DNA from: Gammaproteobacteria bacterium
GTDB taxonomy: Bacteria; Pseudomonadota; Gammaproteobacteria; Arenicellales; Poriferihabitantaceae
Direction: 5' to 3'
DNA: 42,088 bases
Assembly: GCA_011088265.1 (NCBI GenBank)
Contig: JAALKB010000005.1
Span: forward strand, 1-42,088
The position numbers and the translations under genes were made by a program. The notes under the pieces were generated by a model. It saw only the letters and a list, made by a program, of their open reading frames with translations. It searched no databases and was not told the DNA's origin. Of this stretch, positions 1 to 42,088 are shown piece after piece; the first letter of the stretch is position 1; each line of letters opens with the position of its first letter.

Positions 1-642
1 GGTGTGGAGTTTTTTCGTTGGGAGGTCGCGACTGTCGTGGCGTCGAGTTGCCTTGGCATAAACCCCTTTGACGAACCGAATGTTTCCGAGGCTAAAGCGA
101 GTACCGGACTCTTTATAGAAGGACAAAAGAAACTCGAACAAAAACCACATTACCGTGATTCATTCCATGACGTTTTTTACGATGCAGATTTCAATATGCC
201 CGGTGATGCAACGGATAAAACGATTGGGGCTCTTTATCAAAATTTTATAAGCACTGCCGCCGATGATTTTTATATAGGAATCCTTGCATACCTGCCGTTT
301 TCAGAGGAGCTGGATCTAAAAATCAAACTTCTGGGAAAAATACTCTGTGAGCAATCAGGTATACCCGTTACACTTGGATACGGGCCACGATATTTGCACT
401 CTACAGGTCAGCTACATAAGGGAGGCCCTACTCGTTGTAATTTCCTCCAACTAGTGGATGACAGCTCCTTCGATCTCGATATTCCAGGCCGTGATTATAC
501 TTTCAAAGAACTCAATAAGGCACAGGCAGACGGTGATTTTTCAGTGCTTGAATCCAGGGGAAGAAAAATCATGCGGGTTGTTCTGAAGGGCGATCGTCTT
601 GAAAGTATGGATCAGTTTCTCGGGATGATTGCGGGCGAATAG
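1..642 (+). CDS. C-terminal part of bifunctional transaldolase/glucose-6-phosphate isomerase (5' end outside window)
   Basis: The reading frame is open from the first base, so only the last 213 codons are present. The residues match the end of the fused transaldolase/phosphoglucose isomerase family: ATVVASSCLGINPFDEPNV, then the sugar-phosphate isomerase signature region LGYGPRYLHSTGQLHKGGP (about residue 123 onward). In the family the N-terminal half is transaldolase and the C-terminal half is the isomerase, joining glycolysis and the pentose phosphate pathway in the cytoplasm. Only the isomerase end is visible, so the transaldolase half is inferred from the family. A stand-alone isomerase is the alternative. 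The stop is followed by about 200 bases before glyQ with no gene. Confidence 0.8.
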   Translation, partial: GVEFFRWEVATVVASSCLGINPFDEPNVSEAKASTGLFIEGQKKLEQKPHYRDSFHDVFYDADFNMPGDATDKTIGALYQNFISTAADDFYIGILAYLPFSEELDLKIKLLGKILCEQSGIPVTLGYGPRYLHSTGQLHKGGPTRCNFLQLVDDSSFDLDIPGRDYTFKELNKAQADGDFSVLESRGRKIMRVVLKGDRLESMDQFLGMIAGE

Positions 643-845
643 ATAGTCCGCTTTCCGGTTTTATGTGGTTTTCATCGTGGTTACTTCCAATATTGAAAAC
701 ACAATAATACCCTGAAGTGTTTTTAAAATCTTTATCCAGACAAAATGTGATTTGTTCTTCCTGATCAGGATCTAATGTGTTCCCTTTTGGGGGCTAGAGA
801 GTTAAGAAACAAAACGAATAGAACTAACAATACAAATTAAACAAC

Positions 846-1769
846 ATGTTAACGTTCCAGCAATTAATTTTTACTTTGCAGTCGTACTGGGCTGACCAGG
901 GGTGTGTCATTATGCAGCCCTATGATATGGAGGTGGGTGCTGGTACCTTCCATTCCTCAACATTTTTAGCAGCAGTGGGGCCAGAACCTTTAAGGGCAGC
1001 CTATGTACAACCATCAAGAAGGCCTACGGATGGACGATACGGAGAGAACCCCAACCGCTTGCAGCATTATTTCCAGTTCCAGATTGTTCTTAAGCCATCT
1101 CCAGAAAACTTTCAGGAACTTTATCTTGGCTCATTAGAAAATCTGGGTTTGGATATGTTAAAGGACGATATACGGTTCGTTGAAGATGACTGGGAGTCAC
1201 CAACATTGGGTGCCTGGGGTTTGGGCTGGGAGATCTGGTTGAATGGTATGGAAGTTTCCCAGTTTACTTATTTTCAACAGGTAGGTGGTTTGGACTGCAG
1301 GCCCGTGACGGGGGAAATTACCTATGGATTGGAACGAATAGCGATGTACCTGCAGGGGGTTGATAGCATTTTCGACATTATTTGGAGTGAATCAGCTACT
1401 GGAACTTATACTTATCGTGATATTTATCATCAAAATGAAGTGGAACAATCAACTTATAACTTCCAATATGCGAATGTGGATTTCCTTTTTACTCAATTCG
1501 ATGAAGCTGAAAAAATGTGCCTAAAGCTATTGGAAAACGCCTTACCGTTGCCTGCCTATGAGCAAGTTTTAACTGCTTCTCATTCATTTAACCTGCTTGA
1601 TGCGAGACATGCCATCGGAGTAACGGAACGGGCCAGGTATATCGGTAGAGTTCGAACCCTGGCTAAAGGAGTTGCCCAGGCTTATTATGAAAATCGGGAA
1701 AAACTCAGCTTTCCTCGGGGAAAACAAATGGCTAAACGATTTCCAAAAGGAGGTGTTCGACGTGTCTAG
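846..1769 (+). CDS. glyQ: Glycine--tRNA ligase alpha subunit
   Basis: The product of 307 residues has the usual length of the alpha subunit of the bacterial alpha2-beta2 glycyl-tRNA synthetase, which makes glycyl-AMP and charges tRNA-Gly. It begins [20 protein letters not shown] and contains the hallmark stretches [38 protein letters not shown] and [17 protein letters not shown] of the class II catalytic core. The C-terminus ends [11 protein letters not shown]. The ATG at 846 is the natural family start. The last 8 bases overlap glyS, and the glyS ribosome binding site lies inside glyQ, so the two subunits are translationally coupled. Confidence 0.97.
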
Positions 1770-3951
1770 GTCAACCAGGCAAGATTCAGAGTCAATTAAA
1801 AAAACTGCCAGAAAACCATCGATGAGGAGACGTAATCTTTTACTTGAGCTTGGTACTGAAGAATTACCCCCCAAAGTACTTCAGAGACTGGGAGATGCAT
1901 TCTCCAGTCGGATTTTTCAAGGATTGGAGAATGCGGGCCTTCTCGCTAATACTTCCTCATTTCAGTTTTATGCCACGCCAAGAAGATTAGCCATTTGGGT
2001 TAAATCCGTTGCCCCCAGACAATCCGACGGCGTTGAAGAACGTAAGGGACCTGCTTTACAGGCAGCATATGACAGTGAGGGGAATCCAACGAAGGCGGCA
2101 CTTGGGTTTGCACGATCCTGTGGGGTAGATGTCTCCGAACTGGAAGTCCGGGAAGCAGAAAAAGGTGCATGGCTGGTTTTCCAGAAACAGGTGCCAGGTC
2201 GCAATTTAAGCGAAGTGGTTAATCAGTGTTTAGCGGAAAGCATCAAACAGTTGCCGATTCCCAAAAGAATGAGATGGGGAGATAGTGATATCGAATTTGT
2301 CAGGCCCGTACACTGGTTACTCGGTTTGTATGGTAGCGATATTCTGGCTTGTGAAGTCTTGGGGTTGCGGGCGTCCAGAGTAACATGGGGGCATCGGTTT
2401 CATGCCAACAGTGCAATTACGCTACCATCGGCGGACAGCTATTTGAAATCGCTCAAAACCACCGGATTCGTGATGGCTGATTACCAGGTCCGTAAGGCAA
2501 CGATTGAAAAACAGATTCTTAGGCTTGCTCATAAAGCCAACGCAACAGCAGTTATTGACCCTGAGTTGTTAGACCTGGTAACAGGTCTGGTGGAATGGCC
2601 TCAAGCAATCATTGGAGAGTTTGATTCCCGGTTTCTTAAAATTCCCCCAGAGGTGCTGATCTCTTCAATGAGTGACCACCAGAAATATTTTCATCTCGTG
2701 GATGATAACGGAGCCCTTTTGCCCTTGTTCATCACCGTTAGTAATATCAAGAGCAAATCACCCAAACGCGTTTGTCAGGGTAATGAGCGTGTATTGAGAG
2801 CTCGGTTATCTGATGCAGAGTTCTTTTGGAGCAGCGATCAAAATACCCCGTTGTCAGACCGTACGGAATCGTTAAAAAGAGTTCTTTTTCACCGTAAATT
2901 GGGATCAATTTATGACAAGGCAAAACGAATCGGGTTGTTGGCTGATGTTATCGTGCAGTCTCTTTCGGATGATGTGCAAAGTAATCAGAAGCTGGTTGCC
3001 CGGGCTGCACTTCTGTGCAAAACAGATCTCGTTACTGACATGGTTGGCGAGTTTCCCGATTTACAAGGGGTGGTCGGGCGGTATTATGCGACGAATCAGG
3101 GAGAAAAAAAGTTGGTTGCCCAAGCCATCGACGATCACTATTTACCGCGTTTCGCCGGTGATAATCTCCCCAAGGGTAAGGTATCCCAAAGTCTGGCTCT
3201 GGCGGATCGTATCGACACACTTTTAGGTATCTTTGCATCAGGAGAGATACCGACCGGTGATAAAGACCCTTATGGTTTAAGGCGTGCTGCTTTGGGAGTA
3301 TTAAGAATAATGATAGAGAACAAGCTGGATCTGAATATTCTGCACCTACTCGAAACCGGGCTTAAAAATTATGGTCAAACCCAACCGAGTCCTTTTGAAC
3401 AACCCGAAGCAATATGTCGTCAGGTGTTGGATTTTATGTTTGATCGCTTAAAGTCTTACTACCACACCCGAGGTTTTAGTAGTGATGAAGTGGCGGCTGT
3501 TTTTGCTTGCCGACCATCAACACCGCTAGATTTCGATCTCCGTTTGAGAGCTCTCAGTAAATTTTTCCGGAAGAGAAAATCCGCTGCTAAGGCATTGGCA
3601 GCGGCGAATAAGCGAATAGCCAATATCCTGAGCAAATCGGGCAGCAACATTGAAGTTATATCCGCGGTGAAGAGCGTCGACACTTCGCTGTTGAGGGAAG
3701 GCCCTGAAAGACAACTTTTTGATGAGCTGGTCAGAATCGACAGTCAGGTAACTCGTTATTTCAATGACAACAAATACGATAAGGCGTTTGAAGTATTAGC
3801 AGCATTGCGAGAGCCGGTGGATAACTTTTTTGACGGAGTTATGGTAATGGACCCAGATGAAAAAACCCGCCATAACAGACTTACCATACTGGCGGGTTTG
3901 AGGACACTTTTTCTCGGTGCGGCAGACATCTCGGTAATCCGTCATGAGTAA
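1762..3951 (+). CDS. glyS: Glycine--tRNA ligase beta subunit
   Basis: This is the beta subunit of tetrameric glycyl-tRNA synthetase, which carries tRNA-binding and HD-like domains. The diagnostic N-terminal [13 protein letters not shown] is present, as are [30 protein letters not shown] and the C-terminal tRNA-binding region ending near [16 protein letters not shown] chose GTG at 1762 because AAGGAGGT at 1747-1754 stands 7 bases upstream; this gives 729 residues, about 40 longer than usual at the N-terminus. ATG at 1822, just before [13 protein letters not shown], would fit family length better but has no clear Shine-Dalgarno sequence. It overlaps glyQ and mazG by 8 bases each. A perfect inverted repeat lies inside the 3' end. 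Confidence 0.95.
3863..3899 (+). other. Perfect 10-bp inverted repeat inside the 3' end of glyS
   Basis: AAACCCGCCA at 3863-3872 and its exact complement TGGCGGGTTT at 3890-3899 are separated by 17 bases. A run of five T follows after about 9 bases. The position, 50 bases before the glyS stop and before mazG-gmhB-plsC, would suit an intragenic attenuator or partial terminator. Because the bases also encode conserved protein, chance is possible. Confidence 0.45.
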
Positions 3952-4294
3952 ACAGGATTCGTTTTCTGAAATGTTGGATGAAGTCAGGGTATTTCACGAA
4001 AAACATCAGTTTAGCCAAACTGGTGGTGAGGACATGGCATACAGGGTGGCCTTGATGGCCGAAGAACTGGGAGAGATTTCTGCTTGTGTTACCAAAGGAA
4101 AACCCACAGAAATGCTAGCTGAAGAATGTGCAGATCTTATGATTCTTCTTTTGGGTAATGCAATATCAAAAGACTTTGATTTGAATCAGGCATTCTGGGG
4201 AAAAATGGAAAAAATATCAAAACGAAATAGCCGTATGATTGATGGCAGAATACGTGTTTCAAATTTCGAAGGAAGTGATGAGGCTAATCAATAA
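3944..4294 (+). CDS. MazG-like nucleotide pyrophosphohydrolase
   Basis: This 116-residue protein has the acidic metal-binding pattern of the all-alpha MazG/dUTPase-like NTP pyrophosphohydrolases: MAEELGEI (about residues 38-45) followed by EECADLMILL (about 65-74), which supply the E-x2-3-E and E-x2-D ligands for Mg2+. Family members hydrolyse (d)NTPs to monophosphates as house-cleaning enzymes. The substrate cannot be read from sequence. It is a single-domain short form, unlike the two-domain E. coli MazG. The ATG overlaps the end of glyS by 8 bases, so it is probably co-transcribed and coupled. Confidence 0.8.
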   Translation: MSKQDSFSEMLDEVRVFHEKHQFSQTGGEDMAYRVALMAEELGEISACVTKGKPTEMLAEECADLMILLLGNAISKDFDLNQAFWGKMEKISKRNSRMIDGRIRVSNFEGSDEANQ

Positions 4295-4374
4295 ATTCAG
4301 CATGAACTACCTTATTTTAAGGGGAATTGATTTTTCTCGATGTATGGGTGGAAGCACTGGTAACGGAGGGGGTG

Positions 4375-4992
4375 TTGAATAGTAAGCTCATTATTCTGGA
4401 CCGCGATGGGGTGATCAATCAGGATTCAGATCTCTATATAAAAAAACCGGACGAGTGGCATGCGATTCCGGGCTCCCTTGAAGCTATTGCCCGACTATGT
4501 AGAGCTGACTACCGGGTAGTCGTGATTACTAATCAATCGGGTATTTCCAGGGGGCTTTATTCACTGAATACTTTGAACAAAATTCATCAAAAAATGATTG
4601 ATGAAATACATGTGTTTGGTGGTGAGTTGAATGCGGTTTTTTTCTGCCCACACTCAGACGAAGTAAATTGCGAGTGTCGTAAACCCAAGCCGGGTCTATT
4701 CCTGGAATTGGCTGAACGACTGCGATGTGATCTTGATGGTGTTTACGCTGTTGGTGATTCGATTCGGGACTTACAAGCTGCATTGCTTTGTGGGGCAGCG
4801 CCTGTTTTAGTCGAAACAGGGAAGGGAAAAACAAGTATGGAAAATATTAAAAGTGGCAATGTTGAGGCTATTCCCATGGTGGCTCCGGATGGAACCACCA
4901 TCAACGTGTCCAGTAAGTTGGGAGATGTTCCAATATTTCCTGACCTGGCGTGTTTCGTGGACTATTTGCTCAATGAAGAAGCGGTTTATTGA
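4375..4992 (+). CDS. gmhB: D-glycero-beta-D-manno-heptose-1,7-bisphosphate 7-phosphatase
   Basis: This is a HAD-superfamily phosphatase that removes the 7-phosphate in ADP-heptose synthesis for the lipopolysaccharide inner core. Motif I is LDRDGVINQDS at the N-terminus, motif II is VITNQSGI, and the family-specific zinc site is CPHSDEVNCECRKPKPG (C-x-H ... C-x-C). VGDSIRDLQAA is the acidic motif IV. I place the start at TTG 4375 because GGAGG at 4365-4369 is 5 bases upstream and the protein then begins MNSKLIILDRDG as in the family. GTG at 4372 is a close alternative, and the frame is open upstream to TTG 4327. The neighbouring plsC also serves envelope lipid synthesis. Confidence 0.9.
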   Translation: MNSKLIILDRDGVINQDSDLYIKKPDEWHAIPGSLEAIARLCRADYRVVVITNQSGISRGLYSLNTLNKIHQKMIDEIHVFGGELNAVFFCPHSDEVNCECRKPKPGLFLELAERLRCDLDGVYAVGDSIRDLQAALLCGAAPVLVETGKGKTSMENIKSGNVEAIPMVAPDGTTINVSSKLGDVPIFPDLACFVDYLLNEEAVY

Positions 4993-4995
4993 AAA

Positions 4996-5709
4996 ATGTT
5001 ATTTGTACGGTCGACTTTATTTTTTATTTGTCAGTGTTTAAGTGCGGTAGTGGTGAGCCTTTTAGCTTTGCCAAGTCTGCTTTTACCTTCTTTACCTCGA
5101 GCGAAGGTAATTGGATTGTGGGCGAGGTTTAATTTATGGGCTTTATCTTGGGTTTGCGGGGTCTCTTACCGTGTCAAAGGGAGGGAAAACATCCCGAATG
5201 AACCTGCTGTTATCATCTCAAATCACCAGTCCACCATCGAGACCTTGTGCTTTCAGATGATCTTTCCGCCGTTGTCTTTTATTCTGAAGAAGCAATTACT
5301 TTGGATTCCATTTTTTGGTTGGGGATTAGCTGCCAATCGACCCATTTCCATTAATCGGGCAGACAAGCGTAGTGCACTAAATCTCCTGATCAAGAATAGC
5401 AAGCAGCGATTAAATGAAGGTAGATGGTTAGTGGTTTATCCAGAAGGAACCAGAATGCCTCCTGGAAAAATGGGGCAATTCCAGGTTGGTGGCGCGATGA
5501 TGGCAACCAGGTCTGGAGCTCAGGTAGTCCCAGTGGCCCACAACGCCGGACTGTGTTGGCCAAAGGACGATTTCATTAAATATCCAGGTATCATCGATGT
5601 GATAATAGGAACACCCATCGAGACGTCTGGTAAAAAACCTAGAGATGTTAACGTGGAAGCTGAAGAAGTGATCAAACAGATGATGGAATCGATCCCCCAG
5701 GCACGTTAG
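4996..5709 (+). CDS. plsC: 1-acyl-sn-glycerol-3-phosphate acyltransferase (PlsC family)
   Basis: A 237-residue membrane-associated acyltransferase that adds the second acyl chain to lysophosphatidate to give phosphatidic acid. A hydrophobic N-terminal segment (about residues 4-32) is followed by acyltransferase block I NHQSTIE (H77 to E82), block II around FFGWGLAANRPISINR, and block III YPEGTR (about 148-153). The catalytic pair is H-x4-E instead of the textbook H-x4-D; I recall this variant from other gammaproteobacterial PlsC-like proteins. It starts 3 bases after gmhB, in the same operon. It converges on rsmA with 69 bases between. Confidence 0.88.
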   Translation: MLFVRSTLFFICQCLSAVVVSLLALPSLLLPSLPRAKVIGLWARFNLWALSWVCGVSYRVKGRENIPNEPAVIISNHQSTIETLCFQMIFPPLSFILKKQLLWIPFFGWGLAANRPISINRADKRSALNLLIKNSKQRLNEGRWLVVYPEGTRMPPGKMGQFQVGGAMMATRSGAQVVPVAHNAGLCWPKDDFIKYPGIIDVIIGTPIETSGKKPRDVNVEAEEVIKQMMESIPQAR

Positions 5710-5778
5710 CCTGAACATTCTCCATTAGATTTAATAATACTCAAACCTTTCACTTTCATCGCTAGTTTGGATTTGGCG

Positions 5779-6582
5779 CTAATTCGTGATGGAGGAGATA
5801 TTTGATAAAGCGATAAAGTCTTCCACTCGCAAATTCTCAGCACGTTGGCTAGTGTCTATACTGGCCATTTTAAATTGTTTGTCCGTTACCAGGTGCTTCA
5901 AACTATTTTTGATTGTTTTTCTTCTTTGAGAAAAAGCCGCGGTAACAATTTTTGACAGTGATTCCCGGCAGTTGATCTGAAAATGGTCATCCCGTGGCCA
6001 CATTCTGATTACGGTTGAATCCACCTTGGGTGGTGGATTAAAGGCGGTTGGAGGGACCTCAAATAGAGGTTCACAATGAAAGTCTATACCAGACATTATT
6101 GTCAGCCTGCCATAGTGTTTATTCCCTGGTACGGCGCTCAGCCTCATTGCCACTTCTTTTTGTAACATAAATACCATGTCCTCAATGATGTCTATGTGTT
6201 CCAGCAAATAAAAAATGAGAGGCGTTGAAATATTATATGGCAGATTCCCAATGATTCGAAGTTTCTGGTTTTGGACTCTCGTTTTAAACAAAGACGAAAA
6301 GTCGAATTTGAGAATGTCTGATTCTATGACTTCAAAGCTTCTTGTTTCATTCTGACCAAATTTGGCTTGGAGATGGTCAATAAGGTCTTTGTCCAACTCC
6401 ACAGCAGTTAAAGTTGTGATTTTATCAAGGAGTTTTTCAGTGAGCGCACCAGTTCCAGGTCCGATTTCTACAATGTACTGCCCCTCTTTAGGAGTAAATA
6501 CGTTTACTATTTTGTTCAGAATATTTTGATCGACCAGAAAATGTTGCCCGAAGCGCTTCCGTGGAATGTGTTGGGTTTTCAA
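5779..6582 (-). CDS. rsmA: 16S rRNA (adenine(1518)-N6/adenine(1519)-N6)-dimethyltransferase
   Basis: RsmA (KsgA) dimethylates two adjacent adenines in the 3' hairpin of 16S rRNA late in 30S assembly. The 267-residue product starts with KRFGQHFLVDQNI, has the SAM-binding motif VEIGPGTGALTEKLL, the catalytic NLPYNIST and the C-terminal FSQRRKTIKNSL, all typical. The start is TTG at 6580-6582, sharing TTGA with the pdxA stop, so translation is coupled to pdxA. The pdxA-rsmA order is the classic enterobacterial one, but apaG, which often follows, is about 29 kb away here. Confidence 0.97.
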   Translation of the reverse strand: MKTQHIPRKRFGQHFLVDQNILNKIVNVFTPKEGQYIVEIGPGTGALTEKLLDKITTLTAVELDKDLIDHLQAKFGQNETRSFEVIESDILKFDFSSLFKTRVQNQKLRIIGNLPYNISTPLIFYLLEHIDIIEDMVFMLQKEVAMRLSAVPGNKHYGRLTIMSGIDFHCEPLFEVPPTAFNPPPKVDSTVIRMWPRDDHFQINCRESLSKIVTAAFSQRRKTIKNSLKHLVTDKQFKMASIDTSQRAENLRVEDFIALSNISSITN

Positions 6583-7574
6583 GTTTGATCCCGGTTTTGG
6601 TTGATCGCAAATTTTCTGGCTAGGTGGACCGCGGATGCCAGGCTGGTTGAGCTGGCGGTGCCGGTGCCAGCAATATCGAGGGCAGTGCCATGGTCCACGG
6701 AAGTGCGAATGATGGGGATACCCAGGGTGACATTGACAACATCACCAAAATCGCTGTGCTTTATCACTGGCAGCCCCTGATCATGATACATCGCCAGGAT
6801 GGCATCCATTGATTTAAGGTATTTATTTGTAAAGGCGGTGTCAGCAGGTAAGGGGCCAATAAGATTAATACCACGTTCACGCAATTCCTCGACTATGGGT
6901 TCAATAGTATCGATTTCCTCACTACCCAGATGTCCTCCCTCACCAGCATGGGGGTTTAGACCGCAGACACCAATAGTGGGAGACGGGATTCCGTAGAGTG
7001 AAGCAATGTCTCGGTGCATAATATTGATAATGGATGCCAGGCGCTCTTTAGTGATGGCATTTGAGACCTCTTTTAATGGTAGATGGGTTGTTGCAAGGCA
7101 AACCTTCATATTGTTACTGGCTAGCATCATTACGGGCAATTCAGCTCCACATCGATCCGAGATCCATTCGGTGTGCCCGGTGAAGGGGATGCCTGAAGCA
7201 TTAATGATCGCTTTATGGACCGGAGCGGTCACCATGGCCTGGAACTCCCTGGATAAGCAAAGATCAACTGCTAAATTAATACTTCCGATAACTGATGAAC
7301 TATTCGCCTGATTCAAAATACCTGGGGAACAGGATGTCGTAAGGGGGAGGTGAATAACCGGTAACGTCCCGGGCTTTGATGCTGCACCATCATATTCAAC
7401 GATATCCAGGGCTATGCCAAGTTGATCCCCTCGTTGTCTGAGTAGGTCGATATCACCAATAGCAACGGTGTTGCTGGATAGTTTTGTGCTGGAGTAAAAA
7501 AGCTTGAGTACGATATCCGGACCTATTCCGGAAGGTTCTCCCACAGTGATGAGTAGTTTTTCGTCAGTCGTCAA
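6579..7574 (-). CDS. pdxA: 4-hydroxythreonine-4-phosphate dehydrogenase
   Basis: PdxA oxidises 4-phosphohydroxy-L-threonine in the DXP-dependent pyridoxal phosphate pathway. The 331-residue protein has GEPSGIGPDIVLK at the N-terminus, the metal/substrate region TAPVHKAIINASGIPFTGHTEW, GLNPHAGEGGHLG and MYHDQGLPVIK, which together are diagnostic. The start is TTG at 7572-7574 with GGAGG (complement of 7581-7585) 6 bases upstream. The first 11 bases overlap atl and the last 4 overlap rsmA, indicating one transcript for lipoprotein-atl-pdxA-rsmA. Confidence 0.96.
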   Translation of the reverse strand: MTTDEKLLITVGEPSGIGPDIVLKLFYSSTKLSSNTVAIGDIDLLRQRGDQLGIALDIVEYDGAASKPGTLPVIHLPLTTSCSPGILNQANSSSVIGSINLAVDLCLSREFQAMVTAPVHKAIINASGIPFTGHTEWISDRCGAELPVMMLASNNMKVCLATTHLPLKEVSNAITKERLASIINIMHRDIASLYGIPSPTIGVCGLNPHAGEGGHLGSEEIDTIEPIVEELRERGINLIGPLPADTAFTNKYLKSMDAILAMYHDQGLPVIKHSDFGDVVNVTLGIPIIRTSVDHGTALDIAGTGTASSTSLASAVHLARKFAINQNRDQT

Positions 7575-7902
7575 GCCAGTCCTCCGGCAGAAAGGGCAAT
7601 TCCACCTCTATCCATCCAAATCGGTCAAAATTAATCCGTCCTCTTTGATCAAAAACTACGCCCTCTTCAGTTAGTTTCTGGCGTTGAAAATGGTCCGCGT
7701 ATCCTTCTTTTCTGAGGCTTATTTCTCCTCGACTGTTTACCACCCGGTGCCAGGGGATATCCAATCCATTAGGAATGGCAGCCATGGCGTATCCCACTTG
7801 CCTTGGGTTGCATTTGACTATGCGTGCGATTCGACCATAACTGGTGACGTTGCCATGGGGGATTCGTTTGACAATTTTGTAAATTGCTTCGTACACGGTC
7901 AC
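7564..7902 (-). CDS. atl: Alkyltransferase-like protein (ATL), DNA lesion recognition
   Basis: The 112 residues form the DNA-binding C-terminal domain of the O6-alkylguanine alkyltransferase fold. The active-site motif reads I-P-W-H-R-V-V (W51), where true alkyltransferases have P-C-H-R. The cysteine is replaced by tryptophan, the defining change of ATL proteins. Known ATLs do not repair alkyl groups but bind O6-alkylguanine and channel it to nucleotide excision repair. SYGRIARIVKCNPRQVGYAM is the helix-turn-helix with the arginine finger. The start is GTG at 7900-7902, with GGAGG 9 bases upstream, overlapping the stop of the lipoprotein gene as GTGA. Confidence 0.9.
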   Translation of the reverse strand: MTVYEAIYKIVKRIPHGNVTSYGRIARIVKCNPRQVGYAMAAIPNGLDIPWHRVVNSRGEISLRKEGYADHFQRQKLTEEGVVFDQRGRINFDRFGWIEVELPFLPEDWLDD

Positions 7903-8525
7903 GACTGTTCACCTCCACAAACTGAAAGCGGAACAGAAGAGGAGTCCACTTCCAATAAAGTACCTGATTCTCCATCATAGGTCAGTTTGAGATAAGGACG
8001 TGGTTTGGTAGACATTGTATCCTCCATCACCACGGAAACCGTGATCTTGCCATTTGTCTCTTTCCAGGAATAGGACTTATCCCATTTTATCTCACACCCG
8101 AATGTAGTTTTCGTATAGGAGGCGGCATTGGTGGTGAGGAAGCCGAGATAGCTAAAATGAGTTCTTCGTTGAATCCCCGAGACATTTAAAGTTGATTGAA
8201 CGTTTTCATAACCGCTAATTGAAACCAGACTGGTAGCTAATTCAACGTGCTTTCCAGTGACAGTGAAAATCATACCGTGATCTTGTGCTGTAAACAGACT
8301 TTCCAGTTTCACTCCTCGAAGTGCTATTCGTTCGTCAAGGTTTTCGTTCAGAAGACTATATTTTGGTCCACAGCCCTCTGTAAATGGACAGGTTTCAGGA
8401 GCTTTAACGACTAAAATGCCGGTAATACGGTGGGGTAGGTCATCTTCGGAAGATATTGTTGTGCTGCACCCGGCAATAAACGGTATCAGTGCCACAATGA
8501 ATAAGATCTTCAAATAATGCATCAT
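7899..8525 (-). CDS. Predicted lipoprotein of unknown function
   Basis: I do not recognise this 208-residue protein. It starts MMHYLKILFIVALIPFIAGCSTT: a short basic/hydrophobic signal peptide ending in the lipobox I-A-G-C, so cleavage before the cysteine (about residue 20) and lipid attachment are likely. Serine at +2 suggests sorting to the outer membrane. The mature part is mostly predicted beta-type sequence with a few cysteines (in TCPFTEGCG, TTFGCEI and SVCGG), which may form disulfides. It is the first gene of the overlapping lipoprotein-atl-pdxA-rsmA cluster. ATG at 8522 is an equally possible start. Confidence 0.75.
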   Translation of the reverse strand: MMHYLKILFIVALIPFIAGCSTTISSEDDLPHRITGILVVKAPETCPFTEGCGPKYSLLNENLDERIALRGVKLESLFTAQDHGMIFTVTGKHVELATSLVSISGYENVQSTLNVSGIQRRTHFSYLGFLTTNAASYTKTTFGCEIKWDKSYSWKETNGKITVSVVMEDTMSTKPRPYLKLTYDGESGTLLEVDSSSVPLSVCGGEQS

Positions 8526-8544
8526 AATATTTTTCTAATACCCC

Positions 8545-8592
8545 ATGTCCTTTTCAATGCCCTTTTCAATGTGCTTTCCAATGTCCTTCCCA
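8545..8592. repeat. Four tandem 12-bp imperfect repeats
   Basis: Four back-to-back 12-bp units fill most of the gap between the helicase gene and the lipoprotein gene: atgtccttttca, atgcccttttca, atgtgctttcca and atgtccttccca. The fourth unit ends exactly where the helicase stop codon begins. Each copy differs at one to four positions, so these are degenerate duplications. Confidence 0.9.
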
Positions 8593-9927
8593 TCAATCTG
8601 CCAGGAGTTTGTCAGACAAAGGAGCGAAGAGATCCTGGATTGATTCCGTGGTAAATAATGTGGAGCTAGATAGACTGCCTGAGTACACTCCTTCGGCAAG
8701 TCGCTGCTTTTTTTTCTGCATGGCAATCATTTTCTCCTCGACACTATTTTCTACTACCAGCTTATAGATGAACACCGGTTTATCCTGTCCGATTCTGTGA
8801 GCACGGTCAATTGCCTGATTTTCTACAGCAGGATTCCACCAGGGATCATAAATAATGACTGTGTCAGCTTCGGTTAGGTTTAATCCTGTTCCACCCGTCT
8901 TTAGGCTGATAAGAAAAAGATCGACCTGGCCTTCCTGAAATTTTTGAATAGCTTCGTCCCGTTTTCGAGTCTGTCCGGTAAGTTTTGTATAGGACATTCC
9001 CTCTTCTATGAGTGCCTGCCCGATTAATTCAAGCATGGAAGTGAATTGGGAAAAAATCAGTATTCTTCTTCCTTCCTTAAGTTGTTCCGGCAATATCCTC
9101 ATCAGCATGTCTAGTTTGGCGGAGCGCTGATTAGTCATTGATCGTTGCAGACGGACCAAACGGGGATCACAACAGACCTGGCGAAGTTTTAGCAAAGCGT
9201 CAAGTATCGTAATATGGCTTTTCGCCAAACCCTGCGAAGAGATCGCATCGCGAACCCGTTTATCCATGGAAACCCGAATGCTCTCATAAATCTCTGCCTG
9301 TTCTGTGTGTAATTCAATATTGAGCAACATCTCTGTTTTTGGTGGCAATTCTTTCGCCACCTCAGATTTTCTCCGTCTTAGCAGAAAAGGTCGAACACGC
9401 TCAGATAAACTTTTCCTTCTATCCATGTCGCCGTGTTTTTCGATGGGTGTTCTATAGAAACGGGAAAACTGATCTTGTGTCCCGAGAAAACCTGGCATAA
9501 GAAAGTCAAACAACGACCAAAGTTCCCCGAGGTGGTTTTCAAGAGGGGTGCCGCTCAGGCAAAGGCGGTGATCCGCTGATAGCTGTCTAACCAGCTTTGA
9601 CATTTTTGTGTTGGGGTTTTTTATCATCTGAGCTTCGTCCAGAATGATGCTGTGGTAGTGAACCTGCATTAACCTTTCCGCATCTCTACTCAACAAGGGA
9701 TAGGTAGAGAGGATGATATCGTAAGCTTTGATATGTCTGAATTTTTGATGTCTATCGTTGCCATGTAACACCATGACACTAAGAGCTGGAGTGAAACGTT
9801 CTATTTCTCTACGCCAATTTCCCATCAGACTCGTAGGAGCAATGACTAAAGCGGGAGCCGTGAAACGGCCTTCCTGTTTTTCAACCAGCAGATGCGCCAG
9901 GGTCTGAATGGTTTTTCCAAGCCCCAT
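8593..9927 (-). CDS. C-terminal fragment of the broken helicase gene: SNF2 ATPase/helicase core
   Basis: The remaining 444 residues contain the motor: MGLGKTIQTL (Walker A), LDEAQMIKN (DEAQ box), CLSGTPLENH, ILIFSQFTSML, SLKTGGTGLNLTEAD and HRIGQDKPV. The first available ATG sits within the DDMGLGKT Walker A sequence, so any product begun there lacks the preceding helicase motifs. RNA-polymerase-associated RapA/HepA proteins belong to the same superfamily, but the SWIM domain points to the other bacterial SNF2 group. Confidence 0.7.
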   Translation of the reverse strand: MGLGKTIQTLAHLLVEKQEGRFTAPALVIAPTSLMGNWRREIERFTPALSVMVLHGNDRHQKFRHIKAYDIILSTYPLLSRDAERLMQVHYHSIILDEAQMIKNPNTKMSKLVRQLSADHRLCLSGTPLENHLGELWSLFDFLMPGFLGTQDQFSRFYRTPIEKHGDMDRRKSLSERVRPFLLRRRKSEVAKELPPKTEMLLNIELHTEQAEIYESIRVSMDKRVRDAISSQGLAKSHITILDALLKLRQVCCDPRLVRLQRSMTNQRSAKLDMLMRILPEQLKEGRRILIFSQFTSMLELIGQALIEEGMSYTKLTGQTRKRDEAIQKFQEGQVDLFLISLKTGGTGLNLTEADTVIIYDPWWNPAVENQAIDRAHRIGQDKPVFIYKLVVENSVEEKMIAMQKKKQRLAEGVYSGSLSSSTLFTTESIQDLFAPLSDKLLAD

Positions 9928-9954
9928 ATCATCTGCAAGTATTCCATTAAAACG

Positions 9955-10506
9955 TTATTGCCTAAGAAATTGTAGCCAGTTTAGTGCTATGTGTTGATAT
10001 GGTCTTAGGTTGGCATTGAACTTATCAGGTAATGGAATTGTTTTTATTCCAGAGAAATTTTCTAGTTTTTCTGCCAGCCCTCGCAAATATTCACCACCGC
10101 GGACCCTGCCTCCTAACCGGTTAATTGCAAGCGCGTCATATCTGGAAAGAGTGAGTGGTTGATCCAGTGCATTTTTAGGAGTTCTATTAAACAGCTCATT
10201 AAGCGTATCTACAAACGGTAAAATGCGTGACTTGGGAAGGCGAACGTAGCGGTGATCGCCAAGAGGCAGGGTTAATATTTCTGGAAGTTTGTGAATATCT
10301 GACGAAAGAATAGGCGCCAGTAGGGGTCCCAGAGGTAGTCTCTCATCGTTGACGGTTAAGTCGAAACGAAGACTAAACCAATCATTTCCATTTCCTTCTT
10401 CACTATCTTCTTCATGAATCGGAATCTCCCAATCACCATCATCAAACTGTAATCTGAAATTATCAGAATAATTGATCTGCCAGCCGTCAGATTCAAGTAT
10501 GTCCAC
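9955..10506 (-). CDS. Middle fragment of the broken helicase gene: linker up to helicase motif Q region
   Basis: This segment lies in the same frame between the two internal stops. A GTG at 10506 could start 183 residues, beginning MDILESDGWQINYS. It ends NLRPYQHIALNWLQFLRQ, the conserved lead-in to the SNF2 ATPase core, directly before TAA 9957-9955. Seven codons lie between the upstream TAG and this GTG. An independent function is unlikely. Confidence 0.5.
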   Translation of the reverse strand: MDILESDGWQINYSDNFRLQFDDGDWEIPIHEEDSEEGNGNDWFSLRFDLTVNDERLPLGPLLAPILSSDIHKLPEILTLPLGDHRYVRLPKSRILPFVDTLNELFNRTPKNALDQPLTLSRYDALAINRLGGRVRGGEYLRGLAEKLENFSGIKTIPLPDKFNANLRPYQHIALNWLQFLRQ

Positions 10507-10527
10507 TTCTTTTTCCAGAAAACTAGA

Positions 10528-11907
10528 CTAGGTATGGATGTCCTCCTGGGTTGGGGTATTGCCAATTGGAAGTAGGGTATGAGGTTGTCTTTTACTGGGA
10601 ATGGGCGGCTGGAGCGTGAATCCCATGTCGATGAGGCGCTGTATTGATTGGGTTTCCCTTTCCTTACTCCGCTTAACATGTATTCTTTGGTTTTTTGTAG
10701 ATAGTCGAGTCAGTGTCTCTACGGGATAGGGTAACACTCGATCTCCATCATAATCAAAATCCAGGAAAAGACAGTGCATACGCTTATTTGAGATCTCTAC
10801 AGAACCTAATGTCAGTCGGGGAGTTATTTTCTCTCCCGAGTTCTCCTTAACCTTCATTGCGACAGGTGGAGGAAGAGGGAGGTCGGGAAATGATTCCAGT
10901 AAGGTAGTATTTAACAGAGGGGCGAACTCCGCAGGAATGGTCGGCGCTTGCAATAGCATTGGTATTTGTTGTTGATGCCACTCACTGGACTCCATCATAC
11001 CCACTTTCCCCGATTGGCTATCAATATACATGGCTGGAATGGTAGGAAGTAAAATTAAATCTTCCGTATCCAGAGTTCTAAGGCAAAGCTCTCCACTTTC
11101 CGCGGGTATCCAACGGAATTCTATGGATAGGTCTGGTCCTTTGGCTAAAGGAGGATGTTGGAGATCGGTTAAAAAACAACGTTCGGTTTCTAACATTAGG
11201 TTTAGCGCAATTGCACCGGACCTTCCTTCCAATACTGACTCGGCGTTGTAGCTGTAAAGATTGGGATGAAGCGTTTTTAGACAGCGACCGATGTCGCGAT
11301 CTATTTGCTGAATACGACAACTCTGGTGATGATAAGCGGAACAAAGCTGATCGGGAGATGTTAATCTACCCTTGACCAATCCATTGCCGCTCTTGCGAGA
11401 GTGGGTTAATCGAATGTCAACGTGAACGGCCTTAGCCTCATTTTTCCACTGGGTTTGCATATAGACGGGGAATTCTGTACTGCCTGTTTCAGAAGTTCCA
11501 GAGGTCTCATGGGTAGTTAAATGAAGGGAATTCAACCAATGCGTGATTTCAGGACTTAGTTGGCCCTTATTCTCATGTAGATTCTGTTTTCGGTGAACAG
11601 AGGACAGTTGGTGTTGATTCTTCTCGTAGCACAGGCAAACTGCCGCAATGTGTTTACAGTTATAGTGCATGGGGCAACTGCAATAACCATCCACATCGAT
11701 GAATCCGTAATCAGCCCGCAAGACGATATTTTGCTCATAAATACGATGAGCCCCCCCTTTAGTTTTTGCCTTGAGCTTCAGTTCGGACTCATCACTGATC
11801 CCTTCAGCTTCCAAAAAAAGTACGCGACTTTTCGCAAAGTAATCCAGTCCTCTGGAAAAAGCCTGGTCACCACAGGCATCAATAACGTCCTGGCGTTTCA
11901 GTTGCAT
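10528..11907 (-). CDS. N-terminal fragment of the broken helicase gene: SWIM zinc-finger region
   Basis: This 459-residue open segment carries the SWIM zinc-binding motif C-S-C-P-M-H-Y-N-C-K-H (C-x-C-x6-C-x-H) near residue 77, a module for DNA or protein binding found at the front of many bacterial SNF2 proteins. The rest is the poorly conserved beta-rich region normally linking SWIM to the helicase. It ends at TAG 10530-10528 after NTPTQEDIHT. It could in principle be made as a stable truncated protein. Confidence 0.7.
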   Translation of the reverse strand: MQLKRQDVIDACGDQAFSRGLDYFAKSRVLFLEAEGISDESELKLKAKTKGGAHRIYEQNIVLRADYGFIDVDGYCSCPMHYNCKHIAAVCLCYEKNQHQLSSVHRKQNLHENKGQLSPEITHWLNSLHLTTHETSGTSETGSTEFPVYMQTQWKNEAKAVHVDIRLTHSRKSGNGLVKGRLTSPDQLCSAYHHQSCRIQQIDRDIGRCLKTLHPNLYSYNAESVLEGRSGAIALNLMLETERCFLTDLQHPPLAKGPDLSIEFRWIPAESGELCLRTLDTEDLILLPTIPAMYIDSQSGKVGMMESSEWHQQQIPMLLQAPTIPAEFAPLLNTTLLESFPDLPLPPPVAMKVKENSGEKITPRLTLGSVEISNKRMHCLFLDFDYDGDRVLPYPVETLTRLSTKNQRIHVKRSKERETQSIQRLIDMGFTLQPPIPSKRQPHTLLPIGNTPTQEDIHT

Positions 11908-11946
11908 ATCGGTGAATATTATTTCAGCGGAGAAGCTGCGAAAAGC

Positions 11947-13779
11947 CTATTCAACGGTGACAGATTTCGCGAGATTGCGAGGCTTGTCGACATCCGTACC
12001 TTTAATCAGCGCGACATGATAGGACAGGAGCTGCAAAGGGATAGTGAAAATAATGGGGGCAATGGAGCTGTCCACAGAAGCCACGTTAATGACTTGCAAA
12101 TTCTGTTGGTCGGACATTTCTGTTTCGACATCCGCAAAGACAATGAGTTTACCTCCTCGTGCCCGGACCTCTTCTATGTTAGCTTTTAATTTGTCAAGCA
12201 GGCGGTCGTTGGGCGCCACAGAAATGACGGGCATTTCGCTGTCGATCAAGGCAAGCGGTCCATGCTTCAGTTCCCCAGCGGGATACGCCTCAGCATGAAT
12301 ATAGGATATTTCTTTTAGTTTTAGTGCCCCTTCCAATGCGATGGGATAGTGTGTGCCTCTGCCAAGAAATAATGCGTGGTGTTTATCAGCAAATTGCTCT
12401 GCAATCTCTTTTATGATTGGTTCCAGCTTGATGGCTTCTTCAACTTTTGCAGGCAGTTCTCTGAGTTCAGCAACGAGTTTTGCTTCATGTTCACTTGAAA
12501 GATGACGTCTTCTGCCCAGCGCGATGGCCAATAGTCGCAATGCTACTAGCTGTGTGGTAAACGCTTTCGTTGACGCTACACCAATCTCTGGCCCGGCATG
12601 GGTCATCATAACAAGATCAGATTCTCTAACCAGAGAGCTTTCAGGTGCATTGCAGATGGTTAGGCTATTTGCAAAGCCAATTTTTTTTGCTTCACTCAAG
12701 GCTGATAATGTATCGATGGTTTCTCCAGATTGAGATAGAGTGACCACCAGGCATTTATCAGGAACAGCATGAACTCTGGATCTGAACTCGCTGGCAATTT
12801 CTACCTGACAGGGTACGCCGAGCTCTTCAAACCAATATTTTGCAACAAGACCAGCGTGGTAGCTGGTGCCGCAGGCGATGATTTGCACTGAGAGGGTCGC
12901 ATCGAATATCCTATTTGCCTCGGTTCCAAAACTCTCTTCCAGCAGACTTTTTCCAGAAATTCTGCCTTCCAGGGTATTGGCGATAGCTGTACTTTGTTCA
13001 TGGATTTCCTTCAGCATGAAGTGTCGGTGTTCACCTAGCTCCACGGATTCAGCGGTCAGTTTGCTAGTTTTGATTTCGCGTTGTTGAATTTGCCCAAGGC
13101 TATCCATGATACAGATATTGGCATTGTTTATATCAACCACGTCCCCGTCATCCAATATATAAAAATCTCGGGTAACAGAGATGAGCGCGGACATGTCTGA
13201 AGCAAGGAATGCCTCTCCTTCTCCTATGCCCACCACTAATGGTGATCCTCGACGGGCTCCCACCAGTCGATGGGGCTCATCGGAGCAAATTACCCCTATA
13301 GCAAATGCTCCTTCCAGTACTTTAATGGTTGCCTGAACTGCTTCAAGTAAATCAGCCCCGTTGTTGAGATGTTGATAAACTTCGTTGACAATGACTTCGG
13401 TATCCGTATCGGATTGAAATTTGAATCCCCTGGTTTTTTGCGCCAAACGTAAATCTTCGTGATTCTCGATAATGCCATTACAGACCAGCGCCAAACCAGG
13501 GCCGCTCATATGAGGGTGGGCATTGGATTTAGTGGGTGGTCCGTGAGTTGCCCATCTCGTATGAGCAATGCCTGTTATCCCTCGGGTCTCCGGGTTTTCA
13601 TCCAGTGCTTTCTCCAGTTCAATGATTTTCCCCACACTTCGAATTCGGGAAATCTGTTTTCCAGCATCAACCACGGCAATACCGACGGAATCATATCCTC
13701 GATATTCCAGCCTTCTTAACCCGTCTAACAATATTGGCAAAACATTGCGTTGCGCAACTGCACCCACGATTCCGCACAT
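11947..13779 (-). CDS. glmS: Glutamine--fructose-6-phosphate aminotransferase (isomerizing)
   Basis: GlmS makes glucosamine-6-phosphate from fructose-6-phosphate and glutamine, the first step to UDP-GlcNAc for peptidoglycan and lipopolysaccharide. The 610-residue length is standard. The N-terminal nucleophile Cys2 is in MCGIVGAV, the glutaminase domain includes HTRWATHG, and two SIS isomerase domains follow (CGTSYHAG, LSQSGETIDT, LGRGTHYPIALEGALKLKE). The C-terminus KPRNLAKSVTVE is typical. It lies 22 bases downstream of glmU on the same strand, so the two are probably co-transcribed. Confidence 0.98.
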   Translation of the reverse strand: MCGIVGAVAQRNVLPILLDGLRRLEYRGYDSVGIAVVDAGKQISRIRSVGKIIELEKALDENPETRGITGIAHTRWATHGPPTKSNAHPHMSGPGLALVCNGIIENHEDLRLAQKTRGFKFQSDTDTEVIVNEVYQHLNNGADLLEAVQATIKVLEGAFAIGVICSDEPHRLVGARRGSPLVVGIGEGEAFLASDMSALISVTRDFYILDDGDVVDINNANICIMDSLGQIQQREIKTSKLTAESVELGEHRHFMLKEIHEQSTAIANTLEGRISGKSLLEESFGTEANRIFDATLSVQIIACGTSYHAGLVAKYWFEELGVPCQVEIASEFRSRVHAVPDKCLVVTLSQSGETIDTLSALSEAKKIGFANSLTICNAPESSLVRESDLVMMTHAGPEIGVASTKAFTTQLVALRLLAIALGRRRHLSSEHEAKLVAELRELPAKVEEAIKLEPIIKEIAEQFADKHHALFLGRGTHYPIALEGALKLKEISYIHAEAYPAGELKHGPLALIDSEMPVISVAPNDRLLDKLKANIEEVRARGGKLIVFADVETEMSDQQNLQVINVASVDSSIAPIIFTIPLQLLSYHVALIKGTDVDKPRNLAKSVTVE

Positions 13780-13801
13780 AATAATCTCTTTCTTCTAACC
13801 G

Positions 13802-15181
13802 CTATTTTTCGGAAGGTTTAACCCAATCAGGAATGGATTTCTGTTTCGAACGACCAATCGTCAAAGTCCCTTCGGGGGCATTTTTTGTAATCGTAGATCC
13901 CGCGCCAATAGTTGCTCCCTTTCCAATTTCCACTGGAGCGACCAACTGACTACCGGAACCAATAAAGACATCATCTCCAATAGAGGTCTGGTGCTTGTTC
14001 GCGCCGTCATAGTTACAGGTAATCACTCCTGCACCCACATTAACCGATTTACCGATTAGACTGTCACCAACGTAGCTAAGATGATTTACCTTGGACTCAT
14101 TGTCAATTTTTGATTTTTTGGTTTCGACAAAATTTCCAATTTTAACCCGTTTGCCAAGATGTGTTCCTGGTCGTATTCGGGCAAAAGGGCCAATCTGGCA
14201 TCCATCTCCCAAGATAGATTGGTCAATTAGGCTGTTTGGTTCTATGATGCACTGATCGCCAATGGTACTGTTTTTGATAATTGAATTAGCGCCGATGACA
14301 CAGTTGTTTCCGATGGAGACATCGCCCTCAAAGATTACGTTAATGTCGATAACGCAGTCCATGCCGATCTGACACTCTCCTCTAATATCCAGTCGATCCG
14401 GATCAAGCAACGTCACTCCCTCGAACAGTAAACGATTAGCCTGGATAGATTGGTATTTACGCTCAAGTTTACTGAGATCCAATCGGGAGTTCACCCCGGC
14501 GACTTCTTCCTGTTTATGAGCATGGATGCCGTTAACAGGTACTCCATCACTAACGGCTCCCACAATGCTATCGGGTAGATAATATTCATTTTGTGCATTC
14601 TGGTTTTTGATGCGGGCCAGCCATTTCGTAATCTGGGCTGCATTTCCCGCCATACAATTAGTATTTATTTCTTTTATTAGTAGTTGGCCAGGATTGGCGT
14701 CCTTGTGCTCGACAATTTTTCTAATCTGCCCTTCTTCATCCCGAATCACTCTTCCCATTCCGACAGGATCATCCAGTTCAACAGTCAGCAGATTTAGACT
14801 TTCGCTGTGGGTGATAAGAGGAGAAACGGTTTCAGGCTGAATAAGTGGCGTATCGCCATTGAGAATTAAAATCGTTGAGGATGGATTCGCCCAGGAGGTC
14901 GCCTGCATAACCGCATGCCCAGTGCCAAGCTGTTCGGCCTGTTCTACCCAGTTAATTAATGCCCCTGTTTCTTCAACCACGTTTAATTTGTTGATTTCCC
15001 TTGTTACCCAATCTTTTTCGTGGCCCACCACCACATGGATGGTTTGTGGCTTAAGCTTGATGGATGTTTCGATAATATGTTGCAGCATCGGTTTTCCACC
15101 AATGCAATGGAGAACCTTGGGTAACGCTGAGCGCATCCGTGTCCCTTGACCGGCCGCCAAAATAATAATTTCAATTGTCAC
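13802..15181 (-). CDS. glmU: Bifunctional UDP-N-acetylglucosamine pyrophosphorylase/glucosamine-1-phosphate N-acetyltransferase
   Basis: GlmU acetylates glucosamine-1-phosphate and then couples it to UTP, giving UDP-GlcNAc. The nucleotidyltransferase domain shows ILAAGQGTRMRSALPK at the N-terminus; the C-terminal half is a left-handed beta-helix of hexapeptide repeats (roughly residue 250 on) with the acetyltransferase stretch VGAGVITCNYDGANKHQT. The length of 459 residues is normal. The start is GTG at 15179-15181 without an obvious Shine-Dalgarno sequence, but the N-terminus fits the family exactly. The atp operon that often precedes glmU is absent; a 1.1-kb repeat-rich gap lies upstream. 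Confidence 0.97.
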   Translation of the reverse strand: MTIEIIILAAGQGTRMRSALPKVLHCIGGKPMLQHIIETSIKLKPQTIHVVVGHEKDWVTREINKLNVVEETGALINWVEQAEQLGTGHAVMQATSWANPSSTILILNGDTPLIQPETVSPLITHSESLNLLTVELDDPVGMGRVIRDEEGQIRKIVEHKDANPGQLLIKEINTNCMAGNAAQITKWLARIKNQNAQNEYYLPDSIVGAVSDGVPVNGIHAHKQEEVAGVNSRLDLSKLERKYQSIQANRLLFEGVTLLDPDRLDIRGECQIGMDCVIDINVIFEGDVSIGNNCVIGANSIIKNSTIGDQCIIEPNSLIDQSILGDGCQIGPFARIRPGTHLGKRVKIGNFVETKKSKIDNESKVNHLSYVGDSLIGKSVNVGAGVITCNYDGANKHQTSIGDDVFIGSGSQLVAPVEIGKGATIGAGSTITKNAPEGTLTIGRSKQKSIPDWVKPSEK

Positions 15182-15275
15182 TGGGGTAATTAGGGTCTAA
15201 ATTTTGTTTTCGCTTAATGCACTTGATTCGATATGATTTAGATTCCAGGCCTTCGTGGTGTATTTTGCTGTGCCT

Positions 15276-15319
15276 GGTCGTTTTCGTCTGATCGTTTGGT
15301 CGTTTGTGTCCGGTCGTTG
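15276..15319. repeat. Tandem pair of 22-bp imperfect repeats
   Basis: Two adjacent 22-bp units (15276-15297 and 15298-15319) both start GGTCGTTT and agree at about 17 of 22 positions. Each contains a shorter internal echo (GATCGTTT or GGTCGTTG). Confidence 0.7.
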
Positions 15320-15435
15320 TTGAAAACTGTGCCAAAGAGTAGAGTTGCAACATAAACAAAGGCAACATAACTCTACAGTAGTGTTGGTAGACTCGTTTCT
15401 GGCCCATCAGACTTCAGCGCCGGAGCAAGATTCTA

Positions 15436-15491
15436 TTAGGTTAACTCAATTAGGGTCACTCCAAAAAAAGAGTACGTCAAAAGAGTACATC
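15436..15491. repeat. Two consecutive tandem duplications (14 bp and 13 bp)
   Basis: The first pair is ttaggttaactcaa/ttagggtcactcca at 15436-15463 (11 of 14 identical). Two bases later comes aaaagagtacgtc/aaaagagtacatc at 15466-15491 (12 of 13 identical). Confidence 0.8.
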
Positions 15492-15522
15492 AGGGACGAA
15501 AACATTGTTGAGTCCAGCCCAT

Positions 15523-15543
15523 GGATTGGGGTTTCTCCAATCC
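15523..15543. repeat. Perfect 7-bp inverted repeat
   Basis: GGATTGG (15523-15529) and CCAATCC (15537-15543) are separated by 7 bases. No T-run follows, so a terminator is not supported. Confidence 0.45.
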
Positions 15544-15544
15544 T

Positions 15545-15585
15545 GAACAAAACAGGCCCCGAACAAGACAGCCAGAACAAAATAG
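15545..15585. repeat. Three spaced copies of an 11-bp motif
   Basis: gaacaaaacag (15545), gaacaagacag (15561) and gaacaaaatag (15575) recur at 16- and 14-base steps, a degenerate tandem array. Confidence 0.75.
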
Positions 15586-15871
15586 ACTCAGAATTTATCC
15601 TCTATCATGAAAAATATTCGTGACCACAGCCCGTTTTCAGTCTGTTTGATTTCGTCGCGTCAGAGGCAGTTACCACGGCGCGCTAATTTTACCTTTGTTT
15701 TGCATCAGTTGCTTGGAAAATATACCCTTGGCTGGGTTGAAATCGGATTTAGGTTTCAAAGTCGCCTGGTTGATTAGAAAAACCGGGGTACAATCCTCAA
15801 CCCATTTTAAACATCGGATTGCTCATGGACAGTTACATTGCCTGGTAAGGGTTGTTTTCGCTCTGAGTAGG

Positions 15872-15919
15872 TTCAGCAATATCCTTAGGGACATCTTCAG
15901 CGATATCCTCACCGACATC
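15872..15919. repeat. Tandem pair of 24-bp repeats
   Basis: Units at 15872-15895 and 15896-15919 both begin ttcagc and end gacatc; they agree at 20 of 24 positions. Confidence 0.85.
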
Positions 15920-15939
15920 CACTGGTAGTCATCGTAGAT

Positions 15940-15971
15940 GGACATGAATCATCGTTTTTACATTCATGTCC
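15940..15971. repeat. Perfect 10-bp inverted repeat
   Basis: GGACATGAAT (15940-15949) and ATTCATGTCC (15962-15971) flank a 12-base loop. It could be an operator or RNA hairpin; there is no following T-run and no gene start nearby on the + strand. Confidence 0.6.
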
Positions 15972-16299
15972 TTATTAGTCAATGGGGACTAATCATTTCA
16001 GCATGGGGCATCGCCACCGCGTCGCTAACCCAGGTAACTGTCATGAAATATTGCGAAACAGGTATCCCACATCCACTGCGATTGTTTACAGGCATACTCA
16101 TCGGGAGGACATGGATGAATCACCCTGGATGATAAACCCCGGCACCAGTGGAAACACACGAACACAAGGCGGTCTATCACGCATGATTCCGGTGGTTGAG
16201 TTTGGTCGATGGAGTTTTACCCGTCACAAATTCCCCACACCATAGGTAGCGCAGGTCGCTCTTATTCTGTTTCCACTTCCGGGGTAACTTTAGTTCAGT

Positions 16300-18705
16300 T
16301 TATGATGTGGGTAAGATCTGTTTTCTATTCTCGGAGAGGAATACCCAGGTTTCAACCACACTATCCGGATTTAGAGAGACACTTTCTATTCCCTGTTCCA
16401 TTAGCCAGAATGCGAAATCAGGATTATCTGATGGTCCCTGACCACAAATTCCTACGTATTTTCCCGCTTTTCGGCAAGCCTGGATGGCCATGCTAATCAT
16501 GGCTTTTACCGCTGAATCCCGTTCATCGAATAAGTGCGCAATAATGGCAGAGTCACGATCCAGCCCCAAAGTGAATTGAGTTAAATCATTTGATCCAATT
16601 GAGAAGCCATCGAAGTATTCGAGAAATTTATCAGCCAGGACCGCATTGGATGGAGTCTCGCACATCATAACAACCTTTAAACCATTTTCTCCTCGTATTA
16701 ATCCGTTTTTACCAAGTAGATCAATCACCTGTCTTGCTTCGTCCAATGTTCGAACAAATGGCACCATGATCTGGATATTGGTTAATCCCATTTCATCCCG
16801 GACATATTTCAATGCTGCACATTCGAGTTCGAAACAGGGTTGAAAAGACTCAGAAATATAGCGTGAAGCACCCCGGAACCCGAGCATTGGATTTTCTTCA
16901 TTAGGTTCGAATTGTTCGCCACCGATTAAATTTGCATACTCATTGGACTTGAAGTCAGAAAGCCGGACAATGACGGGCTTGGGATAAAACGCGGCTCCCA
17001 ATGACCCAATTCCTTCTACCAGCTTTTCTCGATAAAAAGAGATAGGGTCCTTATATCCCGCCATTCTGGCTTCTATTGTCTCCTGGGTTGATGCGGGAAG
17101 CGTCTCCATTTGCATCAGGGCCTTTGGATGAACACCAATGGTATTGTTGATGATGAATTCCAGCCTGGCGAGTCCAACACCGGCATTAGGTATCTTCGAG
17201 AGGGCAAAGGCCCGTTCAGGGTTGCCTACGTTCATCGCGATTTTGAACGGAAGTTCTGGCATTTCCTCCAAATTGGTTTTTACGAGTTGGTAATCAAGTA
17301 TTCCTTCATAAACATTACCAGTGTCTCCCTCTGCGCAGCTTGCTGTTACTTCGATGCCGTCAGTAAGACTTTGAGTGGCGTCACCACACCCTACAATAGC
17401 AGGCACTCCCAATTCTCTAGCTATAATCGCAGCATGGCAGGTCCGGCCTCCGCGGTTGGTAATTATGGCAGCAGCTTTTTTCATTACCGGTTCCCAATCC
17501 GGATCTGTCATGTCCGTGACCAGTACATCTCCGGGTTGTACTTTATCGAGTTGTTCAATGCTTTTGACCAGCTTTACCTGACCGCTGCCAATTCGTTGCC
17601 CAATGCTTCTTCCCTGAACCAGAATGTGGCTCTTTTCCTTGAGTTGAAAACGTTCAAGAACGCCTTTTTCGTTGCGGCTTTCGACTGTCTCCGGACGGGC
17701 TTGTAAGATAAAGAGCTCACCGGTTTCCCCATCTTTTCCCCATTCAATGTCCATTGGTCTCTGGTAGTGCTTTTCAATGGTGATAGCCATTTTGGCTAAT
17801 GCAGCTACGTCTTCGTCGCTAATTGAAAATCGCATTTGATCAGTTTGATCAACGCTTACTATCTCAACGGGACTGTGGTTTTGGCTGGCACGGCTCTTGT
17901 CCGCGTAAACCATCCTAATCTGTTTTGATCCCCGGGTTCGGCGGACTATGGCCGGTCTTCCTTGTTCCAAAGCGGGTTTGAAGACATAAAATTCATCTGG
18001 ATTGACTGAGCCTTGAACCACACATTCCCCAAGTCCAAATGAGGACGTGATGAAAATGGCACCTTCAAAGCCGGATTCTGTGTCGATGGTAAACATAACT
18101 CCACTGGATCCCCTGTCGCTTCTTACCATCTGCTGGATCCCCGCGGATAATGCAACATCGTTATGATCGAAACCCTGGTGTTCCCGGTAACTGATCGCCC
18201 GATCATTAAAGAGCGACGCAAACACTTCTCGAACGCAGCGCAACACATTTTCGATACCACTGACATTTAAGAATGTTTCTTGTTGACCCGCGAAAGAAGC
18301 TTCGGGTAGATCTTCGGCGGTAGCTGACGAACGCACCGCAACACTGCAACCAACGCTTTTGGGGCTTTGGCCTATGAGTGTGTTATAGGCAGCCCTTATG
18401 TCCGTCTCCAATTCCACAGGGAGTGGATGCTCGACAACCATGCGCCGGATGCGTTCACCGATGGACTTCAGCTCACTGATGTTTTCAATGTCCAGGCTAT
18501 CAAGTAGTTGATAGATTTTCTGGTCCAGTTCTTCATGCGCAAGGAAAAGCTTAAATGCATCCGCAGTGGTGGCGAAGCCATCCGGAACAGTGATTCCAGC
18601 GGAAGAGAGATTTGAAATCATTTCGCCTAAAGAGGCATTTTTCCCGCCCACCTTTGGGACGTCATCCATGCCTAGTTGGGAAACCAGTAAATAGTGTTGC
18701 TCAAT
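16300..18705 (-). CDS. ppsA: Phosphoenolpyruvate synthase, probably initiating at AUU
   Basis: PpsA converts pyruvate and ATP to PEP, AMP and phosphate for gluconeogenesis. Visible parts are the N-terminal nucleotide-binding domain ([12 protein letters not shown] ... [16 protein letters not shown]), the swivelling phospho-histidine domain with [17 protein letters not shown], and the C-terminal PEP-binding barrel ending [14 protein letters not shown]. Family similarity extends upstream of the first in-frame ATG (18667-18669) through [11 protein letters not shown]. The only well-placed start is ATT at 18705-18703, with AGGAG (complement of 18713-18717) 7 bases before it. This gives 801 residues, close to the usual ~790. 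The next codons upstream are TTC and the stop TGA. The gene is divergent from its presumed regulator. Confidence 0.95.
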
Positions 18706-18901
18706 GAATCAACTCCTATGGGTCGATTTAGTTGTTGGACCGATAATCTATTCTATCGAAAAATGGGTTCCCCAGATCTGTTTTCTGGAGCGGATAACAT
18801 TTGTTGGAAAGTTGACGCGTAATCTGACCATTTTCACCAGATAATGCAATTTAAAATTCTTATGCTTCCGGTTATGGATGTAACTTAAGTGAAGAGGAAT
18901 A

Positions 18902-18907
18902 TATAAT
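18902..18907 (+). promoter_or_regulatory. Candidate -10 element for the ppsA regulator gene
   Basis: A perfect TATAAT lies 28 bases before the TTG start of the regulator gene. The best -35 at 17-bp spacing is poor (TGTAAC at 18879-18884), so confidence is limited. The expected transcript would have a 5' leader of about 20 bases. Confidence 0.4.
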
Positions 18908-18935
18908 AGGGGTAACTCATTTTGATTAACCAACT

Positions 18936-19757
18936 TTGCCACAACAGCCCATATTTATTGTTTCTGACGGAAGTGGTGTGACAGCAGAAACCATCTGCCA
19001 CACGCTTTTGAGTCAGTTCCCAACGGTGAACTTTAACCAGGAATCGTTGCCTTTCGTGGATAGCCTGGACAAGGTCGAAGCAGCCGTTGGTGAAATTAAT
19101 CGAGCGGCGGCCAGTTCTGGTCTGGCGCCACTGGTTTTCACCACATTTGTGGAAGAGGAGTATGCTGTGGTCTTGTCTCGAGCGAATGCAAGGATCTTTG
19201 ATCTGTTCGATCCATTCATCGGACGCATGGAAGAATCTCTAGGGCAAAAATCGTCCCACCAGCCGGGTCAGGCTCATGGCATTGCAAACATTCTTCAATA
19301 CAATCGTCGAATGAGTGCGGTCAACTATGCCATGCATTGCGATGATGGATTACATACACAGGAATATGGCAGTGCCGATGTGATTCTGCTGGGAGTTTCA
19401 CGTTCGGGAAAAACACCTACCTGTTTGTATTTGGCTCTCCATTTTGGGTTCCATGTGGCCAATTATCCATTAACCCAGGATGACTTTGTTCATGGCAGGC
19501 TTCCTGAATCCATTTTGGTGCATCGGGATAAAGCCTTCGGCCTAAATATTGATGCCTCACGGTTGCACCAAATACGGCAGGAACGGAGACCTGGAAGCGA
19601 ATATGCGTCTTTGAAGCAATGCCGGGAAGATGTTGAGCTGGCGAGAAATTTGTTCGAACGCTACCGAATCCAGCATTGCGACTCAACCTCATACTCTATT
19701 GAAGAGTTAGGTAGTACGATAAAACATCAAATGGGTTTGCATTCGGAATTGTACTAA
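18936..19757 (+). CDS. ppsR: Phosphoenolpyruvate synthase regulatory protein (bifunctional kinase/pyrophosphorylase)
   Basis: This 273-residue protein belongs to the DUF299/PSRP family. Members inactivate PEP synthase by ADP-dependent threonine phosphorylation next to the catalytic histidine and reactivate it by Pi-dependent dephosphorylation. Diagnostic sequences are IFIVSDGSGVTAETI at the N-terminus and the P-loop-like GVSRSGKTPTCLYLA near residue 153. Its divergent neighbour is the presumed target, PpsA. The start is TTG at 18936; a stop codon at 18927 rules out any upstream start, and no strong Shine-Dalgarno sequence is visible. Confidence 0.94.
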   Translation: MPQQPIFIVSDGSGVTAETICHTLLSQFPTVNFNQESLPFVDSLDKVEAAVGEINRAAASSGLAPLVFTTFVEEEYAVVLSRANARIFDLFDPFIGRMEESLGQKSSHQPGQAHGIANILQYNRRMSAVNYAMHCDDGLHTQEYGSADVILLGVSRSGKTPTCLYLALHFGFHVANYPLTQDDFVHGRLPESILVHRDKAFGLNIDASRLHQIRQERRPGSEYASLKQCREDVELARNLFERYRIQHCDSTSYSIEELGSTIKHQMGLHSELY

Positions 19758-19851
19758 TCGTTTTTGTCATGGATGCGCCAAATTTCAAGGTAGCTTTAGG
19801 GTGCAGGAAAAATTTCCCTGAATAACAATCTGCTAATTTATTCCGTTAATT

Positions 19852-19876
19852 TATAATGAGGTACATTCGATACCTC
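19852..19876 (+). promoter_or_regulatory. Candidate promoter -10 with adjoining operator-like palindrome upstream of rimO
   Basis: TATAAT at 19852-19857 is followed at once by the inverted repeat GAGGTA-N7-TACCTC (19858-19863 and 19871-19876), which would cover the transcription start. The rimO ATG is 38 bases further on. No good -35 is seen, which would suit an activator-dependent or weak promoter. Confidence 0.4.
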
Positions 19877-19914
19877 GCTATTCGTAAACCTCATATTCAT
19901 ATTTTGAAGTAATC

Positions 19915-21237
19915 ATGAACCAAACCAGACCTGGTAAAGTTGGCTTCGTTAGTCTCGGTTGCCCAAAAGCGACTGTGGACTCCGAACGTATTCTGACAGA
20001 ACTTCGAGTGCAGGGTTATGAAATGTCAGTGAATTATGATGGTGCCGATCTGGTCATTGTAAACACTTGTGGATTTATTGACAGCGCGGTTGAGGAGTCG
20101 TTGCAGGCGATTGGTGAGGCCCTTGAGGAGAATGGTAAGGTTATCGTCACAGGTTGTCTGGGTGCAAAAGGCGATACTGTTTTAGAAAACTACCCCAATG
20201 TTCTCGCGGTTACAGGTCCCCATGCAACAGATGAAGTTATGGAAGTAGTGCATCATCATATCCCTCCTGTTCATGATCCCTTTATTGACCTTGTACCTCC
20301 CGGTGGTTTGAAACTTACCCCGAGGCATTATGCCTACCTGAAAATTTCTGAAGGATGTAATCACCGTTGTTCCTTTTGCATTATTCCGCAAATGAGGGGG
20401 GATCTGGTGAGTCGTCCCGCGTCTCAGGTATTGGCGGAAGCGGAGGCATTAGTGAGCGCAGGGGTAAAAGAGTTGCTCGTGGTGTCCCAGGACACCAGTG
20501 CTTACGGAGTGGGCCTGAAATACAAGACTGACTTCCTTGGTGCGAAGCCAATTCGTTCTCATATTCAGGATCTGTCGTTAGAACTGGGCAAACTTGGTGT
20601 TTGGGTTCGATTGCACTATGTCTATCCTTATCCCCACGTAGACCATCTTCTACCCTTGATGGCGGATGGATTAGTTCTACCGTATTTGGACATTCCGTTC
20701 CAACACGCAAGCCGGGATATTCTCAAATCCATGAAGCGCCCTGCCCATAGCGAAAAAGTACTGGAGCGAATTTTTAAATGGCGGCAAATCTGTCCAGAGC
20801 TGACGATAAGAAGTACGTTTATCGTTGGCTTCCCTGGTGAAACGGAAGAAGATTTCGAGCAATTGTTGGATTTTCTGGAACAGGCACAAATCGATCGCGC
20901 CGGTTGTTTCGAATATTCTAATGTGGAAGGCGCCACAGCCAATCAGATTGAGAGCCAACTACCTGCCGCGGTTAAGAGAGAGCGTTTTGAGCGTTTTATG
21001 ACCAGGCAAGCTGAAATCTCTGCTTCCCGGTTACATCAAAAAGTTGGTTCCACAATAGACATTATCGTCGATCACATCGATGACGGAATATTGACTGGAA
21101 GGAGTAAAGGAGATGCTCCCGAGGTTGACGGCTTGGTTGAGGTTTCACAATTCAGTGAGAATGTGCGTGTTGGCGATATCATTCAGGTGAAAGTGGAGGA
21201 GGCGGGTGAATATGATTTGTTTGCGATCCAATCCTAG
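19915..21237 (+). CDS. rimO: Ribosomal protein S12 methylthiotransferase
   Basis: RimO is a radical SAM enzyme with two [4Fe-4S] clusters that adds a methylthio group to an aspartate of ribosomal protein S12. The 440 residues show the three N-terminal MTTase cysteines (in [26 protein letters not shown] and VTGCLGA), the radical SAM motif C-N-H-R-C-S-F-C, and a C-terminal TRAM domain from about residue 370. SLGCPK and the conserved HYVYPYP distinguish it from the tRNA enzyme MiaB. It stands alone between ppsR and clpB. Confidence 0.96.
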
Positions 21238-21298
21238 TGTCCAGTGTCAGGATGTTCATTCGTTCCGTATCGTGACCTGGGTTATGGCCGTGTTATGC

Positions 21299-21326
21299 CT
21301 TGAACCATGGGTTATGGGCCCCACTT
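21299..21326 (+). promoter_or_regulatory. Sigma-32 (heat-shock) promoter of clpB
   Basis: CTTGAAC (21299-21305), a 13-base spacer, then CCCCACTT (21319-21326) closely match the sigma-32 consensus CTTGAAA-N13-15-CCCCATNT. The predicted start is about 30 bases before the clpB ATG. clpB is a standard RpoH regulon member, so position and gene agree. Confidence 0.75.
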
Positions 21327-21366
21327 ACTTGCGCAGAATAGTAATGCATAAATAAGAGGTGACAAC

Positions 21367-23934
21367 ATGCGTATGGATAAACTGACTACCAAGTTTCAAT
21401 TGGCATTGAGCGATGCGCAAAGCCTGGCAATCGGGCGAGGCCATCAATTTATTGAACCCCAACATCTAATGATTGCACTGCTGGATCAGGACGGTGGTAG
21501 TGCGAAACACCTGCTCACCCTTGGGCAGGTAAATATCAATCAGTTTAGAACTGCATTGAGCCAATCTATCGATGCTTTACCCCAAGTAGAAGGAGGTAAC
21601 GGTGATCTACATGTATCGAATGATTTGACTCGAATTCTTAACGTAACGGATAAATTAGCTCAGCGAAGAAATGATCAATATATCGCCAGTGAACTGTTTA
21701 TACTGGCTGCGCTTGAGCATCAAAACGAACTCGGTAAACTTCTTAAACAGTTTGGCGCTTCCAGAGCGTCCCTGCAAAAAGCGGTGGAAACCATGCGTGG
21801 AGGGCAGGGTGTGAATGATGCTAACGCGGAAGAACAACGCCAGGCCCTGGAAAAATACACCATTGACGTTACCGAACGAGCAGAGCAGGGAAAATTAGAC
21901 CCGGTTATTGGAAGAGACGATGAAATTCGACGGGCAATTCAGGTACTGCAACGCAGAACGAAAAATAACCCTGTTCTGATTGGTGAGCCAGGTGTGGGCA
22001 AAACGGCAATTATCGAAGGTCTTGCCCAGCGGATCGTTGATGGAGAGGTGCCAGAGGGCGTAAAAAACAAGCGGGTGTTGTCGCTGGATATTGGTGCGCT
22101 ACTCGCGGGTGCTAAATTTCGTGGGGAGTTTGAGGAGCGACTAAAAGCGGTGTTGAATGATCTATCGAAACAGGAGGGACAAATCATACTGTTCATTGAT
22201 GAGCTCCATACAATGGTTGGGGCAGGAAAGGCAGAAGGCGCCATGGATGCGGGTAATATGCTCAAACCGGCTTTAGCAAGGGGTGAGCTGCATTGTGTCG
22301 GCGCGACAACACTGGATGAATATAGAAAGTACATCGAAAAGGACGCGGCTCTGGAACGAAGGTTTCAAAAAGTTCAGGTTGATGAACCTGATGTCGAAAG
22401 CACAATTGCGATTTTAAGGGGCCTCAAGGAACGTTATGAAGTTCACCATGGGGTAGATATTTCCGATCCCGCGATTGTTGCCGCAGCCACACTATCTCAC
22501 CGATACATCACAGATCGAAATCTTCCAGACAAGGCGATTGATTTGATCGATGAAGCCGCGAGTCGTATTCGCATGGAGATAGATTCAAAGCCGGAGATCA
22601 TGGACAAACTGGATCGCCGTTTAATTCAGTTAAAAATTGAAAGAGAGGCCCTGAAAAAGGAGCAGGACAGTGCGTCAGTTAAACGTTTACAAGGGCTGGA
22701 ATCTGATATAGAAAAACTCGAACGGGAGTATGCTGATTTGAACGAGGTCTGGAATGCTGAGAAGTCTGCGGTTCAGGGTAGCCAGCATATCAAGGAATCT
22801 CTGGATCGGGCTCGAGTTGAATTTGAAGCCTCCCGGAGGGGTGGCGACCTTTCCCGTATGTCTGAATTGCAGTACGGTGTTATTCCCGAGCTGGAAAAAC
22901 AATTGACCGAGACAAGTGAGTTGGAAACCACTCAAATGACCTTGCTTCGTAGCAGTGTTACGGAAGAGGAAATTGCTGAAGTGGTCTCCAAGTGGACAGG
23001 GATTCCAGTTTCAAAAATGCTGGAAGGAGAAAGAGAAAAACTTCTACAGATGGAGGAGTACCTTGGACGGCGTGTAATCGGGCAGATAGAAGCTATCAAT
23101 GGGGTTTCCAATGCCATCCGCCGATCAAGAGCGGGTCTATCTGACCCGAACCGGCCCGATGGATCATTCATGTTTCTAGGCCCTACCGGAGTAGGTAAGA
23201 CGGAATTAACTAAAGCGCTGGCTGAGTTCATGTTCGATACGGAAGATTCCATGGTACGAATTGATATGTCAGAATTTATGGAAAAGCACTCAGTTGCCAG
23301 ATTGGTAGGTGCCCCACCAGGTTATGTTGGATATGAAGAAGGAGGTTATTTAACCGAGGCTGTTAGGAGAAAGCCATATTCCGTTATCCTGTTGGACGAA
23401 ATCGAGAAAGCGCATCCTGATGTTTTCAATATTCTGCTGCAAGTACTTGATGACGGGCGATTGACAGATGGGCAGGGACGAACAGTGGATTTCCGAAATA
23501 CTATTATCATCATGACATCGAATTTGGGTTCAGACATGATCCAAAGTATGGATGCCAATGAATATGATGCAATGAAGTCGGCCGTATTGGGAGTGGTTAG
23601 TCAGCGGTTCCGACCCGAATTTATTAATCGCGTTGATGAGATGGTGGTTTTCCACTCATTGGAAAAACAGCAAATCAGGAAAATTGCTTCAATCCAAATA
23701 GATGGTCTAAGAAAACGTCTGGCGCAAAGGGACATAAATCTCACTTTGAGTGATAGTGCTTTAGATAAAATTACCGAGGTCGGGTTTGATCCCGTCTATG
23801 GCGCCCGACCACTCAAGCGAGCCATACAACTGGAAATTGAGAATCCCATTGCACAGAAAATTCTCTCGGGAGAATTTCCGGATTCATCAGTGATTTATGT
23901 GTCTGTCGAAGACGGAGCATTGGTGTTTAGGTGA
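21367..23934 (+). CDS. clpB: ATP-dependent disaggregase ClpB
   Basis: ClpB is the hexameric Hsp104-type AAA+ disaggregase that works with DnaK to rescue aggregated proteins. The 855 residues contain the N-terminal Clp repeat domain (to about 150), the first AAA+ module with GEPGVGKT (about 205) and [13 protein letters not shown], the coiled-coil middle domain (about 410-530, rich in charged residues), and the second AAA+ module with [15 protein letters not shown] and [17 protein letters not shown] at 21367 has AGAGGTGA upstream at good spacing. An internal in-frame start for the short ClpB form is usual in the family but was not located. Confidence 0.98.
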
Positions 23935-24160
23935 ATTAGGCTTTATCTGTGCCTGTATCTACATGCGTCTTTGCAAAGGCATGTTCACATGTACCAAGGC
24001 GGTTCGTTTTGAATCGTCCTGGTACATTAAGCAGAGACGATGGTTCTTCATCGTAGGTTTTGAAGCAAGCGCTCACTGCTGACGCAAATAGGGGTGCACG
24101 AACTAAAGATTGAGATACAATGTGATTTCTTCAAAAAAGGATATTCAAGGAGGATGAATA

Positions 24161-24625
24161 ATGGAGCTTTTTCTCTGCACGCATTTTTTTGATCGTAGTC
24201 GCCACAAATTCCAATCTGGATTTACCCTAATGGAATTAATGATCGTGGTGACAATCATAGGCGTTTTGGCATCATTGGCGATTCCGGTTTACCGCGATTA
24301 TGCCATTCGAACAAAAGCCATTCCCAGTACTTTTCCGCCGATTAAAACCGCAGTCTCCATGTATGTCAGCGAACACGGTGAGATGCCAGAGAATTTGAGT
24401 TCATTGAGCGGTGTGTCGAGTACGGAAACGGACTATGCAACCAGCTACATAGAAAAGATATCAGTCGCGACAGATAAGGTCAGTATTAAATATCTTGAGT
24501 TATCTGAACTTGGTGAAGTGAGCGATAAGGTACTGGTTTATGTTGTCGCGATTAATGGCAGCACCGTTAGTTGGTCCATTTCATCCGAGGACTCCACAGT
24601 TCCTCAAAAATACTGGCCACAGTAG
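24161..24625 (+). CDS. Type IV pilin-like protein (prepilin)
   Basis: The protein has the type III signal peptide of type IV pilins: a leader of 20 residues ending S-G, then [10 protein letters not shown] with Phe at +1 and Glu at +5, followed by the hydrophobic helix up to about residue 45 ([16 protein letters not shown]). PilD cleavage after the glycine is expected. The leader is longer than the usual 5-7 residues, but AAGGAGG at 24147-24153 is 7 bases before this ATG and supports it. The mature part is about 134 residues; no typical C-terminal disulfide cysteine pair is present. It could be a major pilin or a minor or pseudopilin; no other pilus genes are nearby. Confidence 0.85.
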
Positions 24626-24764
24626 AGAAATGATCCGTTGAAGATACCAGACTTCATGATATTTGATACTTTCAGCTGACAGGGTGATCGAGTTTTTTAA
24701 CTGGCCATGGGATTTGATTTGTGGGTTACTCTGATTGAAAGCGGAATGCGAGTCTGGAACCACA

Positions 24765-25448
24765 CTATGTTTTGGCTATCGCCCATACGCTAACTTTTGA
24801 TGCCACTCCTGCCTGAATCAGGATTCGTGCGGCTTCATTCACCGTACTACCGCTAGTAACCACGTCATCAACGAGAGTAACATGTTCATAGCGCACGTTT
24901 TGTCCTATGACGAATGCCCCTTTAACGTTCATTCGACGGAGCCTTTCGCTGAGTCCTGTCTGACTTGATGTATCGTTCTGTCGCTTCAAGACTGATTTGT
25001 TGAATGGGATGTTGAGTTGCTTACTCAGGGTCCGGGTAATTTCCAACGCTTGATTGAAGCCTCGTTGCTTAATCCGGTTTCGGTGGAGCGGAATAGGGAT
25101 TAGCACATCGGGTAGCGAAGTTGTATTTTCTGGGGACCACTTCCCAAGCATTCTGGCTAAAGGTCTTGCATAGTAAATTTGTCCCTGATATTTGAGCTGT
25201 TGAATTTGATCCGAAATGGGTGATGAGTAGATGAATGGAATAACGGATTGGAAATAGTCAGGTCGGAAATTCTGGCATCGGCCACAGATGCCAGAAATGG
25301 TTTGCTCAACACCACAAATCGCACAAAAACAGTGTTTCCAGGGAAGCAGGGTCTGGCAATCTATACAAAAACCGGCATTTGTATTTTTTCGACATAGTGC
25401 GCATTTTTCTGGCAGTATAGAATCAAATATTTGTTTAATCACGAACAT
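24765..25448 (-). CDS. comF: ComF family phosphoribosyltransferase-like protein
   Basis: The N-terminal 60 residues form a zinc-ribbon-like module with paired cysteines (CALCRKNTNAGFCIDC, then CAICGVEQTISGICGRC). The C-terminal half is a type I phosphoribosyltransferase fold with the PRPP loop VTLVDDVVTSGSTVNEAA. ComF proteins (GntX in E. coli) are needed for handling imported single-stranded DNA in competent cells; no PRTase substrate is established here. The start ATG at 25448 has GGAGAG 6 bases upstream. It converges on the pilin gene and is divergent from the BioC-like gene. Confidence 0.9.
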   Translation of the reverse strand: MFVIKQIFDSILPEKCALCRKNTNAGFCIDCQTLLPWKHCFCAICGVEQTISGICGRCQNFRPDYFQSVIPFIYSSPISDQIQQLKYQGQIYYARPLARMLGKWSPENTTSLPDVLIPIPLHRNRIKQRGFNQALEITRTLSKQLNIPFNKSVLKRQNDTSSQTGLSERLRRMNVKGAFVIGQNVRYEHVTLVDDVVTSGSTVNEAARILIQAGVASKVSVWAIAKT

Positions 25449-25522
25449 GGAAATCTCTCCGTGAATACTCGTCAGTTGCGACTATTTTCATTGTGCTTTT
25501 CAGTCCTTCAATCCTTGGTTTC

Positions 25523-25582
25523 CTGTAGAAATGCGCTCAGTAGAAATGTACCCGGCGGAGATATGTTCAGTAGGGACTTTGA
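25523..25582. repeat. Four degenerate 15-bp tandem units between comF and the BioC-like gene
   Basis: The 15-bp register reads ctgtagaaatgcgct, cagtagaaatgtacc, cggcggagatatgtt and cagtagggactttga. The first two agree at 11 positions; the last two are more decayed but keep the period. Confidence 0.7.
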
Positions 25583-25694
25583 ATATTTCCATTGTTTTTG
25601 GCCAAATAAACCGGAATAAATACGGTCTCCATTGAAGATTCATTGAAGACTGATGTGGGCCACTATCCATCCATAGAATTAGAGAGTAACACGA

Positions 25695-26468
25695 TTGGAA
25701 TTTGATTTAGATAAAGTTGCAGAGTTACGGTCTGCCCTAAAAAAGAGGCCAGGCCCCATGAACTACCTATTGGACCGGGTGCGTCGGGATATGGAAGAAC
25801 GGATACTTAGAGTTTCGGAGCTGCCGTCAACAGGATTGATTATTGATTTTACTAACGGCGATATGCAGTTTGATTTTTTGTCGGAGCGTGAGGACATTTC
25901 CCTGTTGGAATGCCGTCATCCACTTCGCTCCTACCTAGAGTACTATGAAACAGCAAGTTTTGACTGTGTTGTGATCAATTTACAGATGTCCTGGCTCGAT
26001 TTTGAAAGTCTACTTGGGGAGTCCCGTCGGATATTGCGCTCAGGAGGGATGCTTTTTTTTTCTACATTCGGCCCAGATACATTAGGTGAGTTGGCCGATG
26101 CCTGGGGGAAAGTGGATGAGTCAGTACATGTACATCCCTTTGTCGATATGCATTTCATTGGTGATGCTTTAGTGAGATTGGGTTTTTCAAAACCAATTGT
26201 TGATACGGACTGGCTGACTATCGAATATCCAGGGGTCGGTATTTTGCTGGACGATCTGAAACAGGAGGGTTTTACCAATGTGCTTTCCACCAGGAGGAAG
26301 ACTCTTACTGGAAAAAATCGATTTCATCAATTTAAAACTATCCTCAAGGATAGGTTCGAGCATGATGGGGTGCTGTCGGTGAATTTCGAAATTGTGTTTG
26401 GCTTCGCTCAGGTGCCAGAAAATACGTCATCCATCAATGTTCGTCCGCCAGAGTTATCGTCCGGATGA
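25695..26468 (+). CDS. BioC/NDUFAF5-like methyltransferase-fold protein with degraded SAM motif
   Basis: The C-terminal two thirds resemble BioC-type methyltransferases: SGGMLFFSTFGPDTLGELADAW, then HVHPFVDMHFIGDALVRLGF. BioC O-methylates malonyl-ACP to start biotin synthesis; the related NDUFAF5 group modifies a complex I subunit. Motif I, normally a glycine-rich LDLGCGTG, here reads LIIDFTNGD (about residues 49-57), so SAM binding is doubtful. The next acidic position SLLECRH is also unusual. The start is TTG at 25695 giving MEFDLDKVAELRS; GAGAG lies just upstream. comF next to a bio-type gene is familiar from other gammaproteobacteria. Calling this functional BioC would be unsafe. Confidence 0.65.
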   Translation: MEFDLDKVAELRSALKKRPGPMNYLLDRVRRDMEERILRVSELPSTGLIIDFTNGDMQFDFLSEREDISLLECRHPLRSYLEYYETASFDCVVINLQMSWLDFESLLGESRRILRSGGMLFFSTFGPDTLGELADAWGKVDESVHVHPFVDMHFIGDALVRLGFSKPIVDTDWLTIEYPGVGILLDDLKQEGFTNVLSTRRKTLTGKNRFHQFKTILKDRFEHDGVLSVNFEIVFGFAQVPENTSSINVRPPELSSG

Positions 26469-26501
26469 GCGTCCATGGGTTAGTGCGCGAATGGACGATT
26501 G

Positions 26502-27431
26502 CTATTGTCGACGTCCTGGCACTTTCAACGGAATGCCAGTGTTCATAATCCCCTGGTAAACCTGTAAGGCAATGTATTCCGCACTTTGAGGCAAAGGCGG
26601 AACAGCGCCAGCCTGCATATGGCAGCTAGCGTAACGCCGGTGGATGGTTCTCCAGGGTTGTCCCTGCAATGCCCATGCCGTGCGATACACCGGAAACCCT
26701 GTCGATTGCCCAAGAGCAGCACTAATGACGTCGCTGCGAATCTGGTTTCCTGAATTCTGGACATGGCAACTGGCACATGAAAAATTGCGCTGACCACGGC
26801 GAGTCCAATAGTATTGCCTACCTTTTTGATATGCGTCTCTTATCATGGGGCTGGAGTAATCAATGGACACGGGTTGTCCGTTTGCTTTGGACTTGTAAAA
26901 AGCGACTAGCTTTGCCATTTTCGCTCCATTCGCATTCAATGCCTGTTCACTGTGAATGGATAGGCAGTCGTTGATGTCGCCAACGATTGTCCGTATCGAA
27001 GTTCCATTGAAATAGGGGTATTGGTTACCGGGAGGCTTGTCGGAAAAACAAGTGGCTAAACTGGAGCCATCAACGAAGGATTGTTCCCAGTCTTTCTCCA
27101 TACCCCTGATTTCCCGAATGTGAATTGGAACGGAGGACAATAATTTCCAATTTTTTATGCGATGGGAATATTGCGGTAATCCATTAACACCATCCTGGTA
27201 TGTTTCAAGCTTAACGGTGGGGAAGCGGTTCTGGAAAAATTTCTGAAATTTCCTTATGTCTTCTCTTATCTCCTCATTATCCGGCGTCCCAAAGGAGGGC
27301 GTTGGTGTTATGAGAAAAAATAACACCATAAAAAAAGCCGGTATATGGTAGAAAACTGCTATCGTCAACCGCTGCTGTATTTTTTTGGCTGGCATTTTTT
27401 GGCAATGATTTCTGTCTATATTGCAATGCAT
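26502..27431 (-). CDS. soxA: Sulfur oxidation c-type cytochrome SoxA (mono-heme type)
   Basis: SoxA, with SoxX, forms the c-type cytochrome that couples thiosulfate to the cysteine of SoxY in the periplasm. This 309-residue protein has a signal peptide (hydrophobic about 23-48), one heme site C219-A-S-C-H223 preceded by YYWTRRGQRNFS, and the active-site region HRRYASC with Cys270, the family's unusual cysteine heme ligand. Cys128 (LATCF) and Cys156 stand where mono-heme SoxA proteins keep cysteines in place of the first heme. Its start overlaps soxZ by 16 bases; ATG at 27395 is an alternative. No soxX or soxB is adjacent. Confidence 0.9.
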   Translation of the reverse strand: MHCNIDRNHCQKMPAKKIQQRLTIAVFYHIPAFFMVLFFLITPTPSFGTPDNEEIREDIRKFQKFFQNRFPTVKLETYQDGVNGLPQYSHRIKNWKLLSSVPIHIREIRGMEKDWEQSFVDGSSLATCFSDKPPGNQYPYFNGTSIRTIVGDINDCLSIHSEQALNANGAKMAKLVAFYKSKANGQPVSIDYSSPMIRDAYQKGRQYYWTRRGQRNFSCASCHVQNSGNQIRSDVISAALGQSTGFPVYRTAWALQGQPWRTIHRRYASCHMQAGAVPPLPQSAEYIALQVYQGIMNTGIPLKVPGRRQ

Positions 27432-27703
27432 GAACGAGCGGTTCCCCGATTTCTGTTAACGTCTACCCAGTCGACGCTAATCAGGTCACCGGGTTTACCG
27501 GACGCTAAATGCACGCCAATGATAGGATCTTTGGAAAGTTGATTTCCAAATAACACGTCGGCAAATATTTCCCCGTTGAGGCGGAATTCCATATTGGATA
27601 TTTGTTGTTTCCTTGGGAATAATTGAGCGGTCTGAGAAATTGAGCAAAATATTCTGTATCCCTGGATGTCTTTTTGAATATGGATTTGAGTATGGTATTG
27701 CAT
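27416..27703 (-). CDS. soxZ: Thiosulfate-oxidation carrier complex subunit SoxZ
   Basis: This 95-residue protein matches SoxZ: an immunoglobulin-like beta sandwich that pairs with SoxY to make the periplasmic carrier. The recognisable features are VLFGNQLSKDPIIGVHLASG followed by KPGDLISVDWVDVNRNRG near the C-terminus, equivalent to the family's SKNP...GDxVxVxWVD. No signal peptide is present, as expected, because SoxZ is co-exported with SoxY. The start codon overlaps the soxY stop by one base (TAATG), so expression is coupled. Confidence 0.88.
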   Translation of the reverse strand: MQYHTQIHIQKDIQGYRIFCSISQTAQLFPRKQQISNMEFRLNGEIFADVLFGNQLSKDPIIGVHLASGKPGDLISVDWVDVNRNRGTARSCIAI

Positions 27704-28197
27704 TAGTTATCATATCCACTTATGCCTGTTCGTACGTATCTTGATGATCGAAACAGTTGCTTATTTCTTAAAACATAACATGAAATAACTGAACCTTCCT
27801 GAAGATCGACTGTGCCATTTACGGTGGGTCCGCAAGGAGGGTATAGAGTAAAACAGGCAACCAGTGGGTTTTCTGCTGGTTCGATAAAAACCGCCAGTTT
27901 TTCTGCACCGGTTGCGGTGATTCGAAATGGAACATAGGAGAGATGTTCCGCCTCTATTGGCATATCAATGATGATACTGGCATCATCATTCGCTTCCGTG
28001 GTCTCGAATAGTCTCCGTAGCGTTTTATCTCTGTTTTCGAGAAAAGTTGAGATGTTCCGAGTTTCCCCAAGGGGAGAATAAAATGCCGAAAAAGCGGCCG
28101 AAAACCCAGGAATCAATAAGGCGAAAGGTGATAACAGGATGTTTTTCAATGTCTTTCTTCGGGCCAATAAGGAGATCTTTTTAGCTCGTTCATTCAT
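27703..28197 (-). CDS. soxY: SoxY-like carrier subunit lacking the C-terminal cysteine arm
   Basis: SoxY normally carries sulfur intermediates on a cysteine in its C-terminal GGCGG arm. The 164 residues begin with a twin-arginine-type signal (ARRKTLKNILLSPFALL) and have the SoxY body (VPFRITATGAEKLAVF, ENPLVACFTLYPP). The end reads R-T-G-I-S-G-Y-D-N; aligned with the usual K-V-T-I-G-G-C-G-G it has the same length, with Tyr162 at the cysteine position. TAT and GAT each differ from TGT and GGT by one base. The frame runs intact into the soxZ start, which argues against a frameshift. A role in thiosulfate oxidation is therefore doubtful, even though soxZ and soxA follow. Confidence 0.82.
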   Translation of the reverse strand: MNERAKKISLLARRKTLKNILLSPFALLIPGFSAAFSAFYSPLGETRNISTFLENRDKTLRRLFETTEANDDASIIIDMPIEAEHLSYVPFRITATGAEKLAVFIEPAENPLVACFTLYPPCGPTVNGTVDLQEGSVISCYVLRNKQLFRSSRYVRTGISGYDN

Positions 28198-28336
28198 GGG
28201 TCATGTTTTATGATTTCCAGGTAAAAAATACATTATTGTTGGGTTTTCTGACTCTTCTCCTCTCTATCTGATTCGGGAGGAAACTGAATTAAAGCGCGAA
28301 ATGGACCATCTCACTGATTTTGTCCCTGAATAAACT

Positions 28337-29812
28337 TTATTCAAATTGAAGCTCTCCGGATATTGATCGCTTGTTTTCCAATTCTTTCAGACGGGCTGCA
28401 ACACTACTGGAAAAATAACCTTCTTCTTTATTGTCCCTTAGCGCAAGCTTCAGGGATGCGATGGCTCGTTGATTATCTCCCAACAGAGCGTGGTATTCAG
28501 CATCTGCCTGGTGAGCCTCGGGAATTTGACCCAATTCAACATTAATCCGGGAGAGCAATCGATAAAGCTGATAATCATTTGCTCGCCGTCGTAAATGGTA
28601 TCTGGTGACTTTTTTCGCTTCCTCAGCGTTACCGCTTGAAAGCAGTGTACTAGCGAGGTAGTACACCACGAAATGCAGTTCCGGGTTCCTCTCGGACAAC
28701 CGGGTTAATCGTTCAATGGCTTCTGTTCCTCGGCCGCTGGATTCTTCTATTGATGCCTGAAGGATTTGGAAATAGTGATTTTGGGGCGCATCCGCAATCA
28801 ATGGTGCCAGGATTTTCTCGGCTTCTGAGTAATGCCTTTCTTCGGCGAGAGCGGTGGCCAATCCATATTTGGCGGCAATCAGTTCCCTGGCTGGTAAATC
28901 AGATGTCTGTTTTTCGAAGTATAAGACTGGATCGATTCTGTCTGATGAGTATAAGGCCTGTATTTTTGCCCTAACGAGGTGATATTCCAGGCTGTTAGCG
29001 TGATCCACTTTCGGTAATTGTTGAGCGCGTTGCTCTGCTTCAGCGATCCTACTGTAGGAAAGCGGGTGGGTCCTTAAGAACTCGGGTGTACTGCTTCCCT
29101 TGGTGCGTGAATAGCGCTCGAGCTTATTAAAAAACTGAGTCATGGCAAAAGGGTCAAATCCCGCATTCGACAATAACTGTATTCCAACGGCATCGGCTTC
29201 TCGCTCAAAGTCCCGGGTGTAGCGTAATTGGTTAGACAACAGTTGGGCATTGGTAAGAGTCAATCCTGCCAATCCAGCCTGCCCTCCGATCAGAATTGAT
29301 CCAATAATCGCTGCGGTTGTTGGTAGCTTGTTATCCTGGGATCGAGCAATCAGTCTTGGTAAATGTCTCTGGGATAAATGAGCAATTTCATGGGCGACCA
29401 CAGAAGCCAGTTCACTTTCCCGTTCAGTGTTTAATAACAAACCTGTGTTGAAAGTAATGTAGCCTCCGGGTACGGCGAAGGCGTTTAATTCATTGGATCC
29501 AATGAGATTGAACACGAGTTCTACCCCACGTAGGTCAGCTGAGCGAGCTACCTGATCTCCTATTTTCTGAAGATAGTGCTTGAGTTCGTGGTCTGTGACA
29601 TAGTCGGTATTCCTTATTAGTCGCCGCAGAAAACTCTGACCAATTTCCTTTTCTTTTTGAGGAGAGAGATATTGTGTAGCACGATCACCTAATTCTGGTA
29701 GCTCATTAGCCTCTGCTTTTAGGGCAGAATTGAAAAGCAACACTAGTAGAAAAAGAAAACGGTGAATTTGCTTTGAATAAATTACTCCCGCGTACTTCCT
29801 GAAAATAGTCAT
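28337..29812 (-). CDS. bepA: M48-family periplasmic metalloprotease/chaperone BepA
   Basis: BepA (YfgC) is a periplasmic zinc protease that assists or degrades outer-membrane beta-barrel proteins such as LptD. A signal peptide is followed by the M48 catalytic domain with HEIAH (residues 141-145) and the third ligand in FEREADAVG (Glu205). TPR repeats fill the C-terminal 200 residues (YHLVRAKIQALYSSD, ELHFVVYYLASTLLSSG). I start at ATG 29812 because it puts a compact signal peptide first. The frame is open to ATG 29872, which would add 20 residues of unlikely sequence. Confidence 0.92.
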   Translation of the reverse strand: MTIFRKYAGVIYSKQIHRFLFLLVLLFNSALKAEANELPELGDRATQYLSPQKEKEIGQSFLRRLIRNTDYVTDHELKHYLQKIGDQVARSADLRGVELVFNLIGSNELNAFAVPGGYITFNTGLLLNTERESELASVVAHEIAHLSQRHLPRLIARSQDNKLPTTAAIIGSILIGGQAGLAGLTLTNAQLLSNQLRYTRDFEREADAVGIQLLSNAGFDPFAMTQFFNKLERYSRTKGSSTPEFLRTHPLSYSRIAEAEQRAQQLPKVDHANSLEYHLVRAKIQALYSSDRIDPVLYFEKQTSDLPARELIAAKYGLATALAEERHYSEAEKILAPLIADAPQNHYFQILQASIEESSGRGTEAIERLTRLSERNPELHFVVYYLASTLLSSGNAEEAKKVTRYHLRRRANDYQLYRLLSRINVELGQIPEAHQADAEYHALLGDNQRAIASLKLALRDNKEEGYFSSSVAARLKELENKRSISGELQFE

Positions 29813-30091
29813 ATTCAATGTTTTCCGATGCTTTCGGCTTCCAGCTGTTCCACTAAGGTCCAAGAGTAGCATTGGGTAGTTTGTCGGATATGTCAGTCAT
29901 TATCAAAATTGAAACTCAATCTTAAAAGTCAATCTTAACTGTTTGGTCCGCGTAAACCCGTTAAAGTTCTGTAATGTCTCACTATATTCGTTGAACCCCG
30001 AGGTATCGGATCGAGAGGGTTTTCACGAAAATTCAGTCAGGAGAACACCACAAAGTGTGGCGATGAACAACGTGACTACTATGTCCTGGGT

Positions 30092-30748
30092 TTATTTGAT
30101 TACCTGAAGGCCCTGTTCAGCGCTCAATAAGAGCACATCCGCGGGTCGTATGGCGAAGATTCCAACGGTGACAACGCCGGGAATCTGGTTGATGAGTTTT
30201 TCGGTTTCGATAGGATTGTCAATATCCATGTTTCTAACATCAATGATGGTATTGCCGTTGTCCGTTATAAAACCGCTACGCAGTTCCGGTTGTCCACCCA
30301 TTTTTACGATGCTTCTTGATACGAGACTTTGGGCCATGGGGATAACCTCAATGGGTAAAGGAAAGGTTCCAAGCCGATCAACCAGTTTACTTTGATCGGC
30401 GATGCAGATAAATTTTTCGCTAGCCTGGGCGACTATTTTCTCCCGGGTAAGGGCGCCGCCGCCGCCTTTGATTAAATGCCGGTTCTTTGTTGATTCGTCT
30501 GCACCATCAACATAGATAGGCAGTCTGCCGACGGAGTTAATATCTAGTACCTCTATTCCGTGGCTTTTAATCCGTTTTGCTGACGCATCAGAACTGGCCA
30601 CCGCTCCATCAATCTTGCCTTTTATTTTTGCAAGACCATCGATAAAAAAGTTGGCAGTGGAGCCTGTTCCAACTCCAACTATGTCGCCAACCTGGATATA
30701 TTCCAAAGCGGCTTCAGCCGCTTCCTGTTTTAGTTTGTCCTGATTCAT
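30092..30748 (-). CDS. rpiA: Ribose-5-phosphate isomerase A
   Basis: RpiA interconverts ribulose-5-phosphate and ribose-5-phosphate in the pentose phosphate and Calvin cycles. The 218-residue length is standard. Key sequences are [62 protein letters not shown] and the catalytic/active-site lysine region after KGG. ATG at 30748 has AAGG 7 bases upstream. cbbQ lies 124 bases upstream on the same strand, so a shared Calvin-cycle role is possible. Confidence 0.97.
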
Positions 30749-30872
30749 TTTTTGCCTTTAAGTCGGTTGGTTTATTCGAATACCGTTATGATCCGTTTCT
30801 ATATTTTCCATTTTAATGTAGTGCCCGTTGGTCGCCTCCTACTGGAGTTGGGCCCACGTGGTTCAGCTCGAA

Positions 30873-31682
30873 CTAGAACAAAGATGCGCTTAGTTCGTTG
30901 ACTGCCTTCAGCATATCAGGGTCGTCCGTTAGCGTCTCAGATATTGCGCTCCGACAAGCTGTTCTCGCATCTATTCCGGTCTTCATCAGTTTTGCAGCAT
31001 GGACCAATAATCGGGTACTTGCGCCTTCTTCCAGTCCGCTTCCTTTCAGATTTCGAGTCATGTTTGCATATCTCACCAATCGGGTAGCCGTCTCATTATC
31101 AAGTCCGGTTTCTTCTACAATGATGTCGGACTCCAATTGGGCTGATGGGTAGTCAAATTCGATGGAAACAAATCGTTGTCGTGTGCTCTGTTTTAAGTCT
31201 TTTAGAACGCTCTGATAACCTGGGTTGTAGGAGATGCCAAGGCAGAACTCCGGTGGAACTGTTAATAGCTCTCCGGTTTTTTCAATGGGCAGGACGCGTC
31301 GATCATCTGCAAGAGGGTGAATCACCACTGTCGTGTCTTTTCTAGCCTCAACAATCTCATCCAGGTAGCATATTCCACCCCCACGTACGGCTCTGCTCAA
31401 TGGCCCATCCGACCAACGGGTTTCTCCGCCGATAATTAAATAGCGTCCAACCAAATCAGCAGCAGTCAGATCGTCGTGGCAAGAAACGGTAATTAAAGGG
31501 CGGGACAACTTCCATGCCATGTGCTCCATGAAGCGGCTTTTACCACAACCGGTTGGTCCCTTCAAAAGGACTGGAATGCCATTGTGATATGCGGCGTGAA
31601 AGATTTCAATTTCTTTGCCCTGGGGTGCATAAAACGGTTCTTTTTCGATGAAATAATCATCGAGCGTGGAGTCGGCTGTCAT
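30873..31682 (-). CDS. cbbQ: CbbQ/NorQ-family AAA+ ATPase
   Basis: The 269-residue MoxR-type AAA+ protein has Walker A GPTGCGKS (residues 42-49), Walker B ICYLDEI, sensor-type LGISYNPGYQSVLKDLKQSTRQRF and the short C-terminal lid typical of CbbQ. CbbQ works with the von Willebrand-domain protein CbbO as a Rubisco activase; the near-identical NorQ and GvpN relatives serve nitric oxide reductase and gas vesicles. Neither cbbO nor cbbLS is in the window, so the partner is inferred from the rpiA neighbour and overall similarity. No clear Shine-Dalgarno sequence precedes the ATG. Confidence 0.85.
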   Translation of the reverse strand: MTADSTLDDYFIEKEPFYAPQGKEIEIFHAAYHNGIPVLLKGPTGCGKSRFMEHMAWKLSRPLITVSCHDDLTAADLVGRYLIIGGETRWSDGPLSRAVRGGGICYLDEIVEARKDTTVVIHPLADDRRVLPIEKTGELLTVPPEFCLGISYNPGYQSVLKDLKQSTRQRFVSIEFDYPSAQLESDIIVEETGLDNETATRLVRYANMTRNLKGSGLEEGASTRLLVHAAKLMKTGIDARTACRSAISETLTDDPDMLKAVNELSASLF

Positions 31683-31729
31683 TTAAAAAATGCAAATAAG
31701 TGTTGTCTTTTTCGGCACAATTTGGGTGG

Positions 31730-31756
31730 AAGATAAAAACGATTGTTATGTGTCAA
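31730..31756 (-). promoter_or_regulatory. Weak candidate promoter upstream of cbbQ
   Basis: On the minus strand a perfect -35 TTGACA (complement of 31751-31756) is followed by TATCTT (complement of 31730-31735) at a short 15-base spacing. It lies about 48 bases before the cbbQ ATG. The next bases upstream are unusually GC-rich (31761-31780). Spacing makes this tentative. Confidence 0.3.
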
Positions 31757-31884
31757 TCCGTTCCGGCGGCGCGCCCGGCGAAGGGCTATAGTGTATTGTC
31801 CAGCGCACAAAGTTACCAGTTTATAACGTTAAAAGTCCCTTGAGGTTTTGTCCCGATCATCGGATGTCGGGGTCGCCCCATCGT

Positions 31885-32674
31885 TTAGCTGGGTTGGTAC
31901 CCATCGCCTACCGATACGGTGGTTTCGTTTTCTGCAGTGTAATTGGAGCCAAAAAATATATCACCATCCCATTGGCGATAGGTGGATAGGGTTTGAATGG
32001 GCTCCGGACCACTAAATGCCAATTTTCTGATCCACTGTTGGTACCGAGCAGCGGGCACAGATCTGTAGCATACGAATGTTTGTTTCATTAATCAGCATGG
32101 ATTTCCAGTGATCTTCGGCGAAAGCATCGCAACCATCCACCACGAGATTTGGTCTGAATCTATCCATTCCTACTGGAACCTCCAACTTTGAGTTGAGATC
32201 ATCTAGCGATGCCTGGGAAATAACGAGTAAGGGAAAAGCATCAGCAAACTTCGTATGATCGCCGATGTTAGAAACCACCGGGTCGCAGGAGCGAGTTTCG
32301 TCCTCGGGAAAGCAGACCAATTTGCAGGGAATGCCCAGTGCCTGACTAACCCAATCATTGGTGATCCTGTCCAATTCAAGGGCAGATACTGGATCGTTAA
32401 ACACCTGGGTTGCTATTCTGGGCATATCGGGGGAAGCGTGGGGGACTACATGGGTTTCCATGCCAAAACTCGATAACATTAATTTTCCTTCTCGAATATC
32501 TGTATCAACGAGAGACATCTGGGGGTGGATTCGTTGGGTAAGAAAACGATTCTGTTCGTCAACGACCATCCATTGCCTATCGTACTCAAGACCACTGCGA
32601 GACAACCTGCTTGTTTCCAATGATACTCCTGCCAGGGATTTTACCGGATAGATATGAATTTCAGTTAATTGCAT
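31885..32674 (-). pseudogene. MOSC-domain protein gene with a +1 frameshift
   Basis: MOSC proteins (YcbX/mARC type) bind molybdenum cofactor on a conserved cysteine and reduce N-hydroxylated compounds. The first 220 codons give a normal N-terminal barrel (ITEIHIYPVKSLAG-like start) and the cofactor region ICARCSVPTVDQ, then reach a stop at 32012-32014. The remaining conserved end, SGPEPIQTLSTYRQWDGDI, continues in the next frame down to TAA at 31885. Removing one T from the run at 32014-32016 restores one frame of about 262 residues, the usual size. It is a single-base lesion: recent inactivation, a phase-variable run or a sequencing error. Confidence 0.85.
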
Positions 32675-32788
32675 TTTTCAGAGTCATTCAGAGGAAGGCT
32701 ATTGGGAGAGACCGAGAGATGAAGATAGTTATCGGTAAGTTTGCCCTGGGCTGGAAAAAATAGATATATTTGTGAGACACTGTCAATT

Positions 32789-33949
32789 ATGAATAGACCC
32801 CAACGTTATATCGATATCCTGAGTGAGCTCATCGCATTTGACACGACAAGTCGCAATTCAAATTTGCAGCTGATTGAATACATTCAGTCCATGCTGTCAG
32901 ATCATGGGGTGAACTCTGAGTTGACATTTGATGCAATGGGTGGGAAGGCCAATCTTTTCGCAACGATTGGCGGGCGGGGTGAGCGTGGGATAATTTTATC
33001 AGGCCATACCGATGTTGTTCCAGTAGATGGCCAGGCATGGTCAACGGATCCTTTTAATGCAATCGTGAAAGATGGGCGTCTGTTTGGTAGAGGGGCGTGT
33101 GACATGAAAGGCTTTATTGCTATTTGCCTCTCTAGAATCCAGCATATTTTGGATGCCGATTTGGATGTGCCAGTGCATTTTGCATTTTCTTATGACGAGG
33201 AAGTGGGGTGTGTCGGTGTCAAAGGATTACTTGATGAGCTCAAGAAGAAACCCATTCAGCCCAGGGCCTGCGTTATCGGTGAGCCAACTAGCATGAACGT
33301 CATTCGAGCGCATAAAGGCATGTTGTTCAAGCGATGCCATGTGCATGGGAAGTCTGCTCATTCTTCAATGGTGGATGAGGGAGTCAATGCGGTTACTGCC
33401 GCAGCCAAAACCATCGCCTATATCGATTCGGTTGCGGGGCGCATTCAGGAGGAAGGGCCGTTCGACGATGAATTTTCCCCACCCTATACCACTTTACATT
33501 GTGGCGTTATAAAAGGTGGCACGGTAAATAATATTATTCCTAACGAATGTCAGTTCGATTTTGAAATAAGAAACCTGCCAGAACATTCTCCGCTAGAAAT
33601 TTTTGAGGAGATTGATCAATACACCAAAAGCAAACTGCTTCCGCAAATGCGTGCTGTAAGCGAAGAGGCGGGTATTGAGTGGAATACGTTAGCGAATTAT
33701 CCGGGATTAAATACGTCATTGGATGATAATCTGATTTCCATCGCTTCGGATCTATTGAAAACCAATGAACGACCCGGAAAAGTCAGCTATGGAACGGAGG
33801 GCGGACATTTTCAGTCCGCAGGTTTTTCCACTATTGTGTGTGGTCCCGGAAGTATTGAGCAGGCCCATAAACCCAATGAATATGTTGCTCTGGATCAGCT
33901 GCAACGATGCGATGAGTTTCTCGCCACTTTAATTGGCTCGTTAAACTAA
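32789..33949 (+). CDS. argE: Acetylornithine deacetylase
   Basis: This M20-family metallohydrolase removes the acetyl group from N-acetylornithine in arginine synthesis. Its 386 residues show the first metal motif LSGHTDVVPVDGQAW, GRGACDMKGF with the bridging aspartate, the general base pair in DEEVGC, and CVIGEPTSM. A dimerisation domain follows, then FQSAGFSTIVCGPG with the last histidine ligand nearby. I chose ATG at 32789, giving MNRPQRYIDILSELI; a TTG at 32741 would add 16 unlikely residues. It is followed 21 bases later by the folate gene. Confidence 0.93.
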   Translation: MNRPQRYIDILSELIAFDTTSRNSNLQLIEYIQSMLSDHGVNSELTFDAMGGKANLFATIGGRGERGIILSGHTDVVPVDGQAWSTDPFNAIVKDGRLFGRGACDMKGFIAICLSRIQHILDADLDVPVHFAFSYDEEVGCVGVKGLLDELKKKPIQPRACVIGEPTSMNVIRAHKGMLFKRCHVHGKSAHSSMVDEGVNAVTAAAKTIAYIDSVAGRIQEEGPFDDEFSPPYTTLHCGVIKGGTVNNIIPNECQFDFEIRNLPEHSPLEIFEEIDQYTKSKLLPQMRAVSEEAGIEWNTLANYPGLNTSLDDNLISIASDLLKTNERPGKVSYGTEGGHFQSAGFSTIVCGPGSIEQAHKPNEYVALDQLQRCDEFLATLIGSLN

Positions 33950-33970
33950 ATTAGATGTAGGGTAATAGGG

Positions 33971-35242
33971 ATGGCCATCTATCTGGGGTTAGGCTCTAAT
34001 GAGGGGAGTCGAAAAGCAAATCTTGAAAAAGCCATTGTTTCTCTTAAGGCGGCGGGTTTCGAAATTCATGAGATTTCTCCTGTGGTTGAATCTCCTGCGA
34101 TGTTGCCCGATGATGCCGAGTCCTGCTGGAACAAACCCTATTTAAATTGTGTTATCAAGGGACAGGTAGATTGGCAACCAATGCAGGCGCTATCTATCCT
34201 GAAAACCATAGAAAAGGAGCTTGGGAGACAACCTTCGAGACGATGGGCACCTCGTCCCATTGACATCGATATTCTTATTTGGAACGAATTGTGTCAGCGA
34301 ACAGACCAATTGACGATTCCTCATCCTGGTTTAGCGTCCCGGGCATTTGTTCTTTCGCCGTTATGCGCTATTAGCCCCGGATTAGTTATTCCCGGGACCA
34401 ACAAAACGGTATTCGAGCTGTCTCAAAACGTATCCGTTATACCGTTATGGATGGGAATACTGAATCTGACCCCAGATTCATTTTCAGATGGTAATACGTG
34501 GGGCGATAGTCGGGTGTTAGCAGAGTATTTGGATGAAATGATCAGCAACCATGTTCAAATTATCGATTTGGGAGCGGAGTCAACTCGCCCTGGTGCGGAA
34601 ACGATTTCTCCGAAACTTGAATGGCAACGGTTACAACCTGCACTTGAACTGATTCAGGAGCGATTGGCTGGAATGCAAATCAGGCCGTTGATTTCATTGG
34701 ACAGCCGAAACCATGAAACCATGCAAAGGGCACTGGGCTATGGTGTTAACATTATCAACGATGTGAGTGGTCTTTCCAGTCCGGCGGTTATCGATCTGGT
34801 GAAGAATAGTGGCTGTCAGGTGATCTCAATGCATAGTACCGTTGTCCCCGCGGATCCCTCGAAGCTTCTACCTACAGATCAACCCGCAATAACCCAGGTG
34901 AAAGACTGGTTGAACCGTAACCTTGAATGGTGGATTGGCCAGGGAATTAAGCCGGATCAGGTGATTTTTGATCCGGGAGTCGGTTTCGGAAAAAATGTGC
35001 TACAAACGCTGGATTTGTTGGGAAATGTGAAGACGCTCAGGGAGTTTGGTTTTCGGTTGTTGATAGGGCATTCCAGAAAATCGTTTATGCGGGGTTTCGC
35101 CGATAACTCTCCAGAAGACGGCGACCTGGGAACCCTAGGGATGTCTTTGTCACTATGTCATCAGGGAGTTGATATTATCAGAGTGCACAATCCAGTTATG
35201 CACGCCAAAACCTATCGGGCATGGTCACACATCTCGAATTGA
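33971..35242 (+). CDS. folKP: Fused HPPK-dihydropteroate synthase (FolK-FolP)
   Basis: One 423-residue protein joins two consecutive folate enzymes. Residues 1-150 are 6-hydroxymethyl-7,8-dihydropterin pyrophosphokinase (YLGLGSNEGSR, RRWAPRPIDIDILIW, PHPGLASRAFVLSPL). Residues 155-423 are dihydropteroate synthase (MGILNLTPDSFSDG, IDLGAESTRPGAE, DPGVGFGKN, LIGHSRKSF). In most bacteria these are separate genes; fusions are known in fungi, plants, Chlamydia and Francisella. No stop, frameshift or linker repeat lies between the halves. The p-aminobenzoate loop reads MHSTVVPADP, somewhat different from the common type. ATG at 33971 has AGGG upstream. Confidence 0.93.
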   Translation: MAIYLGLGSNEGSRKANLEKAIVSLKAAGFEIHEISPVVESPAMLPDDAESCWNKPYLNCVIKGQVDWQPMQALSILKTIEKELGRQPSRRWAPRPIDIDILIWNELCQRTDQLTIPHPGLASRAFVLSPLCAISPGLVIPGTNKTVFELSQNVSVIPLWMGILNLTPDSFSDGNTWGDSRVLAEYLDEMISNHVQIIDLGAESTRPGAETISPKLEWQRLQPALELIQERLAGMQIRPLISLDSRNHETMQRALGYGVNIINDVSGLSSPAVIDLVKNSGCQVISMHSTVVPADPSKLLPTDQPAITQVKDWLNRNLEWWIGQGIKPDQVIFDPGVGFGKNVLQTLDLLGNVKTLREFGFRLLIGHSRKSFMRGFADNSPEDGDLGTLGMSLSLCHQGVDIIRVHNPVMHAKTYRAWSHISN

Positions 35243-35270
35243 TGCCTTTTTTGCCAGGAGCCCGAAAAGA

Positions 35271-35320
35271 CCTTGCCGAGAATACGCCCTACCGAGAATA
35301 CGGATGGCACTGAGGATACG
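35271..35320. repeat. Tandem 16-bp repeats between folKP and apaG
   Basis: ccttgccgagaatacg (35271-35286) and ccctaccgagaatacg (35287-35302) agree at 14 of 16 positions. A third, weaker copy ends GAGGATACG at 35320. Confidence 0.85.
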
Positions 35321-35408
35321 GATAGACGGGTTCCCAGAAAAGATGTGGAACCTGGGGGGAGTAAATCCAGCTCGAAGTCGGAACCAGGAAAAAGGTCACA
35401 TGCATGGT

Positions 35409-35786
35409 TCAGTGAAACACCACGCTTGCGGATAAAGTGAATGCGGGAATTGGGGCGTCAAAAAAGTCCCCGTTGTCATCCTGCATTTGATAACTTCCAA
35501 CCATCGCGCCCACCGGGGTTTTCAATACTGCACCGCTAGTGTATTCAAAACTCTCACCTGGTTTTAGATAAGGATGCTCTCCCACCACTCCTGGCCCACG
35601 GACTTCCTCTGTTTTACCTTCCGAGTCGGTAATAATCCAGTGACGGGTCAGCAGTTTCGCTGGTATGTCACCTCTATTTTCCATGTAGATCGTATAGGCA
35701 AAAACGAATTGGTTGTTATCTGGAATGAACTGGCTTTCAAGATAAGTCGGCGTTGCGAAAATGAAAATATTTTGTTTTGAAGTCAT
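35409..35786 (-). CDS. apaG: ApaG-domain protein (Co2+/Mg2+ efflux-associated)
   Basis: The 125 residues form one ApaG domain, a fibronectin-III-like beta sandwich. Typical features are YTIYMENRGDIPAKLLTRHWIITDSEGKTEEVRGPGVVGEHPYLKPGESFEYTSG read in order with residues such as R-H-W and the G-x-G-x-x-G loop in VRGPGVVG. ApaG is linked genetically to divalent cation efflux in enterobacteria; its biochemical role is unclear. It often follows rsmA but stands alone here, convergent with folKP and divergent from the aldehyde oxidoreductase operon. Confidence 0.95.
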   Translation of the reverse strand: MTSKQNIFIFATPTYLESQFIPDNNQFVFAYTIYMENRGDIPAKLLTRHWIITDSEGKTEEVRGPGVVGEHPYLKPGESFEYTSGAVLKTPVGAMVGSYQMQDDNGDFFDAPIPAFTLSASVVFH

Positions 35787-35885
35787 GAAGAGAATTTAAA
35801 ACCAGGCAGGGTTGATATGCAAGGCCGAAATTTCTAATTTAAATTTGATTATTGAGATTATACAGGCGAAGTGATATCGTCCTCT

Positions 35886-35913
35886 AAAACAATAACTGTA
35901 AAACGATAACTGG
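35886..35913. repeat. Imperfect 14-bp tandem duplication upstream of aorA
   Basis: aaaacaataactgt and aaaacgataactgg are adjacent and agree at 12 of 14 positions. They lie about 100 bases before the aorA start and may flank the operon promoter. Confidence 0.8.
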
Positions 35914-35963
35914 TACTGTTCCTTGGTATGCCACGTTTATTTTTATAGATGGTACTTGTAAAT

Positions 35964-35991
35964 AACTATAAATCCACAACTATAAATCCAC
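35964..35991. repeat. Perfect 14-bp tandem duplication at the aorA ribosome binding region
   Basis: aactataaatccac occurs twice in a row with no differences. The second copy ends 3 bases before the GGGAGA of the aorA Shine-Dalgarno region. Perfect identity suggests a recent duplication or selection. Confidence 0.92.
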
Positions 35992-36005
35992 AATGGGAGA
36001 TAGAA

Positions 36006-36482
36006 ATGCAACGATCGCTTTATATTGATCCGGATAAGTGTACGGGTTGTCTGCAGTGTGAAATGGCCTGCTCGTACGAGAATGAAGGGGTCTTCAATCC
36101 GTCAAAGTCCAGAATAAAGGTATTTACATTTCATGACGAAGGTCGGTTTGTTCCATATACATGCACCCAATGTGACGAAGCCTGGTGCCTGCATGCCTGT
36201 CCCGTTGAAGCAATCACCATGAACAAATCCACCGGGGCTATGGAAGTCAGTGATTCAGTGTGCGTGGGATGTAAAGTGTGCACCATTGCCTGCCCCTTTG
36301 GAACCGTGAATTATAATCAGGACAGTGGAAAAGTCGTCAAATGCGATCTATGTGGTGGAGATCCAAAATGCGCAAGCGCATGTCCCACAAGTGCTATTAC
36401 TTATGTAGATGCTGATGCGACTGGTCTTGATAAAATGCGCGCATGGGCAGCCAGAACCGATAATGCCGGGACGGCCAACTAA
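36006..36482 (+). CDS. aorA: AorA-like 4x[4Fe-4S] electron-transfer subunit of aldehyde oxidoreductase
   Basis: This 158-residue polyferredoxin has 16 cysteines in four cluster motifs: CTGCLQCEMAC, CTQCDEAWCLHAC, CVGCKVCTIAC and CDLCGGDPKCASAC. It resembles HycB/CooF-type proteins and the small subunit of the Aromatoleum-type aldehyde oxidoreductase, in which it wires the catalytic and flavin subunits together. ATG at 36006 is preceded by GGGAGA about 6-11 bases upstream and gives MQRSLYIDPDKC; the frame is open further upstream but into repeats. It lies 12 bases before aorB, and no signal peptide is present, so the complex is cytoplasmic. Confidence 0.9.
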   Translation: MQRSLYIDPDKCTGCLQCEMACSYENEGVFNPSKSRIKVFTFHDEGRFVPYTCTQCDEAWCLHACPVEAITMNKSTGAMEVSDSVCVGCKVCTIACPFGTVNYNQDSGKVVKCDLCGGDPKCASACPTSAITYVDADATGLDKMRAWAARTDNAGTAN

Positions 36483-36494
36483 GGGGGAAAGAAA

Positions 36495-38351
36495 ATGACT
36501 TGGGCACGCAAAATTTTAAGAATTAACCTGACTGCGGGTACTGTAAAGGAAGAAGCGTTAAACATGGAATGGGCAGCCAACTATATTGGCCAACGTGGAT
36601 TGGGAACACGCTATCTGGTAGAGGAAACGGATCCTGCATGTGATCCACTAGGGCCGGACAATAAGCTAATCTTCGCCACTGGGCCGCTTACTGGGACCAC
36701 TGTTTCCACAGGAGGTCGGTATTCCGTTATTACTAAAAGTCCCCTAACAGGGGCAATAGCCTGTTCTAATTCCGGCGGATTTATTGGTGCGGAGCTGAAG
36801 TCTGCGGGCTGGGACATGATTATATTTGAAGGAAAGTCTCCATCGCCGGTCTACCTGCATGTACAAAACGAAGTCGCTAAACTGGTTTCCGCTGAGGATT
36901 TATGGGGAAAGTCTGTTTGGGAAACCGACAAGTTACTCCATGAAAAACATCAGGATCCGCAAGTGAGAATAGCCGCTGTTGGCCGCTCCGCGGAAGAAGG
37001 GTGTTTGTATGCCGCTGTGATCAATGATCTCCATAGAGCGGCAGGGCGATCAGGAGTTGGCACTGTAATGGCGTCAAAAAACCTGAAAGCAGTGGTGGTT
37101 CGTGGTACTCGTGGTGTGGGTAATATCAAAGATCCCGTTAGATTCATGAATAGCGTGGCCGAACAAAAACAGGTGCTCGCTGAAAATGCCGTTACCGGTC
37201 AGGTACTACCTGCTTTGGGTACTCAGGTCCTGATGAATGTTATTAATGAAGTGGGTGCATTGCCGACGAATAATATGCAGGAGGTTCAGTTTGAGGGTGC
37301 TAATAATATTTCTGGCGAAGCGATGCTTGAGCCGCGCGAGAGCGATGGCAAACCAAATCTGACCACTAATGCAGCCTGCTTTGGATGCACGATTGCCTGT
37401 GGGCGAATTTCTACCATAGATAGAACTCACTTTTCAGTTGAGAACAAACCTGAGTACTGGGGTAACTCTGGCGGATTGGAGTACGAAGCTGCCTGGGCCA
37501 TGGGTGCAGACACTGGGGTCGATGACCTCGATGCGATTACCTACACCAACTTTATTTGTAATGAAGATGGTTTTGACCCTATTTCTTTTGGTTCAACCGT
37601 CGCAGCGGCGATGGAGTTATATCAGATAGGGGCAATTACCACAGATCAAACTGATGGTGTTGAACTGAATTTTGGATCCGCCGAAGCACTTACCTGGTGC
37701 GCTGATCAGGTTGCAATGGGAGTTGGATTTGGTCGGGATTTGGGCTTGGGATCCAAACGATTGTGTGAGAAGTATGGCCACCCAGAGCTTTCCATGACGG
37801 TAAAAGGGCAGGAATTTCCTGCTTATGATCCCCGCGGAATTCAGGGCATGGGCCTCACTTATGCGACTTCCAATCGAGGGGCTTGTCATCTTCGTGGTTA
37901 TACAGTGGCTTCTGAAATTCTCGGAATTCCTGAAAAAACTGATCCATTGGAGACAGAAGGTAAGGCTGATTTGGTTAAAGCATTCCAGGATGCGACTGCC
38001 GCCGTGGATTCAATGGGCTTATGTGTTTTCACAACATTCGCTTGGACGCTGGACAATATGGCTCCTCAAATTGACGCCGCATGTGAAGGTGACTGGACCG
38101 TTGAACGCTTAGCTGAAGCCGGTGAGCGAATTTGGAATCTTGAGCGGGACTATAATATCAAGGCCGGACTAACTGGTGCGGATGACTCCTTGCCTGGACG
38201 TTTGTTAAAAGATGCCGCAAAAGCGGGGCCAGCCGAAGGCAGGGTTTGTGATCTGGATAAAATGCTACCTGAATACTACGAGCTAAGAGGGTGGACTCCG
38301 AGCGGTGAAGTGACTGACGAAGTTAGACAAAGGCTTTCATTACCAGCATGA
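36495..38351 (+). CDS. aorB: Aldehyde ferredoxin oxidoreductase family catalytic subunit (tungsten/molybdenum pterin)
   Basis: The 618-residue protein has all three AOR domains: the N-terminal pterin-binding domain (WARKILRINLTAGTVKEE, GRYSVITKSPLTGAIACSNSGG), then the iron-sulfur and helical domains. The [4Fe-4S] ligands are C295-x2-C298-x3-C302 and C510 in GLCVFT. Family members oxidise aldehydes, or reduce carboxylic acids, using a tungsto-bis-pterin. Whether W or Mo is used cannot be read here. Sizes and order (17, 67 and 45 kDa class for the three subunits) match the NADH-linked AorABC of Aromatoleum. It overlaps aorC by 4 bases (ATGA). Confidence 0.92.
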   Translation: MTWARKILRINLTAGTVKEEALNMEWAANYIGQRGLGTRYLVEETDPACDPLGPDNKLIFATGPLTGTTVSTGGRYSVITKSPLTGAIACSNSGGFIGAELKSAGWDMIIFEGKSPSPVYLHVQNEVAKLVSAEDLWGKSVWETDKLLHEKHQDPQVRIAAVGRSAEEGCLYAAVINDLHRAAGRSGVGTVMASKNLKAVVVRGTRGVGNIKDPVRFMNSVAEQKQVLAENAVTGQVLPALGTQVLMNVINEVGALPTNNMQEVQFEGANNISGEAMLEPRESDGKPNLTTNAACFGCTIACGRISTIDRTHFSVENKPEYWGNSGGLEYEAAWAMGADTGVDDLDAITYTNFICNEDGFDPISFGSTVAAAMELYQIGAITTDQTDGVELNFGSAEALTWCADQVAMGVGFGRDLGLGSKRLCEKYGHPELSMTVKGQEFPAYDPRGIQGMGLTYATSNRGACHLRGYTVASEILGIPEKTDPLETEGKADLVKAFQDATAAVDSMGLCVFTTFAWTLDNMAPQIDAACEGDWTVERLAEAGERIWNLERDYNIKAGLTGADDSLPGRLLKDAAKAGPAEGRVCDLDKMLPEYYELRGWTPSGEVTDEVRQRLSLPA

Positions 38352-39592
38352 ATTACGTAATTATTGGCGCTGGCCCAGCGGGGGTGGTTGCTGCTGAAAC
38401 GTTGAGAAAACTCGATCAAACAGCCACCATCACCCTCATTGGGAATGAACCCGAGCCTCCTTATTCGCGAATGGCTATTCCCTATTTGTTAATCAACAAT
38501 ATTCAGGAACAAGGAACCTATTTGAGAAAACAGAATGACCACTTCCAGGACAAGAGTATTGATGTTGTCATTGGCTCAGTGACTTCCGTCGATATTCAGG
38601 CTCAAAAGCTTGGTTTGTCAGATGGATCAGTCGTTGAATACGACAAGCTTCTGGTTGCAACAGGCTCCAGACCTATTTCACCGCCGGTACCGGGCATCGA
38701 TCATCAGAAAGTTACTTCCTGTTGGACGCTTGCAGACGCGAGGAAAATTGCAGAGGGTGTTAAACCCGGCGCATCAGTTGTGTTGATCGGGGCTGGATTC
38801 ATCGGCTGTATTATTCTTGAGTCTCTGGTTGCCTCTGGAGCTGATTTGACGGTTATCGAGATGGGCAACCGAATGGTTCCGAGAATGCTTGATGAGAAAT
38901 GTGGAACAATGCTCGAAAAATGGTGTCTAGCGAAAGGTGTAAATGTGATGACTAGCTCCCAGGTCGAAGCTATCGAATCTGCAGGGTCCAATGTCAATGT
39001 AATGATTAGCGGTGGTCGGCAAGTTGAAGCTGAACTGGTGATTTCCGCCGCTGGGGTTCGTCCCAATGCTGATTTTCTATCGGATTCCGGTGTTGAATTA
39101 GTCAATGGTGCTATTTTAATTGACGAATATATGCAGTCTTCCGTTCCCAACATTTACGCTGCTGGTGATGTTGCCCATGGAAAGGACTTTTCCACGGGGG
39201 AGTTCAGCGTGCAGGCTATTCAACCTACAGCAGTTGATCATGCTCGAATTGCAGCGAGTAACATGGTCAAACATGGAAATGTACGCCATCAAGGCAGCGT
39301 ATTAATGAATGTGTTGGATACCATGGACCTAATTTCTGCTTCATACGGTCAGTGGGAAGGAGTGGAAGGTGGAGAGACCGCACAGCTACTTGATGAAGAC
39401 AATTTCAGATATATGCAGCTACAGTTTGAAGGCAATCGATTAATCGGTGCAAATACACTGGGGATGACTCAACATATTGGTATTTTGAGGGGGCTGATTC
39501 AAGGTGGATTTGATCTTGGGGTTTGGAAGCAGAAGCTCATGGACAATCCACTAAGAGTCATGGAAGCTTATCTCTCGGTAACTCATGGTTAG
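38348..39592 (+). CDS. aorC: AorC-like FAD/NAD(P)-dependent oxidoreductase subunit
   Basis: The 414-residue protein is a two-dinucleotide-binding-domain flavoprotein: VIIGAGPAGVVAAETL at the N-terminus for FAD, VLIGAGFIGCIILESL near residue 140 for NAD(P), and YAAGDVAHG near 270 closing the FAD site. It resembles the NADH-oxidising subunits related to nitrite reductase and CoA-disulfide reductase. In the Aromatoleum-type complex this subunit lets aldehyde oxidation reduce NAD+ directly, or the reverse. Translation is coupled to aorB. Downstream, 89 bases containing three tandem repeats separate it from the first moaD-like gene. Confidence 0.9.
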   Translation: MNYVIIGAGPAGVVAAETLRKLDQTATITLIGNEPEPPYSRMAIPYLLINNIQEQGTYLRKQNDHFQDKSIDVVIGSVTSVDIQAQKLGLSDGSVVEYDKLLVATGSRPISPPVPGIDHQKVTSCWTLADARKIAEGVKPGASVVLIGAGFIGCIILESLVASGADLTVIEMGNRMVPRMLDEKCGTMLEKWCLAKGVNVMTSSQVEAIESAGSNVNVMISGGRQVEAELVISAAGVRPNADFLSDSGVELVNGAILIDEYMQSSVPNIYAAGDVAHGKDFSTGEFSVQAIQPTAVDHARIAASNMVKHGNVRHQGSVLMNVLDTMDLISASYGQWEGVEGGETAQLLDEDNFRYMQLQFEGNRLIGANTLGMTQHIGILRGLIQGGFDLGVWKQKLMDNPLRVMEAYLSVTHG

Positions 39593-39609
39593 TTTTTGTT
39601 AGTTCCGAG

Positions 39610-39679
39610 AAATATTTTTCTGGGTATGTTGTCAAATATTTTTCCAAGTATTTTGCCAAATATTTTGACTGGGGTTGTC
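39610..39679. repeat. Three tandem ~24-bp repeats just upstream of the first moaD-like gene
   Basis: Units run 39610-39633 (24 bp), 39634-39657 (24 bp) and 39658-39679 (22 bp). Each starts AAATATTTT and ends with GTC or GCC. The first two agree at 19 of 24 positions. The third contains GGGG at 39671-39674, the likely ribosome binding site, and ends 2 bases before the ATG. Confidence 0.92.
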
Positions 39680-39681
39680 AG

Positions 39682-39930
39682 ATGCGAATTACCTTTAAAT
39701 TGTTTGCGACGTTGATGAGATTTTTGCCAGAAGGGGGGAGCAGAAATGTTATTACCCTGGATGTGGCGGAAACGACGACGCCAAATGATTTGATTGACCG
39801 ATATAATCTGCCGGAAAAAGAAGTGCATCTGGTGCTGGTCAATGGTGTCTATTTATATGAGGCCGACCGGGATAAACCGCTGAAAGACAATGATGCCTTG
39901 GCTATCTGGCCTCCGGTAGCAGGTGGATGA
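39682..39930 (+). CDS. MoaD/ThiS-like sulfur carrier protein 1
   Basis: This 82-residue ubiquitin-fold protein starts MRITFKLFATLMRFLPEG and ends WPPVAGG, with the C-terminal di-glycine that is adenylated and converted to a thiocarboxylate. In molybdopterin synthase MoaD supplies the dithiolene sulfur; genes like this sit in aor operons and presumably serve tungstopterin. ATG at 39682 is the family-like start; the frame upstream translates the tandem repeats (KYFSGYVVKYFSKYFAKYF) and is not believed. The stop overlaps the next ATG (ATGA). It is about 40% identical to the second copy at 40236. Confidence 0.9.
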   Translation: MRITFKLFATLMRFLPEGGSRNVITLDVAETTTPNDLIDRYNLPEKEVHLVLVNGVYLYEADRDKPLKDNDALAIWPPVAGG

Positions 39931-40235
39931 ATAACCAACGATCTCCCCATTTCACCTACCAGGCTGAAATGGGCTTCACCCATTATGAACTACTTAAGGG
40001 ATTGCCGTCGGCGGTAAAGCCCTATCTGGTCCATCGAATTTCTCCACTTATTAACGAAATACGACTCGATGGACGTATGGTGAAATTAACTATTCAGCCA
40101 GAAACGATTCGAAAAATTGCATCTATCGAACTACCAATTACTCATATTTCATTAGACTTTTTTGACTTTGATGCTGATCAATATGACATGTTCATGCATC
40201 GATTTAAGCGGTATTTGCATAGAGGTGGTGGGTAA
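39927..40235 (+). CDS. Small protein of unknown function between two MoaD-like genes, ending Gly-Gly-Gly
   Basis: I do not recognise this 102-residue protein. It has no signal peptide, transmembrane segment or cysteine. The N-terminus is polar with the aromatic stretch GFTHYELLKGLPSAVKPYLV. The middle ISPLINEIRLDGRMVKLTIQ looks like a beta hairpin. The end ISLDFFDFDADQYDMFMHRF is followed by K-R-Y-L-H-R-G-G-G. Its start overlaps moaD copy 1 (ATGA) and its stop abuts the ATG of copy 2, so it is locked into the operon. The glycine tail is suggestive given its two neighbours, but no ubiquitin fold is evident. A role in tungsten cofactor insertion or sulfur transfer is only a guess from position. 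Confidence 0.75.
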   Translation: MNNQRSPHFTYQAEMGFTHYELLKGLPSAVKPYLVHRISPLINEIRLDGRMVKLTIQPETIRKIASIELPITHISLDFFDFDADQYDMFMHRFKRYLHRGGG

Positions 40236-40484
40236 ATGAAAGTTACTCTAAAGCTATTTTCAAGTTTGATGGAGTATTTACCCAAAGAGGCGGATTCCAA
40301 CACGATCACCCTGGTTGTACCCGAGTCTTCCAGTCCCTATGATTTAATCGACCGTTTGAGAGTGCCTAGAAAAGAAGCTCAGGTCATAATGAAGAACGGA
40401 GAATTCTGCCCGATAGAACAACGCTCGTACAGTTTGAGTGAGGGAGACACTATATCTGTTTGGCCGTCTATCCAGGGTGGATGA
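40236..40484 (+). CDS. MoaD/ThiS-like sulfur carrier protein 2
   Basis: This second 82-residue beta-grasp protein starts MKVTLKLFSSLMEYLPKEA and ends WPSIQGG. It aligns without gaps to the first copy, with 33 of 82 identical residues including SSPYDLIDR versus TTPNDLIDR and the C-terminal GG. The ATG directly follows the stop of the unknown gene, with GAGGTG about 9 bases upstream. It is the last gene before a hairpin. Two divergent but same-length carriers in one operon suggest an old duplication with possible division of labour. Confidence 0.9.
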   Translation: MKVTLKLFSSLMEYLPKEADSNTITLVVPESSSPYDLIDRLRVPRKEAQVIMKNGEFCPIEQRSYSLSEGDTISVWPSIQGG

Positions 40485-40511
40485 AGTGCTCTCCAACTAT
40501 CGTCGGGTAGC

Positions 40512-40535
40512 GCGCTGGTATTGTTTTACCAGTGC
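40512..40535 (+). terminator. Hairpin after the second moaD-like gene (possible terminator or attenuator)
   Basis: GCGCTGGTA (40512-40520) pairs with TACCAGTGC (40527-40535) through nine pairs including one G-U, closing a 6-base loop TTGTTT. Only a weak T-rich stretch follows (TAGTGTTTCTG). A second small inverted repeat, TTCTGA-CAA-TCAGAA, is at 40542-40556. Partial termination before moaA would be plausible. Confidence 0.45.
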
Positions 40536-40755
40536 TAGTGTTTCTGACAATCAGAAGCTCCTGAAAAGAATAGAAAATCTCGTGGTTTGTTTTGATATCA
40601 TTCACTTCGTAAGCAAATGCCGTTAAAAAACAACTGGCATCGGTTTCGTTATTTATCAGCTCGGTGGTTCTAATTGAGCATCAGTATTATTTTTTATATT
40701 CGGCTGCATACAGGACTGTCATATTGCTGACGATTTATTAATCAGGTACCAATTT

Positions 40756-41781
40756 TTGATAAAAGATAAACGCCAAAGACCGCTTCATGATATTAGAATA
40801 TCAGTGACAGATCGATGCAATTTTCGATGTGGATATTGTATGCCCAAAGATGTGTTTGGGAAGAATCATCAGTTTTTGCGCCAAAGTGAGTTACTAGATT
40901 ATGAGGAAGTCGAAAGGCTTGTTAAAGCGTTCACAATATTAGGTGTTACGAAAGTACGATTGACTGGAGGTGAACCCCTTTTACGAAAAGACCTCGAGTA
41001 CTTAATTGAAAAACTAACAAACTTCGAAGCAATCAACGATGTGGCAATTACGACAAATGCCTCGCTACTTACTAAAAAAAGAGCGTTATCCCTCAAGGAA
41101 GCGGGGATCCGACGAATCAACATCAGCTTCGACGCGATCACTCCCGGGATATATCAACAGATCAACCAGATCAACTACCCAATGGAAGATATTCTCAAGG
41201 GGATTGAGAATGCCATTGGGGTTGATTTTGAGGCTGTCAAGGTAAATATGGTGGTGCAAAAGGGGATTAATGAAACTGACATCATTCCTATGGTAGAACA
41301 TTTTCGTGGATCAGGAGTGATATTACGGTTCATTGAGTTTATGGATGTAGGAAACCACAACCAATGGAATCACAACAAAGTTTTCAAATCCCAGCAAATA
41401 ATTGACACCATTCAGGCGAAGTATCCACTGCGAGTGGTTGGAGAGAACTATCCTGGAGAAGTAGCCAAGCGATGGGAATATCTGGATGGCAAGGGAGAAA
41501 TAGGAGTTATTTCTTCGATTACCCAACCTTTTTGTGGTGGTTGTACAAGAGCCCGATTATCTGCAATTGGGGAACTCTATACCTGTCTGTTTGCTCACTC
41601 GGGTTTCGATTTGAGAGGAATGTTGAGAAAGGGTTTTAGTGACCAGCAGATTGTTGATGAACTTTCGAAAATCTGGATGAACCGGACCGATCAATATTCC
41701 GTTGAGCGATTGAAAAATCCTTCTGGAACAGGATTGCCGCCTAATAGTCAAAAAGTCGAAATGTCCTATATCGGCGGCTAA
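40756..41781 (+). CDS. moaA: GTP 3',8-cyclase (molybdenum cofactor biosynthesis protein A)
   Basis: MoaA is the radical SAM enzyme that, with MoaC, turns GTP into cyclic pyranopterin monophosphate, the first intermediate of molybdopterin and tungstopterin. The 341 residues have both [4Fe-4S] sites: the N-terminal C-N-F-R-C-G-Y-C and the C-terminal FCGGCTRARLSAIGELYTC. The catalytically needed C-terminal Gly-Gly is present (MSYIGG). VRLTGGEPLLRKDLEYLI is the SAM-binding GGE motif. The start is TTG at 40756, with AGG 9 bases upstream; no ATG gives the conserved DIRISVTDRCNFRC region. It follows the aor/moaD genes and supports a dedicated pterin supply. Confidence 0.94.
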   Translation: MIKDKRQRPLHDIRISVTDRCNFRCGYCMPKDVFGKNHQFLRQSELLDYEEVERLVKAFTILGVTKVRLTGGEPLLRKDLEYLIEKLTNFEAINDVAITTNASLLTKKRALSLKEAGIRRINISFDAITPGIYQQINQINYPMEDILKGIENAIGVDFEAVKVNMVVQKGINETDIIPMVEHFRGSGVILRFIEFMDVGNHNQWNHNKVFKSQQIIDTIQAKYPLRVVGENYPGEVAKRWEYLDGKGEIGVISSITQPFCGGCTRARLSAIGELYTCLFAHSGFDLRGMLRKGFSDQQIVDELSKIWMNRTDQYSVERLKNPSGTGLPPNSQKVEMSYIGG

Positions 41782-41849
41782 CCATTCATAAACAGCTAAC
41801 TCGCCTTATATCAGCACTGCTCTGCCATAACAGCCCATATGACGGAAAT

Positions 41850-41892
41850 GTCCGGTGACGATGGGTTTCAGTACTGAGATCTGTCCCCGGAC
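41850..41892. other. Inverted repeat between convergent moaA and histone-like gene
   Basis: GTCCGG (41850-41855) and CCGGAC (41887-41892) bracket 31 bases that include the palindrome TCAGTACTGA. TTTCTTC follows on the + strand. It may end transcription in this convergent gap, but the stem is short. Confidence 0.3.
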
Positions 41893-41920
41893 TTTCTTCA
41901 TTAGCCTGTTTACAATATCG

Positions 41921-41955
41921 AATTTCCTGGTAAAGGCAAATTTCCTAGAAAGGCA
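41921..41955. repeat. Tandem 18/17-bp repeat at the 3' end of the histone-like gene
   Basis: aatttcctggtaaaggca (41921-41938) and aatttcctagaaaggca (41939-41955) are adjacent, differing by one substitution and one missing base. The second copy contains the TAG stop of the minus-strand gene. Confidence 0.88.
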
Positions 41956-42088
41956 AAGGAATTTTCATTCCTGCTTTCTTTTTTAGCTGGGCTTTCTTAC
42001 TGCCTTTTTTTTTAGCAGCGGTTTTTTTAGCTACCTTTTTCTTTGCGGTAGTTTTTTTGGCGGCGGTTTTTTTAGCTACCTTTTTCTT
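41945..42088 (-). CDS. C-terminal tail of a lysine/alanine-rich, histone H1-like protein (5' end outside window)
   Basis: The minus strand is open from the window edge to TAG at 41947-41945, giving 47 residues. They read as K/A/T-rich repeats (KKKVAKKTAAKK, twice) and finish with K-K-A-G-M-K-I-P-L-P-F. The repeat unit is 15 residues, or 45 bp (42088-42044, then from 42043). Such tails occur in bacterial histone H1-like DNA-binding proteins (AlgP type) and on some topoisomerase I or HU proteins; which one it is cannot be decided without the N-terminal part. The tail would bind DNA through its charge. Confidence 0.7.
   Translation of the reverse strand, partial: KKKVAKKTAAKKTTAKKKVAKKTAAKKKGSKKAQLKKKAGMKIPLPF

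Follow-up and report, generated by a model that had tools for sequence, protein, structure and literature searches.

The principal finding of this study is that a soxYZA set in the window—the whole 42,088-nucleotide stretch of gammaproteobacterial DNA that we analysed—encodes a SoxY without the cysteine that carries sulfur, and that the same loss runs through four genera in which the set sits at one conserved place in the chromosome. Textbooks present SoxYZ as the covalent sulfur carrier, with a SoxY cysteine that is regarded as indispensable. Retention of the set throughout the clade without this residue suggests that it now has a role other than covalent sulfur carriage. Our main reading is that a repurposed heme module operates here without covalent sulfur carriage; taken as a whole, history and function together, we put it at about even. 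We are almost sure of the history and far less so of the function. We found no report of a SoxY without its carrier cysteine in the open-access literature, which is weak evidence of novelty.

A SoxY without its carrier cysteine

The sox genes of the window and their surroundings are listed here by position.

25695 to 26468, plus strand: bioC-like methyltransferase gene, convergent and downstream of soxA; canonical bepA-linked loci often have soxB there
26502 to 27431, minus strand: soxA, encoding a monoheme-type SoxA with an SCASCH heme site and Cys270 present
27416 to 27703, minus strand: soxZ, encoding a divergent SoxZ that carries Cys20 and has lost canonical residues of the PMETG...PAH loop region
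27703 to 28197, minus strand: soxY, encoding a SoxY paralogue without the GGC carrier motif and with the tail GISGYDN
28198 to 28336, no strand: soxX site, a 139-bp intergenic region in the window, occupied by soxX in the 13 clade members of other genera
28337 to 29872, minus strand: bepA-like gene for an M48 protease/TPR protein, the ancestral upstream neighbour of the sox locus
30092 to 30748, minus strand: rpiA, the upstream flank, conserved in relatives

The soxY open reading frame translates into a product of 164 residues with the C-terminal end SSRYVRTGISGYDN, the last residues being RTGISGYDN where canonical SoxY has VTIGGCGG. Its final codons on the minus strand are GGC ATA AGT GGA TAT GAT AAC TAA, with TAT occupying the position of the cysteine codon. 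Translation and DNA reading therefore bear out the preliminary description of an SGYDN tail in place of the cysteine, and the sequence agrees with its other structural claims: soxZ begins at the last A of the soxY stop codon (TAATG), and neither soxX nor soxB adjoins soxYZA in the window. The N terminus of the product is of the twin-arginine type (ARRKTLKN). Family models recognize the protein as SoxY and not as a canonical one, since it scores above the gathering cut-off of the Pfam SoxY model (PF13501, 32.7 versus 28.4 bits) and far below that of NCBIfam TIGR04488 (SoxY_true_GGCGG, 31.1 versus 125 bits), which intact copies from the sister species and from genus g6 (G006) reach with 146 and 136 bits, respectively. 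The GGCGG arm that defines TIGR04488 is missing from it. In a joint alignment, the carrier cysteine is found in 60 of 60 comparison proteins and in none of the 15 clade members, and the counts are the same for the GGCGG motif. An AlphaFold2 model of a natural SoxY-SoxZ fusion from the clade (G015, pLDDT 83) retains the SoxY fold, with 2nnc and 2oxg as the best structural matches and a TM score of 0.84 to 2oxg_Y. We take PDB entries 2OX5 and 2OXG to be SoxYZ, and 1H31-1H33 and 2C1D to be SoxAX.

The loss is widespread among close relatives. Our searches—of 145 relatives at first and later of 109 genomes of the order—separated two SoxY classes within the same family, normal (E about 1e-30) and divergent (E from 1e-7 to 1e-11). 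Cysteine-free SoxY occurs in 15 genomes belonging to four genera, in every member examined of each (2/2, 1/1, 5/5 and 7/7), and in none outside these genera among the 109 genomes of the order. The search for such proteins covered Gammaproteobacteria, and SoxY or SoxYZ-like proteins from 59 further gammaproteobacterial loci all keep GGC. Within the clade, the K-V-T-x-GGCGG arm is lost in every member and the N-terminal arginine and leader are retained, amino-acid identity falls to about 30%, and six genomes, all of genus g8, encode SoxY and SoxZ fused into one protein. The tails read GYDN in the window, GYES in the sister species, and elsewhere GKSS, GHWQQTRA, GHWENN, GSWRDVAE, GAWREVEQ, GHWESFS or PVPGF. 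It is thus the loss of the cysteine that is conserved (15 of 15 genomes), and not, as the preliminary description had considered, the tyrosine, which is common only to the window and its sister species, the other genera having HW, AW, SW or the fusion to SoxZ. A conserved tyrosine acting as a substitute catalyst is ruled out by this variation between genera. The case in which relatives are intact and this strain alone is altered was also examined: the relatives lack the cysteine too, and the claim stands.

SoxZ is altered as well. It scores 30.3 bits against the Pfam SoxZ model (PF08770, cut-off 25) and only 35.8 against the NCBIfam equivalog SoxZ_true (TIGR04490, cut-off 76), and in the PMETG...PAH loop region it is without the canonical residues E, P, H and N, which elsewhere are invariant or nearly so. 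Its Cys20 is present in 14 of 14 clade members and in 5 of 61 others in a joint alignment.

The heme proteins are better preserved. SoxA from the window passes the curated model (TIGR04484, 154.7 versus 110 bits), and so, with it, do all three clade SoxA proteins that were scored. Its SCASCH heme site (Cys219, Cys222 and His223) and distal Cys270, described earlier as intact, are so in the sequence and are invariant across a 10-row alignment; CxxCH and a heme-ligand-type cysteine are present in 14 of 14 clade proteins, as is a further cysteine pair. The arginines around the heme have fared differently. The window protein has the arginines at Cys-4 and in FPVYR, and glycine for the one at Cys+5, a replacement found in all clade members. 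The FPxYR arginine is serine in 12 of the 14 proteins and the Cys-4 arginine is glutamine in 8, both being retained only in the window genome and its sister species. The Cys-4 residue is the equivalent of TsdA Arg119, described as invariant in TsdA and SoxA (PMC4423706), and Arg232 of R. sulfidophilum SoxA, described as invariant in SoxA (PMC4423706), would map to FPxYR, counting from the cysteine in the alignment. SoxX, where present, retains CxxCH, and the single clade SoxX that was scored passes the SoxX model (66.7 versus 61). In five fused-SoxYZ members of genus g8 (L165, L167, L164, L166 and L042), the heme-ligand motif MPP of SoxX reads KPP, which suggests an altered axial ligand.

Ancestry of the locus and sox complement of the window genome

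The order rpiA, bepA, soxX (where present), soxY, soxZ, soxA and convergent bioC occupies one syntenic place in 15 of 15 genomes, and no remnant of soxX was found between bepA and soxY in the window genome or its sister species. Among 80 named loci with a related SoxA, the arrangement bepA-soxX-Y-Z-A with an intact GGCGG is common, soxB often being next to it. These intact bepA-linked loci come from related uncultured Gammaproteobacteria, in records named Arenicellales, Acidiferrobacteraceae and others, and the same locus with an intact GGCGG is present in genus g6, which belongs to the same family but is not one of the four. Judged from this shared synteny, the cysteine-free genes are at the ancestral position, because intact sets of related families and of g6 share the bepA locus. 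In a tree of 97 SoxA proteins—which has some long branches, the detail inside the cysteine-free clade being uncertain—this clade is monophyletic (100/98) and has the intact bepA-linked genes of g6 (G006 and G010; 99/97) as its sister group, and the family's second complete sets lie apart, on a branch of their own (100/100) near Chromatiaceae and allies. Two further arrangements were seen. UBA5680 (L058, 6332-7828) has bepA-soxX-soxA with no detectable soxY or soxZ, and G014 (L171, C73:145000-158000, 6169-7505) has an extra, very divergent SoxA/SoxX-like pair beside which no SoxY or SoxZ was detected, its SoxA grouping with the G013 protein, on a very long branch.

Most other clade members, the sister species among them, carry another, complete soxBXYZA at a different place in the genome. 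The preliminary description had supposed that the window genome might hold one too, a supposition that fails, as family searches and the scar of a deletion on contig C128 rule it out. The genome, a draft of 317 contigs, contains one SoxY, one SoxZ and one SoxA, all within the window, and no SoxX above the cut-off, the best match (22.9 versus 61 bits), on contig C33, being a generic cytochrome c (Pfam cbb3/cytochrome c). The soxB gene on C128 is truncated, covering model positions 1-480 of 556 where most relatives reach 541-555. Aligned with the sister species, this 165-kb contig of a draft assembly misses about 2.9 kb, a span comprising the N terminus of a small conserved gene, soxA, soxZ, soxY, soxX and the last 64 or so codons of soxB. 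At the junction (L049, 123000-142900), the truncated genes lie at 9925-11568 (soxB) and 9693-10013 (the small conserved gene, which is without its signal-peptide region). The window genome therefore does not combine SoxXA, a cysteine-bearing SoxYZ and SoxB, which together make a functional Sox system. Because soxXYZA is deleted and soxB truncated, the canonical Sox thiosulfate pathway cannot, in the genome as assembled, operate, and sulfur oxidation would have to depend on rDsr, which remains (DsrA was found).

Selection, proposed history and alternatives

Purifying selection clearly acts on the cysteine-free module, if less strongly than on the canonical set. Among the closest clade members compared (G011, G020 and G023), dN/dS by the Nei-Gojobori method is 0.20-0.24 for soxX, 0.15-0.25 for the soxYZ fusion and 0.19-0.25 for soxA, similar to the 0.15-0.23 of neighbouring bepA; for the canonical soxXYZA of the pair G011/G020 it is 0.04-0.13. 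The purifying selection that the preliminary description had proposed to look for is thus seen in these three genomes, across the range 0.15-0.25.

These findings fit a history, observed or strongly indicated at each step, in which the locus is the lineage's old bepA-linked soxXYZA, no longer a covalent carrier of sulfur. The starting state would have been bepA-soxX-Y-Z-A with a normal GGCGG SoxY, as in related families and in g6. A second soxBXYZA of other ancestry presumably reached the common ancestor of the four genera, in which the bepA-locus SoxY then lost its carrier cysteine once, the XYZA genes thereafter being held by purifying selection with their c-type heme proteins largely intact. 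Two later-stage losses complete this history: that of soxX from the bepA locus in the window's genus and, in the window genome, that of the second set through the deletion of about 2.9 kb that probably truncated soxB as well.

What the module may do now is approached through what it has lost. SoxAX joins thiosulfate by a disulfide to the cysteine on the swinging arm of SoxY, and SoxB hydrolyses the conjugate (PMC5336275). Neither step is possible on the cysteine-free product because the arm thiol is absent, and the earlier claim that this YZA set has lost its known carrier chemistry holds. There is a precedent for chemistry without a protein carrier: in TsdA, a SoxA-type heme acts on thiosulfate via its own cysteine (PMC4423706). 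Since what remains in the clade is a SoxA/TsdA-type heme and a SoxYZ dimer, this precedent favours chemistry or binding at the SoxA heme. The Tat-exported SoxYZ may be a non-covalent partner of the cysteine-ligated heme protein SoxA, together with SoxX where present, in a complex whose SoxA heme would be the site at which, much as in TsdA, a small sulfur compound or a thiol is bound or oxidised, the dimer serving in docking, assembly or signalling in place of sulfur carriage. Thiosulfate is disfavoured as the substrate outside the window's genus because the thiosulfate-binding arginines are replaced in most of the clade. In its specific form—a SoxXYZA complex without any covalent sulfur carrier, acting as a heme-cysteine enzyme or sensor with SoxYZ recast as a non-covalent partner, and maintained by selection in four genera once thiosulfate oxidation had passed to another sox set of different origin—we hold this proposal tentatively, at somewhat short of even. 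Some observations speak against our main reading: the absence of soxX in the window's genus would leave SoxA there without an evident electron exit, the methionine ligand position of SoxX is lysine in five fused members, and the module is constrained several-fold less strongly than the canonical set.

One alternative is slow decay, in which the module is a redundant duplicate heading for loss with no present function. In its favour, dN/dS is two- to several-fold above that of canonical sox genes, soxX has been lost in the window's genus (g1) and its methionine altered in g8, SoxA arginines are lost in most members, and the canonical set itself is deleted in the window genome. However, no stop codon or frameshift was seen in the module in 15 genomes of four genera despite SoxY identities down to about 30%, dN/dS stays at 0.15-0.25, the heme motif, heme cysteine and gene order are kept, and in G011, G020 and G023 the module evolves at the pace of bepA. 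We consider decay unlikely. A sensory or regulatory module, in which SoxYZ and SoxA bind thiosulfate or sulfide without turnover and report to another system, would suit the window genome and its sister species, the only two that keep both the FPxYR and Cys-4 arginines while being without soxX; yet the genes have neither a regulator nor a membrane sensor linked to them, their neighbours bepA, rpiA and bioC being of the housekeeping type, and we regard this as rather improbable.

A little less credible still is relocation of the carrier function to another cysteine, most likely Cys20 of SoxZ, present throughout the clade and seldom elsewhere, or Cys140 of SoxY, found in 10 of 15 clade members. 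Cys20 takes the position of a beta-strand valine (Val in 41 of 50 canonical proteins) on a side that alternates with other hydrophobic residues and is probably buried, Cys140 is also present in 21 of 49 normal GGCGG SoxY proteins and lost in five fused g8 members, and the flexible glycine arm that would present the thiol is gone too. As Cys140 is common in normal SoxY and Cys20 usually valine, we set a relocated cysteine aside as the main explanation and keep it as a minor rival. The absence of the SoxY cysteine from five fused members also speaks against a disulfide between the subunits (Cys20-Cys140). As for an artefact in the window, the draft state of the genome is the one point in its favour; the same loss in 14 other genomes, named public MAG contigs included, rules out a sequencing or assembly error or a strain-specific change, and leaves this explanation with practically no probability.

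Comparison with known systems

Our analysis highlights similarities and differences with canonical SoxXYZA and SoxB. The same four families are found in the same order with adjoining or overlapping soxY and soxZ, and the Tat-type SoxY leader, the CxxCH and heme-ligand-type cysteine of SoxA and the SoxY fold are shared. Unlike in canonical Sox, SoxY is without the carrier cysteine and glycine arm, SoxZ without its loop residues, SoxA has glycine at Cys+5 in all members with the other thiosulfate-binding arginines lost in most, soxB is not adjoining, and soxX is absent in the window's genus. Paralogous sets have been described before: Starkeya novella has, beside a full set, a soxX2Y2Z2A2F2 cluster without soxB or soxCD, which is reported to be expressed at a low level (PMC3797975). 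This cluster differs from ours in belonging to another lineage and including soxF, and we found no statement in that paper about a missing SoxY cysteine (PMC3797975).

Two NCBIfam families comprise SoxY or SoxYZ relatives outside the standard thiosulfate pathway, TIGR04557 (quinoprotein-dehydrogenase-associated fused SoxYZ-like) and TIGR04487 (SoxY-related AACIE arm). The former joins Y and Z in one protein, as genus g8 does, but the window protein scores 15.7 bits and two fused relatives 36.3 and 21.7 against its cut-off of 140, and these have no arm cysteine. The latter, judged from the family name, retains a cysteine, unlike the window SoxY, for which a profile search gave no match to TIGR04487. 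Long SoxYZ-like proteins (L003, L005, L006, L010, L017, L020 and L025) also differ in keeping a GGC-SAP cysteine. TsdA shares with the clade SoxA the cysteine-ligated heme of the SoxA family and works without a SoxYZ carrier (PMC4423706). However, TsdA is a two-domain diheme protein, whereas the clade SoxA is monoheme and falls within SoxA by score (TIGR04484), and SoxX either has a gene of its own or is missing.

A clade that lacks the cysteine and keeps SoxX, SoxZ and SoxA offers a natural experiment on the capabilities of SoxYZ and SoxXA in the absence of that residue. There is also a practical side: because the clade SoxA proteins and the one SoxX scored pass curated cut-offs, genome surveys would count them as thiosulfate oxidation even where, as in the window genome, the canonical pathway is absent.

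Elsewhere in the window, positions 35949-39592 hold a set made up of a ferredoxin-type 4Fe-4S subunit, an aldehyde ferredoxin oxidoreductase (AOR)-like protein and an FAD/NAD-linked oxidoreductase, and a moaA-like gene comes next (40756-41781); read from sequence, the set resembles a tungsten/molybdenum enzyme of the AOR type, here in a gammaproteobacterium.
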